Origin: an uncultured Neomegalonema sp. | GTDB taxonomy: Bacteria > Pseudomonadota > Alphaproteobacteria > Rhodobacterales > Rhodobacteraceae | Direction: 5' to 3' | Length of the DNA: 64,000 bases | NCBI GenBank assembly: GCA_937911325.1 | Contig: CALDSD010000053.1 | Coordinates: forward strand, 1 to 64,000 | Shown: piece after piece, positions 1 through 64,000 of the stretch | Numbering within the stretch: the stretch's first letter is position 1 | How the letters are laid out: every line of letters begins with the position of its first letter | Translations under genes and position numbers: made by a program | The notes under the pieces: model-generated | What the model was told of the DNA's origin: nothing | Database searches by the model: none | The model's input: the letters and a program-made list of their open reading frames with translations, nothing else

Positions 1-2
1 GC

Positions 3-914
3 GAGGTGGCCGGTGATCCTCTCATCGGGGTGGACGTTGTGGAGGCTGGGGAAGAGCCTGCGACGCCGGTGCGCGACCCTCTCAAAGCTGTTCAGATCGC
101 GGTGATCGGGCGTCCGAACGCCGGCAAATCGACATTGGTCAACCGGATCCTGGGGGAAGATCGCCTGCTGACCGGTCCCGAGGCCGGGATCACCCGAGAC
201 GCGATCGGATTTGAGATCGACTGGGGCGGCCAGCGCTGCAAGTTCGTCGACACCGCGTGATTTCGCAAGAAGGCCCGAGGCCATCAAAAGCTCGAGAAAC
301 TCTCTGTCGGCGACGCGCTGCGGGCGGTGAAGTTCGCCGAGGTGGTCATTCTGCTTTTGGATGTGCGGGCTCCGTTTGAGACCCAAGACTTGCGAATTGC
401 GGACCTCGCCGCGCGCGAGGGGCGGGCCGTCGTGATCGGCGTGAACAAATGGGATCTTGAAGACGACAAGCAGCAAAAACTGGCGCAGTTGCGAGAGTCC
501 GTGGAAAGGCTGCTCCCGCAATTGCGCGGCGTGCCGATGGTCACGCTGTCCGGCCTGACCGGAAAGGGGCTCGACCGGCTCCATGCGGCGGTTCTAAGGG
601 CGCATGACGCCTGGAACATCCGCATTCCAACCGCGCCGCTGAACCGATGGCTGCTCGAACAAAGCCAAAAGCACCCGCCACCGGCGCCGTCGGGCCGTCG
701 GATCCGCTTGCGTTACATGACCCAGGCGAAGACCCGCCCCCCCACATTCGTGGTGTTCGCCTCTCGGCCAAAGGACCTGCCTGAAAGCTATTCGAGGTTT
801 CTCGTCAACGGTCTGCGGGAAGAGTTTGGATTGGCCGGCACGCCGATCCGGCTCATCATGAAAGCGTCGGAGAACCCGTATGCGGAAAAAGCGGCGAAGC
901 GGAAGATACACTGA
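3..914 (+). pseudogene. der: Ribosome-assembly GTPase Der (EngA), 3' part, interrupted by an in-frame TGA
   Basis: This is the second G domain and C-terminal KH-like domain of Der, a double GTPase needed for 50S ribosome maturation. The first G domain lies beyond the left edge. Visible motifs are G1 [10 protein letters not shown]2 GITRD, G3 VDTA-stop, G4 NKWD and G5-like SGLTGKG, followed by the KH-like tail. The frame is broken only by TGA at 258-260. It falls exactly where the invariant glycine of DTAG is expected (GGA would read Gly), and the same frame continues with FRKKAR and [19 protein letters not shown]. That is a single nonsense change, not a frameshift. Der is normally essential, so a base-call error is as likely as a real lesion. 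The gene converges with the SDR gene downstream. Confidence 0.85.
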
Positions 915-942
915 TCCGCCGGATGCAGTCTGCGAACCGCTC

Positions 943-1605
943 CTAGCTCAACAGCGCGACGATCTCTTGAGCGACGACATCCGTTGGCGTTAAGGCGCTG
1001 CGGTCCTCGCCAGGATGCGTCCGCGCGCGCACGGCCGTCGGCATCGCCGGGGGCGCGTAGAGATGAACCTGAACCCCAGGGGTTTCCGCGGCATAGCTTT
1101 CCGCGATCGCCGCGGCGGCGGCTTTCGTCGCGCCGTAAGCGCCCCAGTACTGGCCGCCGGCTTTCTCGTCCACGCAGATCAGCGCCTGACCATTCTGCGA
1201 TTGCCGCAGCAATGGGTCGATCGATGCGATCAGTCTCTGAGTCGCGGCGGTGTTGACGGCCCACAGCTTTTGGAGATCTTTCGGCTTCACATGCGCTGCG
1301 GGCGACAGCGGGGCGCCTTGAGCTGCGCAGTGAACCCACAGGTCGACTTTGCCAAAGCGCTCGAACAGCGCTGCGCCCAGTCGATCAACGCCGTCGCCGT
1401 CGGTGATGTCCAGCGGAACCAGAACGGGTTTAAGGCCGCCCGCGGAACAGATCGCGTCGTCCAATTCCTCCAGCCCGCCCACCGTCCGCGCAACGGCGAC
1501 GATCTGGCTCCCTTGCGCTGCCAGCGCCTTGGCGACCGAGTAGCCCAGGCCCCGCGACGCGCCTGTCACAAGCGCGATCTTTGGTGTGGCTTCATTCTTG
1601 GACAT
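943..1605 (-). CDS. Short-chain dehydrogenase/reductase (SDR) family protein
   Basis: This 220-aa Rossmann protein has the SDR cofactor motif TGASRGLG at residues 14-21 and the catalytic YxxxK pair as Tyr157 and Lys161. The WGAYGATK context resembles the YciK branch of SDRs. The serine usually found 13 residues before the tyrosine is Cys144 here, so activity or substrate may be atypical. It starts 8 nt after the purF stop on the same strand and is probably the last gene of the purF transcript. The substrate is unknown. Confidence 0.85.
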   Translation of the reverse strand: MSKNEATPKIALVTGASRGLGYSVAKALAAQGSQIVAVARTVGGLEELDDAICSAGGLKPVLVPLDITDGDGVDRLGAALFERFGKVDLWVHCAAQGAPLSPAAHVKPKDLQKLWAVNTAATQRLIASIDPLLRQSQNGQALICVDEKAGGQYWGAYGATKAAAAAIAESYAAETPGVQVHLYAPPAMPTAVRARTHPGEDRSALTPTDVVAQEIVALLS

Positions 1606-1613
1606 CGCCAGGC

Positions 1614-3137
1614 TCAGTCGTCCTTTGAATCGAACACAGGTCCGCCATTGGCGTTATGGTCGAGCGGTGGGACAGGGTAGTCGCCGCTAAAACACGCGTC
1701 GCAATAGCGGCGTTTTCGACCCTGACGGCCTTTTCTTTCCTTACAGGCGCGATAGAGGCCGTCGAGACTGATGAACCGAAGGCTGTCGACCTCGAGTTCC
1801 TTTTCCATGGCGGCGATGTTCATCCGCGCCGCCATCAGGTCTTCCGCGTCGGGCGTGTCGACGCCGTAAAAGCACGGTGAAATCGTCGGCGGACTGGCGA
1901 CGCGGAAGTGAACCTCCTTCGCCCCGGCCGCTTTGATCATGTCTTTGATGCGTCGCGAGGTGGTTCCGCGAACAACCGAGTCGTCGACAAGAATGACGCG
2001 CTTGCCCTTCACCAGGGAGGCGTTGACGTTGAGCTTCAAACGCACCTTCAGCTCGCGGTCCTCGAGAGTGGGTTCAATGAACGTGCGGGCCACGAACTGG
2101 TTCCGGATGATCCCGAGTTCGAAGGGCAGGCCGTATTCCTTGGCGAAGCCGATGGCGGCCGGGGTGCCGCTGTCCGGAACGGGGCAAACCATGTCCGCCT
2201 CGACGGGATTATCGCTGTCGCGCTCCTCGCGGGCCAGTTCTTCACCGATCCGGCGCCGCACCTCGTAGACGTTGCGGCCTTGGATCACGCTGTCGGGGCG
2301 CGAGAAATAAACGTACTCGAAAATGCAAAAGCGCGGCGGCTTGGATTGAAACGGCGCCATGCTCTCAATGCCGTCGTCCGTAATGACGATCATTTCGCCG
2401 GGCTCCACGTCCCGAACGTACTCTGCGGCGACGATGTCCAGCGCGCAGGTCTCCGACGCCAGAATCCAGGCGTCGTCGCGTTTCCCAAGGACCAGAGGCC
2501 GGATGCCCATCGGATCACGAACCCCGATCAGACCGTCTTTGGTCAGGGCGACGACAGAATAGGCGCCTTCGCATTTGCGGAGCGCATCCTGCAGCCGGTC
2601 GATCAACGAACCCTCAAAGATCCGTGCAGCCATGTGAATGATGCACTCGGTGTCGGAACTCGACTGAAAGATCGAACCGCGATCCACCAGCCGGCGCCGC
2701 AATGCGACGGCGTTCGTCAGGTTTCCGTTATGCGCAATCGCGAGACCGCCTTGCCCCATCTCCGCGTAGAGCGGTTGAATATCGCGGATCTCAGGGTCGC
2801 CTTTGGACCCCGCAGTCGAATAGCGGGTGTGACCGAGCGCGCAGTCCCCCGGAAGCTTTTGATTGACGAGCTTGTCGCCAAAGTTGTCTCGGACATAGCC
2901 GACGCGGCGTTGAACATGGAACGTCTGATCCGGTTTCTCGAATGAGACGATGCCGGCCGCTTCCTGGCCACGGTGTTGCAGAGCATGGAGACCCAGTGCG
3001 GTCAAACGTGACGCGTTGGGCGAGTTCCACACGCCAAAGACGCCACACTCTTCTCGCAACTTGTCGTCGTCGAACGGGTTCCCGAGCCAACTGGCGTCGT
3101 CGTCTGACGCTCCGCCCCTTTGGTCACCTTCGCGCAT
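1614..3137 (-). CDS. purF: Amidophosphoribosyltransferase
   Basis: This enzyme catalyses the first committed step of de novo purine synthesis, making 5-phosphoribosylamine from PRPP and glutamine. The 507-aa protein has a 30-residue propeptide before Cys31 (EECGVFG), the N-terminal nucleophile of the glutaminase domain. The C-terminal half carries the PRPP loop VILVDDSVVRGTTS. The cysteines that bind the [4Fe-4S] cluster in the Bacillus-type enzyme appear present: FCIFEYVYFSRPDS, SPCFYGVD and the YCDACFSG pair. This is therefore the cluster-containing, propeptide-processed class. It follows cvpA on the same strand, a common purF neighbour. Confidence 0.97.
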   Translation of the reverse strand: MREGDQRGGASDDDASWLGNPFDDDKLREECGVFGVWNSPNASRLTALGLHALQHRGQEAAGIVSFEKPDQTFHVQRRVGYVRDNFGDKLVNQKLPGDCALGHTRYSTAGSKGDPEIRDIQPLYAEMGQGGLAIAHNGNLTNAVALRRRLVDRGSIFQSSSDTECIIHMAARIFEGSLIDRLQDALRKCEGAYSVVALTKDGLIGVRDPMGIRPLVLGKRDDAWILASETCALDIVAAEYVRDVEPGEMIVITDDGIESMAPFQSKPPRFCIFEYVYFSRPDSVIQGRNVYEVRRRIGEELAREERDSDNPVEADMVCPVPDSGTPAAIGFAKEYGLPFELGIIRNQFVARTFIEPTLEDRELKVRLKLNVNASLVKGKRVILVDDSVVRGTTSRRIKDMIKAAGAKEVHFRVASPPTISPCFYGVDTPDAEDLMAARMNIAAMEKELEVDSLRFISLDGLYRACKERKGRQGRKRRYCDACFSGDYPVPPLDHNANGGPVFDSKDD

Positions 3138-3196
3138 ACGCTAACCGTCCTCTACACCGAGCCCTGCGCCCCGTCCCGAGACGGGCGAGCGCCCTG

Positions 3197-3778
3197 TTAT
3201 TCCGCGCCAACTTCGCCGCATTCGCCCATCAGCTGATTGATCTGGGCGTCCAGGAAGGCTGGCATCTGGTCCGGCACAAAGCCCCGCAGAACATCCGCGG
3301 TCGCCTGCACAATGCCGATCGTCGCCGCGTTGTCCACGAACGCATAGCTCGTGTCGGGACCCACGACCAACTCATAGGCGATGTAGACGACAGCGACGAG
3401 CGCCAGACCTCTGATACCGCCGTATATAAAGCCCATGCCCTGATCGAAAACACTCAGAGCGCTATTTCGTCCAGAGCCCGTGAAGATCCAGATAATGAGG
3501 CCGGAAGCGATCAGGGCGAGGCCGAAGATGATGACGAACGCCACGAGCATCGCCACCTGGCAGTTCTCCATGTAAACCCCGACCGCCGGAAGTTCCGCGA
3601 GCGCAGGGTGAAGGCTCGGCGCCAGCAAGAATGCGGCGACAAAAGCGATCGCCCAGCTCGCGAGGGCGAAGATCTCGCGGATGATGCCGCGAACCATCGC
3701 GAGATACGCGGATATCAGGACAAGAAGGCCAACGAGCACGTCGACAATCCAAGACAACTCTGACGAGTTCAGATCCAT
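3197..3778 (-). CDS. cvpA: CvpA family membrane protein
   Basis: This 193-aa inner-membrane protein has about four hydrophobic segments (near residues 10-30, 35-52, 70-95 and 110-135) and the IREIFALASW / GFIYGGIRGLAL pattern of the CvpA family. The E. coli member was found through colicin V production and lies next to purF, as here. The start is set at 3778 because a good ribosome-binding site (AAGAAGGGG) sits about 8 nt upstream. A longer frame up to 3841 adds an implausible hydrophilic leader. The molecular role of CvpA is unsettled; it has been linked to envelope stress. Confidence 0.88.
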   Translation of the reverse strand: MDLNSSELSWIVDVLVGLLVLISAYLAMVRGIIREIFALASWAIAFVAAFLLAPSLHPALAELPAVGVYMENCQVAMLVAFVIIFGLALIASGLIIWIFTGSGRNSALSVFDQGMGFIYGGIRGLALVAVVYIAYELVVGPDTSYAFVDNAATIGIVQATADVLRGFVPDQMPAFLDAQINQLMGECGEVGAE

Positions 3779-3846
3779 GAGGCCCACCCCTTCTTTGTGC
3801 ACTGAGCCTTGAGCGCATGCACAGTTCGCGCCCAATCTCACCGCCG

Positions 3847-5226
3847 CTATTCCCTAAACCGAGCCACCAGCGCGTCGATAGCGCCAATTTCGGCGACGGT
3901 GATGCCAGATTCGTCTGACAATTTCACCATTTCCGGCCGTTTTAACGTCGGAGATGTTGCAGAAGCGAACCCCAGCTTGGCGGCTTCCTTCAGACGTGTC
4001 TCGGCGTGGATCACCGGGCGGATCGCGCCAGACAGGCTGATCTCGCCGAAAACGACGCCGTCAGCTGGGGCAGGACGATCCTCAAGCGCCGACAAAAGGG
4101 CGGCCGCCACCGCCAGATCCGCCGCCGGTTCTGTGATCCGCAAGCCGCCAGCGACGTTCAGATAGACATCCTGGCCGCTGAAGCTGACCCCGCATCTCGC
4201 CTCCAAGACGGCCAGGACCATCGCCAACCGTCCAGTATCCCAACCCACGACGGCGCGTCGCGGCGTCCCGAGCGGAGAGGGCGCCACGAGCGCCTGGATC
4301 TCCACCAAAACGGGTCTTGTGCCCTCAATTCCAGCGAAGACCACCGAGCCCGATGTCGGCTCTCCGCGCTCGCCCAGGAACATCTCCGAGGGGTTGGCGA
4401 CCTCAGCCAGCCCGTCGCCGGTCATCTCGAAGACGCCGATCTCGTCAGCGGCGCCGAAGCGGTTCTTGACGGCCCGAAGGATCCGAAACGGGTGTCCGCG
4501 CTCGCCTTCGAAGTAAAGCACGGTGTCGACCATGTGCTCCATGACGCGAGGACCCGCGATCTGGCCTTCCTTGGTCACATGTCCGACGATGATGACGGCG
4601 ACATTCCGACGTTTGGCGAAGTTGACCAGCTCGTGGGCGCATGCGCGAACCTGCGCAACCGAGCCCGGGGCGCTCTCGACATTGTCGGCCCACATGGTCT
4701 GAACCGAGTCAATGACGACGAGATCAGGCTTTTCCGCCTCGAGCGTCGTCAGAACGTCTCTCAAATTGGTCGCCGCCGCCAGTTTGACCGGCGCCTTGTC
4801 GAGGCCGAGGCGCAAAGCGCGCATCCTCAACTGCGCCGGGGCTTCCTCGCCCGAGACATAGACCACGCCGCCATCTGCGATCGCGACCTTGGCTGCGGCC
4901 TGAAGCAAGAGCGTGGATTTCCCGATTCCCGGATCGCCGCCCAACAGGACGGCGGAGGCGGGCACAAGGCCGCCCCCCAGTACCCGATCGAGCTCAATCA
5001 CCCCGGTTGAGCGCCGAGGCGGGGGTTTGTCCTCGCCGTCCAGAGCGCTCAACTCGATCCGCCGGCCTTTCGAGGCGCCAAGGCTTTTGGTGGATGGGCC
5101 GGCCTCTGAGAGCCCGGCGTCTTCGACGATCGAATTCCATTCGCCGCAACTCTCGCAACGTCCGGCCCACTTTCGATACGTGGCGCCGCAGCTCTGGCAA
5201 ACATATTGGGTCGTCGACTTCGCCAT
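3847..5226 (-). CDS. radA: DNA repair protein RadA
   Basis: RadA is a RecA-like ATPase that drives branch migration during recombinational repair. The 459-aa protein has an N-terminal C4 zinc finger (Cys10, 13, 24, 27), Walker A GGDPGIGKST near residues 95-104, the RadA-specific KNRFG motif and a C-terminal Lon-like domain. The start at 5226 gives the canonical MAKSTTQYVCQSCG beginning. It overlaps the stop of the upstream PqiA-like gene by one base (TGATG), which suggests translational coupling. Confidence 0.97.
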   Translation of the reverse strand: MAKSTTQYVCQSCGATYRKWAGRCESCGEWNSIVEDAGLSEAGPSTKSLGASKGRRIELSALDGEDKPPPRRSTGVIELDRVLGGGLVPASAVLLGGDPGIGKSTLLLQAAAKVAIADGGVVYVSGEEAPAQLRMRALRLGLDKAPVKLAAATNLRDVLTTLEAEKPDLVVIDSVQTMWADNVESAPGSVAQVRACAHELVNFAKRRNVAVIIVGHVTKEGQIAGPRVMEHMVDTVLYFEGERGHPFRILRAVKNRFGAADEIGVFEMTGDGLAEVANPSEMFLGERGEPTSGSVVFAGIEGTRPVLVEIQALVAPSPLGTPRRAVVGWDTGRLAMVLAVLEARCGVSFSGQDVYLNVAGGLRITEPAADLAVAAALLSALEDRPAPADGVVFGEISLSGAIRPVIHAETRLKEAAKLGFASATSPTLKRPEMVKLSDESGITVAEIGAIDALVARFRE

Positions 5227-5720
5227 CACCCGGCCGCTTCTTTGGACATCTGTTCGAGTGATCGATGCGTCGCCCAACCTATGAAGATCGAACACAGCAC
5301 CAACCCGGTAAAAGCATAGAGCCCCCATTCAATGTTCACAGCTCCAAGTCCCACACCTTTGAAAACCACAACGTAGATCGCGATTAGAAAAACGTCTGTC
5401 ATCGACAGACGCCCCATCACCTCGACAGCGGGGATCAGCTTGCGCGCGCGGTCGATTTCCGCGAAGTGCACGAACGTCAACAACAGCGTTTTGCCATAGG
5501 GCATGACGATGGCGAACATCACAACGACGATGCACAGAAAGAGGTCGGTCTCGTAGAGATCCGCAACGCCCGAGATCACCGACACCGGCGACGTGGCGAA
5601 CAGATAAAGGATCTCCGTGCTGAGCAAGGGCGCGGTCCAAACCAGAGGATAAAGTCCGAGCAATGCGAGGTTGGCGAGCCTTACAACGACCGCGACGCCT
5701 TTGGGGTCCTGCGCGCTCAT
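5226..5720 (-). CDS. PqiA-like (paraquat-inducible protein A) membrane protein
   Basis: This 164-aa integral membrane protein has about four transmembrane segments. The motif MGRLSMTDVFLIAIYVVVFKG matches the PqiA family signature (W/LSMxDVFLI...K). Only one PqiA module is present, where E. coli PqiA has two. PqiA proteins work with MCE-domain lipid-transport proteins in the envelope. Here the gene follows mlaE and mlaF on the same strand, so a role in intermembrane lipid traffic is a reasonable inference. No MCE gene lies in the window. Confidence 0.8.
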   Translation of the reverse strand: MSAQDPKGVAVVVRLANLALLGLYPLVWTAPLLSTEILYLFATSPVSVISGVADLYETDLFLCIVVVMFAIVMPYGKTLLLTFVHFAEIDRARKLIPAVEVMGRLSMTDVFLIAIYVVVFKGVGLGAVNIEWGLYAFTGLVLCSIFIGWATHRSLEQMSKEAAG

Positions 5721-5732
5721 AAAGACAACACT

Positions 5733-6077
5733 TCAAACAAAGGGCGCTCCGCTGGCCACGACAGTGCTCAGAACTAGGAAGGGCGCGAGCGTCCAACGTT
5801 TAGACCCGCTCTCGAGCCAGATTGCGGCAAGCGTTGAAACACCCAGCATCCACGCGCCCAGTTTCGCGAGCGGTATCGGCGACGCGCCGAAGAGAGATCC
5901 ACCCTCCGACAAGATCATCATTGCGCCCATCATGACCAAGACCGAACCGACGCAGACCGCGTGGGCCAAACGAAGCCGGCCTTCGGAGCTCAGAATGCGG
6001 CTGATCGAAAACAGCGTGACCCCAAACACGGCGAAGGCCATGAACACCGCAAGCATGAGTTGAACTGCTTGGGCCAT
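5733..6077 (-). CDS. Small membrane protein, unknown function
   Basis: This 114-aa protein is very hydrophobic, with three to four predicted membrane segments (about residues 5-27, 38-58, 68-85 and 95-112). I do not recognise the family. It sits 33 nt after mlaF and 12 nt before the PqiA-like gene on the same strand, so it is almost certainly in that operon and may be an accessory subunit of the Mla/PqiA-type lipid pathway. That role rests only on position. Confidence 0.65.
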   Translation of the reverse strand: MAQAVQLMLAVFMAFAVFGVTLFSISRILSSEGRLRLAHAVCVGSVLVMMGAMMILSEGGSLFGASPIPLAKLGAWMLGVSTLAAIWLESGSKRWTLAPFLVLSTVVASGAPFV

Positions 6078-6110
6078 CCAAAGATCTCCGCTGCGATCAT
6101 CTGAGCGCGG

Positions 6111-6920
6111 TTATCGCACGGCCTCGATGGGACCTTCCGCCAGACCCTGCACAAACTGGCGCACATACGGGTTCAAGGTCGAATCGATCTCGCTGACCGG
6201 CCCCTCCCACTGAATGACGCCTTCGTGCAGCATTGCGACCCGGTCGGCGATCGCCCGGACGCTCGACATGTCATGGGTGATGGTCATCGCCGTCGCGCCG
6301 ATCTCGACGACCAGCTCGCGGATCAACTCGTTGATCACGCCCGACATGATCGGATCAAGCCCGGTCGTCGGCTCGTCAAAGAAGATGATCTCTGGATCGG
6401 CCGCGATCGCGCGCGCCACGCCAACGCGTTTTTGCATGCCGCCGGAAAGTTCGGCCGGGAACAGATCCGCTGTTTCCGGTTTCAAGCCAACACGGCGCAG
6501 TTTCTCCACGGCGATCTCTTTGCAGTCGGCCGCAGTTTTCGTTTTGTCCTGGCGAAGACGGAACGCCACGTTCTCCCAGACAGGCAGCGAGTCGAACAAG
6601 GCTCCGCCCTGAAACAGCATTCCAAAGCGTGCGAGCAGAGCATCGCCGCGCTTGCGCCGGTCCACTCGGACGCCATCGACCCAGATCTCGCCCGCGTCAG
6701 GCTCCAAGAGCCCGATAATGCTCTTGATCGTGACGCTCTTACCCGTGCCAGAGCCGCCGATGATCACCACGCTTTGCCCTCGCGGCGCCTCCAGCGATAC
6801 GTCGACAAGAACGTTCTTCGGACCAAACGACTTCGCGACATTGCGCATGGCGATCATCACAGACGGGTCCGGCGCGGGCCTTGCCGTCGCGGTGGGCGAA
6901 TGTTGCGCCTCGTCTCTCAT
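6111..6920 (-). CDS. mlaF: ABC transporter ATPase, MlaF family
   Basis: This 269-aa ABC ATPase has Walker A GGSGTGKS, signature LSGGMQKR and Walker B IIFFDEPT followed by TGLDP. LSGGMQKR-type signatures with TGLDP are typical of the MlaF/Ttg2A group that energises phospholipid transport between the membranes. The start at 6920 has a GGAGG ribosome-binding site about 5 nt upstream; a longer frame runs back to 7115 inside mlaE. It directly follows the permease gene (20 nt gap). The usual MCE partner (MlaD) is not adjacent. Confidence 0.9.
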   Translation of the reverse strand: MRDEAQHSPTATARPAPDPSVMIAMRNVAKSFGPKNVLVDVSLEAPRGQSVVIIGGSGTGKSVTIKSIIGLLEPDAGEIWVDGVRVDRRKRGDALLARFGMLFQGGALFDSLPVWENVAFRLRQDKTKTAADCKEIAVEKLRRVGLKPETADLFPAELSGGMQKRVGVARAIAADPEIIFFDEPTTGLDPIMSGVINELIRELVVEIGATAMTITHDMSSVRAIADRVAMLHEGVIQWEGPVSEIDSTLNPYVRQFVQGLAEGPIEAVR

Positions 6921-6940
6921 GATCGCCTCCGTTCGCGCCT

Positions 6941-7729
6941 TTACGCCGAGAAGAACAGCTCGGTCAGCACGTAGTTCGATGCGAGGATCAGGATACTCGC
7001 TGACACCACCGCGTTTGTCGTCGCGCGGCCGACGCCCTGGGCGCCTCGGCCTGAATAGTAGCCGTGATAGCATCCCATTAGAGCAATAATGAACCCGAAC
7101 ACCGCGGCCTTCCAAAGGCCGGATGTGATGTCCGCCAGCTGCAGGAACTCCGTCGTGTTTCGAATATAGGTCGCCGCGTTGAAGTCCAGACGCTCGACCC
7201 CGATTAGAAAGCCTCCCAGGATCCCGATGCTGTCGGCGACGGCGACCAGCAGGGGCAGGGCGAGCGTCGCCGCGACGACCCTCGGCGTGACAAGATACTT
7301 GATCGGGTTTGTCGACAGGGTCACGAGCGCGTCGATCTGTTCGGTGACGCGCATCGTCGCAATCTCCGCCGCGATCGCCGAGGAGACGCGACCGGCGACC
7401 ATCAGCCCGGCCAAGACCGGACCCAATTCGCGCGTTATGCCAATGGCGACGATCGACGCGACAGCGCTTTCAGCGTTGAAGCGAGAGCCGCCGATATAGA
7501 TCTGCAGAGCCAGCACGGCGCCGGTGAAAAGCGCCGTCATCCCGACCACCGGCAACGAGTAGTAGCCGATCTTCATGAACTGACGAAGGACCTCGCCCGG
7601 GAAGAAGGGCGGGCGAAAGATATGACTGACCGCAGAGCCGGCGAAAACAAACGCGTGGCCGGTGAACCGGGCAAGGCCGAGAATGGTTGCGCCAATGCCG
7701 GCGAATATGCCCAAGACTAACGAAATCAC
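6941..7729 (-). CDS. mlaE: ABC transporter permease, MlaE family
   Basis: This 262-aa permease has five to six membrane segments and the MlaE hallmarks ITRELGPVLAGLMVAGRVSSAIAAE and MRVTEQIDAL. It pairs with the MlaF ATPase downstream to move phospholipid across the inner membrane. Translation starts at a GTG (7727-7729) that overlaps the alr stop codon as GTGA, so the two genes are probably translationally coupled. Confidence 0.9.
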   Translation of the reverse strand: MISLVLGIFAGIGATILGLARFTGHAFVFAGSAVSHIFRPPFFPGEVLRQFMKIGYYSLPVVGMTALFTGAVLALQIYIGGSRFNAESAVASIVAIGITRELGPVLAGLMVAGRVSSAIAAEIATMRVTEQIDALVTLSTNPIKYLVTPRVVAATLALPLLVAVADSIGILGGFLIGVERLDFNAATYIRNTTEFLQLADITSGLWKAAVFGFIIALMGCYHGYYSGRGAQGVGRATTNAVVSASILILASNYVLTELFFSA

Positions 7730-8835
7730 GCGCTTACATCCCCCTTTCCGTCAGTGACGGCGCTTGGCTTGTAACGGCGGATCGCGCGATCTCCAAGGCT
7801 CGTCAAGATTTCATAGCCGATCGTTCCGGCAGATGTGGCCATTCGGTCGACTGTAAGTTCGTCATCCAAAAGCACAGCCATATCCCCTGGCGCGGCGTCT
7901 GGAACGTCGGTCACGTCCAGGACGATAAGGTCCATCGACACGCGCCCCGCCAGCGGGACGATGCGACCGCCGACCTTCGCCTCGCCGCGGCCCGAGAGGC
8001 TGCGGGGCAGGCCATCCGCATAGCCCAATGGGAGCGTCGCCAAGCGGCTTGGACGCGTTGCGGTCCAAGTCGCCCCATATCCAGACGTCTCGCCGGGTTT
8101 AACGTCCCAAACACGCAGAATAGGCGCTTCTAGGCGTATGACAGGCCGCGCGTCGCAGAAAGGGTCGGCCCCGTAAAGGCCGACGCCCGGACGGGTCAGA
8201 TCAAAATGCGCGTCCGCGCCGAGCAAAACGCCGCCAGTCGCCGATAGGCTGAGCTTTGCGTTGGGAAACCGGTCTCGAAGCGCCGGAACCAGCTCATTGA
8301 ACCGCGTGATCTGCTCCCGCGTCAGAGGGTGCCCCGCTTCGTCCGCGCAGGCGAAATGCGACATGAGGACCTGGACGGACAGCGCCGAAACATCGGTCTG
8401 TGCAAGCCACTCCGTCTCCGCCGAGCTCAGTCCGAGACGGTTCATTCCGGTCTCGAACTGCAAAGCGCACGACAAAGGGGTTTCGTGCTGCCTGGCGAAC
8501 TCGAGCGCCATTTCGACATCGGTTCGCGCGTTCAGGACCGGGCGCGCGTCCGCTGCGACGATCTCCGACAAGCCCTCGACCGCGCCGTTCAGCACGTAGA
8601 TCTCGGCGCCGGAGCCCAGCGCGTCGCGCACCTCCATTGCCTCGGGAGCCGTCGCGACAAAGAACGTACCGCACCCGGCCGCTGACAAGGTTCGAGCCGC
8701 GACGGCGGCTCCGACCCCGTACCCATCCGCTTTCACCGCTGCGCCCGTTGTCACATGGGCGGCGGACAAGCTGTCCAACGCGCGCCAGTTCTCAGCGATC
8801 GCATTCAGATCGATGGTCAGAATCGGACGGGCCAT
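7726..8835 (-). CDS. alr: Alanine racemase
   Basis: This PLP enzyme interconverts L- and D-alanine for peptidoglycan. The 369-aa protein starts MARPILTIDLNAI and carries the PLP-lysine motif AVKADGYGVG near residues 34-43. The C-terminal beta domain includes the RVSMDLIVLDVTD stretch that helps form the active site with the second tyrosine. The start at 8835 matches the family's beginning; a longer frame to 8904 adds unrelated residues. It lies between dnaB and mlaE on the same strand. Confidence 0.96.
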   Translation of the reverse strand: MARPILTIDLNAIAENWRALDSLSAAHVTTGAAVKADGYGVGAAVAARTLSAAGCGTFFVATAPEAMEVRDALGSGAEIYVLNGAVEGLSEIVAADARPVLNARTDVEMALEFARQHETPLSCALQFETGMNRLGLSSAETEWLAQTDVSALSVQVLMSHFACADEAGHPLTREQITRFNELVPALRDRFPNAKLSLSATGGVLLGADAHFDLTRPGVGLYGADPFCDARPVIRLEAPILRVWDVKPGETSGYGATWTATRPSRLATLPLGYADGLPRSLSGRGEAKVGGRIVPLAGRVSMDLIVLDVTDVPDAAPGDMAVLLDDELTVDRMATSAGTIGYEILTSLGDRAIRRYKPSAVTDGKGDVSA

Positions 8836-8944
8836 CCGGCAGCTTTCCTTCGCACAATGGAATGTCGCTAGTCGGTTGTCAGACACAGCAGGGCTGCGAC
8901 GCAAGATGCGTCGATGTCTCAGCTGTCGACGCGCGGCCCGCGCC

Positions 8945-10456
8945 TCAGTGACGCGCCAAGGCGTGGTGATCCCGAGCGAGGTCCTTAAAGCGGGTGAAGC
9001 GGCTGTCGAACATCAGTTTGATGGTTCCGATGGGCCCATGCCGCTGCTTGCCGATGATGACCTCGGCGAGATTGTGCACCTCGTCCATCTTGTTCTGCCA
9101 TTCCGCGTGCTCCGGGGTGCCTTCGCGGGGTTCAAGACGCCCCACATAGTACTCCTCTCGAAACACGAACATGACCACGTCGGCGTCCTGCTCGATCGAT
9201 CCTGATTCCCTGAGATCCGAAAGCTGAGGCCGTTTGTCTTCCCGGCTCTCCACTTGGCGCGACAGCTGAGAAAGCGCGATGACCGGGATCTTCAACTCTT
9301 TCGCGATCGCCTTGAGACCTTGCGTGATCTCGGAAATCTCCTGCACCCGGTTTTCCGAGCTCTTGGCCGACCCTCGGCATAACTGCAGATAGTCGACGAT
9401 CAGAAGATCCAAGCCGCTTTGACGCTTCAACCGCCGAGCGCGCGCTGCGAGCGCCGCAATCGACAGGGCGGGGGTGTCGTCGATGTAGAGCGGCGCATCC
9501 TGCAGGCGGGCTGCGGCTTCAGCGAATCGGCGGAACTCTTCCTCGTCCATTTCGCCGCGCCGGATCTTCTCGGAAGGAACCTCCGCCTGTTCCGCAAGGA
9601 TACGGGTGGCCAGCTGATCCGATGACATCTCGAGAGAAAAGAAGCCGACCACGCCGCCGTTGGCTGCGCCCGAGCGGGGATCGGCGGCGTCTTGCGCCTT
9701 GAAGGCCGAGGCGACATTGAAGGCGAGGTTCGTCACCAAGGCGGTTTTCCCCATCGAGGGACGCCCCGCGAGGATGATCAGATCCGAGTCGTGCAGACCG
9801 CCCAGCTTCGCGTCCATGTCCATCAGACCGCTGGAAATCCCCATCAGCTGGCCGTCGCGTTGGTAGGCGCGGTTGGCGAGGTCCACCGCCTCGGTCAGAG
9901 CGTGCTTGAACGGCTGGAACCCGCCCTCGGAACGGCCGGTTTCCGCCAGCTTGAACAGCTTTTCTTCCGCCAGAGCGATCTGATCGAGCGCTTGTTTTTC
10001 GGCTGCGGCGTCGAGCGCGTGCAACGTCACTTGTTTGCCGAGATCGGCGAGCTCCCGTCGCAGGGCCAGCTCGTAGATCTCTTCGGCGTACGCCTTCACG
10101 TTGTAGATGGTGATCGCCGAGTTCGCGAGACGCGTGAGATAAGCGGGACCGCCAAGCTCCTGCAGTCCGGGGTCGTTCTCCATCAACGTCTTCAGAGTGA
10201 CCGGCGTGACGAGCTGCTGATTGCTGATCTTACGCAGCGACGTCTCGTAGATCCGCCCGTGCACCGGGTCGAAAAAATGGTCCGGCAGTAAGAAGCTCAG
10301 TCCGTCTGCCGCGTCATTGTCGATCAACAGTGTTCCCAACACGGCTTGTTCAGCATCAATGTTATGGGGAACTGCGGGATCTGCGATGTCTGCGTTCGGT
10401 TTGCGAACGCCATCGCCGCCCGCCGGCGGCAATCCGCCCGACGCTCCGTCGGCCAT
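8945..10456 (-). CDS. dnaB: Replicative DNA helicase DnaB
   Basis: This is the hexameric fork helicase. The 503-aa protein has a glycine-rich N-terminal extension of about 30 residues, then the N-terminal DnaB domain (IDAEQAVLGTLLID). The RecA-like ATPase has Walker A GRPSMGKTAL near residues 225-234, the DLLIVDYLQL Walker B region and the C-terminal SDLRESGSIEQDADVVMF and GKQRHGPIGT motifs. No intein is present. It heads the minus-strand run alr-mlaE-mlaF. Confidence 0.98.
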   Translation of the reverse strand: MADGASGGLPPAGGDGVRKPNADIADPAVPHNIDAEQAVLGTLLIDNDAADGLSFLLPDHFFDPVHGRIYETSLRKISNQQLVTPVTLKTLMENDPGLQELGGPAYLTRLANSAITIYNVKAYAEEIYELALRRELADLGKQVTLHALDAAAEKQALDQIALAEEKLFKLAETGRSEGGFQPFKHALTEAVDLANRAYQRDGQLMGISSGLMDMDAKLGGLHDSDLIILAGRPSMGKTALVTNLAFNVASAFKAQDAADPRSGAANGGVVGFFSLEMSSDQLATRILAEQAEVPSEKIRRGEMDEEEFRRFAEAAARLQDAPLYIDDTPALSIAALAARARRLKRQSGLDLLIVDYLQLCRGSAKSSENRVQEISEITQGLKAIAKELKIPVIALSQLSRQVESREDKRPQLSDLRESGSIEQDADVVMFVFREEYYVGRLEPREGTPEHAEWQNKMDEVHNLAEVIIGKQRHGPIGTIKLMFDSRFTRFKDLARDHHALARH

Positions 10457-10632
10457 GTTTCTCTCCTCTCATCCTCTGGACAGGAGATAAGCGGAAAACA
10501 CAGATGAGTCGCTAGGGTGAAATCGACACAGAAGTCGAGTCGCTCACATAAAACTGACGCTCGTCCAGATCAGAGCCCAAGGCGTCCTCATCCTTGTCCA
10601 CAGGCCGATCAAGGACGAAGCGCCAAAGATAG

Positions 10633-10662
10633 AAAAGCCGCGGGTCTCCCCACGGCTTTTTT
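10633..10662 (-). terminator. Rho-independent terminator of the rpsF-rpsR-rplI operon
   Basis: On the minus strand an 8-bp stem, GCCGTGGG with CCCGCGGC (one G-U pair), encloses a GAGA-type tetraloop and is followed by TTTT. It lies 25 nt after the rplI stop codon and upstream of dnaB. A complementary A-rich flank makes it partly bidirectional. Confidence 0.8.
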
Positions 10663-10686
10663 GATGACTGTAACGTCAGAGGCGAT

Positions 10687-11337
10687 TTAGCGTGCGGCGT
10701 CCTCTGGCGTCTCCGCCGCTTCGCCGTCAGCTTCCGCCGGCTTTTCGCCATCGTCGCTCTCTTGATCGTCGGCGTCCTCGTCGAACTTGCCGACGTCTTC
10801 AAACAACGCAGCCACATCAAGCTCTTCCGCGGCTTCTTCCTCTGCGCGAAGTTCGGCGATGGATTTGCCTTGGGCCTGGATCTCAGCTTCTTCCTGGCTG
10901 CGCGCGACGTTGATCTTGATTGTCGCCGCCACCTCCGGATGGAGCACGACCCGCACATCATGCAGGCCGAGTTCTTTCACCGGACGCTCAAGCACGATCT
11001 GCCGACGATCGACCGAGAACCCGCCTTCCGTCGACGCTTCGGCGATGTCTCTTCCGGTGACCGATCCGTAAAGGTTGCCGGCCTCGGAGGCGGAGCGAAT
11101 GATGACGAACGCCTCGCCATCCAGCTTTTCTGCGACGGCGGCGGCTTCTTTTTTCAGCTCGAGGTTCCGCGCCTCAAGCTGTGCGCGTTCGGTCTCAAAA
11201 CGTGCGAGATTGCCTTTCGTCGCGCGGAGGGCCTTTTGCTGGGGCAGCAAAAAGTTGCGGGCGTAGCCGTCCTTGACGCGGACGACGTCGCCCATCTGGC
11301 CGAGTTTCTCTACTCGTTCGAGCAATACGACTTCCAT
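10687..11337 (-). CDS. rplI: 50S ribosomal protein bL9 with acidic C-terminal extension
   Basis: This 216-aa protein starts with the typical L9 sequence [32 protein letters not shown]. The N-terminal 23S rRNA-binding domain, the long connecting helix and the C-terminal domain cover about the first 155 residues. The last 60 residues are a low-complexity acidic tail rich in Glu, Asp and Ala, as in other alphaproteobacterial L9 proteins. It is the last gene of the rpsF-rpsR-rplI operon and is followed by a terminator. Confidence 0.97.
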
Positions 11338-11349
11338 CGCTTCAGCTCC

Positions 11350-11583
11350 TTATTTGATCACGTAGGGCAAAAGCGCCAGAAACCGCGCGCGCTTGATCGC
11401 CTGAGCGAGTTCGCGCTGCTTCTTAGCCGACACAGCGGTGATGCGGCTCGGAACGATTTTGCCCCGCTCCGAAATAAAGCGCTGAAGCAGCTTTACGTCT
11501 TTGTAATCGATTTGCGGCGCGTTCTCGCCAGAGAACGGGCATGTCTTCCGGCGTCGGAAAAAGGGTCTGCGGGCAGCGGCCAT
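11350..11583 (-). CDS. rpsR: 30S ribosomal protein bS18
   Basis: This 77-aa basic protein has the S18 core [20 protein letters not shown] and LLPYVIK at the end. It pairs with S6 on the platform of the 30S subunit. It lies 11 nt after rpsF and 12 nt before rplI in a tight operon. Confidence 0.98.
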
Positions 11584-11594
11584 GGTCGGTCTCC

Positions 11595-12068
11595 TTATTC
11601 CTCTGACGCTTCTGGGGCTGGGCGATCCTCTCTTGGACGATCCTCCCTTGGACGATCCTCTCTCGGACGGTCGTCGCGCTCGCGCGGACGATCGTCACGA
11701 TCCCGCGGTCCCCGATCGCGTCCGCCTCGGCGGTCGTCACGGCTCGCCTTGGCGGTCAGGATCGCGCTCTGGCCTTCCTCATGTTCGTCGACGCGGATCG
11801 TCATGAAGCGCATGACATCTTCATGGAGGCGTTCGCGGCGCTCCAGCTCCAGCACTGCGTCGGCTGGCGCATCAAGGCGCAGAAAGCCGTAATGGCCTTT
11901 CCGGTTCTTGTTGATCTTGTAGGCCATCGAGCGAAGGCCCCAGTACTCGGTCCCAACGATCGAGCCGCCTTGTTCGCCCAAAATGCCTTGGAGTTCTTCA
12001 ATCAGGCCTTCCGCCTGCGCCGACGACAGATCCTGCCGGGCGATCACAACATGCTCATAGAGCGGCAT
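11595..12068 (-). CDS. rpsF: 30S ribosomal protein bS6 with repetitive charged tail
   Basis: This 157-aa protein starts [15 protein letters not shown] and has the S6 fold over about residues 1-100, including the [17 protein letters not shown] stretch. The C-terminal 50 residues are a repeat of Arg, Asp, Glu and Pro (units such as DRPRE), encoded by a 15-bp tandem repeat. The start at 12068 is the conserved one; a longer upstream frame to 12266 is leader. It is the first gene of the S6-S18-L9 operon. Confidence 0.96.
11620..11679 (-). repeat. 15-bp tandem repeat inside the rpsF tail
   Basis: There are four consecutive 15-bp units starting at 11620, 11635, 11650 and 11665, of the form GGACGATCCTCTCTT on the plus strand. 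The first three are near-identical and the fourth has diverged. On the coding strand they give the DRPRE repeat of the S6 C-terminus. The repeat is in frame, so copy-number change would alter tail length without a frameshift. Confidence 0.85.
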
Positions 12069-12168
12069 GCGTATTTCCTTTTGTCTGCGACAAGCTTCGT
12101 GGCGCGAACAGAACATCCCGGGTTCGCGTCTGAGAGGCTGCCGATGTCGTAAGATCCGGGAAGCCGGC

Positions 12169-12197
12169 CTTATGGCGAATCGATGGTGGGAAAGCAA
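12169..12197 (-). promoter_or_regulatory. Putative sigma-70 promoter of rpsF operon
   Basis: On the minus strand a -35-like TTGCTT is followed after exactly 17 nt by a -10-like CATAAG. This would give an rpsF leader of roughly 95 nt. It is a consensus match by eye only. Confidence 0.4.
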
Positions 12198-12282
12198 GCG
12201 GTATCCGCAGCCTCGCCCATGCAAACGCGCGACTGAGCGTTGACAAGCCGGTTGCGCCTCGCCCATGAGCCCCGGACACGTT

Positions 12283-12297
12283 AATTCGTTACGAATT
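12283..12297. promoter_or_regulatory. 15-bp palindrome upstream of fabD, possible operator
   Basis: AATTCGTTACGAATT is a perfect inverted repeat around its central base. It sits 24 nt before the fabD start, in an otherwise GC-rich 250-bp divergent region shared with rpsF. An overlapping TTAC-N7-TTAA resembles a degenerate CtrA box. The position fits an operator for the fab operon, but no regulator is identified. Confidence 0.4.
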
Positions 12298-12320
12298 GGT
12301 TAAAGGGTTAGGAGGGGCTC

Positions 12321-13259
12321 ATGCGAGCATTCGTGTTTCCGGGGCAAGGCAGCCAGGCTGTCGGCATGGGAAAAGAGCTCGCCGAGGCCTATCCGGCCGC
12401 GCGCGCCGTCTTTGACGAGGTCGACGAGGCGCTCGGCGAAAAGCTCTCGTCGCTGATGTGGGACGGACCCGCCGACCAGCTCACCCTGACCGAAAACGCC
12501 CAGCCGGCGCTGATGGCCGTCTCCATCGCAGCCGTTCGCGCCCTCGCGGAAAAAGGTGTGGACGTCGGACAAGCGGCGTCCTTCGTCGCTGGGCACTCTC
12601 TGGGCGAGTACTCGGCGCTCGCAGGCGCGGGCGCTCTGAAGCTGGGCGACGCCGCACGACTGCTGCGGACCCGTGGCCGCGCCATGCAGCAAGCGGTCCC
12701 TGTCGGGGTGGGCGCGATGGCCGCTCTTATCGGCCTGGATCTCGACGCGGCCAGAACCGTCGCGGAGGAAGCCGCGCAGGGGGACGTTTGCGAGGCCGCG
12801 AACGACAACGCCCCGGGTCAGGTCGTCATCTCCGGACATGCGGCCGCGATCGACCGCGCCGTGGTGATCGCGAAGGAGAAGGGCGCGAAACGGGCGATGA
12901 AGCTTCCGGTTTCGGCCCCGTTTCACTGCGCCCTGATGCAGCCAGCGGCCGACGCGATGCGCGACGCGTTGGCGGCGGTTGAGATCACGGCGCCAGTCAC
13001 GCCGATCGTCCCGAATGTGAAGACCTCGGCTGAAAGCGATCCCGAGGAGATCCGACGGCTCCTCGTAGAACAGGTGACCGGTTCTGTGCGGTGGCGTGAA
13101 AGCGTCTCCTGGATGGCGGGGCAGGGCGTGACCGAGCTTGTCGAAATCGGCGCCGGCAAAGTTTTGACGGGTATGGCACGGCGCATCGATCCGAACCTCA
13201 CAGGCCGCGCGATCAACACGCCGGCCGATCTTGACGACCTCGCCGCCGGTCTCGCCTAA
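12321..13259 (+). CDS. fabD: Malonyl-CoA:ACP transacylase
   Basis: This enzyme loads malonate onto ACP for fatty-acid elongation. The 312-aa protein starts with FPGQGSQAVGMGKEL and has the nucleophile elbow GHSLGEYSA (Ser near residue 93), with the catalytic histidine in PFHCALMQPA. An AGGAGG-like ribosome-binding site precedes the ATG. It is the first gene of a plus-strand cluster with fabG, acpP and fabF. Confidence 0.97.
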   Translation: MRAFVFPGQGSQAVGMGKELAEAYPAARAVFDEVDEALGEKLSSLMWDGPADQLTLTENAQPALMAVSIAAVRALAEKGVDVGQAASFVAGHSLGEYSALAGAGALKLGDAARLLRTRGRAMQQAVPVGVGAMAALIGLDLDAARTVAEEAAQGDVCEAANDNAPGQVVISGHAAAIDRAVVIAKEKGAKRAMKLPVSAPFHCALMQPAADAMRDALAAVEITAPVTPIVPNVKTSAESDPEEIRRLLVEQVTGSVRWRESVSWMAGQGVTELVEIGAGKVLTGMARRIDPNLTGRAINTPADLDDLAAGLA

Positions 13260-13287
13260 CGGCCCGCGGCATCGAAAGGAAACTCGA

Positions 13288-14025
13288 ATGTTTGATCTGA
13301 CAGGCAAGTGCGCGCTCATAACCGGAGCCTCCGGCGGCATCGGCGGCGCAATCGCTAAAACTCTGCATGACGCAGGAGCCTCGGTTGGTCTTTCGGGCAC
13401 GCGCCGCGAAGCGCTCGAAGCGGTCGCCGCGCAGCTTGGCGATCGTGCTCACGTGCTCCCGTGCAACCTGTCTGACAGCGCCGCGGTCGACGCTCTGCCG
13501 AAACAAGCGGTTGAGGCGATGGGCTCGGTCGATATCCTGATCAACAACGCGGGGCTCACGCGCGACAACTTGTTCATGCGCATGTCCGACGAAGAGTGGG
13601 ACCAGGTGATCGCGGTGAACCTGACAGCCGCCTTTCGTTTGTCTCGCGGCGTCTTGCGGGGAATGATGAAGGCGCGTTGGGGGCGGATCGTCGGCATCAC
13701 CTCCGTCGTCGGCGCAACGGGAAATCCCGGACAGGGAAACTACGCCGCTTCAAAGGCCGGGATGATCGGCATGTCGAAATCCCTCGCATATGAGGTCGCT
13801 TCGCGGGGCGTCACCGTGAACTGCGTCGCGCCCGGTTTCATCGCCACCGCGATGACCGACGCGCTCACCGAAGACCAGAAAGCTGCGATTGATCAGAAGA
13901 TACCTGCCGGCCGCATGGGAACGCCCGAGGAGATCGCGGCGGCGACGCTGTTTCTCGCTTCGCCAGAGGCGGGCTATGTGACGGGTCACACCGTGCACGT
14001 GAACGGCGGCATGGCCATGCTGTGA
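13288..14025 (+). CDS. fabG: 3-oxoacyl-ACP reductase
   Basis: This NADPH-dependent SDR reduces 3-ketoacyl-ACP. The 245-aa protein has cofactor motif TGASGGIG, NNAG, the SVVGATGNPGQGNYAASKAG active-site region with Ser, Tyr and Lys, and the GFIATAMTDAL motif typical of FabG. The start at 13288 has AGGAAA upstream and gives the standard length. It lies 28 nt after fabD. Confidence 0.96.
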   Translation: MFDLTGKCALITGASGGIGGAIAKTLHDAGASVGLSGTRREALEAVAAQLGDRAHVLPCNLSDSAAVDALPKQAVEAMGSVDILINNAGLTRDNLFMRMSDEEWDQVIAVNLTAAFRLSRGVLRGMMKARWGRIVGITSVVGATGNPGQGNYAASKAGMIGMSKSLAYEVASRGVTVNCVAPGFIATAMTDALTEDQKAAIDQKIPAGRMGTPEEIAAATLFLASPEAGYVTGHTVHVNGGMAML

Positions 14026-14177
14026 CGGGGAGCGCGTTTTTGAGCAATGTTCATTCAGCGCCCGAAGACGCGTTTTTCCTCTTTCAACGTCGGAATTTCC
14101 TGTGATAAGGCGACCGCCATCGAGCTTCGCGGCCACACGGTCGCTAAGGCCAGCCGGTTTGTACAAGGCGGCGCCGC

Positions 14178-14204
14178 AGGGTCAGAGGCCCTATCGATTT
14201 TTTT
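14178..14204 (+). terminator. Possible weak terminator or attenuator between fabG and acpP
   Basis: A short hairpin (AGGGTC with GGCCCT, including a G-T pair) is followed six bases later by seven T residues. It lies about 150 nt after the fabG stop and about 45 nt before acpP, so it could partly separate the two transcripts. The stem is weak. Confidence 0.35.
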
Positions 14205-14247
14205 GTTGGAGAGGGCCTGCGGCCCACACACCCTACGAGGATAGAAC

Positions 14248-14484
14248 ATGAGCGATATCGCTGAGCGCGTTAAGAAGATCGTTGCCGAACATCTCGGCGT
14301 TGAAGAAGCAAAAGTTGTCGAAGGCGCGAGCTTCATTGACGATCTCGGCGCGGACTCGCTCGATACAGTCGAACTGACGATGTCCTTTGAGGAAGAGTTC
14401 GGCGTCGAGATCCCGGACGATGCAGCCGAGAACATTCAAACCGTCGGCGACGCGGTGAAATTCATCACCGAAAAATCGGGCTAA
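14248..14484 (+). CDS. acpP: Acyl carrier protein
   Basis: This 78-aa acidic four-helix carrier has the phosphopantetheine attachment site [10 protein letters not shown]. It carries growing acyl chains for FabD, FabG and FabF around it. A 220-nt gap from fabG suggests an additional promoter for this abundant protein. A strong terminator follows. Confidence 0.98.
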
Positions 14485-14511
14485 TCCGCACGTCGATTTC
14501 TGTCTAAAAAG

Positions 14512-14544
14512 GGGAGACGTCGCCGAGCGCGACGTCTCCCTTTT
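14512..14544 (+). terminator. Rho-independent terminator after acpP
   Basis: A perfect 12-bp GC-rich stem (GGGAGACGTCGC with GCGACGTCTCCC) with a 5-nt loop is followed by TTTT. It lies 27 nt after the acpP stop and is the clearest terminator in the window. fabF downstream must therefore have its own promoter or depend on read-through. Confidence 0.92.
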
Positions 14545-14724
14545 GCGTTGTCCGAACCGCTGGTTCAAAGTTGATCAGAAAGGTCTCCGAAGATCAGGCG
14601 CCTTGCAGAGGGCGGCTGCGGCTTATATCGGAACGCAGCAATGCTTCGGAGTTTTGAGTAGTTACAGGTCGCGTCGACCGTGGCGGACGGTGCTGGTCGG
14701 CCTGCAGCACTGGAGGGTTATTAC

Positions 14725-15990
14725 ATGCGGCGTGTCGTCGTAACCGGTCTTGGTCTCGTCACCCCTTTGGCCTGCGGCGTGGAGCCGACCTGGCAGCGCT
14801 TGCTCGCCGGAGACTCCGGTCTGGGCCCAATTTCTGATCAGTTCGAAGCCTCCGATCTGCCGTGCCGGGTCGCCGGGTTCGTCCCGACGCAGGGCAATGC
14901 GGCCTACAACGTCGATGATTGGGTGGAGAAGCGCGAACAGCGGCGCAACGACCCTTTCATAATGTTTGCGCTGACTGCAGCTGAACAGGCTCTGGCGGAT
15001 GCGAAATGGAAGCCCGAAGACGAAGAAGATCGTCTTCGCACGGGGGTTCTGGTGGGCTCAGGCATTGGCGGGCTGCAGCTCATCGAAGAGACGTCGGTGA
15101 CCCTCTACGAAAAAGGGCCGCGCCGGGTTTCTCCTTTCTTCATTCCGGGAAGTCTGATCAACCTTTGCTCAGGTCAGATCTCTATCAAGTACGGTTTCAA
15201 AGGACCAAACCACGCCGTCGTCACGGCGTGTTCGACCGGCGCGCATGCGATCGGCGACGCCTCGCGTCTGATCCGGGACGGCGCAGCTGACGTGATGGTC
15301 GCCGGCGGTGCGGAAGCCGCGATCTGCCGACTTGGGATCGCCGGTTTCGCGGCCTGCAAGGCGCTGTCGACCAATTTCAACGACACGCCTGAAAAAGCCT
15401 CGCGCCCTTATGATCAAGATCGTGATGGGTTTGTGATGGGAGAGGGCGCTGGCGTCCTCGTCCTCGAAGAGCTTGAGCATGCGCGCGCGCGCGGCGCCAA
15501 GATCTACGGCGAAGTTCTCGGATACGGATTGTCGGGCGACGCTCATCACGTGACGTCTCCAGCCCCTGACGGCGACGGCGGATACCGCTCGATGAAAGCA
15601 GCTCTCGCAGACGCGAACCTCGAAGCGTCGGCGGTTGACTACATCAACGCGCATGGCACCTCGACCCCGGCGGGCGACGAAATCGAGCTGCAAGCGGTGA
15701 CCCGCCTGCTCGACAGTTCGGCCTCGAGAGCGTTGATGTCGTCGACCAAGTCATCGATCGGCCACTTGCTCGGCGCGGCGGGCGCCGTTGAGGCGATTTT
15801 CTGTATCCTTGCGCTGCGCGACCAAGTTGCGCCGGCGACGCTGAACTTGGATAATCCGTCGGTCGACGCGGAACTCGATCTCGTGCCGCATGAACCGAAA
15901 AAAGCCGAAATCAAAGTCGCACTATCTAATTCGTTTGGCTTTGGAGGAACCAACGCGTCGGTCGTCATGGGGAAAGCGCCGGCCGTTTAG
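14725..15990 (+). CDS. fabF: 3-oxoacyl-ACP synthase II
   Basis: This condensing enzyme elongates acyl-ACP. The 421-aa protein starts MRRVVVTGLGLVTPLACG and contains the Cys-His-His triad in ACSTGAHAIGDA, NAHGTSTP and SSIGHLLGAAGA. The ATG at 14725 is chosen because GGAGGG lies 7 nt upstream and the first residues fit the family. Confidence 0.97.
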   Translation: MRRVVVTGLGLVTPLACGVEPTWQRLLAGDSGLGPISDQFEASDLPCRVAGFVPTQGNAAYNVDDWVEKREQRRNDPFIMFALTAAEQALADAKWKPEDEEDRLRTGVLVGSGIGGLQLIEETSVTLYEKGPRRVSPFFIPGSLINLCSGQISIKYGFKGPNHAVVTACSTGAHAIGDASRLIRDGAADVMVAGGAEAAICRLGIAGFAACKALSTNFNDTPEKASRPYDQDRDGFVMGEGAGVLVLEELEHARARGAKIYGEVLGYGLSGDAHHVTSPAPDGDGGYRSMKAALADANLEASAVDYINAHGTSTPAGDEIELQAVTRLLDSSASRALMSSTKSSIGHLLGAAGAVEAIFCILALRDQVAPATLNLDNPSVDAELDLVPHEPKKAEIKVALSNSFGFGGTNASVVMGKAPAV

Positions 15991-16052
15991 CGGCAAGCCA
16001 TCGGATGAAGGGATCATGTGATCTCAGTTGAGGCTGAGCCAGGGGAGGTGTG

Positions 16053-17066
16053 ATGAGGGGGTTTTGGTCCAATCTCTTCACGGTTGCGATCGTTTTGGTC
16101 ATCGCTGGCGTGATCGGTTTGAAGTCTCTGGACTCGACCTTCGGGAACCCGGGGCCTCTGGCGGAAGATACGACATTCGTCGTGCCCAGCGGCGCCGGTC
16201 TCGGCCGCATTACTGACGCGCTCCTTGAGGAGGGCGTCATCGACTCAGGTTGGATGTTCACGCTCGCGGCGCGCCGCGCCGGCGTCGCTCAGAGCATGAA
16301 GGCCGGCGAGTACCTGATCCCGGCCGGCGCTTCGATCGAAGACGTCATGGCTCTGATCTCCGAAGGGCGCGCGGTGCAACATCGGGTCACCGTCGCTGAA
16401 GGCCTCACCTCCCGGCAGGTCGTCGAGATCGTCCGCGCCTCTGAGGTTCTCACCGGTGAGATCGCCAACGTGCCGCCCGAGGGCGCGCTGGCTCCGGACA
16501 CCTACTTTGTCCAGCGCGGCGAAACCCGCCAAGCCGTGATCGATCGAATGCTTGTTTCACAGGAAAGGATCCTGGCGGAGGCATGGGCGGCGCGGGCCCC
16601 GGATCTGCCATACGACACTCCGGTCGAGGCGCTCATTCTCGCGTCGATCGTCGAGAAGGAGACGGGGGTCGGGGGCGAGCGCCCAGAAGTCGCCGGCGTT
16701 TTCGTCAACCGGCTCAGGCGCGGAATGCGCCTCCAATCGGATCCGACCATCATTTACGGGATCTCCGGAGGCGAGCCGCTGGTCGACGGCGAAGGAAATC
16801 GGCGCGGCATTCGTCGCTCCGAGATCCGGAAAGAGACCCCCTACAACACCTATACGATTGATGGTCTGCCTCCGACACCGATTGCAAACCCGGGCGTCAG
16901 CGCCATCGAAGCCGTGATGAACCCGGCGGCGACCGAGTATCTGTTCTTTGTCGCGAGCTGCGACTTCGACGGATCTCACGGGTTCTCCAAGACCTTGCGA
17001 GAGCACGAAGCAAAGGTTCGGGAGTGGCGCCGGTGCGAGAACCAGCGCCCCGCCGATGGCGGGTAG
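16053..17066 (+). CDS. mltG: Endolytic murein transglycosylase MltG (YceG-like)
   Basis: MltG cleaves nascent glycan strands at the inner membrane. The 337-aa protein has one N-terminal membrane anchor (about residues 7-25), a LysM-like region and the YceG domain. Catalytic Glu lies in ASIVEKET, followed by LQSDPTIIYG and ETPYNTYTIDGLPPTPI. An AGGGGAGG ribosome-binding site precedes the ATG at 16053. It follows fabF in the common fabF-mltG arrangement. Confidence 0.95.
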   Translation: MRGFWSNLFTVAIVLVIAGVIGLKSLDSTFGNPGPLAEDTTFVVPSGAGLGRITDALLEEGVIDSGWMFTLAARRAGVAQSMKAGEYLIPAGASIEDVMALISEGRAVQHRVTVAEGLTSRQVVEIVRASEVLTGEIANVPPEGALAPDTYFVQRGETRQAVIDRMLVSQERILAEAWAARAPDLPYDTPVEALILASIVEKETGVGGERPEVAGVFVNRLRRGMRLQSDPTIIYGISGGEPLVDGEGNRRGIRRSEIRKETPYNTYTIDGLPPTPIANPGVSAIEAVMNPAATEYLFFVASCDFDGSHGFSKTLREHEAKVREWRRCENQRPADGG

Positions 17067-17096
17067 CCGCATCCGCTAGAACTGCTCCGCCAGTGG

Positions 17097-18830
17097 CTAT
17101 TGGCGCGATCTTATATCGAATTCGATCCGACGGTTGCGCGCGAACGCGGCCTCTGAATCACCTTCGTCGATCGGCTGGAACTGCGCGCGGCCAACCGCGA
17201 TCAACCTGTCTTCCGGCACGCCCAGCGATGCGAGATGCCGCGCCACGGCGGCGGCGCGGGCGGCCGACAGGTCCCAGTTCGAGAAGTACCGTTCTGTGAA
17301 AATCGGACGCCGGTCCGTGTGCCCTTCGATCACCAGCTCCCATTCCTGTTCTGGGCGCGCGTCGAGTTCGGACAACAGTTCTTCGGCGATCCGCGCGAGG
17401 GCGTCCTTGCCAGGGTCGCTGAGCGTCGCTGATCCCGTCGCAAAGGCGACGTTGGCGTTCAGCGTCACGGGCGAGCCGACTGTCGCGGTCTGGTCCGTTT
17501 CTGGCGCCGTCTCTGCGGTCTCCATGCTCTCGCGCAGGCGGCCCACCAGCGACTCGCGCGCCTGCTCCGCCTCGCGTTGAGCTTCCTCCGCGGTCGATTG
17601 AGCAGCGGCGAGATCTTCTTCCAGCGTCGCGATCCGCGCCTCTTTCTCGTTGACCGAAACACGAGCGCTTTCGACAGCCGAGCGAAGATCCGCGAGAACG
17701 CCGTCCAACTCGCTGAAGGCCGCTTGCGCCTCGGCGACGGTGACCACACCGCGCCCGGGCAGCGACAAACGCTCCGCGTCCGGGGTGTCTGCGATGTCTC
17801 GAAGAGCTGCGTATTGCTCGGCAAGCGCATCACGCTCCGCGAGGGCCGTAGCCAGGTCGCCGATGAGACGGTCGACTTCATTGCGGAGCGCGCTCGCGTT
17901 CTCTTCCTCCGGCGCGTCCGAGGGCGTGGCCAGCGCCAGCCGGTCCCGAAGTTGGGCTTGATCCTCTTCAGACAGCCCTTCGACCCAGCCCGCAAACCCA
18001 TCTGAACGCGTTATCGCCGCGAGAAACTCCGCACGATCCGTCGGAGAGATTGCGCCGACTGCGTCGAGGAGCTCGGTTGCGCCGGGCGCATCCGCCTCAG
18101 CGTCCAGAGCCGACTTGAGTTGCTCGACCTCTTGGCGCAGCGCCGTGTTCTGTTCGATCGATTCATCCTGCTCCAGGCGCGCCGCGTCGAGGGCGGCGCG
18201 CAACTGGTCACGTTCCGCGGCGACAGTGTCCGCCTGATCCTGCAGAAGCCCGAACTGCTGCGAAATCGTCGCTGCGTCGACCAATCCGAGCTCGGGCAAG
18301 TCCACCTTCGAGATCGTCAACCCATCCGTTTCGGGCAGCCTTCCCAGCCACTCAGATTTTTCATCCTGATTGAGCGCGCTGAACCATGACGAGAATCCTT
18401 CGAAGTCCGGCAAACGGTCGTAAAGGCGCACTTGTTCCGCGCTGGGAGCTTCCCCGATCGCTGCGCCAAGCGCGTCCGCCCCAAAAGCTTCGCCAACACC
18501 AAGCGCCGCCAAGAGTTTTCTGCGATCGTTCTCGTTCAGGGCTGCGATCCGATCTCGGATTTCACCTGTTGTGACAGGACCGGTGGTCGCCGCCGCCCGA
18601 CGCGCGGCCTGGAGCTGCTCCTGGGTCTCGGCCAGGGTGATCTCCATCTCTTCGGCTTGAACGCGGAGGTCGTCGTTTTCCTCAACCGCGGCCGCAACCT
18701 CGATCGTCGCTGCGTTCAAGCGTTCTTCGTACGCGCCCGAGAGCCACCAGCCCAGCGCCCCCGCAGCCAGAACTGGAAGGAGACCCAACAGCAGGCACCT
18801 CAAGCACAGCGGGTTGTTGTCGTCGCTCAT
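17097..18830 (-). CDS. Coiled-coil envelope protein with C-terminal OmpA peptidoglycan-binding domain
   Basis: This 577-aa protein has one membrane anchor (about residues 10-31) and long Ala/Glu-rich coiled coils. Its OmpA/MotB domain lies at about 455-577 (VIEGHTDRRPIF, NWDLSAARAAAVARHL, RNRRIEFDI). The middle holds several short helical modules with a shared pattern (ALNENDRRKLLAAL, ALNQDEKSEWLGRL, AISPTDRAEFLAAI, GLSEEDQAQLRDRL). It probably links the inner membrane to peptidoglycan. The start at 18830 has GGGGA 7 nt upstream. It converges with mltG. Confidence 0.85.
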   Translation of the reverse strand: MSDDNNPLCLRCLLLGLLPVLAAGALGWWLSGAYEERLNAATIEVAAAVEENDDLRVQAEEMEITLAETQEQLQAARRAAATTGPVTTGEIRDRIAALNENDRRKLLAALGVGEAFGADALGAAIGEAPSAEQVRLYDRLPDFEGFSSWFSALNQDEKSEWLGRLPETDGLTISKVDLPELGLVDAATISQQFGLLQDQADTVAAERDQLRAALDAARLEQDESIEQNTALRQEVEQLKSALDAEADAPGATELLDAVGAISPTDRAEFLAAITRSDGFAGWVEGLSEEDQAQLRDRLALATPSDAPEEENASALRNEVDRLIGDLATALAERDALAEQYAALRDIADTPDAERLSLPGRGVVTVAEAQAAFSELDGVLADLRSAVESARVSVNEKEARIATLEEDLAAAQSTAEEAQREAEQARESLVGRLRESMETAETAPETDQTATVGSPVTLNANVAFATGSATLSDPGKDALARIAEELLSELDARPEQEWELVIEGHTDRRPIFTERYFSNWDLSAARAAAVARHLASLGVPEDRLIAVGRAQFQPIDEGDSEAAFARNRRIEFDIRSRQ

Positions 18831-18974
18831 TTTCAAATCCCCAGACTCGGCTCAGCGCTCTGCTCACCCGATCGACCTTTTAGTCAGGCGCTCGACAAGG
18901 AACAAGCGACGACCGCGCTAAAACCTCGAAATCGCGTGACGGAACAAAAACAGAAAAAAACACGAACAAAGTGC

Positions 18975-19003
18975 TTGACCTACCGCACGCTGCTGGGTAG
19001 TGT
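18975..19003 (+). promoter_or_regulatory. Putative promoter of the GTA cluster
   Basis: TTGACC and TAGTGT are separated by exactly 17 nt, upstream of the first GTA gene. The predicted leader is about 70 nt and contains a 19-codon ORF (19011-19070) ending 10 nt before the ATG of the first gene. The match is by eye; GTA promoters in R. capsulatus depend on dedicated activators. Confidence 0.45.
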
Positions 19004-19080
19004 CTCAGGCATGATGCGAGAGATGGGGCGAAACGAACCGCCCGCCCAAAACCGCCTCTCGGTGAACTGAAGTTTCTCAT

Positions 19081-19602
19081 ATGACGAACGTAGCTGATAA
19101 CGGGGACGCGAAATGGCGCGTCGCCGCCGAACTATGGCGTCGCCGCGAGATCTCTCGAAAGGAGCTGGCGGCGCAGGTCGGCGTTTCAGAGACGACGCTC
19201 CGTCGGCGAGCTAAGCGCATGGGATGGGACAAGGCCGCAGCGTCGTCGCAAACGTCCGACACTGACGCCCGCGTCGATGCCGCTCGGCAGCTCTATGAAA
19301 GCCTGACGGACGCGTTGAGCTCGGCGTTGGACGCGTTGCGCGCCCAGCCGGACGCCGTTGATCCAAAGCTTGCCCGAGAGCGGGCCGAAACCATTCGAGC
19401 GCACGGAAAAGCGCTTTTCGCGCTGATTGAAGGTTTGACGAAACTTGAGCGGCCTCGCTCACAGGCGGTTATGGCTTCGGGGTCTCACAATGTCAGAACG
19501 GCGCACGCCGCAAGCGAACCGCCAGACTTCTTGGATCTCGCCGCCGCCCGGGTTGAAATCGCGCGCAGACTGGATCGCCTCGCTCGATCGCAAAACGGCT
19601 AG
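19081..19602 (+). CDS. GTA g1-like HTH protein, probable small terminase
   Basis: This 173-aa protein has an N-terminal helix-turn-helix (about residues 8-45, WRRREISRKELAAQVGVSETTLRRRAKRMGW), followed by helical, coiled-coil-prone sequence to about residue 120. It lies directly before terL, where RcGTA has g1, its small-terminase-like protein. A role in bringing DNA to TerL for headful packaging is inferred from position and architecture. Its 3' end overlaps the likely terL start by over 100 nt. Confidence 0.75.
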   Translation: MTNVADNGDAKWRVAAELWRRREISRKELAAQVGVSETTLRRRAKRMGWDKAAASSQTSDTDARVDAARQLYESLTDALSSALDALRAQPDAVDPKLARERAETIRAHGKALFALIEGLTKLERPRSQAVMASGSHNVRTAHAASEPPDFLDLAAARVEIARRLDRLARSQNG

Positions 19603-20911
19603 GGCGTTTTGGGATGGCCTGAGTGCGAACGCTGTTCTGTCCGCTCTTTGGACTTTTGAACTCTGGTCGAGACCCGATCATCAAGACCCCCCGCCAGGCG
19701 ACTGGCGGACGTGGGTCGTCTTGGGCGGACGGGGCTCGGGAAAGACGCGGGCAGGGGCCGAATGGATCCGCCGCCAGGTCGAGGGCGCCGGGCCAAAAGA
19801 TCCAGGCCGCTCATCCCGGATCGCCTTGATCGCCGAAACCGTGGATCAGGCGCGGGACGTGATGGTTCTGGGCGAATCCGGGCTCTTGTCCGTCACCCCG
19901 CCAGACCGCAGACCGCTGTTCCAGGTGTCTCGTCGGCGTCTGATCTGGCCGAACGGGGCAGAGGCGCAGCTGTTTTCCGCCAAGGACCCAGAATCGCTGC
20001 GGGGTCCACAGTTCGATGCGGCCTGGTGCGACGAGTTGGGCAAATGGCGGCGCGCGCAGGCTGCGTGGGACATGCTCCAGTTCGGACTGCGGCTTGGCGA
20101 ACAGCCTCAGCAGGTGGTGACAACCACGCCGCGAAGGAACGCCACCCTGATCGAGCTCTTGCAGTCTCCGTCGACCGTTCGAACCAGTGCGCCCACACGC
20201 GAAAACGCGGCCAACCTGGCGGATGGATTTCTGCGACAGGTTGAGGACCGCTACGGTGGAACGATGCTGGGACGTCAGGAACTCGACGGAGAGTTGCTGC
20301 TCGATCCGCCGAACGCGCTCTGGAACCGGGAGGATATCGAAGCGGCGCGGGTCAAGGCCGCGCCCGGATTGGACCGCATCGTCGTCGCTGTCGATCCGCC
20401 AGCCACATCTCACGCCGGGTCCGACGCGTGCGGCATCGTCGTTGTCGGCGCGCGGTTCGACGGCGATGAGCGCAACGCTCGCGCATTTGTTTTAGAAGAT
20501 CTGTCTGTGCAAGGAGCCTCGCCGCAAGCCTGGGCCGAGCGCGCCGTGTCCGCCTATCAGCGTTTGCGCGCGGATCGGATTGTCGCGGAAGTCAATCAGG
20601 GCGGCGATATGGTCGAGGCCGTGCTGCGCCAGGTGGATCCGACGGTCGCCTATCGCTCAGTTCGGGCGACGCGAGGCAAGCGCTTGCGGGCGGAGCCCGT
20701 CGCGGCGCTCTATGAACAGGGACGGGTGTCGCATGTCGGCTCGATGGCGAAACTCGAGGATCAGATGTGCGGTTTCGCGCGAGACGGTTCGTCCTCAGCG
20801 ATGACGCCGCTCAGCACCGACCGGAGCCCGGATCGGGTCGATGCTCTCGTCTGGGCGATCACGGATGTTCTGTTGACCCGCGGTCCGGCTCCTCGCGTCC
20901 GAAGACTGTGA
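19490..20911 (+). CDS. GTA large terminase (g2), packaging ATPase/nuclease
   Basis: This 473-aa TerL has Walker A LGGRGSGKTRAGAEW near residues 78-92 and the AAWCDELGKWRR Walker B region. A C-terminal RNase H-like nuclease has acidic residues in VAVDPPATSHAGSDACGIV and DRVDALVWA. It pumps DNA into proheads. The ATG at 19490 overlaps g1 by 113 nt; an in-frame TTG at 19553 is an alternative that would trim about 21 residues with no clear homology. Sequence starting at about DWIASLDRKTARAFWDGL is family-like. Confidence 0.93.
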   Translation: MSERRTPQANRQTSWISPPPGLKSRADWIASLDRKTARAFWDGLSANAVLSALWTFELWSRPDHQDPPPGDWRTWVVLGGRGSGKTRAGAEWIRRQVEGAGPKDPGRSSRIALIAETVDQARDVMVLGESGLLSVTPPDRRPLFQVSRRRLIWPNGAEAQLFSAKDPESLRGPQFDAAWCDELGKWRRAQAAWDMLQFGLRLGEQPQQVVTTTPRRNATLIELLQSPSTVRTSAPTRENAANLADGFLRQVEDRYGGTMLGRQELDGELLLDPPNALWNREDIEAARVKAAPGLDRIVVAVDPPATSHAGSDACGIVVVGARFDGDERNARAFVLEDLSVQGASPQAWAERAVSAYQRLRADRIVAEVNQGGDMVEAVLRQVDPTVAYRSVRATRGKRLRAEPVAALYEQGRVSHVGSMAKLEDQMCGFARDGSSSAMTPLSTDRSPDRVDALVWAITDVLLTRGPAPRVRRL

Positions 20912-20934
20912 AGCGGTCCGACAGGCCTGCCGGC

Positions 20935-21726
20935 TCAGTTGCGCATCTGTGACTGAACAGCGCGTCTGGCACCTTCGTCTGTCGAGCGTTTGGACTGAGC
21001 GAATTCAAGGGTTTCCTTCAACCGCAGATCGCTTTCCTCCGGTAGAAACACGAAGAAGTCGTCCGGCCGCTTTTCGATCAGCTCTGCAAACAGTTCCGGA
21101 TCGCCCTCGTTCGGCATCATGTTGACGACGTTGTACATCATCTCGGACAGAAGACGTTGCGCGCTCCGGCGTTCTTCAGCCGACAGACGGGACGCCCGGG
21201 GCGTTCTCTCCATGGCTGTGCGCAACCAGTCGCGCGCCTTGGTCATCGCCTCCATGTCCGTTTCGGCCTTGAGCATCCCTGACAGGCGGATCAACCGCAG
21301 ATGCATGTCGATCCATTGTTCCGGAGTGTCAAAGCCAGCGAAGTAGAGTGATTGCCAGAAGTCCTCGAACCCCTCGCAGGAACGGTAAGCGTGGCCGATG
21401 TCGTAAAGCGACGCCGCCATCGGAACCTGGCGCTCCCACATGGTGGCGATGGTCTTTTTCGTCACCTCGTCCGTGCATTCTTTGTACGAGGAGAAACGGC
21501 CGATCATTTGCGCATAGATGCTGATGAAATCCGGTTCGCTCGGGCGTTCGACGGCCGCTTGCGCTGTTTGCGCCTGCGCCGCTGAGACAATTGAAGTGCT
21601 CACAAGCGCCAGCGCCGTCAACAAAGCGAGCAGCGCGCGCTTCCAGACGGAACCGCCCTGCAAACGCGTAGGCAATTGATATTCCGTCGAAAACTGCGAA
21701 ACGGTTAGCCGAGGGGTAGGGGTCAT
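20935..21726 (-). CDS. Predicted secreted protein of unknown function, opposite strand inside the GTA cluster
   Basis: This 263-aa protein has a long N-region (30 residues ending KR), a hydrophobic core at about 31-48 and a likely signal peptidase site after AQA near residue 52. The mature part is mostly helical and contains two cysteines (YKECTDE, RSCEGF), which could pair in the periplasm. I do not recognise a family. It lies between terL and portal on the opposite strand: its 3' end is 23 nt from the terL stop and its 5' end diverges from the portal gene. The start at 21726 gives the signal peptide; a longer frame to 21882 runs into the portal. Confidence 0.75.
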   Translation of the reverse strand: MTPTPRLTVSQFSTEYQLPTRLQGGSVWKRALLALLTALALVSTSIVSAAQAQTAQAAVERPSEPDFISIYAQMIGRFSSYKECTDEVTKKTIATMWERQVPMAASLYDIGHAYRSCEGFEDFWQSLYFAGFDTPEQWIDMHLRLIRLSGMLKAETDMEAMTKARDWLRTAMERTPRASRLSAEERRSAQRLLSEMMYNVVNMMPNEGDPELFAELIEKRPDDFFVFLPEESDLRLKETLEFAQSKRSTDEGARRAVQSQMRN

Positions 21727-21837
21727 TTCTCGCTCTCGTACTCTCACCTGACGGGACAGTACCCAAAGAAGTTTAACAACCCCTTCATGATGCCGGGTCG
21801 AGCGCTGAACGCCCTGGCGGAGACATTGGACACCAGA

Positions 21838-23076
21838 ATGAAATTGATCGAGATGCTGCGCGGGGCGCTCGCCTCGCCGCAAACCAATAGGCTCGCCTAC
21901 AAGTCAGGCGCTGGCGCCCTCGGCGGCGTTGTCGCTATGCACATGGGCGGGCGCGCAGCTTGGACGCCTCGGGACGTCGGATCCCTCATCCGCGTCGGCT
22001 ATGCGACAAATGCGATCGCCTACCGGTGCACGCGGCTGATCTGCGACAGCGCCGCGGCAATTCCTTTGCTGCTGCACAAAGGCGATGAGCGCGTTCTGGC
22101 GCACCCGGTCCTGACGCTCTTGGAGAAGCCGAATCCGGCCCAGTCGGGTCCGGCGTTTCTTGAGGCGATCTACGGCCACTTGCAGTCCGCCGGGAACGCC
22201 AATGTCAGGGCGAGCGTGTCGAAGACAGGTCATCCGCTCGAGTTACACGCGCTCCGGCCAGATCGTGTGAACATCGTCCTCGACGCAGACGGCTGGCCGG
22301 AAGCCTACGAGTACCAGGTCGACAAAAACCGGCAACGGTTTGAAATCGACCGCTTTGCGAATGATCCTCCGATCATCTTGCATTTGAAGTGCTTCGATCC
22401 GCTCGACGATCATTACGGCATGAGCCCGCTCAAGGCTGCGGCGAAATCGATCGACGTCCACAATGCTGCGGGGGCGTGGTCGAAGGCGCTCCTTGACAAT
22501 GCCGCGCGTCCCTCAGGCGCGGTCGTTTACAAGGGCGGCGACGGTCAGGCCCATCTCACCGAAAGCCAGTACGAGCGTCTGGTCGAGGAACTGGAAAGCA
22601 ATCATCAAGGCGCCCGGAACGCCGGCCGACCCATGCTCCTGGAGGGCGGGTTGGACTGGAAGCCCATGGGGTTCTCCCCGGCGGATATGGAGTTTCAGAA
22701 AACCAAGGACGCCGCGGCGCGGGAAATCGCGTTGGCCTTTGGTGTCCCGCCGATGCTGCTAGGGCTTCCGGGCGACAATACTTACTCAAACTATCAGGAG
22801 GCCAATCGCGCCTTCACGCGTCAAACGCTGCTGCCTCTGCTGCGCCGCACGGCTGCGGATCTGTCGGGTTGGTTCTCCGCCGCGTACCGAGAGAACCTGA
22901 CGCTCACGCCAGATCTCGACGCGTTGCCCGCCCTTGCGAGCGAAAGAGACGATCGCTGGCGGAGGATAACGCAGGCCGAATTCCTGACGCCGGACGAAAA
23001 ACGCAAGGCTCTTGGTCTGCCGTCGGCGCCGCTTGGCGCGAAACACTCGCAGCAGGATGACGCCGATGTCGAGTGA
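21838..23076 (+). CDS. GTA portal protein (g3)
   Basis: This 412-aa HK97-type portal forms the dodecameric DNA gate at the capsid vertex. Family-typical stretches are YATNAIAYRCTRLICDSAAA, HPVLTLLEKPNP, YGHLQSAGNANV, GMSPLKAAAKSIDVHNAAGAW and FGVPPMLLGLPGDNTYSNYQEA. The start is uncertain: ATG at 21838 gives a normal N-terminus, and ATG at 21787 adds 17 residues. No strong ribosome-binding site is seen for either. Its 5' region is shared with the divergent secreted-protein gene, so it may have its own promoter. Confidence 0.92.
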   Translation: MKLIEMLRGALASPQTNRLAYKSGAGALGGVVAMHMGGRAAWTPRDVGSLIRVGYATNAIAYRCTRLICDSAAAIPLLLHKGDERVLAHPVLTLLEKPNPAQSGPAFLEAIYGHLQSAGNANVRASVSKTGHPLELHALRPDRVNIVLDADGWPEAYEYQVDKNRQRFEIDRFANDPPIILHLKCFDPLDDHYGMSPLKAAAKSIDVHNAAGAWSKALLDNAARPSGAVVYKGGDGQAHLTESQYERLVEELESNHQGARNAGRPMLLEGGLDWKPMGFSPADMEFQKTKDAAAREIALAFGVPPMLLGLPGDNTYSNYQEANRAFTRQTLLPLLRRTAADLSGWFSAAYRENLTLTPDLDALPALASERDDRWRRITQAEFLTPDEKRKALGLPSAPLGAKHSQQDDADVE

Positions 23077-23323
23077 TCCGCCCGATCGCGATCTCCGGGT
23101 CGATCCGGCCGAACCGGCGCCGTCGGCCAGTGGTCTCGCAGGTCGACTGTTGGCGCTGGAGCGGCTGACCGAAGATCGATGGCTCCGGACAAACGGCATG
23201 CTCGCCCGCATTGAGCGCGCGATCGACCGAATTGAAAACCGGCTGTGGATCGCCGTCTCGGCCTGCGCCGCCGCCGGTGCGGGCGCCATCGGCTCGCTCA
23301 TCTGGCGCGCGACAGCGGTTTGA
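23066..23323 (+). CDS. GTA g3.5-like small membrane protein
   Basis: This 85-aa protein has a Pro/Asp-rich start, an amphipathic helix (LERLTEDRWLRTNGMLARIERAIDRIE) and one C-terminal hydrophobic segment (about residues 63-83). It overlaps the end of the portal gene and precedes the protease, the position of RcGTA g3.5. A role in head formation is inferred from synteny. An ATG at 23057 is an alternative; AGG lies 9 nt before the chosen start. Confidence 0.75.
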   Translation: MSSDPPDRDLRVDPAEPAPSASGLAGRLLALERLTEDRWLRTNGMLARIERAIDRIENRLWIAVSACAAAGAGAIGSLIWRATAV

Positions 23324-23366
23324 GCGCCGCACAAGCTCCCACTCTTCAGAAACAGGATCTCATTAC

Positions 23367-23930
23367 ATGCTTGAGTTTAAGTATGCGCCATTGCGTCCCA
23401 TCGGGCTCGACGCGCCGTCCGTAGAAGGCGGACCGGTCGGCGCGCTGGCGGGCTATGCCGCTTTGTTCAACATCGCCGATCAGTCGGGCGACGTCATTGC
23501 GCCAGGCGCTTTTCTAACCTCGCTCGCCGGGCGGGAAACCCCTGTGAAGATGCTCTGGCAGCACGACCCCGCCAAGCCGATCGGTGTCTGGGAAAAGCTT
23601 GTGGAAGATGACCGCGGCTTGCGCGCCGAAGGCCGTCTTTGTCTGGACTGCCAGGCTGGCGCAGAAGCGGCGGCGCTTCTCAAGGCTGGCGCTTTAGACG
23701 GCTTGTCGATTGGGTACCGCGTTGTTCAGGCAGAGCAGACGGACGCTGGCCGCCGATTGACCGAGGTCGATCTGTGGGAAATCTCGCTCGTGACATTTCC
23801 GATGTCAGAAGCCGCCCGCGCAGAGCCGACTGCGCCCAAGAGCATCCGTCCGTCCCTTGAAGACGGCTCTCCATCGCCTGCCGCCGTCATTACCCACGCA
23901 ATTCTTCGCGCGCGCGAAGCCCTGCGCTGA
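23367..23930 (+). CDS. GTA prohead protease (g4)
   Basis: This 187-aa HK97-family prohead serine protease cleaves the capsid N-terminal arm during maturation. Diagnostic parts are GYAALFNIADQSGDVIAPGAF, the catalytic-His motif MLWQHDPAKPIGVW and the catalytic-Ser motif LDGLSIGYRV, then DLWEISLVTFPM. The ATG at 23367 is preceded by AGGA. It lies directly before the capsid gene, as expected. Confidence 0.93.
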   Translation: MLEFKYAPLRPIGLDAPSVEGGPVGALAGYAALFNIADQSGDVIAPGAFLTSLAGRETPVKMLWQHDPAKPIGVWEKLVEDDRGLRAEGRLCLDCQAGAEAAALLKAGALDGLSIGYRVVQAEQTDAGRRLTEVDLWEISLVTFPMSEAARAEPTAPKSIRPSLEDGSPSPAAVITHAILRAREALR

Positions 23931-23996
23931 TCGAGCGCCGCTCCATCCCGTCCCCAGAACAATCTCTCTCACGCCTTGCCAAGGAGTTCTCCTCGT

Positions 23997-25154
23997 ATGC
24001 CCTCCAACCTCCAAACGACACAGACCCTACTGAACCAGGTCGCGGGGTTCGCCGACGACATCAAGTCGTTCCGCGACGTCGTCGAAGACCGGCTTTCCGA
24101 ACAATCCCTGCGTCTCGACGCCCTCGATCGCAAGGACCTCGCGCGTCCGCGGCTCGCTCGCGCCGTCGAGACTGCGTCGCCTCACCGTAAAGCAATGCGC
24201 GCATATCTGCGCTCGGGGTCCGAAGATGGGCTGCATGCGCTTGGTCTCGAACAAAAAGCCCTCTCAAGCGCTGTCAACGCCGATGGCGGCTACCTCATCG
24301 ACCCTGCAACCTCTCAAACGGTCTCGACGGTTCTGAACGGAGCCTCTTCGATCCGTTCGATCGCCAACGTTGTGACGGTCGAAGCGAGCGCGTACGACGT
24401 CCTGATCGATCACTCAGAAATGGGCGCGGGATGGCAAGTCGAAACCGGGTCGGCGTCGGAGACGGCGACGCCTCAGATCGACCGGATCTCGATCGCTCTG
24501 AACGAGCTTTCAGCCCACCCTAAGGTCTCGCAACGACTTCTCGACGACAGCGCTTTCGATCTGGAGGCTTGGCTGGCGGATCGCATCTCCGATCGCTTCG
24601 CGCGCGCCGAGAACGCCGCATTTGTTATCGGCGACGGCGTTGACGAGCCGACAGGATTTCTGACTGCCCCCGCTGTTGCGGAAGACAGCTGGAGTTGGGG
24701 ATCGCTGGGATATGTTCCGACAGGCGAAGCCGGCGGTTTTCCATCGTCGAACCCGTCCGATGCTCTGATCGATCTGGTCTACACCCTCGGCGCGCGATAC
24801 CGGCGCAACGCTGTGTTCGTCATGAATTCGACGACGGCCGGCGTTATCCGAAAGTTCAAGGACGCCGATGGCCGCTACCTTTGGACCGAGACTGTGATCG
24901 AAGGTCAGCCGCCCCGTCTCTTCGGTTATCCGGTGACAATCGCGGAGGAGATGCCCGATATCGGCGCAGGCGCTGACGCCGTCGCCTTTGGCGACTTCCG
25001 CGCCGGCTACACGATCGCAGAGCGACCGGATTTGCGGATCCTGCGCGATCCCTACTCAGCGCAGCCGCACGTCCTGTTTTATGCCTCCAAACGGGTGGGG
25101 GGCGGCGTCTCCGACTTTGCAGCGATCAAGCTGCTCCGTTTCGCCTCAACATAA
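23997..25154 (+). CDS. GTA major capsid protein (g5)
   Basis: This 385-aa HK97-fold capsid protein has an N-terminal helical scaffold-like delta region (about residues 1-100, FADDIKSFRDVVEDRLSEQSL), the likely target of the upstream protease. The conserved core follows (NADGGYLIDPATSQTV, SAHPKVSQRLLDDSAFDLEAWLADRISDRFARAENAAF, DGVDEPTGFL, FYASKRVGGGVSDFAAIKLLRF). AAGGAG lies 10 nt before the ATG at 23997. A strong hairpin follows the stop codon. Confidence 0.95.
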   Translation: MPSNLQTTQTLLNQVAGFADDIKSFRDVVEDRLSEQSLRLDALDRKDLARPRLARAVETASPHRKAMRAYLRSGSEDGLHALGLEQKALSSAVNADGGYLIDPATSQTVSTVLNGASSIRSIANVVTVEASAYDVLIDHSEMGAGWQVETGSASETATPQIDRISIALNELSAHPKVSQRLLDDSAFDLEAWLADRISDRFARAENAAFVIGDGVDEPTGFLTAPAVAEDSWSWGSLGYVPTGEAGGFPSSNPSDALIDLVYTLGARYRRNAVFVMNSTTAGVIRKFKDADGRYLWTETVIEGQPPRLFGYPVTIAEEMPDIGAGADAVAFGDFRAGYTIAERPDLRILRDPYSAQPHVLFYASKRVGGGVSDFAAIKLLRFAST

Positions 25155-25169
25155 CTGACCGGGTTGGCT

Positions 25170-25194
25170 CCGCGCGGCGTCTGTCGCCGCGCGG
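25170..25194 (+). repeat. Perfect 10-bp GC inverted repeat after the capsid gene
   Basis: CCGCGCGGCG and CGCCGCGCGG flank a 5-nt loop, 15 nt after the capsid stop codon. No T-run follows, so it is not a standard terminator. As RNA it would be a very stable hairpin, suited to blocking 3' exonucleases or lowering downstream expression relative to capsid. Confidence 0.75.
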
Positions 25195-25215
25195 CGTGCG
25201 AACAAGGGAGGGGTC

Positions 25216-25620
25216 ATGCCCAAACAGTTTTCCCATGCCGCCTTGGATGCGGCCTTCGGCTACATCGCCGACAACGCCGACCTTCTGGTGCTCTGCGAAG
25301 GCGCGCCGGATACGTTCGCCGACGCCGCCAACCCAAAGGCGGACGGCGGCAGGCGCCTCGGTTCGGTTACGATGGCCATCGGGGTTGGAAACGGCGACTT
25401 TGACCTCGCCGACGGGCATGTCTCTGGCCGCCGCTTGATGGTGGCCGGGCAGGACGGCGTCGCCATCGCGGACACCGGCACAGCCGACCACGTCGCCCTT
25501 TTGGACGCCACGCAGGCTCAACTTCTGTTGACGACCACTCTGCGCGACCCCGTCCAGGTCGTCGCCGGAGACGTTATCTCTCTCGACGGTTTTGACGACG
25601 AGATCCAAGATCCCGATTAG
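25216..25620 (+). CDS. Unknown GTA-cluster protein after the capsid, candidate head decoration protein
   Basis: This 134-aa acidic protein (MPKQFSHAALDAAFGYIADNADLLVLCEG at its start) looks beta-rich, with Gly- and Asp-rich turns. No catalytic motif is visible. The start has a GGGAGGGG ribosome-binding site. It lies between capsid and head-tail connector genes, where RcGTA itself has no gene but many phages encode decoration or stabilisation proteins. That function is inferred from position and composition only. Confidence 0.75.
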   Translation: MPKQFSHAALDAAFGYIADNADLLVLCEGAPDTFADAANPKADGGRRLGSVTMAIGVGNGDFDLADGHVSGRRLMVAGQDGVAIADTGTADHVALLDATQAQLLLTTTLRDPVQVVAGDVISLDGFDDEIQDPD

Positions 25621-25727
25621 TCGCGATCCGAGTTTTCGAGCGCATTCAGAAGCGCTTTGCGCGCGGCCCGCGCCGCGTTCCAGATCCCGCAAGGGCGATC
25701 GCCTCTTTCTCACATCAAAGGTTTTCG

Positions 25728-26297
25728 ATGACCCTGCGACGTCTCACGCCGGCAGTCGCCGAGGCTGTGCCTCTCGACGACTTTCTCGACCATCTCAGGC
25801 TCAGCTTGGGGCTGACCGACCCGCCGACCGAAACTCCTGCGGCCGAGCGCGCGCTCGCCTGCGCCGTCGCAGCGATCGAGCGAAGCACATCGCTCGCCTG
25901 TCTGCGTCAGACCTGGAAATGGGAGCTCCCGACTTGGACGAACGCCCGGTCAGAGCGCTTGCCGATCTTGCCCGTGCTGACCGTGGCGAGTGTGAGCGCA
26001 ATCGCTGAGGATGGTCGGTGGACGCCGTTCGAGCCGAGCACTTGGCGGCATAGCGACGATCAAATTCACGCGGTCGGGGCCTGGTTGCCTGCGGCTGGTC
26101 CGAGCGGCGTTCAGGTCGTTTTCGAGGCCGGCTTTGGCGACCATCACACCGATCTGCCCGCGGATCTCAAGCAGGCCGTTCTGCTCCTGGCCGCTCATTA
26201 CTTCGAACGTCGGCACGCCGTAGACGCCGGCAATGTGCGCTCACTGCCGAATGGTCTTCAATCGTTGCTGGCGCCGTTTCGCCAGCTACGGCTCTAA
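25728..26297 (+). CDS. GTA head-tail connector/adaptor (g6)
   Basis: This 189-aa protein matches the head-tail connector family. It has an N-terminal helical part (PLDDFLDHLRLSLGLTD, then ALACAVAAIERSTSLACLRQTWKW), a beta region and the C-terminal ADLKQAVLLLAAHYFERRHAV with NVRSLPNGLQSLLAPFRQLRL, typical of gp6-like connectors. It joins the portal to the tail. Confidence 0.87.
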   Translation: MTLRRLTPAVAEAVPLDDFLDHLRLSLGLTDPPTETPAAERALACAVAAIERSTSLACLRQTWKWELPTWTNARSERLPILPVLTVASVSAIAEDGRWTPFEPSTWRHSDDQIHAVGAWLPAAGPSGVQVVFEAGFGDHHTDLPADLKQAVLLLAAHYFERRHAVDAGNVRSLPNGLQSLLAPFRQLRL

Positions 26298-26313
26298 TTG
26301 GGCGCTAGGCCTC

Positions 26314-26697
26314 ATGATCCGATCGCCATACCGCTCTACGCGTCTTCTCCTCGAGGCGAGCTGCGACCTCTCCGATATCGAAGTCCCCAAGATCCCCTCT
26401 CGGACCCGCTCAGTGGGATGGGTTTCTCTCGGCGCACATCACGCCGCTGTCCATCCGATTTCGGGGGACGAGACATGCAAGCGCTCTCCCCAGAAACAGC
26501 GCGTGACCCATCGCATCACGCTTCGGTGTTCGCCGCGTCGGGGGGGTGTCCGCCCCAGGATCCGCCAACGGTTTCGAAGCGGTCGCGAGGTCTATGACAT
26601 CAAAGCCGTGTTCGACGGCGGGCGCGGCACAGTCACGTGCTTATGCGAGGCCGCCAAGCTGCCCGCCGAAACAAAGCCTGACGGAGCAAGCCAATGA
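26314..26697 (+). CDS. GTA head closure protein (g7)
   Basis: This 127-aa basic protein fits the head-closure/stopper family in its core: WVSLGAHHAAVHPISGDET, a Q-rich turn, VTHRITLRCSP, RQRFRSGREVYDIKAVFD and a final CLCEAAKL strand. The N-terminal 30 residues are atypical. The start at 26314 is 16 nt after the connector stop. The stop overlaps the next start as ATGA. Confidence 0.8.
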   Translation: MIRSPYRSTRLLLEASCDLSDIEVPKIPSRTRSVGWVSLGAHHAAVHPISGDETCKRSPQKQRVTHRITLRCSPRRGGVRPRIRQRFRSGREVYDIKAVFDGGRGTVTCLCEAAKLPAETKPDGASQ

Positions 26698-27131
26698 CAG
26701 CCGCGTTTTCCTGGCCGCTGCAGGAAGCCCTGATCGATCATCTGCGATCCGACGCTGCTCTGAGGCAGTACTTGGGTCGGGATCAGATCATCGACGCCGC
26801 CGCGAATGAAGGGCGGCCCGAGGGGGCCGCCGCCAGCGCGCCGAAGATCATCTTCGGAGATGACGACGTCTCGCCTTGGTTCGACAAAACAGATCGCGGC
26901 GCGCTCCACGAGTTCACAATCATGATCCGCAGCGGTCGCCGAGGGTTTCGCGAAGTCAAGAAAATCGCCGCGGCGGTATCGGATGCGCTGGAGGATCCGG
27001 AATTGGCCCTCGAGAGGGGCCAATTGGTGCGCCTCCAGTTTCTGGACGGACGTTTCACGCGTTCGGACGAAGACGATCAACGCCAGGCCGAACTGCGCTA
27101 CCGGGCGATCGTCGAAGACACATCACACTAA
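26694..27131 (+). CDS. GTA tail terminator / completion protein (g8, DUF3168)
   Basis: This 145-aa protein has the DUF3168 pattern. WPLQEALIDHLRSDAAL comes at the start, followed by PKIIFGDDDVSPWFDKTDRGALHEFTIMI, and a tail ending in LQFLDGRFTRSDEDDQRQAELRYRAIVED. It caps the tail tube and joins it to the head. The ATG overlaps the g7 stop (ATGA), which implies translational coupling. Confidence 0.9.
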   Translation: MTAAFSWPLQEALIDHLRSDAALRQYLGRDQIIDAAANEGRPEGAAASAPKIIFGDDDVSPWFDKTDRGALHEFTIMIRSGRRGFREVKKIAAAVSDALEDPELALERGQLVRLQFLDGRFTRSDEDDQRQAELRYRAIVEDTSH

Positions 27132-27149
27132 AACGAGGTGACAACTCCG

Positions 27150-27563
27150 ATGACGGCTCAAGCAGGCAAAGACCTCCTGTTAAAACTCGACCATTCCGGA
27201 GCCGGCGCTTTCGAAACCGTTGCAGGGCTCCGAGCCACGCGCATCAGTTTCAATGCGGCGGCTGTCGATGTGACCAGCCTGGAAAGCACCGACCGTTGGC
27301 GAGAGCTGCTGGCGGGCGCCGGCGTCCGCTCCGCGACCATCTCGGGCTCTGGCGTGTTCAAGGACTCCTCGACGGATGCGTCGATACGTTCCGCGTTTTT
27401 CAACGGCGCGATTATGAACTGGCGGATCCTGGTGCCCGATTTTGGCGCGATCGAAGGTCCCTTCCACATCGGATCGCTCGACTACTCCGGCGACCATGAC
27501 GGCGAAGCGGCTTTCGAACTCAGCCTCGCCTCTGCGGGTCCTCTTTCATTCACGGCGTTCTAG
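27150..27563 (+). CDS. GTA major tail tube protein (g9)
   Basis: This 137-aa protein is of the TP901-1 / GTA major tail family: AQAGKDLLLKLD, FETVAGLRATRISFNAAAVDVTSLESTDRWRELL, SGSGVFKDSSTDASIR and FELSLASAGPLSFTAF. Stacked rings of it form the tail tube. The ATG at 27150 is chosen for the GAGGTG site about 9 nt upstream. Confidence 0.92.
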   Translation: MTAQAGKDLLLKLDHSGAGAFETVAGLRATRISFNAAAVDVTSLESTDRWRELLAGAGVRSATISGSGVFKDSSTDASIRSAFFNGAIMNWRILVPDFGAIEGPFHIGSLDYSGDHDGEAAFELSLASAGPLSFTAF

Positions 27564-27564
27564 C

Positions 27565-27939
27565 ATGAAATCGATAGCCAATCCGCATCGCGGCGAGGTC
27601 GCGGCTCTTGTCGATGGCGAGGCGCGCGTTCTCCGCCTAACGCTTGGATCTCTGGCGGAACTCGAAGCCAATCTGGCCGTTGCGGATCTTTTTTCATTGG
27701 TGGATCGTTTTGAGAGCGGTCGCCCCGGATCGCGGGACATCTTGGAGATCATCGCCGCCGGACATCGTGGAAACGAGTACGCCGTCTGCAAAACGGCAGA
27801 CGAAGTCGCTGACGTTGACATCGAGATCGACGGTCGAACAGGTGTGTTCGCCGCGTACACGCTCGCCGGCCGTTTGCTGGCGGCTGCGTTTTCACCAGGG
27901 CCGGCCGAACCGGCTGACGGCGCTGCGCAGACGCCATGA
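27565..27939 (+). CDS. GTA gp10-family tail assembly chaperone
   Basis: This 124-aa protein starts MKSIANPHRGEVAALVDGEARVLRLTLGSLAELE, the typical GTA-gp10 (DUF3356) opening. It includes the DLFSLVDRFESGRPGSRDILEIIAAG stretch of tail assembly chaperones. It is 1 nt after the tail tube stop and overlaps the next gene as ATGA. It likely works with the next protein on the tape measure. Confidence 0.88.
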   Translation: MKSIANPHRGEVAALVDGEARVLRLTLGSLAELEANLAVADLFSLVDRFESGRPGSRDILEIIAAGHRGNEYAVCKTADEVADVDIEIDGRTGVFAAYTLAGRLLAAAFSPGPAEPADGAAQTP

Positions 27940-28142
27940 ACTGGCCGAGGCTCATGCGCTTGGGCGTTGGAGTGATCGGCCTCTCTCCAGATGCGTTTTG
28001 GCGTCTCAGCCCACGCGAGTTCCTGAACCTCATCGGTGCGGATCCGGATCAAGATCCGCCGATGTCCCGCGCAGAGCTGATGCGATTGGCCGAACTCTTT
28101 CCGGACCTGCCGGCCTCGGCGTCCAACAACCAGGAGGATTAG
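27936..28142 (+). CDS. Second GTA tail assembly chaperone (g10.1-like)
   Basis: This 68-aa protein contains GLSPDAFWRLSPREFLNLIGA and MSRAELMRLAELFPD, the pattern of the small tail-chaperone partner found before the tape measure gene in GTAs. It overlaps the previous stop as ATGA. Phages often make this pair by a frameshift; here they are separate, coupled ORFs. Confidence 0.85.
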   Translation: MNWPRLMRLGVGVIGLSPDAFWRLSPREFLNLIGADPDQDPPMSRAELMRLAELFPDLPASASNNQED

Positions 28143-28148
28143 CGTTCA

Positions 28149-28847
28149 ATGACAGACGCGCGCAAACTTCAGACCGCCAGCGTCGCCGTCAGCACCCTGA
28201 GATCTGAGCTTTCTGCCCTGAACCGCGACCTGAAAGCGTCGTCCAAAGCATCGCAAGAGCTTGTCAGTGACATCGGCAGCTCTTTTGAGACGGCGCTCAG
28301 CCAACTTGTCCTGAAGGGGGGAAAGCTCTCTGGCGTGTTCCGCAACCTGGTTTCATCCGTTGCCGGAAAGGCGCTGGAGCAAGCAGTATCGCCGCTGAAA
28401 ACAGCTCTCAGCACAAGCGCGGCCGGGTTGTTCAATCAGGTTGGCGGCGCCGTTTTGGGCGGCGTTCTCGGCTTCTCCAGCGGAGGAGCGTTTGCCGGAG
28501 GACGCGCTATGACCGGCGTGTCCGGCCTCGGCGCAAACGTTCGGGCGTTTTCACGCGGGGGCGCTTTTGGCGGGGTTGTCGGGGCGCCGACGCTTTTCCC
28601 AATGCGCCGCGGCGTCGGCTTGATGGGGGAAGCGGGTCCTGAAGCTGTTCTCCCGCTCAGTCGAGGGCCGGACGGACGCCTCGGCGTTCAGGCGAGCTCC
28701 CAAGGCGGAAGTTCTGGATTACAGCCGTGGCACTCGGGCGTTTCAGTTCATATTCACACGCCGGACGTTCAAGGCTTCCACCGCTCTCAAAGCCAGGTCG
28801 CGGCGCAACTCGCCCGTGCCGTCGATCGCGGGCGTCGCCGCCTTTAG
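28149..28847 (+). CDS. GTA tail tape measure protein (g11), short form
   Basis: This 232-aa protein has a helical N-terminal part (about residues 1-75) and a Gly/Ala-rich hydrophobic middle (about 85-165). It ends with the conserved LMGEAGPEAVLPLSRGPDGRLGV motif. The short length implies a short tail, as in RcGTA whose g11 is of similar size. Confidence 0.9.
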   Translation: MTDARKLQTASVAVSTLRSELSALNRDLKASSKASQELVSDIGSSFETALSQLVLKGGKLSGVFRNLVSSVAGKALEQAVSPLKTALSTSAAGLFNQVGGAVLGGVLGFSSGGAFAGGRAMTGVSGLGANVRAFSRGGAFGGVVGAPTLFPMRRGVGLMGEAGPEAVLPLSRGPDGRLGVQASSQGGSSGLQPWHSGVSVHIHTPDVQGFHRSQSQVAAQLARAVDRGRRRL

Positions 28848-28886
28848 TCGTTTCACGCAATTCACTGACAGAGGTCCCAAACCGAC

Positions 28887-29507
28887 ATGGGCTTCCACGA
28901 TATTCGATTCCCTCCGACCATCTCGTTCGGATCGACCGGAGGGCCTGAACGCCGGACTGAGATCGTATCCCTTGCGTCTGGTCGCGAGGAAAGAAACAGC
29001 CCCTGGCGGCACTCCCGCCGGCGCTACGACGCTGGTTATGGCGTTCGGTCTCTGGACGACATCCAAGAGATCATTGCGTTTTTCGAAGCGCGCGCCGGGC
29101 GTTTGCATGCGTTCCGCTGGCGCGATTGGGCCGATTGGAAATCCTGCGCGCCAAGCGGCTCGATCGCTCCCACCGATCAGCCTTTGGGCCAGGGCGACGG
29201 CGCGACGACACGGTTTGATCTCATCAAGGAATACCCATCCGGCGGTGAAACCTACCAACGCCCGATCTCCAAACCCGACCCCGCGAGCGTGCGAACAGCC
29301 ATTGACGGCGTCGAGACCACCGCCTTTTCGCTGAACGAAGATCTGGCGGTCGTGTTTGAAGCGCCGCCGCCCGTCGGTTCGACATTGACGGCCGGCTTTG
29401 CTTTCGATGTTCCAGCCCGCTTTGACAGCGATGCGCTAGCGATCAACCTGGCGAGTTTCGAGGCCGGCGAAATTCCCTCAATCCCCATAATCGAGGTTCT
29501 CCAGTAA
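28887..29507 (+). CDS. GTA distal tail protein (g12, DUF2460)
   Basis: This 206-aa protein begins MGFHDIRFPPTISFGSTGGPERRTEIV, a near-signature start for the DUF2460 distal tail family. It continues with AGYGVRSLDDIQEIIAFFEARAGRLHAFRWRDW. It forms the ring between tail tube and hub. Its stop overlaps the hub start as TAATG. Confidence 0.93.
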   Translation: MGFHDIRFPPTISFGSTGGPERRTEIVSLASGREERNSPWRHSRRRYDAGYGVRSLDDIQEIIAFFEARAGRLHAFRWRDWADWKSCAPSGSIAPTDQPLGQGDGATTRFDLIKEYPSGGETYQRPISKPDPASVRTAIDGVETTAFSLNEDLAVVFEAPPPVGSTLTAGFAFDVPARFDSDALAINLASFEAGEIPSIPIIEVLQ

Positions 29508-30400
29508 TGCGGGATGTGCCTGAAGACCTGCAGCGTCGTCTCGACCAGGGCGTGACGACGTTCTGTCGGTGTTGGCGGTTGGACCGTCCCGCCGGCGTCT
29601 CGATCGGGTTTACAGACCATGACGAACCGCTCGCGTTCGACGGCGTGACATTCGAACCTTCGTCCGGGCTTTCTGCATCCGGATTGGAGAGCGCCGAGGG
29701 ATTGGCCGCCGACAATCAAGACATCGCTGGAGCGTTGAGTTCCGAGGCGCTGACCGAGGAGGACTTGCGCGCAGGTCTCTACCAGAGCTCAGAGCTGCGA
29801 AACTGGTTGGTCGACTGGCGAGATCCGGACGTGAGGCTCCTGCTGTTCCGCGGGACCCTTGGCGCTATTCGTCGACGGGGCGGCGCCTTCTCCGCCGAAG
29901 TGCTTGGCCTGTCCGAAAAACTGAACAATCCCATCGGCCGCCAATTGATGCCGTCATGCGACGCGTCCTTGGGCGACGCGGCGTGCGGCGTCGATCTGAG
30001 CGATCCGGTGTTTCGCGGCGCAGGCGCTGTGGGCAGGATCTCGGGCAATGGATCTCTTGTCGTGACCGGCCTCGATACGGAACCGCCTGGTTGGTTCTCG
30101 CGGGGGCGCTTGACTTGGACGTCTGGGGCCAACGTCGGCTCGTCAAGCCGCATCAAAGCGCATCGTCGCGTTGGCGTCGATGCTGAGCTCGAGCTTTGGG
30201 CGGCGCCCGCGCACACGACGTCGATCGGCGATGCGTTTGACGTCGTCGCTGGGTGCGACAAGCGCCTGACGACCTGTCGCGCCAAGTTCGGAAATCTCGC
30301 GAACTTCCGTGGGTTTCCTCACATGCCCGAGGATGATTGGGTGACATCCTATCCGAACCGGTCCGAACAGAACGACGGCGGATCTCTGATTGGCGGGTGA
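29507..30400 (+). CDS. GTA hub protein (g13, DUF2163 / BR0599)
   Basis: This 297-aa baseplate hub has an N-terminal DUF2163 part (CWRLDRPAGVSIGFTDHDEPL) and a C-terminal BR0599 part (CDKRLTTCRAKFGNLANFRGFPHMPEDDWV). Cysteines in MPSCDASLGDAACGVD and CDKRLTTC form a conserved set of four. From memory, the RcGTA hub has been reported to bind an iron-sulfur cluster with such residues. It overlaps g12 by one base and g14 by 11 bases. Confidence 0.92.
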   Translation: MRDVPEDLQRRLDQGVTTFCRCWRLDRPAGVSIGFTDHDEPLAFDGVTFEPSSGLSASGLESAEGLAADNQDIAGALSSEALTEEDLRAGLYQSSELRNWLVDWRDPDVRLLLFRGTLGAIRRRGGAFSAEVLGLSEKLNNPIGRQLMPSCDASLGDAACGVDLSDPVFRGAGAVGRISGNGSLVVTGLDTEPPGWFSRGRLTWTSGANVGSSSRIKAHRRVGVDAELELWAAPAHTTSIGDAFDVVAGCDKRLTTCRAKFGNLANFRGFPHMPEDDWVTSYPNRSEQNDGGSLIGG

Positions 30401-30863
30401 GAACGCCCTGATCTTCGAGGATCCAGACCAGATCGCATACGAGGCGTCGAGGTGGATCGGCACGCCGTATCGTCACCAGGCAAGTCTGCGCGGGGTCGGT
30501 TGCGATTGCCTCGGCTTGCTTCGGGGCGTCTGGCGTGCGCTGCTCGGCCCGGAACCGGAACAGCCCGGTCCGTACACGCCAGACTGGTCTGAACCATCTC
30601 GCGAAGAACGCCTTTTGGCGGCAGCTCGCCGACGTCTCATTCAGGTTGATCCCGAGAGCGCCGTCAAAGCGGGGGAGGTTCTCCTGTTTCGGATGCGCCG
30701 CGACGCGCCGGCCAAGCACTTGGGTATCTGCATCGACCCGCATGTGATGGTCCATGCGCATTCGCGGCTGGGGGTCGTCGACGCGGGTCTCGATCGAGCC
30801 TGGCGTCGTCGACTGGCGGCTCGCTTTCACTTTCCCGCACCGGCGTCCCTTCGGCGCTCATAA
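30390..30863 (+). CDS. GTA cell-wall peptidase (g14, NlpC/P60)
   Basis: This 157-aa NlpC/P60 peptidase has the catalytic Cys in GVGCDCLGLLRGVW (near residue 37-39) and the His in PAKHLGICID, followed by VMVHAHSRLGVV. It locally opens the peptidoglycan of the recipient. The only initiation codon giving the full domain is TTG at 30390, inside the g13 end, so translation is probably coupled to g13. Confidence 0.92.
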   Translation: MAGENALIFEDPDQIAYEASRWIGTPYRHQASLRGVGCDCLGLLRGVWRALLGPEPEQPGPYTPDWSEPSREERLLAAARRRLIQVDPESAVKAGEVLLFRMRRDAPAKHLGICIDPHVMVHAHSRLGVVDAGLDRAWRRRLAARFHFPAPASLRRS

Positions 30864-30879
30864 CTCTTCGAGGCTTCCG

Positions 30880-33800
30880 ATGGCCACCGTTCTCTTGTCA
30901 GCCGCTGGCGCCGCCGCAGGCAGCGCCGTGGGCGGATCGCTGGGTCCTGCCGCGCTTGGTCTTACATCGACGGCGATAGGTCGAGCGGCCGGCGCCATCG
31001 CAGGATCTTTGATCGATCAGCGCATTCTTGGTCCAGGCGCGCAGACGGTCGAAGGGCCGCGTCTGGATCGTATCCGCATTCAAACCTCGACACAGGGCGC
31101 GCCCTTGCCGCGCGTCTGGGGGCGAATGCGGGTGGCGGGTCAGGTCATCTGGGCGACACGCTTTAAGGAGCGTTCGAAAACGACGACCCAAGGCGGCGGA
31201 GGAAAGGGCGGCGGAGGCGGCTCAACCCAGACCAAGACAACGAGCTACAGCTACTCACTGAGTTTCGCCCTGGCCCTTTGCGTGGGTCCGATCGACAGAA
31301 TTGGAAGGGTTTGGGCCGATGGAAAGCCCTTCACGCTGTCCGAGGTCTCGCATCGCCTTTACCTGGGCGGATCGGATCAAGTCGCCGACCCTCTGATCCA
31401 ATCGGTCGAAGGCGTTGACGCGGCGCCTGCCTATCGTGGAACCGCCTATCTGGTTTTCGAAGATCTGCCGCTTGGACCGTTCGGCGATCGCGTTCCACAG
31501 ATTTCGGTCGAGGTTTTTCGCAAACCGGTTTCGGCGTCGTCGGAGCCCGACCTTGCGGATCTCGTCCGCGGCGTCGCCCTCTCTCCGGGCACAGGTGAGT
31601 TCGCCTATGCGACAACGCCGGTTCGTCGTGTGCTGCGTCCAGGGGTCTACGAGAGCGAGAACGTCCATAGCTTTGATGGCCGCGCGGATGTGGACGCGGC
31701 GCTCGATCAACTCGAACTCGAGTTGCCGAAAGTGTCGGCGACATCGCTTGTCGTCTCGTGGTTCGGAACGGATTTGCGCGCAGCTCTTTGCAGTGTCCGA
31801 CCGGGTGTTGAACTCGCTGAACGGCAGACCGAGCCTTTATCCTGGTCCGCCGGCGGGATCGTTCGTGGAAGCGCCCACGTCGTTTCAAAAGACGCCGAAG
31901 GTCGGCCAAGTTACGGCGGCACTCCTTCGGACGCCTCGGTGATCGAGGCGCTGAAAGACCTGAGGGCTCGGGGTCATGAGGTGCTCTTTTATCCGTTTCT
32001 GCTTATGGACATCCCGCCAGGGAATACGTTGCCCGATCCTTGGACTGGCGCAGCCTCGCAACCTGTCTTTCCATGGCGCGGCCGGATCACATTGGCAGCG
32101 GCGCCCGGTCAACCTGGCAGCAGCGATCAGACACCCGCCGCCGCCGCCGAAGTCGCAAGCTTCTTTGGACAAGCCAAACCAGGCGACTTCCATCTGGCCG
32201 ACGGCGTCGTCCAATACCAAGGGCCAGCCGAATGGGGGTTTCGGCGCTTCATTCTGCACTATGCGCACCTCGCCAAAGCAGCGGGAGGCGTCGATGCGTT
32301 CGCCATCGGCTCCGAGCTAAGGTCTCTTACGCAAATCCGGTCAGGCAAAGCGACATACCCTGCGGTGAACGCCTTGAAGGACCTCGCGGCCGACGTGCGA
32401 GCCATCCTGGGTCCGGACGTTCTCATCACCTACGCCGCCGACTGGTCCGAATACTTCGGCCACCAGCCCAACGACGGTTCTGGGGACGCGATGTTCCACC
32501 TTGATCCGCTGTGGGCTGACGACAACATCGACGCAATCGGAATTGACGCGTATTTTCCTCTGTCCGACTGGCGCGACGAGACCGATGGCGATGCCGATCG
32601 CGATGGATCGATTTATGATCTCGATTACCTGAGAGAGAACATCGAAGGCGGCGAGGGCTATGACTGGTTCTATGGATCAGACGTCGATCGAACCAACCAG
32701 AACCGCTCCGCAATCGAAGACATTGCGCATGGCGAAGACTGGGTCTTCAGACCAAAGGATCTTCGTGCATGGTGGACCTCGCCACATCATAATCGCCCGA
32801 ACGGCGTTCGCGAAGGGACGCCCACGAACTGGCTACCGCAATCAAAACCCATCTGGTTGACCGAGCTTGGCTGCCCTGCAGTCGATCGCGCCTCCAATCA
32901 GCCAAACGTGTTTTATGATCCAGTCTCGTCCGAGGGCCGGCTTCCTCACTTCTCCAGAGGCGGCCGCGACGATCTGATCCAGCGCCGCTACATCGAAGCC
33001 GTTCTGTCCTATTGGAGCGGTGACGCGAACCCGCTCTCACCGGTCTATGGCGCTCCCATGCTCGATCTTTCTCGAGCGTTCATTTGGACCTGGGATGTGC
33101 GTCCATGGCCTGATTTTCCTCAGCGCGAAACCGTCTGGTCCGACGGCCCGAAACATGATCTGGGGCACTGGCTCACCGGGCGCTTGGGCGGTGCGCCGTT
33201 GGCGGATCTTGTGCGCGCGATCTGCGCGGAACACGGCGTTGCGGATGTCGACGCAAGCGAACTGAAAAGCGTTGTGCACGGGCTCGTCGCCGACCGGGTG
33301 CTCAGCGCTCGGGAACTGCTCCAGCCGTTGATGCTCGCTTACGGTTTCGACGCCGTCGAAGTTGACGGCGTTCTGCGCTTCAAACATCGCGGCGACGCGC
33401 CAGCGACGCCGGTCTTCATTGACGGAATGGTCGTTGATGATCTGCCGGACGAGGTGCAGGCTCCGCTCGAACTCCAAACCGATGAAGATCTGGCGACCCC
33501 AACCTCGGCGCGGCTGACTTACGTCCAAGGCGCGGCCGACTATGAGCCCGGCGGCGCAGAGAGCAAAGTCGAAGGCGAGGGGCGGGAGGTGGTCTCGGTT
33601 TCCGAACTACCGCTTGCACTGACGCCACAGGAAGCTCAGGCCATCGCTGATCGTTGGTTGAGCGAGGCCATGGTCGCACGAGACACGGCGACTTTCACGG
33701 TGCCGCCGTCAAATCTTGGTCTGACCCCAGGGGACACCGTCGCCCTCAATACGGGGACCCAGGCTGTCGGAACGTTTCGCATTGCGCGCATCCAGGAGGC

Positions 33801-34824
33801 GGGGCAGGGCCGCGAGATCGAGGCGGTGCGTATCGAAAGTCGCCACCACCGTCCCAACGCCATAGATCCGCCGCTCCCGAGCGCTTACCCGACGCCAGCG
33901 CTCCTCGCCCCTCCAGAGGTCGCGTTCCTGGACCTACCCCTCGTGACCGGGGCCGAAACAGCGCATGCTCCTCACATCGCGGCGTTTGTAGCGCCGTGGC
34001 CCACCGAACTCTCCGTCTACCGAAGCGACCGTGATGAAGGCTACCTGCCTGACACGACCATAACCGCGCCAGCGATGATGGGATTGTCCTTGGATCCCTT
34101 GCCCGCAGGGCGTCCAAACCTGTGGACGGGGCTGAACGGATTTCGGGTGGCTTTCTCCGACGCCGAATTATTGTCGCGTGACGAGCTTGCGGTGCTCAAC
34201 GGCGCGAACGCGGCGGCGATTGAAACGCCGGCAGGCGCCTGGGAAGTCTTCCAGTTCCGGAACGCTGAGCTGATCGCCGCGAACGAGTACCGCTTGTCTT
34301 GGCTTTTGCGAGCGCAAGCCGGCACCGAGTCGGATATGGACGTTGCTCCAAGCGGATCCCGCGTCGTCATCCTATCGGACGCGCTTCAACAATCGACGAT
34401 CCCTGAAACAGCACGGGGGCTGACGCGCCACTTTCGGGTGGGTCCATCCCAGCGGGGCTACGTCGACGCGAGCTACCGTCATGTCGTCGCATCCTTCAAA
34501 GGCGTGGGCTTACGTCCCTATGCGCCAACACATCTCAAAGCGACCCGAAGCAGCGCCGGCGGGATCGCCCTGAGTTGGATCCGCAGAACGCGATATGGCG
34601 GCGACAACTGGGAAAACGTTGATCCCCCGCTTGGCGAGGAGACCGAGCGCTACCGCATTCGCCTTCTCGCGGAGGAGGCCGAAATCGCCTCTGCAGTCTC
34701 TGAAAGCTCTGTCTATTCCTTCGATCCGGCTCCGTCTCTGGCGCAGCCTCTCATCGCGAAGGTAGCGCAACTCTCGGCCGTTTACGGCCCCGGTCCCGAG
34801 ACCTCGGTCGACGTTCCGCTCTGA
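30880..34824 (+). CDS. GTA megatron / host-specificity protein (g15)
   Basis: This 1314-aa tail-tip protein starts MATVLLSAAGAAAGSAVGG with a hydrophobic, membrane-active-looking segment. It has an N-terminal domain with the LPRVWGRMRVAGQVIWATRF motif, and a Gly-rich patch precedes it in the tail-tip region. A GTA TIM-barrel-like domain lies at about residues 390-690 (YAHLAKAAGGVDAFAIGSELRSLT, YAADWSEYFGHQP, GIDAYFPLSDWRDE, PIWLTELGCPAVDRASNQPN). A C-terminal phage-tail domain follows with a fibronectin-like end. It probably binds the cell surface and guides DNA. The start at 30880 is the family start; an upstream frame to 30754 overlaps g14. Confidence 0.95.
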   Translation: MATVLLSAAGAAAGSAVGGSLGPAALGLTSTAIGRAAGAIAGSLIDQRILGPGAQTVEGPRLDRIRIQTSTQGAPLPRVWGRMRVAGQVIWATRFKERSKTTTQGGGGKGGGGGSTQTKTTSYSYSLSFALALCVGPIDRIGRVWADGKPFTLSEVSHRLYLGGSDQVADPLIQSVEGVDAAPAYRGTAYLVFEDLPLGPFGDRVPQISVEVFRKPVSASSEPDLADLVRGVALSPGTGEFAYATTPVRRVLRPGVYESENVHSFDGRADVDAALDQLELELPKVSATSLVVSWFGTDLRAALCSVRPGVELAERQTEPLSWSAGGIVRGSAHVVSKDAEGRPSYGGTPSDASVIEALKDLRARGHEVLFYPFLLMDIPPGNTLPDPWTGAASQPVFPWRGRITLAAAPGQPGSSDQTPAAAAEVASFFGQAKPGDFHLADGVVQYQGPAEWGFRRFILHYAHLAKAAGGVDAFAIGSELRSLTQIRSGKATYPAVNALKDLAADVRAILGPDVLITYAADWSEYFGHQPNDGSGDAMFHLDPLWADDNIDAIGIDAYFPLSDWRDETDGDADRDGSIYDLDYLRENIEGGEGYDWFYGSDVDRTNQNRSAIEDIAHGEDWVFRPKDLRAWWTSPHHNRPNGVREGTPTNWLPQSKPIWLTELGCPAVDRASNQPNVFYDPVSSEGRLPHFSRGGRDDLIQRRYIEAVLSYWSGDANPLSPVYGAPMLDLSRAFIWTWDVRPWPDFPQRETVWSDGPKHDLGHWLTGRLGGAPLADLVRAICAEHGVADVDASELKSVVHGLVADRVLSARELLQPLMLAYGFDAVEVDGVLRFKHRGDAPATPVFIDGMVVDDLPDEVQAPLELQTDEDLATPTSARLTYVQGAADYEPGGAESKVEGEGREVVSVSELPLALTPQEAQAIADRWLSEAMVARDTATFTVPPSNLGLTPGDTVALNTGTQAVGTFRIARIQEAGQGREIEAVRIESRHHRPNAIDPPLPSAYPTPALLAPPEVAFLDLPLVTGAETAHAPHIAAFVAPWPTELSVYRSDRDEGYLPDTTITAPAMMGLSLDPLPAGRPNLWTGLNGFRVAFSDAELLSRDELAVLNGANAAAIETPAGAWEVFQFRNAELIAANEYRLSWLLRAQAGTESDMDVAPSGSRVVILSDALQQSTIPETARGLTRHFRVGPSQRGYVDASYRHVVASFKGVGLRPYAPTHLKATRSSAGGIALSWIRRTRYGGDNWENVDPPLGEETERYRIRLLAEEAEIASAVSESSVYSFDPAPSLAQPLIAKVAQLSAVYGPGPETSVDVPL

Positions 34825-34864
34825 GACGCCGGCGACCACAACCCGATCTGACCGCTGAGGAAAA

Positions 34865-35881
34865 ATGACCAACACCCCCAAGCTCTCTTTGGCGTTGCTC
34901 GACGCGGCGCAAGCGCAAAAGCACGTTACGGTCAACGAGGCTTTGAGCACTCTCGATACGCTCGTTCAAGCCTCCGTCATTGATCACCAGACCGCGACGC
35001 CGCCGTCTGATCCCGCGCCAGGCGATGCATTCCTTCTTCCGTCGGGTCCCGCCGACGCGTGGGCAGGGAAGGGCGGTGCGTTGGCCATCTATCGTGAAGG
35101 CGGGTGGCTCTTTCAGACCCCCGGCGCCGGTTGGACGGTCTGGGTGCTCAGCGTCGGCGCATTCTATCATTTTGACGGATCGCAATGGGCTCCGCTCGCC
35201 GAGGCTGTCCAGAATGCGAACCGTCCCTCTTTGGGGATCAACGCGACAGCCGATACCTACAACCGCCTTTCGGTGTCGTCGCATGCGGTCCTGTTCAACG
35301 CCGAGTCGAATGATATCCGGATCGCGCTTAACAAATCCGGCGAAAACCAAACCGCATCGTTCCTGTTTCAAAACAGCTGGTCTGGACGCGCGGAAATCGG
35401 CCTTATCGGAGACGACCGTTTCGTCTTCAAGACAAGTGAAGACGGGGCGACGTTTCGCGAAGGTCTTCGGATCGACCAAGCGTCCGCGCATGTGGGAATC
35501 GGCGCGTCGCCTGGGGCCGAGCGTCTTCACGTCGGCGGTGCGATCGTGTCCGACGGCCTTTATAGCGGCGAGGTCGATGTGTCTCCCGACACTGCGGCCT
35601 GGTTGCAGCCGCCGAAGACGGCCGGCTTGATGTTCTTCTATGACAACTCCAGCGGCGATCCACAGATCGAGGACGGCGCGCTGATCGCGTACAATACCGG
35701 TCCGACGCCGTCGATCGTCCGGCTCATCGACAATGGCGGCTCCGTCGCCACAACAACGCAATGGCTTTCAGGCGTTACCGGCGCCGCAGGCGCGATCACA
35801 GTTTCCGCGCGCACCGGAGAGATAAAGATCGAGAACCGTCGGGCCACGTCTCGTCGCTTCCACTACGGCTTCCTCGGTTGA
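34865..35881 (+). CDS. DUF2793 protein, candidate GTA fiber or head spike
   Basis: This 338-aa protein has the DUF2793 domain at about residues 1-110 (LDAAQAQKHVTVNEAL, PAPGDAFLLPSGP, WAGKGGALAIYREGGWLF). Beta-rich phage-fiber-like sequence with VGIGASPGAERLHVGG follows. RcGTA has a DUF2793 head-spike protein encoded away from its main cluster, so an in-cluster spike or tail fiber is plausible. It starts 40 nt after the megatron stop. Confidence 0.8.
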   Translation: MTNTPKLSLALLDAAQAQKHVTVNEALSTLDTLVQASVIDHQTATPPSDPAPGDAFLLPSGPADAWAGKGGALAIYREGGWLFQTPGAGWTVWVLSVGAFYHFDGSQWAPLAEAVQNANRPSLGINATADTYNRLSVSSHAVLFNAESNDIRIALNKSGENQTASFLFQNSWSGRAEIGLIGDDRFVFKTSEDGATFREGLRIDQASAHVGIGASPGAERLHVGGAIVSDGLYSGEVDVSPDTAAWLQPPKTAGLMFFYDNSSGDPQIEDGALIAYNTGPTPSIVRLIDNGGSVATTTQWLSGVTGAAGAITVSARTGEIKIENRRATSRRFHYGFLG

Positions 35882-35892
35882 GACGAGCGCTC

Positions 35893-36216
35893 ATGTCTCT
35901 GCCGGCCACGACGCTTCAGGACGTGCTCGCCTTTGCAGAGGCGATCTACGAAAACCCCGGCGCCGCCCCGGCAATTCTCGAGCGCGTGTCGCTCGCAAGA
36001 CGTCACCAGAAGCATTTTGGATCGCCGCACCCCGTATTTGGAGACGGCACGCTTTCCAGCGCAGCGCGTTTGTTGCGCCGCGCGTCCTGCCGAAAACTGG
36101 GGTTCGACGATCCGAAGTTTTGCCGAGCGGTGGCCCAGGCCTGTTCCGCGTGGGCGGCCGCTTCCTGCGCCGAGCACCTTTCCTCTAAGACCAAAAAGGA
36201 GACAACGGATGGATAG
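35893..36216 (+). CDS. Small GTA-associated protein, unknown function
   Basis: This 107-aa helical, basic protein has four cysteines in its second half (ASCRKLG, KFCRAVAQACSAWAAASCAEHL). No family is recognised. It starts 11 nt after the DUF2793 gene, and its stop lies within the next gene's start (ATGGATAG overlap), so the three form one unit. Confidence 0.65.
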   Translation: MSLPATTLQDVLAFAEAIYENPGAAPAILERVSLARRHQKHFGSPHPVFGDGTLSSAARLLRRASCRKLGFDDPKFCRAVAQACSAWAAASCAEHLSSKTKKETTDG

Positions 36217-36442
36217 TGTTATCGAAGGGCTGAACTCGTTCTTTGGCCTCGCGCCGTTAGCCTTGCAAGCCGGCATGGCGATGGTCGCCGCCGCATCGAC
36301 GGTTACGGCTCTGACGCCGACGCCGCGAGACGACCAGATGATTGGAAAACTCTATCGCGTGATCGAGATGATTGCGCTGAACGTCGGGCGCGCAAAGGAT
36401 CTTCCTCCTAATCAACTCGGGGGTCGTTTCACACCGAGCTGA
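36209..36442 (+). CDS. Small membrane protein at the end of the GTA cluster, holin-like candidate
   Basis: This 77-aa protein has one hydrophobic segment at about residues 13-35 and a conserved-looking soluble tail (TPTPRDDQMIGKLYRVIEMIALNVGRAKD). Similar short sequences occur, from memory, beside endolysin genes in alphaproteobacterial phages. AAGGAG lies just upstream of the ATG. A holin-like or membrane-anchoring role is a guess from size, topology and context. Confidence 0.6.
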   Translation: MDSVIEGLNSFFGLAPLALQAGMAMVAAASTVTALTPTPRDDQMIGKLYRVIEMIALNVGRAKDLPPNQLGGRFTPS

Positions 36443-36471
36443 CTTTCCGCGCCCGCGGCATCGCTGACGCA

Positions 36472-36489
36472 AAGGGATCGAAATCCCTT
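36472..36489. repeat. 7-bp perfect hairpin between GTA cluster and cysE
   Basis: AAGGGAT, CGAA loop, ATCCCTT. It is the only stem-loop in the gap after the last GTA gene. No T-run follows, so a terminator role is uncertain. Confidence 0.4.
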
Positions 36490-36580
36490 CTCCCGTATGG
36501 GATCTCCTGAAAAGACAGCCGTTCCTAGTTTTTCGGTCTCCGCGTCGCTATGTTCTACACGAAGCGTCGCGGAGGCGAAA

Positions 36581-37408
36581 ATGGTCCTGACTAGTCTGAA
36601 GACATCTGACAATGTCGCCGAACTCGATCCCGTATGGGGTCGCCTTCGTCAAGAGGCGGAGGATCTTGTCGAGGCAGAGCCGGTTATGGCCAACCTTGCG
36701 CAGTCAATCGTCCTGAAGCACCGACGGTTTGAAGATGCGTTGACCTATCGGATCGCGCAGAAGTTGGCGAATGCCGAGATCTCGGCTTTGGCGATCCGCG
36801 ATCTCGCGGATGAGGCGGTCGAAACCGATACAGACATCGCGATGGCGGCTCGTTCGGACATTATCGCCGTTTTTGAACGCGATCCGGCGTGTCACAGGTA
36901 CATCGAACCGCTGCTCTTTCTGAAGGGCTACCACGCGCTACAGACAGCGCGTGTTTCAGGCCACTATTGGCGCATAGGTCGGAAAGACCTCGCAAGCCTT
37001 CTGCAGATGAGGTCTTCGGAAGTCTTCGGCGTTGATATTCATCCTGGGGCTGGATTGGGCAAAGGCATCATGATCGATCACGCGTCTGGCGTTGTGGTCG
37101 GCGAGACGGCGGTTATCGGCGACGATGTCTCCTTGCTGCACGGGGTGACCTTGGGGGGAACCGGAAAAGACGAAGGTGATCGTCATCCAAAAGTGGGACG
37201 GGGCGTCATGATCGGCGCCAATGCCAGCATTCTGGGCAACATCAAAATAGGCGCGAACTCGCGTGTCGGCGCTGGCTCGGTCGTTCTCGACGATGTGCCC
37301 GAGTGCAAAACGGTTGTCGGCGTCCCAGCGAAGGTCGTAGGCGACGCCGGATGCAATCGTCCGAGCTTGTCGATGGACCAAAACGTTGGCTGCTGCGACG
37401 ACGAATAA
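36581..37408 (+). CDS. cysE: Serine O-acetyltransferase
   Basis: This enzyme makes O-acetylserine for cysteine synthesis. The 275-aa protein has the N-terminal helical SATase domain and the C-terminal left-handed beta helix (GVDIHPGAGLGKGIMIDHASGVVVGETAVIGDDVSLLHGVTLGGTGK), including the catalytic His of IDHASG. A hexapeptide stretch and a Cys-containing tail follow. GGAGGCGAAA sits just before the ATG at 36581; an upstream frame is less likely. It ends 12 nt from the convergent ftsB. Confidence 0.96.
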   Translation: MVLTSLKTSDNVAELDPVWGRLRQEAEDLVEAEPVMANLAQSIVLKHRRFEDALTYRIAQKLANAEISALAIRDLADEAVETDTDIAMAARSDIIAVFERDPACHRYIEPLLFLKGYHALQTARVSGHYWRIGRKDLASLLQMRSSEVFGVDIHPGAGLGKGIMIDHASGVVVGETAVIGDDVSLLHGVTLGGTGKDEGDRHPKVGRGVMIGANASILGNIKIGANSRVGAGSVVLDDVPECKTVVGVPAKVVGDAGCNRPSLSMDQNVGCCDDE

Positions 37409-37420
37409 CGGGTTTGGGCC

Positions 37421-37732
37421 TTAGTCCGCCGGAACGATAAGAACTTCCTGCGAGCCAAGTTCTCCAAAAACGGCTCGACGGCGTTCGTCGAGCAGGTCGA
37501 GATCTACAGTTTCTCCCGACAGTTTCTTGTTCCGCTCTTCCAGGAACGATTTCTCCTGATCGAGCTCGGAGAGCTTCTCGTCAAGTGCCCGGATCTCCTG
37601 ATCGAGCCGTGCGAGTTGAGCGCCGCCACGGCTGTCGTCGTTCCAAGCGTCAGCCGCCAGTCCAACGACCACAGCGGCCGCTATGACAAAATAAAAGACG
37701 GAAACCCGACTCTTCAAACGCGGCTTAGCCAT
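37421..37732 (-). CDS. ftsB: Septum formation initiator family protein (FtsB/DivIC)
   Basis: This 103-aa protein has one N-terminal membrane helix (about residues 10-30) and a coiled coil (LDQEIRALDEKLSELDQEKSFLEERNKKL), then a C-terminal stretch with LLDERRRAVFG. That is the layout of FtsB, which links FtsL and FtsQ in the divisome. It follows eno, as in many proteobacteria. The ATG at 37732 is preceded by GAGGAGAG. Confidence 0.88.
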   Translation of the reverse strand: MAKPRLKSRVSVFYFVIAAAVVVGLAADAWNDDSRGGAQLARLDQEIRALDEKLSELDQEKSFLEERNKKLSGETVDLDLLDERRRAVFGELGSQEVLIVPAD

Positions 37733-37746
37733 CAAATCTCTCCTCT

Positions 37747-37769
37747 CTCAGTTAAGTCTCATAACTGAG
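37747..37769. repeat. 8-bp inverted repeat in the eno-ftsB spacer
   Basis: CTCAGTTA and TAACTGAG flank a 7-nt loop just upstream of the ftsB ribosome-binding site. As RNA on the minus strand it could partly block or stabilise the ftsB message. It has no T-run. Confidence 0.5.
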
Positions 37770-37818
37770 TCTCCGAGTAAAGAAGGCCGCGTCCTAGAAA
37801 TCAGTTTTGCAGCAGCAA

Positions 37819-39099
<1,281 letters not shown>

Positions 39100-39161
39100 T
39101 CACTCTCGCATTTCCACACTATGCGCCTCGTTTAACGGACAGCGCGAGCGCAAACAATTGT

Positions 39162-39599
39162 TCAGCTATCTGACGGGTCGTCGTCGCGTGGGGCGAGGGG
39201 CACACAGAACAACTCAAGCCGGTGATCGACGAGTTTGAGACCATGCCGCTCTGCGATCTTCTGTTGAAGGCGCTCAATCTCGGCATCGACGAACTCGATG
39301 ATCTCCCCACTCTGCAGATTGATTAGGTGGTCGTGATGATCGCGTTCCGCGTCTTCATACCGCGAGCGACCATCTCTGAAGTCCAGTCGCTCCAGGATGC
39401 CGGCTTCTTCAAACAGCTTGACCGTCCGGTAGACCGTCGCAATCGAAATCCGCTGATCTAGAGCGTTCGCACGCCGATGAAGCTCCTCTACGTCGGGGTG
39501 GTCGCTTGCCGAGCTGAGCACCTGGGCGATGACGCGACGCTGCTCGGTCATCCGCAGACCATGCTCTTCGCAACGTTTTACGATGCTATCTTCAACCAT
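39162..39599 (-). CDS. fur: Fur family metal-responsive repressor
   Basis: This 145-aa repressor has a winged helix N-terminus (GLRMTEQRRVIAQVL, ATVYRTVKLFEEAGILERLDF). The metal-binding HDHLINLQSGEIIEFVDAEIERLQ region is typical of Fur rather than Zur. Alphaproteobacterial members of this type may sense manganese or iron (Fur/Mur), so the metal is not fixed. It lies between mazG and eno on the same strand. Confidence 0.9.
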   Translation of the reverse strand: MVEDSIVKRCEEHGLRMTEQRRVIAQVLSSASDHPDVEELHRRANALDQRISIATVYRTVKLFEEAGILERLDFRDGRSRYEDAERDHHDHLINLQSGEIIEFVDAEIERLQQKIAERHGLKLVDHRLELFCVPLAPRDDDPSDS

Positions 39600-39659
39600 A
39601 GCGATCCGTTCATCTCATCGTTTTCGAATTGACGCCGACGGTCATCGGGTATCGGCCGC

Positions 39660-40472
39660 TCAAGAGCGTTTCTCATGCTCCTTCGCCTGATCCCACAATC
39701 GATCCATTTCCTCCAGCGTGGAGTCGGTCGGCGACCTGCCTTGCTCCTCCAGCGCAGCTTCAATTGCTTGGAACCGTCTTATAAACTTTGAATTCGCTCG
39801 GCGAAGAGACTTTTCTGGATCGATCTTCATGTGCCGCGCGAGGTTCGCAACCACAAAGAGCAGATCTCCCATTTCCTCTTCGACGGCATCGGGATCAGAG
39901 CCTGCGGCATGGGCCTCGGTTAGCTCTTGCGCCTCTTCATGGAGTTTATCGAGAACCTGAAGGACTTCGGGCCAATCAAAGCCAACCTGCGCGGCTCGTT
40001 TCTGGAGCTTTTCAGCGCGGGTCAGGGCGGGTAGGGGCAAAGGAACATCGTCCAGAACACTCGACGTTTGCCGTCCTTTCACCGCCTTCTCGGCGCGTTT
40101 TATCTGCTCCCAGTCGGCATTCTCAGCTCCTGCGAACACGTGCGGGTGACGTCTGACCATCTTGTCGCTTATGTCGTTTACAACGTCATCGAAAGTGAAG
40201 GCGCTTTGTTCGCTCGCCATTTGGGCGTGATAGACAACCTGCAACAGCAGGTCGCCAAGCTCCTCTCGCAGGTCGTCTAGATCTGCTCGTTCGATCGCAT
40301 CCGCCACCTCGTAGGCTTCTTCGATCGTGTAAGGCGCAATGGTTTCGAACGTTTGTTCAATATCCCAGGGACATCCCCCAATGGGAGCCCTTAGCCGGCG
40401 CATAATCTCGCGCAAGCGCTCGATGCCTCCATCGGGATCATGGATAATCTCGACCTCTTGCTGCTCCGGCAT
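39660..40472 (-). CDS. mazG: Nucleoside triphosphate pyrophosphohydrolase MazG
   Basis: This enzyme hydrolyses NTPs and dampens ppGpp effects or cleans non-canonical nucleotides. The 270-aa protein has two MazG modules. The first is IMRRLRAPIGGCPWDIEQTFETIAPYTIEEAYEVADAIE with EELGDLLLQVVYHAQ; the second is EEEMGDLLFVVANLARH. Acidic metal-binding pairs are present in both. It follows hflX in the conserved alphaproteobacterial order. Confidence 0.95.
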   Translation of the reverse strand: MPEQQEVEIIHDPDGGIERLREIMRRLRAPIGGCPWDIEQTFETIAPYTIEEAYEVADAIERADLDDLREELGDLLLQVVYHAQMASEQSAFTFDDVVNDISDKMVRRHPHVFAGAENADWEQIKRAEKAVKGRQTSSVLDDVPLPLPALTRAEKLQKRAAQVGFDWPEVLQVLDKLHEEAQELTEAHAAGSDPDAVEEEMGDLLFVVANLARHMKIDPEKSLRRANSKFIRRFQAIEAALEEQGRSPTDSTLEEMDRLWDQAKEHEKRS

Positions 40473-40513
40473 TCATTTACCCATAATCATAATTATGTTA
40501 AATTATGAGAGCA

Positions 40514-41815
40514 TCATTGAGCGGCTCGAGCGCTCATGGGCTCGCATACCGCTCCAAATTTTTTCTCAAAGCGTCCAATGTCCAGCGCACTCATCCGTAC
40601 CTGCAGCTGAATGCGGTCAGGCGTGTCGATCCTCTGCAGCACACAGCCGCGGCCGTATAGCCACGCCAGCTCAGCTCCATCACTTGGACCGAACTCTAAC
40701 CATTGGACTTCCGCTCGGTCATCTAGGCGATCTTCGATCTCGCGAAGCAGGTTTTTCACGCCGTCGCCTGTAACCGCAGACAGCGCAATCGCGTTCGTGT
40801 CGCGATCCGACAGGTTCAACGCATGTCGGCGATCGTCGGCGCTGAGGAGATCGATCTTGTTTCGCGCCTCAAGCAGGTTGTCGCGAGTCTGATCGTCGAC
40901 GCCGAGGTTCTCCAGCACCGCCAACACGTCGTCTTTCTGCGCCTCGGTCTCGAGATCAGCGATGTCCCGCACATGCACCACGAGATCTGCTGAAAGCACC
41001 TCTTCAAGCGTGGCGCGGAAAGCCGCGACAAGTTGCGTTGGAAGCTCTGAAATGAAACCAACCGTATCTGACAGAATGACCTTACGACCACTGGGAAGCC
41101 GGATCGCGCGCATCGTCGGATCAAGCGTTGCAAACAGCATGTCTTCAGCCAAGACGTCTGCGACCGTGAGCCGATTGAACAGTGTCGATTTTCCGGCGTT
41201 TGTGTAACCGACCAGCGCAACGACCGGAAATGGAGCTTTCTGTCGAGACTTGCGGTGTAGCGTTCGCGTCCGAGCGACTTTTTCCAATTGTCGTTTCAGC
41301 CGGACGATCTTTTCGTTCAGAACCCGGCGATCCGATTCAATCTGGGTTTCACCTGGGCCGCCCATGAAACCGACCCCGCCCCTCTGCCGCTCCAAGTGTG
41401 TCCAGCTGCGCACCAAGCGGCTTTTCTGGTACTCAAGATGGGCCAGGTCGACTTGCAGAACGCCTTCACGTGTTTGAGCGCGGTCCCCGAAAATCTCGAG
41501 AATAAGAGCCGTCCGGTCGAGAACTTTGACTTTCCACTCGCGCTCGAGGTTCCGCTGTTGGACGGGAGAAACGGGTGAGTTCACGATCAATATGTCGACG
41601 CTGTTGTCGTGCAGCGTCCGGCCGATCTCTGAGACCCGACCTGAGCCATACAGCGTGCTGGGCCTAGGGGAATGGACCGGGATGATCGCCTGTCCCACGA
41701 TGTCGACCCCGAGAGCCTGGGGCAGACCCACGGCCTCTTCCAACCGCGCTTCTGGATCGCGCGTCTGTTTCTCGTCGCTCGGCAGCACCGGTTGGAGAAC
41801 GTAAGCTCGGGTCAT
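40514..41815 (-). CDS. hflX: Ribosome-associated GTPase HflX
   Basis: This 433-aa GTPase rescues stalled or heat-damaged ribosomes. It has the N-terminal HflX domain (RQRGGVGFMGGPGETQIESDRR), then the G domain with G1 GYTNAGKSTLFN, G3 DTVGF and G4 NKID. It starts 15 nt after the hfq stop, a standard pairing. Confidence 0.97.
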   Translation of the reverse strand: MTRAYVLQPVLPSDEKQTRDPEARLEEAVGLPQALGVDIVGQAIIPVHSPRPSTLYGSGRVSEIGRTLHDNSVDILIVNSPVSPVQQRNLEREWKVKVLDRTALILEIFGDRAQTREGVLQVDLAHLEYQKSRLVRSWTHLERQRGGVGFMGGPGETQIESDRRVLNEKIVRLKRQLEKVARTRTLHRKSRQKAPFPVVALVGYTNAGKSTLFNRLTVADVLAEDMLFATLDPTMRAIRLPSGRKVILSDTVGFISELPTQLVAAFRATLEEVLSADLVVHVRDIADLETEAQKDDVLAVLENLGVDDQTRDNLLEARNKIDLLSADDRRHALNLSDRDTNAIALSAVTGDGVKNLLREIEDRLDDRAEVQWLEFGPSDGAELAWLYGRGCVLQRIDTPDRIQLQVRMSALDIGRFEKKFGAVCEPMSARAAQ

Positions 41816-41830
41816 TCCGACGCTTTAGCG

Positions 41831-42076
41831 TTAGCCGTCGCCGCCGTCATCCCCATCATACAGATTGATAGGCTGAGAGGGCATTATCGTCGAGATCGCG
41901 TGTTTATAGACGAGCTGAGACTGACCGTCGCGGCGAAGCAACACGCAAAAGTTGTCAAACCACGTCAGAACGCCTTGCAGTTTCACACCGTTCACCAGAA
42001 ACACGGTGACGGGGATCTTCGACTTCCGAATGTGATTGAGGAACGAGTCTTGTAGGTTCTGTTTATCCGAAGACAT
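41831..42076 (-). CDS. hfq: RNA chaperone Hfq
   Basis: This 81-aa Sm-like protein pairs small RNAs with mRNAs. It has Sm1 and Sm2 with the hallmark YKHAISTI, preceded by [29 protein letters not shown]. The start at 42076 is the family start; a longer frame to 42151 is leader. The 160-nt gap from trkA leaves room for its own promoter. Confidence 0.98.
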
Positions 42077-42238
42077 TTTTTCTTTCGTTCTCTTGGTCTC
42101 TTGTCGGATTGACGCCGTTGACGCGTAAACGGCCGCAAGCGAGCGCCACACCCCGAAAGGCTAGCATGCCGATGCCGCCAGTAGGAAGTTTTTTGCGCCG
42201 CAGTATCAGATGGCGAAGAGCGACCGCGAACTCGTCCC

Positions 42239-43612
42239 TTAAAAGAACTCCAGGCTGACGCGGAGAAGGTTCTCAATTTGTTTGAGGTCGTTCTTCAATG
42301 CGAAGATGACGACATTGTCGCCGGCCTGGATGGTCAGATCGCCGTTCGGCCGCTTCAAGGTATTGTCGCTCGACAGAACTGCGCCGAACAAGACGCTGTT
42401 TGGAAGGTCCAAGTCCCGCAAGCGTTTTCCGGCCATGACGGACGTGGGCAGCACCTGAGCCTCGAAGACCTCCCCCTCCCCGTCTCGAAGACTGTAGAGG
42501 GCACGGATCCGACCACGCCGAACATGCCGCAGAATGGTCGAAACAGTCGCTGCCCGCGGATTGACGAAGGCGTCGATCCCCAACGGTTCTGAAAGCGACG
42601 AAAAGTTTGGGTCATTTGTCAGCGCGATAGCTCGACGGCAGCCAAGGTCCTTTGCCAACGCGCAACACAGAACGTTGACCTTGTCGTCATCCGTCAGGGT
42701 GGCGATTGCATGGGCCTCGGTCACGTTGGCTTCGCGCAAGATCTCCTGATCAAGCGCATCGCCATGCAGCACAATCGTTCGCTCCAGCCGCTCGGCCGCT
42801 TCTTCAGCTCGATTGCGGTCGCGCTCGATCAGTTTGCAGCGCACGCCGCTCCGCTCCAACTCCTGGGCGACCTGGACGCCGATATTGCCAGCGCCGACCA
42901 ATACGACGCGCGCCGCGGACTGGGTCGTCTGCCCGAACAGCCCCAGCGTCCGGTTCACGTGAGCCTCGTCCGCGATGAAATAGACTTCATCGCCGGGAAA
43001 GAGCTGATCCTCAGGCGACGCGCTCAACAGCTTTCCATCTCTCACATAGGCGACGATGACGGCGCGAAGATCAGGAAACAACGCTGTGAGTTGCCGGATA
43101 GGAGTGTTCACGATCGGGCAATCATCCGGCAGCCGCGTACCGATGACGCGAACTTGGCCATCCAGAAAGTTCGCAGAATCAAACGCCGACGGCGAGTTAA
43201 GCCGACGCAGCACAACTTGTGCGACTTCGATCTCAGGTGAGATGATCACGTCGATCGGCATATGATCGCGTCGAAACATGTCGCGCCACTGCGGCTCAAG
43301 ATAGGCTTGGCTCCGGACCCGAGCGATCTTCCGCGGCACCTCGAAAATCGTATGCGCGACCTGGCAGGCGACCATATTCACTTCATCCGAATAGGTCGCT
43401 GCGATCAGCATGTCGGCGTCGCGCGCGCCGGCACGCTCCAAGACGTTCGGCAGGGAGGCGAAGCCCGTTACGCCCCGGACGTCGATTGTCTCGGTAATCT
43501 TGGCGACGAGATCTTCAGACCGGTCGATAACGACCACGTCATTGCCCTCAGCAGCCAGATGCCGAGCAATCTGATACCCAACCTGCCCGGCTCCGCAGAC
43601 GATCACCTGCAT
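42239..43612 (-). CDS. trkA: Trk potassium transporter regulatory subunit TrkA
   Basis: This 457-aa cytoplasmic gate of the Trk K+ uptake channel has two RCK halves, each with a NAD-binding motif (CGAGQVGYQIARHL near residue 5; GAGNIGVQVAQEL near residue 235) and a TrkA-C domain. It follows ntrX, an arrangement shared with many alphaproteobacteria. The membrane partner TrkH is not in the window. Confidence 0.96.
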   Translation of the reverse strand: MQVIVCGAGQVGYQIARHLAAEGNDVVVIDRSEDLVAKITETIDVRGVTGFASLPNVLERAGARDADMLIAATYSDEVNMVACQVAHTIFEVPRKIARVRSQAYLEPQWRDMFRRDHMPIDVIISPEIEVAQVVLRRLNSPSAFDSANFLDGQVRVIGTRLPDDCPIVNTPIRQLTALFPDLRAVIVAYVRDGKLLSASPEDQLFPGDEVYFIADEAHVNRTLGLFGQTTQSAARVVLVGAGNIGVQVAQELERSGVRCKLIERDRNRAEEAAERLERTIVLHGDALDQEILREANVTEAHAIATLTDDDKVNVLCCALAKDLGCRRAIALTNDPNFSSLSEPLGIDAFVNPRAATVSTILRHVRRGRIRALYSLRDGEGEVFEAQVLPTSVMAGKRLRDLDLPNSVLFGAVLSSDNTLKRPNGDLTIQAGDNVVIFALKNDLKQIENLLRVSLEFF

Positions 43613-43689
43613 GCTCGGCCTCTCCTGTTTCGTGTCTCAAACACTCAAGTAAACGGCTGATCAAAAAACGCGCCGGAGCCTCGCTGGGC

Positions 43690-45117
43690 TCACTCGTCTT
43701 CCCCCATGAGTTCTTCGGCTCGAATAGCGAGACGCGCGCCGGCGCGGTTGCTGGTCACCACGCCCAAAGACTTGAGCTTTCGGTGAAGCGCCGATCTTTC
43801 CCTCCCGACAACTTCGGCCGTTCGCGAGATATTGCCGCCAAATCGGTTGATCTGGGCGATCAGGTACTCGCGCTCAAAAGCTTCTCTCGCCTCTCGCAGC
43901 GGCATGCTCACCAAAGTGGCGTCTAAACCTCCCAGCGCCCCGCTCGCTTCCCCGCCGACGATCTCCGTTGGCAGGTCTTCCGCGACGATCATCTGATCGC
44001 GCTCTTCCTCCGAGCCTCCCAAAATCAAAAGGCGCTCAATCGTGTTCTTGAGCTGCCGGACGTTTCCAGGCCAGGAGAACGCCTGCAGTGCGGCGATGGC
44101 GTCTGGCGCGAAGCGGCGCACCGGAAGGCCCTGCTCCGCGTTGAGCCGCTCGACGAAGTGTTCGACCAGCACTGGGACATCGTCGCGCCTCTCGGCCAGC
44201 GACGGCGTAACGATCGGCAACACGTTGAGCCGGTGGTACAGGTCTTCCCTGAAATTGCCCGAGGCGATCTCCGCCGGAAGGTTCCGCGTCGATGCGCTGA
44301 CGATGCGCAAGTCGACGCGCACCGTGTCGCCGCCGCCCAGGCGCGTGAACGCCTGATCCACCAGAACCCGCAGGATCTTGGATTGCGTCCCCAGCGGCAT
44401 CTCCGCGACTTCGTCAAAGAACAGCGTGCCGCCATGCGCCCGCTCAAAAAGACCCGGCGAAACAAGACCGTCCTTCTCCTCGCCGAAAAGGACGCGCTCC
44501 ATCTGCTGAGGTTCGATCGAGGCCGAGTTCACCACGACAAACGGACCGTCCGACCGCTTCGAGTTCGCATGTAGGAACCGGGCCGCAAGTTCCTTTCCAG
44601 AGCCTGGAGGCCCACAAAACAGGATCCGGCTGCCCGTCGGGGCGGCGCGCTCCAGCGACTGCCGGAGCTGCTGGATGCTGTTCGATTTGCCCACCAGGTC
44701 GCTGACTCGATGCTCTCGCGCTCTAAAGTCCGCATTCTCACGTCGAAGGCGCGACGCCTCGAGCGCTCGCGTGACCGAGACCATCAGTTGATCGAGCTTG
44801 AACGGCTTTTCGATGAAGTCGTATGCGCCCTGCCGGATCGCCGCGACGGCGATCTCGATGTTTCCGTGACCACTGATGATCAGGACGGGGACGTCCGGGT
44901 TGTCGCGTTTGACGGACTTCAGAACCTCGATTCCATCCATCCTGCTGCCCTGCAGCCAGATGTCGAGCACGATGAGTTCCGGACGCGCCAGGTTTATCGC
45001 AGCGAACGCAGTATCCGCGCTATCGGCAGTTCGCGTTTGGTGCCCCTCATCCTCAAGGATGTCGCTGAGGAGCGACCGGATATCCGGTTCGTCATCGACA
45101 ATCAGGATGTCGGCCAT
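43690..45117 (-). CDS. ntrX: Response regulator NtrX
   Basis: This 475-aa regulator has a receiver with phospho-acceptor Asp52, an AAA+ domain with Walker A GPPGSGKE near 169-176 and Walker B TLFFDEVAEM, and a C-terminal Fis-type helix-turn-helix (ISRTAEVVGRERSALHRKLKSLG). The GAFTGA loop that contacts sigma-54 is replaced by DGLVSP, as reported for some alphaproteobacterial NtrX/NtrC proteins that work without sigma-54. It pairs with NtrY upstream. Confidence 0.96.
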   Translation of the reverse strand: MADILIVDDEPDIRSLLSDILEDEGHQTRTADSADTAFAAINLARPELIVLDIWLQGSRMDGIEVLKSVKRDNPDVPVLIISGHGNIEIAVAAIRQGAYDFIEKPFKLDQLMVSVTRALEASRLRRENADFRAREHRVSDLVGKSNSIQQLRQSLERAAPTGSRILFCGPPGSGKELAARFLHANSKRSDGPFVVVNSASIEPQQMERVLFGEEKDGLVSPGLFERAHGGTLFFDEVAEMPLGTQSKILRVLVDQAFTRLGGGDTVRVDLRIVSASTRNLPAEIASGNFREDLYHRLNVLPIVTPSLAERRDDVPVLVEHFVERLNAEQGLPVRRFAPDAIAALQAFSWPGNVRQLKNTIERLLILGGSEEERDQMIVAEDLPTEIVGGEASGALGGLDATLVSMPLREAREAFEREYLIAQINRFGGNISRTAEVVGRERSALHRKLKSLGVVTSNRAGARLAIRAEELMGEDE

Positions 45118-45179
45118 GCACGGGCTCCTTTGTTTATAGGCGCTGAAAACAGCGCGCTGTGTTCCGCCGCGTCCACCAT

Positions 45180-47528
45180 TCAGGCGCCTTCGGCGGCGAC
45201 TTGTTTTTTCGTCGAAGTCTGTTGAACCAAGGGAAATCGAATGGCTGCGCAGGCTCCGGGTTGCGCGCCTTCCGAAAATGGATCGGCGTCAAACAGCAAA
45301 AGCTCACCGCCGTGCTCTTCAACAATCTTCATGACGATCGCAAGGCCCAAACCGGTTCCCTCTTTGCGGGTCGTCACATACGGTTCCAGCAGTTTCATCC
45401 GGTCCGTCGCGGGCAAGCCGATGCCGTTGTCCTGGACCGTTAGGAGGACATTGCGGCGATCCGACTGCTCCAGCGCGACACGGATCTCAGGCGCGGCTCC
45501 GTCGACGCCTTCCTCTCTCTCTTTGTCCAGGCGCGTTTTGATCGCATCGGCGGCGTTCAGCATGAGGTTGACCGCCGCCTGCAGGACTTGGCCGCGATCA
45601 GCTCGCACGAGTACGGGATCCTCTGGATACCGCGTCGAGTAATCGATGTGCGCTCTGGCTTCCTTCTGTAGAACAACCGCCTCGCGAACCACGTCTCTGA
45701 GATCCACGGTGGCCATCTCGGGGGACGGCATCTTCGCGAAACGAACAAATGCGTCCACCATTCGGCCAATATCGCCCGTGTGGCGCACGATCGTGTCGGT
45801 GTATCGATCGAATGTTTCGGCGTCCTCTCCGAGACGCTCCCCATATTTCCGGCGCAACCGTTCGGCGGCGAGCTGGATCGGCGTCAAGGGGTTCTTGATC
45901 TCATGCGCGATGCGCCGCGCGACATCTCCCCAAGCCGCCATCCGCTGAGCCGACACCAAAGCCGTCATGTCGTCGATTGTGACGACAAGACCGGTGGTGG
46001 AATCGTCGCCGCTGGTCTCCACGGTGACTCGAACCAGCAGCTCCCTCTCCTGGCCTTTGCGGATAGTCTTGATCTGGTTCTCGACCGCTCCGTCCGTCAC
46101 GATAGTCGGGCTATCCAGGATCTCAGAGAATTCCGGCACGAGCTCTTCAATCGAGCGCCCCACCGCATCGTCTTCATCGACGCCGATCAAGCGTGCGGCC
46201 GGCGCGTTGAGCAACATCACAAGTCGCTCTTGATCAAGACCGACCACCCCGGCTGAAACGCCCGAAAGCACCGCCTCGCTGAACAGCCGCCGCTGCTCGG
46301 ACTCCATGTGCGCTTCGCTCAGCTCATCCTGCTTGCGTTTCACCTCTTCAGTCATGCGGTTGAAGACACGGGACAAAAGCGAAAGATCGTCGTCTCCACG
46401 CTCTTCTTTCACGCGCACGTCCAGATCGCCGGAGCGAACCCGCTGCGCCGCTGCTGAAAGGCGTCCGATCGGCCTGGAAAGCCGCTCCGCGAACCAAAGT
46501 CCCAGATAGATCGCCGCCATCAGAACCAGAACCGCGAAGCCAATGTAGAGCGCTGCGAACTGCGCCAGCCAGGCTTCCCGGTTCTGTTCAAGGCGTGTGT
46601 ACAGCTTCACGCCGGAATCGGTCTTCTCGAGCAGCGTCAACACCGCCCCATCGACTGGCCGGGTCACATAGAGATAAGCGTCGAAAACACTGTCGAGCTT
46701 CAAGAGCGCCCGCATCTCATCTGCGAGCCTGTCTTCGCGGATGACCAATTCGCCCGAGGCGGCAAGATCGAGATCTCTCAGGCTTGGCGGAGTAAACGTG
46801 AACAGGAAGCTGTCCGCGCCCCGGGCGACGATCTCGCCGCTCGAGTTCAGAATATAGACATCAGAGAAGTTGGTGGCCTCAGTCGTACGGTCGAGGAACT
46901 CGCGAAACCGAACGTCTTCCGGGCTTATCGGCATCCCGCCGGCCGCGGCGTCAATGCTCTTGGCCAGTGCGATCGCCTCGCCGCCGATCGCTTCTCTATG
47001 CTCGGCGCTGTACGCACGGGCGACCTCATGCGAGTTTCGTACGATCGAGCTGACGCGATCGCTGAACCACGCTTCAAAGCCGAGCTGAATCACCAAAAAG
47101 AAGAAAACCGCGACGAGGATCGCCGGCGCTGCGGCGACGCCGGTAAAGAACGCGACCATGCGCGCATGAAGGCGCGATCCGGCCGAACGCGCCCGCCTCG
47201 CGACGATAAGACGTGCGATCTGGAGCCCGATGAGAGAGGCGAGAACGACCAGATAGCAGATGTCGGCGAGGATCAGCGCCTTAAACCAGATCGAGCTGAG
47301 TTCGCCCTCCTGGTTGCTCGAGATGGTGGCGTAAGTGAGCGTGGCCAGTATCGGCCCGGTGATCGCAAGACCGACTGCGATGGTCGTGCTCTTCCGCCAC
47401 CAGGCGCGCCGTATGACCGACGAACCAGTGAAACTGCTCCGGTCTAACGTTGAATCTGAAGTCGATCCGCTGAGCGCCACGAGCGAGCCGTCCGAAAAGC
47501 CGATAGTTCCATCAAAAACACGATCCAA
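45180..47528 (-). CDS. ntrY: Sensor histidine kinase NtrY
   Basis: This 782-aa membrane kinase has about three N-terminal helices, a periplasmic or extracytoplasmic sensor region, a fourth helix and HAMP. A PAS domain with VVGLDQERLVMLLNAPAARLIGVD follows. The HisKA box is [20 protein letters not shown], with an ATPase domain of N, G1 and G2 boxes (LMLNAADAIK, VQDNGIGLP, GTGLGLAIV). It phosphorylates NtrX. The only full-length start is TTG at 47528; a GTG about 17 codons on is an alternative. Confidence 0.95.
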   Translation of the reverse strand: MDRVFDGTIGFSDGSLVALSGSTSDSTLDRSSFTGSSVIRRAWWRKSTTIAVGLAITGPILATLTYATISSNQEGELSSIWFKALILADICYLVVLASLIGLQIARLIVARRARSAGSRLHARMVAFFTGVAAAPAILVAVFFFLVIQLGFEAWFSDRVSSIVRNSHEVARAYSAEHREAIGGEAIALAKSIDAAAGGMPISPEDVRFREFLDRTTEATNFSDVYILNSSGEIVARGADSFLFTFTPPSLRDLDLAASGELVIREDRLADEMRALLKLDSVFDAYLYVTRPVDGAVLTLLEKTDSGVKLYTRLEQNREAWLAQFAALYIGFAVLVLMAAIYLGLWFAERLSRPIGRLSAAAQRVRSGDLDVRVKEERGDDDLSLLSRVFNRMTEEVKRKQDELSEAHMESEQRRLFSEAVLSGVSAGVVGLDQERLVMLLNAPAARLIGVDEDDAVGRSIEELVPEFSEILDSPTIVTDGAVENQIKTIRKGQERELLVRVTVETSGDDSTTGLVVTIDDMTALVSAQRMAAWGDVARRIAHEIKNPLTPIQLAAERLRRKYGERLGEDAETFDRYTDTIVRHTGDIGRMVDAFVRFAKMPSPEMATVDLRDVVREAVVLQKEARAHIDYSTRYPEDPVLVRADRGQVLQAAVNLMLNAADAIKTRLDKEREEGVDGAAPEIRVALEQSDRRNVLLTVQDNGIGLPATDRMKLLEPYVTTRKEGTGLGLAIVMKIVEEHGGELLLFDADPFSEGAQPGACAAIRFPLVQQTSTKKQVAAEGA

Positions 47529-47567
47529 CGGAAACAGGCGGCCTTTGAACCCTGTTTTGTTGCTTCC

Positions 47568-49019
47568 TTACATCAGTTTCTTCCCGCGTGTGACGGGAAT
47601 GTCAAGCTCGCGAAGTTTCTTTCTGAGGGTGTTTCTGTTGATGCCGAGGATCTCCGCAGCGCGCACCTGATTGCCTCTCGCGGCGTTTAAAGTCAGCGTT
47701 ATCAACGGGTGTTCAACCTCGCGCAGAACGCGATCATATAAGCCGTTGGGTGGAAGCGAAGGATCGTGACGCATGAACAGTCTTTTCACGTGCTCCTCGA
47801 CAGACCCCGATAAGGTCTGACTGTCGACGTCGCGCGCTGCGGTCTCAATCGCGCCCGCGCTCAATTCCGCTTCAACGGCGCGCCGGTCGATCGCGTCCTC
47901 TGGGCACAACGCCGCAAGTCGCTTGATCAGGTTTTCAAGCTCCCGCACGTTTCCCGGCCAGGGTTGTTCCTTCAGCAACTCAACCGCATCGCGGGTGATC
48001 GTTTTCGCGGGAAGGCCTTCGTCTTGGGCGCGGGCAAGAAAGACCCGGCTCAGATCCGCGATGTCCTCGACCCTCTCGTTTAAGGGCGGCAGGCGCAACG
48101 GCACGACATTGAGTCGATAAAACAGATCTTCCCGGAAGAGGCCTTCACGGATCAAACGTCTCAGATCCTGATGGGTCGCCGCAATGATACGGACGTCGGC
48201 CTTGATCGGCTGGCGCCCTCCCACCGAAACAAACTCGCCTTCCTGTAAAACCCGAAGAAGCCGCGTCTGCGCCTCCGGAGGCATATCGCCGATCTCGTCG
48301 AGAAACAGAGTGCCCTTCTGAGCAATCTCAAACTTCCCTCGCGCGCGCTCCGTCGCGCCTGTAAAGGCGCCTTTCTCGTGGCCAAATAGCTCCGCCTCGA
48401 TCAGCTCACGCGGGATCGCCGCCATGTTCAGCGCGATAAACGGGCCGTTCTTTCGTTTTCCAAAGTTATGCAGCGCCCTCGCCACCAACTCCTTGCCGGT
48501 TCCTGAGGCGCCCGTGATCATAACAGTCAGATCAGTGTGGGTCAGTCGCGCCATGACGCGATAGACCTCCTGCATCGCTGAAGAGCGGCCGATCAGAGGC
48601 AGCTGGTCAACGGCTGGATCGACAGGGGCCTCGGTCGGTTCCCGCGGTCCGCTCAGCGACTCTAGGGCGCGATCCACATGATTGATCACCTCGCGCAAAT
48701 CAAACGGCTTGGGGAGATACTCATACGCCCCCGATTGAGCGGCTCGGATCGCCGTCATGACCGTGTTTTGCGCGCTCATCACGATGACTGGCATCTGCGG
48801 GCGCTTGCGCTTGATCGCGGGCAGCAAGTCAAGCGCGTCGCCGTCGGGCATCATGACGTCGGTGAGAACAACATCCCCCTCGCCGTCCTCGATCCACTGC
48901 CAGAGGGTCGAAGCCGCGCCAGTGGATCGCACACGACATCCCGCTCGGGTCAGCGCCTGGCTCAGCACCGTCCGAATGGCCTTGTCGTCATCCGCCAGCA
49001 GTACATCGCCCTTAGTCAT
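47568..49019 (-). CDS. ntrC: Nitrogen regulator NtrC
   Basis: This 483-aa sigma-54 activator has a receiver, an AAA+ domain with Walker [13 protein letters not shown] and an intact GAFTGA loop, Walker [11 protein letters not shown], and a Fis-type DNA-binding end ([26 protein letters not shown]). The intact GAFTGA contrasts with NtrX next door. Its start overlaps the ntrB stop as ATGA. Confidence 0.97.
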
Positions 49020-50155
49020 GCTGTTTCCTTATCCACACGCGCTTCACCCAAGGAGACGACCTCGGTTCCCGTCAGAACGGGCAGAAGAACCCGAAACGCT
49101 GTTCGCTCCCCGACCCTACGGCACTCGACGACGCCCCCGTGATCTCCGACGAGTTTCGACACCAATGAAAGTCCCAAGCCCTTGCCAGTGGTCTTTGAGG
49201 TTACAAACGGCTCAAACACATGAGGCAGCATCTCTTCCGGGACGCCTGGGCCGTTATCGAGAACAGTCAGTTCAAAGGGCAGGCTCTCGCGGCCGCCTCC
49301 GGCCGTCGCGACCTTCACCCCTGGTCGGAAAGCGGTTTTCAGAATGATCTCTCCGCCTTGTCGCGGCGCCGCTTCGGCTGCGTTCTTGATCAAGTTCGCG
49401 CAAACTTGCAGCAACTGGCCCCGATCGCCGGGAACCGGCGGAAGTGAAGGATCGTAAACCTCTCGGAAGCGGACATGCCGACCATAGCCCGCCGTCGCCG
49501 AGCGTCGCGCCTGATCCAGCACCTCGTGCATGTTGACAGCTCCCCGCGCTGGGGGAGCGTCGATTGCGAACGCCTCCATCCGATCGACAAGAGACCGCAC
49601 GCGGTCGACCTCCTCGTGGATCAATCTGATGATCTCGGATTCAGTGTCGCCCAGTTTCATCTCAAGGAGCTGCGCCGCGCCGGATATGCCTGCGAGCGGG
49701 TTTTTGATTTCATGCGCCATCATCGCGGCGAAACCGGACAGACTCCGCGCGGCTCCGCGGGCGTTCAGCGAGCGATCCATCGACTCGGCCACCGATCTCG
49801 GCTGGATCGTCAAAAGCACGTTTCCGGGCGCATCGAACACCTGAGCGGCTTGAAGATCGACCAGCACCGGCTCATTTGAACGCCAATTCATCTCAATTGC
49901 ATACTCACTGAGCGAAAGCGGTCCTTGGCGGGCTTGTTCAATCAGCTCCGCAACGCGGCTTGTCGGCGCAAAGTAATCGGTGAGTCCCGCTTTGCGCAGA
50001 CTGACGACACTTGTCTGGAAAAACAGTTCCGCCGCAGCATTCGCATCGGCGAACCGGATCTCGGGATCGAAGATGACGCAGGGCATCGGCAAAGCCGCCC
50101 AAACGGCTTCGCGCGACAGTGTGGACGCGCCGCGCTTGGTCTTAGGAGGTTTCAT
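49016..50155 (-). CDS. ntrB: Nitrogen sensor kinase NtrB
   Basis: This 379-aa soluble kinase/phosphatase has an N-terminal PAS domain, H box [20 protein letters not shown] and an ATPase domain ([36 protein letters not shown]). It controls NtrC phosphorylation in response to nitrogen status through PII. Start and stop overlap the neighbouring dusB and ntrC genes as ATGA, so the three are translationally coupled. Confidence 0.96.
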
Positions 50156-51150
50156 GCGGCCTCACGTGTTGGTGCGACATGCGTCGTCTCGAAAACCGCT
50201 TTGATCTGAGAAACAACACGTTCCGGATCGGTCTCGCGGAGAAGCTTGGCCCGCGTCCCGGCGGCTTCCGGTCGCCGATCGAGCATCCATCCCAAGTGTT
50301 TGCGGGCGCAGCGCACCCCCAACTCCACGCCGTAATGGTCAAGCATGCTGCTGTAATGCTCCAGGAAAAGGTCGCGTTTTTCCGAGGCGCTGGGCTCCTG
50401 GAACACCTGTCCCTTTAGCTCTGCAGCGATTTGCGAAACGACCCAGGGCTGACCCTGCGCTCCTCGGCCAACCATGACCCCGTCTGCGCCAGAGAGCTTT
50501 AGCGCCTCTTTTGCCGAGCGCGCGTCCGTCACATCGCCGTTCACAATCACCGGAATTGAAACAGCGGCCTTAGCGGCGGCGACAGCTGACCAATTCGCCC
50601 TGCCCTTGTAAAACTGACATCTCGTGCGCCCGTGAACCGCAATCATCTGGACGCCAGCGTCTTCGGCGCGTTTTGCGAGTTCCGCCGCATTCAATGCAGC
50701 GTCGTCCCACCCCAGTCGGGTTTTGAGCGTCACTGGGATCTCGACGCTCTTTACGACGCTGTCGATCAGGGTCAGCGCATGATCAAGATCCCGCATCAAT
50801 GCCGAGCCCGCATAGCCGGACGTCACTTTTTTCGCCGGGCATCCCATGTTGATGTCGATGATCTCCGCGCCATTGGCTTCCGCCATGCGTGCGGCTTGCG
50901 CCATCCACGTCGCCTCGCGACCGGCGATCTGGACGCTCATCAGGCCGTCGCTCGACGTGATCTCGGCCTTTGCGCGTACATCAAACCTGTTGGTCACAAG
51001 TTCCTGGCTGGCGATCATCTCGGAGACGACCAGACCTGCTCCAAACTTACGCACCGCTTTTCGGAATGGCGCGTCCGTGATCCCTGCCATGGGCGCCAGC
51101 AGGACCGGATCCTCGATGACATGGCGACCGATGCGAACTGGGCTCAGCAA
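50152..51150 (-). CDS. dusB: tRNA-dihydrouridine synthase, DusB/NifR3 type
   Basis: This FMN enzyme reduces uridines in tRNA. It has the LLAPMAGITDAPFRKAVRKFG start region, INMGCPAKKV with the catalytic Cys, TLKTRLGWDD and VHGRTRCQFYKGRANW. The historical name nifR3 reflects its place before ntrB, seen here. The TTG at 51150 gives a family-like N-terminus (332 aa) with AAGGA about 8 nt upstream. ATG codons at 51219 and 51303 are longer alternatives with no clear ribosome-binding site. Confidence 0.93.
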   Translation of the reverse strand: MLSPVRIGRHVIEDPVLLAPMAGITDAPFRKAVRKFGAGLVVSEMIASQELVTNRFDVRAKAEITSSDGLMSVQIAGREATWMAQAARMAEANGAEIIDINMGCPAKKVTSGYAGSALMRDLDHALTLIDSVVKSVEIPVTLKTRLGWDDAALNAAELAKRAEDAGVQMIAVHGRTRCQFYKGRANWSAVAAAKAAVSIPVIVNGDVTDARSAKEALKLSGADGVMVGRGAQGQPWVVSQIAAELKGQVFQEPSASEKRDLFLEHYSSMLDHYGVELGVRCARKHLGWMLDRRPEAAGTRAKLLRETDPERVVSQIKAVFETTHVAPTREAA

Positions 51151-51332
51151 TTGCTCATTCCTTGTGCAACCATCGATTGCTACCGAGTTCTTGCGCACCG
51201 AACAAGACTTGTCAGCCATGATTTTCAGCGAAAACAGAACCGGCGTACGCAGATGACGCTGCATCTTGATCAATGGCCGGGAGACGATAGGGTCGCGTTT
51301 CACGCACCCGAACGAATCTTCTCGGAAAGGAA

Positions 51333-52508
51333 ATGACGACCCTAGCTCTCAATGTCGCCGCAGGCCGAGGCGTCCGAGCCGGCTCTGGTCTGCCCAAACA
51401 GTACAGACCCCTCGGGGGAAAGCCGGTCCTGCGATGGTCGTTAGAGGCTTTCGCCGCGCATCCGGGTATCGATTCCGTCCTTGTGGCGATTGCTCCGGAG
51501 CATGCGGCGCTTTTCGATGCGGCCGCTGACGGAGCGCCCAAGGTCTTGAAGCCTGTCTTCGGCGGGAAGGAACGGCAAGAAACCGTATTCCGGGCGCTGT
51601 CTGCGGTCGAGGGGCGGACCAATAGAGTGCTCATACACGACGCTGCGCGTCCGTTTGTTTCCGCAGACGTGATCACGCGCGCGCTGGAGGCGCTCGACGA
51701 TCATGAGGGCGGTTGTGTCGCCTTACCCGTCGTCGACACGCTTCGACGGGAGGATGGCGGCGAGTGTGGCGAGCTGGTTTCGCGGGAAGGTTTGTGGCGC
51801 GCCCAAACTCCACAGGCGTTTCATTTCGGCGCAATCCTGAACGCGCATGAGCGGTTTCGCGATCATCCGGTCACGGACGACGCCGAGCTGGCGAGGCTTG
51901 CCGGATTGTCGGTGGCGCTTGTGGAAGGCGAACTCCAGAACCATAAGTTGACGACGCCCCAAGACTTTGACTGGGCCGCGCGCCACGCGCGCGCTTTGGA
52001 TCGCCGGGAGGCAGCAATGGAGTTCCGCGCAGGCCAGGGTTTTGACGTTCACAAGTTCGGTCCGAACGCGGACGGCTCCACCGATCACGTGATGCTCTGT
52101 GGCCTGCCTGTGGCGCATACGACAGGTCTTGTCGGTCATTCGGACGCCGACGTCGGGCTGCACGCGATCACAGACGCGGTCTTGGGCGCGCTCGGCGCCG
52201 GCGACATCGGGGCGCATTTCCCGCCATCCGACCCAAAGTGGAAAGCTGCGGCGTCGGACCAGTTTTTGTCGCACGCCGGGAACCTGGTCTCAGATCGCGG
52301 CGGCGTTCTTGTTCATGTCGACGTGACGCTCATCTGCGAACGCCCAAAAATTGGGCCCCATGTCGCCGCGATGAAGAAGCGCATTGGCGAAATTCTCCAG
52401 CTCGAAGCTGATCGGGTATCGGTCAAGGCGACAACATCAGAGGGGCTCGGGTTCACCGGGCGGGGCGAAGGGATCGCAGCGTTGGCGACAGCGACCGTCA
52501 AGCTTTGA
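51333..52508 (+). CDS. ispDF: Bifunctional IspD-IspF isoprenoid enzyme
   Basis: This 391-aa fusion serves the MEP pathway. Residues about 1-225 are IspD ([47 protein letters not shown]), which makes CDP-methylerythritol. Residues about 230-390 are IspF ([47 protein letters not shown]), which makes the cyclodiphosphate. IspDF fusions next to dusB-ntrB are common in alphaproteobacteria. It diverges from dusB. Confidence 0.97.
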
Positions 52509-52972
52509 AGGCGGAAAGCTTGATAGCGACATGCGGCGGCGTTGGTTTTCTGCCGCTCGCCCCTGGGACGTGGGGCAGTCTTCTAGGCCTCGTCATCGGT
52601 TTTGGGCTTTTGGCGCTTGATGAAGACGGATGGCTCTTTCTCGTCTGCTTGATGATGTTGTCCCCTGTCGCCCTTTGGGCGGTGAACCGTTATCTGGCCG
52701 GCTCTGATGGCGACAATGACCCAAAGGAGGTCGTGATCGACGAAGCCATCGGCCAATGGGTCGCCCTCACGCCCATCGCGCTTTCCGGCGGCGACTGGCG
52801 GCTTTGGGCCCTCGCCTTTGTCCTTTTCCGCTTCTTCGATATCCTCATACCGTGGCCGGTGGCGGCGGCGGAGCGGCTGCCCGGCGCTTTCGGCGTTTTG
52901 GCCGACGATGTGGTCGCCGGCGCGCTTGCCGCGCTCTGCGTTGTGTTGGTGGGGGCCTTCCATGTTTTCTGA
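52505..52972 (+). CDS. pgpA: Phosphatidylglycerophosphatase A
   Basis: This 155-aa membrane phosphatase makes phosphatidylglycerol. Its core includes [33 protein letters not shown] and [35 protein letters not shown], the PgpA signature. The TTG at 52505 overlaps the ispDF stop (TTGA). A second TTG at 52520 with a GGCGGAAAG site may be the actual start. Confidence 0.93.
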
Positions 52973-53441
52973 GGCTGTTTTGGAGTTGGCGCGCAACGCT
53001 CTGGCGAGATGTCGTGAAGATGGGATCATGTTGGCCACAGCGGAAAGCTGCACCGGCGGATTGATCGTCGGCGCTCTGACCGAGGTCCCAGGCTCATCCG
53101 ATGTGGTCGACCGTGGCTTTGTCACCTATTCCAACGAGGCGAAGAGCGAAATGTTGGGCGTCGATCCTGCGCTGATCATGTCTTTCGGAGCTGTGTCCGC
53201 GCCTGTTGCGAAGGCTATGGCGGAGGGCGCGCTTGAAAGGTCTAACGCCGGGGTCGCCGTCTCTGTGACAGGGATTGCGGGGCCCGGAGGGGGAAGCGCC
53301 GAAAAACCGGAAGGCTTGGTTCACTTCGCTGTCGCTCGGCGGGGAGACACGACGCTTCATCTGGAAAACCGATTTGGACCGCTTGGTCGTCGCGAGGTCC
53401 GCTTGGCGACTGTCGAGCAAGCTCTGAAGCTGATCGTGTGA
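52962..53441 (+). CDS. pncC: CinA-family nicotinamide-nucleotide amidohydrolase
   Basis: This 159-aa stand-alone CinA C-terminal domain deamidates NMN in NAD recycling. It has MLATAESCTGGLIVGALTEVPGSSDVVDRGFVTYSNEAK and SVTGIAGPGGG. The start lies 11 nt inside pgpA. The stop abuts the convergent Coq10-like gene with no space between them. Confidence 0.94.
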   Translation: MFSEAVLELARNALARCREDGIMLATAESCTGGLIVGALTEVPGSSDVVDRGFVTYSNEAKSEMLGVDPALIMSFGAVSAPVAKAMAEGALERSNAGVAVSVTGIAGPGGGSAEKPEGLVHFAVARRGDTTLHLENRFGPLGRREVRLATVEQALKLIV

Positions 53442-53912
53442 TCAGGCTGGCGCGGCCGACCCGCTCCCGTAGAGCGCTTCGGCTCGTGCTTCGAAAGCCC
53501 GAACAATTCGTTGCATCGCTTCGTTGAACACGACGCCGATCAGGCTTTGCAAGATCCTGCTCTTGAACTCGAAATCGACGAAAAAGTCGATCGTCGTGGA
53601 CCCGTCGTCGTTTTCGATAAAGTACCAATGATTGTTGAGGTACTTGAACGGGCCGTCCAGGTAGGCGACGTCGATCTTCTGTTCATCGGGCCGCAAGTCG
53701 ACCCGAGACCCGAACTTTTCCCGAAAGACTTTGAACGAGATCACCATGTCCGCGTCCACGGTCTCGCCGCCGCCGGTTCTTACGGCGCGCGAACGGATAC
53801 GTACCGCGGACGTCCAGGGCAGGAACTCGGGGTATCGCTCGATCGACGAGACGAGATCATACATTTGTTCAGGCGTGTACGGCACACGACGTTTTTCGGT
53901 GTGGGTCGGCAT
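53442..53912 (-). CDS. Coq10/RatA-type START domain protein
   Basis: This 156-aa SRPBCC/START protein has VPYTPEQMYDLVSSIERYPEFLPWTSAVRI, YLDGPFKYLNNHWYFIE and DFFVDFEFKSRILQSLIGVVFNEAMQRIVRAFEARA, the Coq10/RatA pattern. Homologues bind ubiquinone or, for RatA, affect ribosome association. It reads in the same direction as lipA, a frequent neighbour in this class, but is separated from it by the opposite-strand gene at 54118. Confidence 0.9.
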   Translation of the reverse strand: MPTHTEKRRVPYTPEQMYDLVSSIERYPEFLPWTSAVRIRSRAVRTGGGETVDADMVISFKVFREKFGSRVDLRPDEQKIDVAYLDGPFKYLNNHWYFIENDDGSTTIDFFVDFEFKSRILQSLIGVVFNEAMQRIVRAFEARAEALYGSGSAAPA

Positions 53913-53960
53913 GCAAACTCCTTAGAGCGAACTTAAACCCGACTTTTGGGTTCGCAAAGA

Positions 53961-53978
53961 GCCCTGCGACTTCAGGGC
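53961..53978. repeat. 6-bp hairpin in the divergent spacer
   Basis: GCCCTG, CGACTT loop, CAGGGC. It lies in the 205-nt gap between the divergent Coq10-like gene and the unknown gene at 54118. It could be a regulatory site for either; nothing else stands out in the gap. Confidence 0.3.
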
Positions 53979-54117
53979 GCTATCTATTTCGATCGCCGAA
54001 CATGCGGAAAACCGCGTTTGAGAAGCGATTGATTCCTTCCCCCCAGGACCGACATGCGCAGTCCCCCTCTCGATGGGAATGAGAGCGTCCGTAGCTCGGC
54101 GCGAGAAAGGACAGAAA

Positions 54118-54852
54118 ATGCGCTCTGAAGATTGGCACTCGATCCTCAACTGGCGGCTTCTCGCCGGGTCCCACACCTTTCCGGGGCCTGACGGGGGTAC
54201 GTGCATAAACGAGGCCGCGGTCGTCGCGGCTGGGTTCGAGTATCGTGAAATCGTGTCGGTTTCGGATTGTCCGAAGTGTTTCTCACGCCCACTTGCTGCG
54301 TTCCTTATGGGCTTGAACGACGCGATGTCTGATCATCGACGCTCGCTTTTGACGCCATTCGTCGTTCGTTTGGCTGGATCGGTCGACGGCGCCATGATCG
54401 AACGGCGTCGGGCGGAGCTTCTGGTCGCGCAGGCGATGACGAGGCTCGCGCCGATGGCGATCGATATCGCCGCACCTGAACTTGACGCGCTTCCTTTGCG
54501 GCGCGCCTCACGGGCGCATGCGGCTGGTCACGCCCTGGTCTCCATCGGCGCCGCAAACACACGCCCCAACGACGGTCTCGAAGCCATTTTGCGAGCGTCG
54601 CATCGACTGGTCGACGCGCTCGACCGTCTGGAGCAGGATCTCGACACGCCCGAAGTGGTGTGTGAGAACGCCGGCGACGCGACGGCTGTCATCGGCGAAC
54701 GTATCGACCGCGACGAGTTTTGGTCCGCAACGGTCTCGATTGTTGATCAGGCGTTCGACCGAGGGGCTCAAGCTTCGCCGATCGAAACCGAGGTCATCGA
54801 ACGCAGAATGGCGCATGCGAAGCGTGCGTTCGCGGTGAGCGGCGCCGAATGA
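54118..54852 (+). CDS. Conserved protein of unknown function
   Basis: This 244-aa protein starts MRSEDWHSILNWRLLAGSHTFPGPDGGTCINEAAVVAAGFEYREI, followed by a CPKC pair and LNDAMSDHRRSLLTPFVVRLAGSVD. From memory, a similar block occurs in uncharacterised actinobacterial proteins; no function is known to me. The rest is helical. The ATG at 54118 has AAAGGA upstream. It stands alone on the plus strand between lipA and the Coq10-like gene. Confidence 0.75.
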   Translation: MRSEDWHSILNWRLLAGSHTFPGPDGGTCINEAAVVAAGFEYREIVSVSDCPKCFSRPLAAFLMGLNDAMSDHRRSLLTPFVVRLAGSVDGAMIERRRAELLVAQAMTRLAPMAIDIAAPELDALPLRRASRAHAAGHALVSIGAANTRPNDGLEAILRASHRLVDALDRLEQDLDTPEVVCENAGDATAVIGERIDRDEFWSATVSIVDQAFDRGAQASPIETEVIERRMAHAKRAFAVSGAE

Positions 54853-54898
54853 TCCTTATGGACGCGTCAGCGTTGGACCTGGCCGCCTACCCGCGCGG

Positions 54899-55915
54899 CT
54901 AGGTCGCCGCCTCGCCGGCGAGTTTGCTCTCTCGCGCCAAGCGCAGCTGGGCGAAGTCATCGCCCGCATGATAGCTTGAGCGCGTCAGAGGCGTCGCAGA
55001 CACCATCAGAAAGCCCTTCGAGTACGCCGCCTGTTCGTAGGAGCCAAACTCCTCAGGAGTGACGTAGCGCGCCACCGCGTGATGTTTGGGCGTCGGCTGC
55101 AGATACTGTCCGACGGTTAGAAAATCGATATCGGCGGCGCGCATGTCGTCCATGACCTGCAAGACAGCCTGCCGGTCTTCGCCAAGTCCCACCATAATGC
55201 CCGACTTCGTGAAAATCGCCGGATCAAGCTCTTTGACCTGTTGGAGAAGCCTCAGGGAGTGGAAGTAGCGCGCGCCGGGACGGACTTCCGGGTAAAGGCC
55301 AGGAACCGTTTCCAAATTGTGGTTGAAGACGTCCGGACAGGCGTCCACGACGATTTCGAGAGCGCCGTCCTTCCGAAGAAAGTCGGGCGTCAACACTTCG
55401 ATGGTCGTGCCCGGCCGTTTGCGCCGAACCGCCCGGATCGTCTGAGCAATGTGCTCCGCGCCGCCATCGGGCAAGTCGTCACGGTCGACGGAAGTGATTA
55501 CGACATGCTCAAGGCCCAGTTTGTCGACGGCCTGTGCGACCCGCGCAGGTTCGAACGGGTCAAGCGCGTCCGGTCGGCCAGTCGCAACATTGCAAAAAGT
55601 GCAGCCCCGAGTGCAGATCTCGCCCATGAGCATCATGGTCGCGTGGCCCTTGGACCAACACTCCCCGACATTTGGACAGCCGGCCTCCTGGCACACGGTC
55701 GACAGACCATGATCTTTGATCAGAGCCCGTGTTTCAAAGAAACCCTGCGAACTTGGCGCTTTGACACGGATCCAGCTGGGCTTCTTGGGCGACGCGTTGT
55801 CGCGACGGTGGGCTTTCTCCGGATGACGCTGGACGCGGTCGCTGAGATCGCGCGCCGCGCCGTCCTCTTCCGGCGTATTCGTCACGGGCGCTTCCGATGG
55901 GGTCGTCTGGGTCAT
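54899..55915 (-). CDS. lipA: Lipoyl synthase
   Basis: This radical-SAM enzyme inserts sulfur into octanoyl groups on E2 and H proteins. The 338-aa protein has the auxiliary cluster cysteines ([15 protein letters not shown]), the radical-SAM [10 protein letters not shown] and the C-terminal [10 protein letters not shown] serine motif. The N-terminal 40 residues are variable. Confidence 0.97.
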
Positions 55916-55990
55916 TCCGAGCCTCCTTCCCCGCTTATATGCGCAGGCTCAACGCGTTTCAAAGCCTTGAGCCTGCGGCTAAAAGCCAGA

Positions 55991-56776
55991 TCAAAGCGCC
56001 GTCCAGCCGCCATCGACCGAAATCGACGTGCCCGTGATCGTATCTGCGCCCGGCGAGCACAGGAAAACAGCGGTTGCGCCCATCTGTTCGACGGTCGCGA
56101 ATTTCTTCATCCCCTGACGGTCGAGCATGACGTTTTCGATCACCCAATCCTTGTCTTTGCCGTGCGCCTTCATTTGCTCTTCAAGCTGACCCTCCACGAG
56201 AGGCGTCCAAACATATCCCGGGCAGATCGCATTGGCGGTGACGCCGAAATCCGCCCCTTCGAGCGCCGTCACCTTTGTAAAGCCGACAAGACCGTGTTTC
56301 GCCGCAACATAGGCGGACTTGAACGGCGACGCCGTCAAACCATGGGCAGAGGCGATGTTCACAAACCGCCCCCACCCTCTTGTCTTCATGCCGCGCAAGG
56401 CTGCGCGGGTCGTGTGAAACGAGGAATTCAGGTTCAAACTAATGATCAGGTCCCAGCGCTCTGGCGGGAAGTCCTCAATCTTTTCAACGTACTGAATGCC
56501 CGCGTTGTTCACGACGATATCGACTTGGCCGAACGTCGCCTCCGCCTGTTCGATCAGGCTGACACATTCTTCGGCCTTTGACAGGTCGCCTTTGATGTAA
56601 ACGCCTTGCACGCCATGCTCGGCGGCCAAGGCGGCGACAGCGTCGTTATGCGCGGCGTCGCCCGTATGATCGTTCATAACCACATGCGCGCCGGCTTTGG
56701 CGAGTTCCGTCAGAACGCCCAGCCCGATTCCGCTCGTCGAGCCGGTGATGACCGCGACTTTCCCCTTCAAACTCAT
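55991..56776 (-). CDS. bdhA: D-3-hydroxybutyrate dehydrogenase
   Basis: This 261-aa SDR closely fits 3-hydroxybutyrate dehydrogenase. It has TGSTSGIGLGVLTELAKAGAHVVMND, NNAGIQYVEKIEDFP, NIASAHGLTASPFKSAYVAAKHGLVGFTK with Ser, Tyr and Lys, and the substrate-lid ICPGYVWTPLVEGQLEEQMKAHG. It interconverts 3-hydroxybutyrate and acetoacetate in PHB metabolism. A TGC-N3-GCA site lies upstream. Confidence 0.93.
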   Translation of the reverse strand: MSLKGKVAVITGSTSGIGLGVLTELAKAGAHVVMNDHTGDAAHNDAVAALAAEHGVQGVYIKGDLSKAEECVSLIEQAEATFGQVDIVVNNAGIQYVEKIEDFPPERWDLIISLNLNSSFHTTRAALRGMKTRGWGRFVNIASAHGLTASPFKSAYVAAKHGLVGFTKVTALEGADFGVTANAICPGYVWTPLVEGQLEEQMKAHGKDKDWVIENVMLDRQGMKKFATVEQMGATAVFLCSPGADTITGTSISVDGGWTAL

Positions 56777-56838
56777 AACGCGCTCCTTTCAGATGCTCAT
56801 TCAAACTGCGTCCCTACCCGCTTAACACGCAGGATATG

Positions 56839-56849
56839 CTGCACTGCAA
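56839..56849. promoter_or_regulatory. PhaR-like TGC-N3-GCA site upstream of bdhA
   Basis: CTGCACTGCAA matches the CTGC-N3-GCAG operator described for alphaproteobacterial PhaR (PHB regulators) at all but the last position. It lies about 65 nt before the bdhA start. Short motifs arise by chance, so this is tentative. Confidence 0.3.
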
Positions 56850-56919
56850 GACGCAAGCTCGTGCAATGACCGTGAAGACGGCGCCTCGCGCGGGAAAATG
56901 GGGACGGTCTGGCCCCAGT

Positions 56920-57933
56920 CTAAGGGTCGTCCGCGCTGTGAGAGTTCGGCTGGTATCCTCCCCCCAGCAGGAACTCGGCTTCTTCCGCAGTGGAGGGGCG
57001 ACCCAGAGCCTCGTTTCGATGCGGAAACCGGCCAAACCGACGGATCAGGTCCCGGTGCGCCTCGGCGTGACGAACCCCTTCTTGCTCGGAGCGTAGACGT
57101 TCCGAGATCAAGGAGACACAAAGATCCTGATCCTCAAGAACCTCGGAATGCTCAAGCGGAAGGTAGAACATCATCCGCTCAGGCTCTGGCGTTTGAAGGT
57201 CGAACCCATTCGAAATCGCTTCAAGCGCGACCGCCCTCGCCTTGGCGTCCGTTGCGAAGGCTTTGGAATGGTCGCGGAACATGTTTCTTGGAAACTGATC
57301 CAATGCGATGATCAGGGCCAAAGCGCCCGCCGGAGTGGCCTGCCAGGCGTCTAGATCCCCACGAGCGGCGGCCTGATAAACAGAAGTGAAACGATCAAGG
57401 ATCGCCTGATCGACGCCAGGGTCGGTTTTGAACCAGCCCGTTCGGCCGACTTCATTGAGCCAGAAGGCGAGCACGCCGGCTCCGGCGAGATCGACCGAGA
57501 TCATCTCGACATGATCGCCGAGCTTTATCTCCCCTCCCTCGAGAACGCGACAGCACGCACCGCCGCGCCAATCAGGCGTCAACGCGGCGGTCAGCCCCTG
57601 AACCTGCGCATCCATACGGTCGCAAGGTTCACACTCCATGCTGACTTCGAGCAGCGCCTCCCCGAGACGGATCTTCGCCCCGCTGCGCCGCGGGTTTTCG
57701 ACGCCCCGCACCAGGAAGTTCGTTCGCCGAACGCTCCAGTCGATTTCAGTGCGGTTGATCTGCGCAAGCGCCGCACGCCACTGGTGTTCGAACAGGAGGG
57801 TGACCTTCCGATTGGTCATCAGCCCGCCGCGATCGCCTTCAAGGCCGGCGTTGACGTCGATGCGCCCCGCCGTGAGCGTCTCAATCGGACCGCGAGCGCG
57901 ATCGTGGCGCGCTATTCCAATCAACTCGCCCAT
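56920..57933 (-). CDS. MOSC domain - DUF924 fusion protein
   Basis: This 337-aa protein joins two families. Residues about 1-145 are a MOSC domain (molybdenum-cofactor-sulfurase C-terminal type) with LEGDRGG and CEPCDRM (Cys101, Cys104), the pair used for sulfur or metal ligation. Residues about 150-325 are DUF924: VLAFWLNEVGRTGWFKTDP, LDQFPRNMFRD at about 211-221, MMFYLPLEHSE and RFGRFPHRNEALGRPSTAEE. The frame is continuous, with no sign of sequencing error. MOSC proteins move sulfur or oxidise hydroxylaminopurines; DUF924 function is unknown. Confidence 0.9.
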   Translation of the reverse strand: MGELIGIARHDRARGPIETLTAGRIDVNAGLEGDRGGLMTNRKVTLLFEHQWRAALAQINRTEIDWSVRRTNFLVRGVENPRRSGAKIRLGEALLEVSMECEPCDRMDAQVQGLTAALTPDWRGGACCRVLEGGEIKLGDHVEMISVDLAGAGVLAFWLNEVGRTGWFKTDPGVDQAILDRFTSVYQAAARGDLDAWQATPAGALALIIALDQFPRNMFRDHSKAFATDAKARAVALEAISNGFDLQTPEPERMMFYLPLEHSEVLEDQDLCVSLISERLRSEQEGVRHAEAHRDLIRRFGRFPHRNEALGRPSTAEEAEFLLGGGYQPNSHSADDP

Positions 57934-57942
57934 CAGATGATC

Positions 57943-59289
57943 CTAGCGGTCTGCGACAAAGGGAGCATCCTGCGATTTATCGCTCTGAGTGTCTTCGTCA
58001 TCATCGTCTTGAGCAGCTTCTTCCATTTGCTCAATGACGACTTCCTGTGAAATTTCCGCGGCGACTGGCGTCAGCCGAGGGGTCACCACCTGGAACGGAC
58101 TGGTGTCGGCGACATCGATTGTCGGCCGCTGGGTCATACGGAAGATGCCGTAAGCACCGATGAACCCCATCATCGCCGCGATGAAGATCCAAAAGCCGGC
58201 GTTTCCGATCTGCGACTCCATCAAGTAACCGACGATGACGGGGCCGCCCATCGCGCCAACCCCGTTGAAGAAGACGATCCCACCGCTCGCCGACGCCATT
58301 TGATCATGTTCGAGAAAGTCGTTCGTGTGGGCGATGAGCAACCCGTAAAGCGGGTTCGCCAATCCACCAAGAACGGCCGCGGCGGGGTAGATCACGTAGA
58401 TATCGAACCCATAAAGGGTCCCTAAAACGGTTGTCCCGCTGGTCGCGGCCCACACGCAGGCGATTCCGCCTGACAAAGCGACCAAGACGATCAACTGGCG
58501 TCGGTCCATCCGGTCTGACAACCAGCCCAACGGAACTTGGGTCAGCATCGCGCCGCCGTACATCACCGTGAGGAAGATCGAGATCTCCGCGACGCTCAGT
58601 CCGGAGCGCCCGGCATAGATCGCGCCCATCCCGAACATGGCTGAAAAGACCGCCCCTAGAAGGAACGACCCGACGCTCCCCAGAGGCGACGCGTCCAGCA
58701 GCTGGCGCAACGTCATCGGGCGAGCGGTCTCATAGAGCGGCGCCGGCGACACGCTGAGCAGAATAGGTGCGAAGGAGATCGACACGAGAACCGATATGAG
58801 AACGAAGAGCTCATATCCCTCCGGATCGCCGACGTTCAGCAATTGCTGCCCTACAACGATGCCGAACATCTGGAAAAACATGTAAGTCGACAGCGCTGTT
58901 CCGCGGTTCTCGTTTGAAGAGCCGTCATTGATCCAGCTTTCACTGACGATGTAGATGCCTGAAAAGCAGAAGCCGACAATGAAGCGCAGAACAAACCAAA
59001 CCCATGGGTCGACGATCGCCGCGTAGATGATGAACGCGGCGGAAACGAGCGAAGCGAGCGCTGCGAACACCCTGACATGGCCGACACGCCGCAGCAGATA
59101 CGGCGTCACCTGCGAGCCGCCCAGAAAGCCGGCGAAATACGCGGCCGACACATAGCCGAAGATCTCAGTCGTGAAGCTCGGCTCGCTCGCTGCGCGGACC
59201 CCGATAAGCGACCCCTGGAGCGCGTTGCCCACCATCAGAAGCAGCATGCCCAGGAACAGCGCCCACATATTTCGCATCACGTCGAACAT
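57943..59289 (-). CDS. MFS transporter
   Basis: This 448-aa protein has about 12 membrane segments and the MFS loop motif GWLSDRMDRRQLIVL between segments 8 and 9 or 2 and 3 of a half. QGSLIGVRAASEPSF and FGYVSAAYFAGFLGGSQ near the start resemble the YcaD-like sugar/drug group. An acidic C-terminal tail (DDDDEDTQSDK) is cytoplasmic. The substrate is unknown. It ends 10 nt before the MOSC-DUF924 start. Confidence 0.9.
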   Translation of the reverse strand: MFDVMRNMWALFLGMLLLMVGNALQGSLIGVRAASEPSFTTEIFGYVSAAYFAGFLGGSQVTPYLLRRVGHVRVFAALASLVSAAFIIYAAIVDPWVWFVLRFIVGFCFSGIYIVSESWINDGSSNENRGTALSTYMFFQMFGIVVGQQLLNVGDPEGYELFVLISVLVSISFAPILLSVSPAPLYETARPMTLRQLLDASPLGSVGSFLLGAVFSAMFGMGAIYAGRSGLSVAEISIFLTVMYGGAMLTQVPLGWLSDRMDRRQLIVLVALSGGIACVWAATSGTTVLGTLYGFDIYVIYPAAAVLGGLANPLYGLLIAHTNDFLEHDQMASASGGIVFFNGVGAMGGPVIVGYLMESQIGNAGFWIFIAAMMGFIGAYGIFRMTQRPTIDVADTSPFQVVTPRLTPVAAEISQEVVIEQMEEAAQDDDDEDTQSDKSQDAPFVADR

Positions 59290-59409
59290 GCCTGCTCCTT
59301 CGCGGCGATGGGTTCGAAAAGCTCGTGCGATCCGCCTAAGCTCAAGCGGTCAATCACGCTTCCCTGTCTGCGGCGCCGGCGCGTCGGTTTCGACCTCCGA
59401 AGCGGCAGC

Positions 59410-60447
59410 CTAGGGGAGCAAGAGGGACGAGTCTCCATAGGAAAAAAACCGGTAGCGCTTGGAGATTGCGTGCCCGTAGACCTCGCGCATGCGCTCCACC
59501 CCCATCAAGGCGCTCACCAGCATCAAGAGCGTAGACTTGGGGAGGTGAAAATTCGTCATCAAACCATCGATCCCCCGGAACTCGTAACCCGGGGTGATAA
59601 AGATGTCGGTTGCGCCCGCCCAATCGGAAAACCGACGATCGTCGCCAGCAGCGGTCTCCAGGACGCGCAGCGCCGTGGTGCCCACCGCGATGATCCGACG
59701 ACCCTGTTCTCGGGCCCTGTTTAACCGGGCTGCAGTCTCCGCGGTAATCTGCCCGACCTCTGAGTGCATCTTGTGCTCGGAGATCTCGTCAACCTTCACC
59801 GGCAAGAACGTCCCCGCGCCAACATGCAGCGTCACTGTCGCTCGCTCTATTCCGCGATCATCAAGAGCTGAAACCAGCGCTTCGTCGAAATGCAAAGCAG
59901 CCGTTGGGGCTGCGACGGCGCCCTCTTTCTCGGCGAAGACGGTCTGATAATCGCGCCGGTCCTGCGCGTCAGCAGCGCGTCTGCGCGCGATATAGGGCGG
60001 AAGCGGCATCGCCCCGACCGAATTGATCTCAGCATCGAGCGCCGGTCCCGCGAGGTTGAACCGCAGCGTAACGACCCCTTCCTGGTCTTTGGTCGCGACG
60101 TCTGCGACGAGCGAGCCAAACGAAATCTGATCTCCTACTGAAAGTCGCTTCCCTGGCCGCGCTAAACAACGCCAGCAATCGGGCTCGACGCGTTCGATGA
60201 GCGTGGCGTCGACTTTAACGGTGGACCCTTCCCTGCTTCGCTTTCCAACGAGTTGCGCTGGGATGACCTTCGTGTTGTTGAAAACCAGCAGATCGTCAGG
60301 ACGCAGCACCGAAGGGAGGTCGCCAATTGTTTGATCCGAGAGGGTTTGTGGCGTCGCGACGAGCAGCTTCGCCAGACACCGTGGTTCAATTGGGCGCAAG
60401 GCGATCAGATCTTCAGGCAGCTCGTAATCAAACTCTTCGAGACGCAC
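59410..60447 (-). CDS. queA: S-adenosylmethionine:tRNA ribosyltransferase-isomerase QueA
   Basis: This enzyme makes epoxyqueuosine in tRNA. It has LEEFDYELPEDLIALRPIEPR at the start, DLLVFNNTKVIPAQL, LHVGAGTFLPVKVDEISEHKMHSE and TNFHLPKSTLLMLVSAL, all QueA hallmarks. Two in-frame GTG starts exist at 60459 and 60447; the second has CGGAG at a better distance. No tgt gene follows. Confidence 0.96.
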   Translation of the reverse strand: MRLEEFDYELPEDLIALRPIEPRCLAKLLVATPQTLSDQTIGDLPSVLRPDDLLVFNNTKVIPAQLVGKRSREGSTVKVDATLIERVEPDCWRCLARPGKRLSVGDQISFGSLVADVATKDQEGVVTLRFNLAGPALDAEINSVGAMPLPPYIARRRAADAQDRRDYQTVFAEKEGAVAAPTAALHFDEALVSALDDRGIERATVTLHVGAGTFLPVKVDEISEHKMHSEVGQITAETAARLNRAREQGRRIIAVGTTALRVLETAAGDDRRFSDWAGATDIFITPGYEFRGIDGLMTNFHLPKSTLLMLVSALMGVERMREVYGHAISKRYRFFSYGDSSLLLP

Positions 60448-60550
60448 GGTTCCAACCACTCCGAAGCAACACGACCGCGCTCAGCTAACCCGGTCCGGCG
60501 GAGAAGTCACTCTCGCCTGCGCGCCGCGTCATGTCGAAAAGGCCAGAGTC

Positions 60551-60578
60551 AAAAAAAGCGCGGCTCTGAGCGCCGCGC
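60551..60578 (-). terminator. Rho-independent terminator after the periplasmic cyclophilin gene
   Basis: On the minus strand a perfect 7-bp stem, GCGCGGC with GCCGCGC and a 7-nt loop, is followed by seven T residues. It lies 28 nt after the cyclophilin stop and separates it from queA. Confidence 0.92.
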
Positions 60579-60605
60579 CTGTTGATCGCCGAGAGGGGGC
60601 CGAAC

Positions 60606-61214
60606 CTACTGGGCCGCAGCCAGCGTGACGCTGATCATCCGATCTGGATTGTCGACTGCGCCGCCTTGCCCCTCTCCGAGTTTTATGGCGTCGACGACAT
60701 CCATGCCCTCGATGACTTGACCAACGATGGTGTACTGACCGTTCAAGTGGGGGGCTTCTTCGAACATGATAAAGAACTGGCTGTTTGCGCTGTGCTCATA
60801 GCTGGTGCGCGCCATTCCGACGACTCCACGCTCAAATCGGGTGCCGGTGAACTCCGACCTCAGATCCTCTTTGTCCGAGCCGCCCGTGCCGTTGCCGTTC
60901 TGGCCATCGCCGGTCTGGGCCATGAAGCCCGGGATCACCCGATGAAACGGAACATCGTTATAGAACCCCTCTGCGGCGAGCTCCTTTAGTCGCGCAGCGT
61001 GGTTGGGCGCGAGATCGGGGCGCAACTGCAGGACGATTGTGCCAGTTCGCTCCGGCGTGTCGTCCGAGACGCTTTCGTATCCGAGGCCCACCTCGATCAG
61101 CAGGGTATTCTCCGGATCCGGGATCTCGACGGCCGCGGCCGCCCATCCCATCGAAATGGCGAGCGCGAGCCCTCCCCAGAATGCTGTCAAACGCTTGTTT
61201 GCGCCGTCGATCAT
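60606..61214 (-). CDS. Exported cyclophilin-type peptidyl-prolyl isomerase
   Basis: This 202-aa protein has a signal peptide or anchor (KRLTAFWGGLALAISMGWAAAAVEIP) and a cyclophilin domain with FHRVIPGFMAQTGDG, NSQFFIMFEE and GQYTIVGQVIEGMDVVDAI. It folds proteins in the periplasm. The ATG at 61214 is preceded by AAGAAGGTG at 7 nt. The next gene upstream encodes a cytosolic paralogue. Confidence 0.93.
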   Translation of the reverse strand: MIDGANKRLTAFWGGLALAISMGWAAAAVEIPDPENTLLIEVGLGYESVSDDTPERTGTIVLQLRPDLAPNHAARLKELAAEGFYNDVPFHRVIPGFMAQTGDGQNGNGTGGSDKEDLRSEFTGTRFERGVVGMARTSYEHSANSQFFIMFEEAPHLNGQYTIVGQVIEGMDVVDAIKLGEGQGGAVDNPDRMISVTLAAAQ

Positions 61215-61323
61215 GATGTTCACCTTCTTTCGTAATTCCACGCACGGCCGCTCTTCAGCGTTCAGTTCGACTGAAATATGGCCTACGGGCGTCGAGACCG
61301 GATCGCGCTAAGGTCGGACCGCG

Positions 61324-61854
61324 CTACGCGTCGTCGGCGGCGACCCGAACTTTGATCATCCGATCTCGGGGGGCGGGAACCGATCCCCCTTGGCCAACGC
61401 CGCGCTTGATGGCGTCAACGGTCTCCATTCCGGAGATCACGCGACCAAAGACCGTGTACTGGCCGTTCAGGAAGTGAGATTCCGCGAAGGTGATAAAGAA
61501 CTGGCTGTTGGCGCTGTCAGGGTTCTGCGCCCGAGCCATGCCGACGACGCCCCGATCGAACGGCAGTCGCGAAAACTCCGCCTTGACGTTTGGCTTGTCG
61601 GACCCTCCGGTCCCGTCGCCCCGCTGTCCATCGCCGGTTTGCGCCATGAAGCCCTCGATCACCCGATGAAAAGGCACGTTGTCGTAGTAGCCCTCCCGCG
61701 CGAGCGCTTTGACCTGCGCGACGTGGTTGGGCGCGATGTCGGGCATCAACTCGATCGCGACGTCGCCAGAATTTGACGGCGACGCGGCGTCTTCACTGTC
61801 GTATCCCAAGCCGACTTCGATGATCAGCGTGTTCTCGGGGTCATTGTATTCCAC
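61324..61854 (-). CDS. Cytosolic cyclophilin-type peptidyl-prolyl isomerase
   Basis: This 176-aa cyclophilin has FHRVIEGFMAQTGDGQRGDGTGGSD, GVVGMARAQNPDSANSQFFITF and GQYTVFGRVISGMETVDAI and no signal peptide. It begins at a GTG. It shares with the exported paralogue an unusual opening, DPENTLIIEVGLGYDSE. The pair looks like a tandem duplication. Confidence 0.94.
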   Translation of the reverse strand: MEYNDPENTLIIEVGLGYDSEDAASPSNSGDVAIELMPDIAPNHVAQVKALAREGYYDNVPFHRVIEGFMAQTGDGQRGDGTGGSDKPNVKAEFSRLPFDRGVVGMARAQNPDSANSQFFITFAESHFLNGQYTVFGRVISGMETVDAIKRGVGQGGSVPAPRDRMIKVRVAADDA

Positions 61855-61914
61855 GGGCTACTCCCAGATGTTCTTGAACGGGCGCTATCGCCCGATTGGA
61901 CGCCTGTTGCAAGG

Positions 61915-62418
61915 TCAGCGTTGCGCGCCGACTTTGGCGATGAGCTGTTCGCCAACCTGCGCAGGCACAAAGCTGGATACGTCGCCGCCCAGCCGCGCAA
62001 TCTCCTTCACCAGCCGAGATGCGATCGCCTGATGGTTGGCGTCGGCCATCAGAAAGACCATTTCGATCTCGTCGTTGAGCGCGCGGTTCATTCCAACCAT
62101 CTGAAACTCGTACTCGAAGTCTGAAACTGCGCGAAGCCCGCGTATGATCACGCTCGCCTCACACTGTTCCGCAAAGCTCATCAGCAGGTTTTCAAAGGGT
62201 TTCACCTCGATGACGACGCCAGAGGCGCGTGCAATCTCGGCTGTTTCTTGCTCCAGCATCTGAACCCGTTCTTCGAGGTCGAACATCGGTCCCTTGTCGC
62301 GATTGATCGCGACCCCGATCACCAGATGATCCACGAGCCGAACGCTGCGGCGGATGATGTCGAGATGTCCCAGCGTGACTGGGTCGAATGTGCCAGGGTA
62401 AAGACCCGTTCGCTTCAT
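61915..62418 (-). CDS. coaD: Phosphopantetheine adenylyltransferase
   Basis: This enzyme carries out the penultimate step of CoA synthesis. The 167-aa protein has YPGTFDPVTLGHLDIIRRS with the nucleotide-binding TxGH-like site, IRGLRAVSDFEYEFQMVGMNR and the SRLVKEIARLGGDVSSFVP end. It is followed by the two cyclophilins, a common order. Confidence 0.97.
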   Translation of the reverse strand: MKRTGLYPGTFDPVTLGHLDIIRRSVRLVDHLVIGVAINRDKGPMFDLEERVQMLEQETAEIARASGVVIEVKPFENLLMSFAEQCEASVIIRGLRAVSDFEYEFQMVGMNRALNDEIEMVFLMADANHQAIASRLVKEIARLGGDVSSFVPAQVGEQLIAKVGAQR

Positions 62419-62550
62419 GCCGCTCTCCTTCTCCCCGCGAGCAACGTAGATGCCGCGGCGCTCCGTTCTTCATCGCGGGGCCAGGCTCAGCGCAGCCTTG
62501 CGTCGCGCATGCCGAGGGTCAAGAGCCCGCGCAATTTTGTTGCTCCACTC

Positions 62551-62577
62551 GATCGGATTTTGAGCGAAAATCCGATC
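62551..62577 (-). terminator. Perfect 11-bp hairpin abutting the pentapeptide gene stop
   Basis: Arms 62551-62561 and 62567-62577 are exact inverted repeats (GATCGGATTTT and its complement) around a 5-nt loop. The hairpin starts at the base after the stop codon of the pentapeptide gene. It is likely a transcript end or stabiliser; no T-run follows beyond the arm. Confidence 0.55.
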
Positions 62578-63489
62578 TCAGCTTCGACGCACCAGCCGGA
62601 TCACATTCCCGGTGACTTCTCGCTCGCGGTTCGTGAGCGGGGCTCCGAGCAGATCGGGCAGCAACGCCTCCTCGAAGTCGGCCGCTTCGTCCAGCTGCGG
62701 TTTTGTAAGGCCCACCGCATCTGAGAAGTCGACCCGGTTCAAAGCGGCGCCGGTGAATTTGGCGTCGTGCAGATCGCAACCGTAAAAGCTCGCATCGGTG
62801 AGGTCAGACCCGCTGAAGTCGACGCCAACCAGGGCCTGGTTCCGGAATTTCGCGCCAGATAGCGAGACCTGACGCAAGGAAGCGCCTGAAAGCTCAACGC
62901 TTTCAAAACTGCGCGCATTGAGCTTTGACCCGTCCAGCACGGCGTCTCTCAACACCGCGTCGCGGAGGCTCGTATCCCTCAGATCGGCGTTTCTGAGCAT
63001 TGCGCCATCGAGCTTTGCGCGGTCAAACTTCGCGCCGCGCAGCTTCGCGCGCTCCAAGATCGCTTCGGCGAGATCCGCATCTCGAAAGTCCGCCCGGTCT
63101 AGCTTGGCGGAGGACATCCCCGCCCGCGTCAGGTTGGCGCCGCGAAAATCAGCGCCAACCGCGGAAACCTTCCAAAGCGTCGCGCCATCCAGGCGCGTCT
63201 CTCGAAACGAGGCGCTCGCGGCCTTTGCCCGGCCGAGGTTCGCCATGATCAAACTCGCCGCGTCGAAAGCCGCCTCCGACAGGTCGGCTTCTCTCAGGTC
63301 GGCGTCTCTGAGATCCGCCCCGATAAAGGCGCAGCGAGATAGCCGCGCCTTGCGAAGCATCGCTTGCGCAAACGCGCCGCCTGAAAAGTCCTCAGAGGAG
63401 AGGTCCGCGTCTTCGTCAATCGTCTGCGAGAACCGAGCCCAGACATCAAGACCTTGTCGAAAAGCGTCAACATGCTCGAGATTGGCCAA
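62578..63489 (-). CDS. Pentapeptide-repeat protein
   Basis: This 303-aa protein has nearly 40 A(D/N)LXX-type repeats from about residue 25 to 265 (ADLRDADLREADLSEAAF, AKLRGAKFDRAKLDGAML and the like). They should form a right-handed quadrilateral beta helix. Some relatives shield DNA gyrase; most have unknown roles. It uses a TTG start at 63489. A non-repeat tail of about 35 residues follows. Confidence 0.9.
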   Translation of the reverse strand: MANLEHVDAFRQGLDVWARFSQTIDEDADLSSEDFSGGAFAQAMLRKARLSRCAFIGADLRDADLREADLSEAAFDAASLIMANLGRAKAASASFRETRLDGATLWKVSAVGADFRGANLTRAGMSSAKLDRADFRDADLAEAILERAKLRGAKFDRAKLDGAMLRNADLRDTSLRDAVLRDAVLDGSKLNARSFESVELSGASLRQVSLSGAKFRNQALVGVDFSGSDLTDASFYGCDLHDAKFTGAALNRVDFSDAVGLTKPQLDEAADFEEALLPDLLGAPLTNREREVTGNVIRLVRRS

Positions 63490-63544
63490 GGTCGTCTCGT
63501 TCGCTGATCAGGCGCAGTCCACTCCACGCGTCGCAAGCTTCCTA

Positions 63545-63976
63545 TCAGCTGCGGATAAACGTCTCCAGCGCCTCATTCTCTCTCTGAAGGGCTTCGATCC
63601 GAGCTTTGACCACATCGCCGATCGATATCACGCCCGACAAGGCGCCGCTTTCCAGAACCGGCATATGACGGAAACGTCCCTGGGTCATCTTATCGAGAAC
63701 GACAAATATGTTCTCCTTGGGCGTCGTCGCGACGACGTCGCTGGTCATGTACCGACTGACAGGATTTTGCAGGCATTCCGCATTGTCTTCCGCGAGCGCG
63801 CGGATCACGTCCCGCTCCGAAATCACGCCAACCAGTCGACCGTCGCGATCGGTCACCATCATGGCTCCAATCTTCTTCTCACGAAGTTTCGAAACCAAAG
63901 TCGAAACGGTCTCTTGCGCGCCGATGCTTTCTACCCCGTCTATCGGCTTCTGGCTAAGGACGTCGTTCACGTTCAT
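63545..63976 (-). CDS. CBS-pair domain protein
   Basis: This 143-aa protein has two CBS motifs (about residues 10-60 and 75-130): MMVTDRDGRLVGVISERDVIRAL and RHMPVLESGALSGVISIGDVVKARI. The pair usually binds adenosine nucleotides and regulates a partner. AAGGAGGAAAAC lies just before the ATG at 63976; a longer frame to 63997 ignores it. Confidence 0.93.
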   Translation of the reverse strand: MNVNDVLSQKPIDGVESIGAQETVSTLVSKLREKKIGAMMVTDRDGRLVGVISERDVIRALAEDNAECLQNPVSRYMTSDVVATTPKENIFVVLDKMTQGRFRHMPVLESGALSGVISIGDVVKARIEALQRENEALETFIRS

Positions 63977-64000
63977 GTTTTCCTCCTTTTTGCGCATCGT

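Follow-up and report, generated by a model that had tools for sequence, protein, structure and literature searches.

An in-frame TGA in der at a contig edge of an uncultured Neomegalonema sp. is very probably a base-call error

The window analysed here, a stretch of 64,000 nucleotides from an uncultured Neomegalonema sp. (contig CALDSD010000053.1 of GCA_937911325.1), begins exactly where its contig begins: base 1 of the window is base 1 of contig C52 (C52:1) in a draft of 102 contigs that is 98.36% complete. Positions 3 to 914 of the forward strand hold the C-terminal part of der (engA), which encodes a tandem-G-domain GTPase of ribosome biogenesis (family TIGR03594). This part comprises the linker, the second G domain and the C-terminal end of the gene; it is cut by the contig start, its frame ends at 914, and it is interrupted at 258-260 by a TGA that is in frame with base 3. 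The frame before the stop (3-257) matches positions 173-231 of the TIGR03594 profile and the frame after it (261-911) positions 234-432, so that der reads continuously across the stop without a frameshift, as the first-pass annotation had held when it aligned the frame to Der on both sides. Read through the stop, this frame scores 308.6 against a family cut-off of 306.7. The G1 and G4 motifs of the second G domain are present in the translations, as GRPNAGKS and NKWD; an excerpt of an EngA study gives these motifs as GKPNVGKS-like and NKWD (PMC3323550).

We aligned 110 Der loci, 30 from a search of 40 genomes plus the best 80 of 576 relatives (two of the loci, L038 and L049, carry the same numbers and probably come from one genome). 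The comparison relatives belong to other genera, and the top one among the best 80 of 576 reaches 76% identity across residues 1-217. All 110 loci have Gly in the column at 258, and here, as assembled, DTA is followed by TGA on the forward strand. Since the column is invariant and the same excerpt gives DTAG as the G3 motif of EngA's second G domain (PMC3323550), the stop falls on the G3 glycine of Der, as had been claimed at first pass. A match above the family cut-off, the best one having no internal stop, was found in 39 of 40 other genomes, the exception (G035) being a genome that is 77% complete. A separate irregularity was seen in the draft of one relative (85% complete), where der was matched as two adjacent pieces in different frames (G022:C67:525-1893, profile positions 2-374 and 375-432), an apparent frameshift.

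A second contig, C95 (C95:2-640), carries the N-terminal half of der, which runs into the first bases of that contig and scores 206.8. The gene is split over the two contigs, whose halves jointly span profile positions 3-432. In the 98% complete draft, a genome search detected these two halves of one der and no second der; the remaining ten hits were weaker and partial and are read as other GTPases. When the DNA of window positions 1-330 was searched against its own genome, it matched C52 itself, the overlap with C95, a 52-base stretch on C40 at 79% identity, and ten stretches of 18-32 bases.

The ends of the two contigs overlap. Positions 2-114 of the window, on the forward strand, pair with C95:1-113 in reverse, from contig end to contig end, as a dovetail in which 105 of 113 bases are identical. 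The eight mismatches (7.1%) crowd towards base 1 of C52, from whose end they lie 7, 17, 20, 31, 40, 58, 76 and 96 bases away, with a mean distance of 43 bases against 72 from the end of C95. Seven of the eight are nonsynonymous, altering seven amino acids, and seven of the eight are transversions. Bases 2-114 lie at a contig end and have mismatches with another assembled copy of the locus, as a stretch of contig-end sequencing error would. Between real strains, differences in a conserved gene should be mainly silent and mainly transitions. Strain variation as the source of the differences is thus disfavoured, both by their effect on codons and by their class, and the pattern is the one to be expected of a read tail whose quality declines. 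The overlap with C95 does not reach codon 258-260, for which the draft offers no second copy.

The stop sits within a patch of der, positions 228 to 290 of the forward strand, that appears degraded when compared with relatives. A scan covered every 20-codon window from 81 to 862, 241 in all, and compared each with the ten relatives closest to it in the remainder of the gene. Windows 228-287 and 231-290 rank first, with an identity drop of 0.325 (z 5.6 and 5.5), and none of 108 other rows is as extreme. They remain the most deviant when the stop column is left out (drop 0.303, z 4.6, again none of 108), and beyond base 300 the top window has a z of 1.8. In the segment 231-288, the identity drop of 0.408 is the largest of 106 rows (the others have a mean of 0.057 and a standard deviation of 0.075, the next being 0.354 and 0.279), and 4 of 20 residues, including the stop, are private, a count that 1 of 105 rows reaches or surpasses; this segment was picked after its residues had been seen, and the choice-free scan agrees with it. 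The other private residues are those of codons 243, 261 and 279, each encoding a residue that occurs in none of the 110 relatives. The first-pass annotation had proposed that a single G-to-T change accounts for the stop and that its reversal would restore DTAG. The placement of the stop on the G3 glycine stands, but one substitution is too simple an account, as the whole patch looks wrong.

The stretch 117-228 looks sound, with no private residue among 38. We therefore infer that the bad sequence falls into two separate parts, which may be the tails of two reads. Positions 291-911 are well conserved in the comparison with the aligned relatives. Rare residues alone are no proof of error, since those at 81 and 90 are absent from all 110 relatives yet identical in C95, and real ones therefore occur in this lineage; this caution takes little from the case for error.

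We compared both ends of all 102 contigs over their outer 800 bases (the stretch of C29 was 39 bases short, so that 203 of the 204 are true ends). Seven inexact dovetails were found, with 88.7-99.0% identity over 62-148 bases: C95/C52, C6/C57, C18/C58, C19/C101, C54/C95 (at the other end of C95), C70/C31 and C78/C66. Their 38 mismatches are 31 transversions and 7 transitions. By codon they come to 34 nonsynonymous against 3 synonymous changes, a count in which every frame except that of der was guessed from codon usage; in C18, C19 and C78 the top two frames score almost equally, and a wrong frame would give a nonsynonymous excess anyway. Because guessed frames may inflate the nonsynonymous counts, the transversion count weighs more. 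In the six pairs other than der, transversions make up 7/7 mismatches for C6, 5/7 for C18, 4/5 for C19, 6/6 for C54, 2/4 for C70 and 0/1 for C78. Four of the six are thus mainly transversions, while C70/C31 (2 against 2) and C78/C66 (a single silent transition) do not follow. Mismatches crowd to one contig end in C52, C6, C19 and C54 but not in C18/C58 or C70/C31, and C78/C66 has only the one. The starts of C6, C19 and C54 (L145, L158 and L192) carry error-like, transversion-rich substitutions that grow denser towards the end, and the genes there may show false changes.

Several kinds of pair stand outside the seven-pair counts. Four share an edge in the same direction (C12/C51, C1/C85, C3/C91 and C53/C68, the last exact over 55 bases); others are exact dovetails, seven of 55 bases and one of 26, or rows marked 'other'. 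The exact dovetails of 55 bases suggest an assembler k-mer of 55. Also outside are three dovetails of 68-75% identity, which served as a control. Split by codon phase, their mismatches number 21/28/72, 37/28/81 and 34/23/47, a tally that includes gap columns, which can displace the phase. The excess at third positions that marks genuine gene divergence is clear in the first two and weak in the third, and true divergence in this draft therefore looks unlike the C52 overlap. These three pairs, C8 start with C80 start, C24 start with C73 end and C27 end with C59 end (L147, L218, L163, L304, L264 and L290), overlap end to end over about 410-460 bases; they are read as contig breaks in truly diverged homologous genes, possibly gene duplicates or sequence from a second organism in the bin.

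The probable artefact at the C52 edge is of a kind that we take to be the low-quality read tail at a contig break, as in draft short-read assemblies. The likeness lies in the mismatched end-to-end overlap and in transversion-rich, nonsynonymous differences that become denser towards the end, with a similar pattern at four of the six other inexact dovetails of this draft. C52 differs from the simplest form of such a tail by the clean stretch 117-228 between its bad stretches and by many T>A changes. T>A is the commonest class among the dovetail mismatches (13 of 38), and an excerpt of an Illumina MiSeq study, in which substitution errors increase towards the read end, does not stress it, naming A>C, C>A, G>T and T>C as commonest (PMC4381044); T>C, that study's class for T, makes up 2 of 16 here. 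For a Gly codon to appear as TGA, its first base (258) must undergo G>T; in the outward direction from the contig this change is C>A, which occurs three times among the 38 dovetail mismatches. The 7.1% mismatch of the C52 overlap compares with the 6.5% substitutions that part of another study gives for the low-quality B-tails of a HiSeq set (PMC3334598), a platform that may differ from the one behind this draft.

The TGA is nevertheless there in the assembled sequence, and the overlapping parts of C52 and C95 disagree, as those of two strains could, both of which would agree with a genuine nonsense mutation in der, in the strain or in a minority strain, that leaves Der split or inactive. We consider this very unlikely. 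Der (EngA) is reported, in the excerpt at hand, to be essential in N. gonorrhoeae, E. coli and B. subtilis (PMC3323550). The first listed start codon after the TGA is the GTG at 327, and a protein restarted there would lack G1-G3 of the second domain. The overlap differences, mostly amino acid changes made by transversion, are also unlike the variation between strains under selection that general knowledge leads one to expect. That a real nonsense codon in the sole der is tolerated, by read-through or by loss of the GTPase of the second G domain, seems more improbable still, and we found no support for a tolerated split protein, which the first-pass annotation had listed among its options.

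Another of those options was a second copy of the gene. C52 would then hold a decayed der, or one from another organism, and the working copy would begin on C95. The two contigs are indeed not identical where they overlap, and mixed sequence does exist in the draft, where other contig ends overlap at 68-75% in truly diverged genes. Against this, C52 and C95 overlap end to end, as expected for the flanks of one locus, the search returned no other der, and the C52 copy is well conserved over its remaining part (291-911), which leaves only a slim chance for a second copy. Recoding of the TGA, as selenocysteine, as tryptophan or by general read-through, has nothing in its favour apart from the frame being open before and after the codon, and we regard it as the least probable reading of all. 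Only one tRNA-Sec hit exceeds the cut-off, and it is tRNA-Ser(tga); the next seven are ordinary tRNAs (the best 8 of 11 hits were typed, and the three weakest lie below the cut-off), and the tRNA-Trp among these seven has the anticodon CCA. SelB gave no match over the cut-off in the 98% complete draft. With neither tRNA-Sec, among the best 8 of 11 hits, nor SelB found in that draft, the gene was not classed as UGA-recoded (selenoprotein). RF2, on the other hand, is present in the genome, and the residue needed at this codon is glycine. Among the 55 long non-overlapping open reading frames of the window, 54 have their stop inside it and 33 of these end in TGA. The doubt about recoding voiced at first pass is therefore well founded. 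When the window was scanned by codon usage for further interrupted frames, the der stop ranked 4th of 634 and did not stand out, which is evidence neither way.

We conclude that the TGA at 258-260 is very probably a sequencing or assembly error at the low-quality edge of C52, inside an ordinary der. The position at a contig edge, the mismatched overlap, the error-like substitutions, the degraded patch and the like pattern at four other ends all argue for a wrong base, the option of the first-pass annotation that we favour; taken together, these sequence comparisons make a strong case, short of proof. The first ~290 bases of C52 would hold two low-quality stretches at an assembly break inside der, which probably stem from one or a few reads whose tails, rich in errors, were used to extend a poorly covered contig end, and the true codon at 258-260 would be a glycine codon. 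The C52 copy departs from Der/EngA by the TGA at the G3 glycine and by the private residues around it, all confined to the contig edge; the two halves of the gene on C95 and C52 together cover positions 3-432 of the family profile. The missing DTAG glycine, judged a base-call error, is not counted against the Der membership of the real gene.

For this draft, the finding means that error-like substitutions are present in the outermost ~100-300 bases of several contigs. Apparent stops, private residues and signs of recoding near contig ends should therefore be compared with the overlapping contig before any interpretation. The organism most likely has one ordinary, intact der that the draft has split into an N-terminal half on C95 and a C-terminal half on C52, and the biology of Der is unchanged by the TGA.
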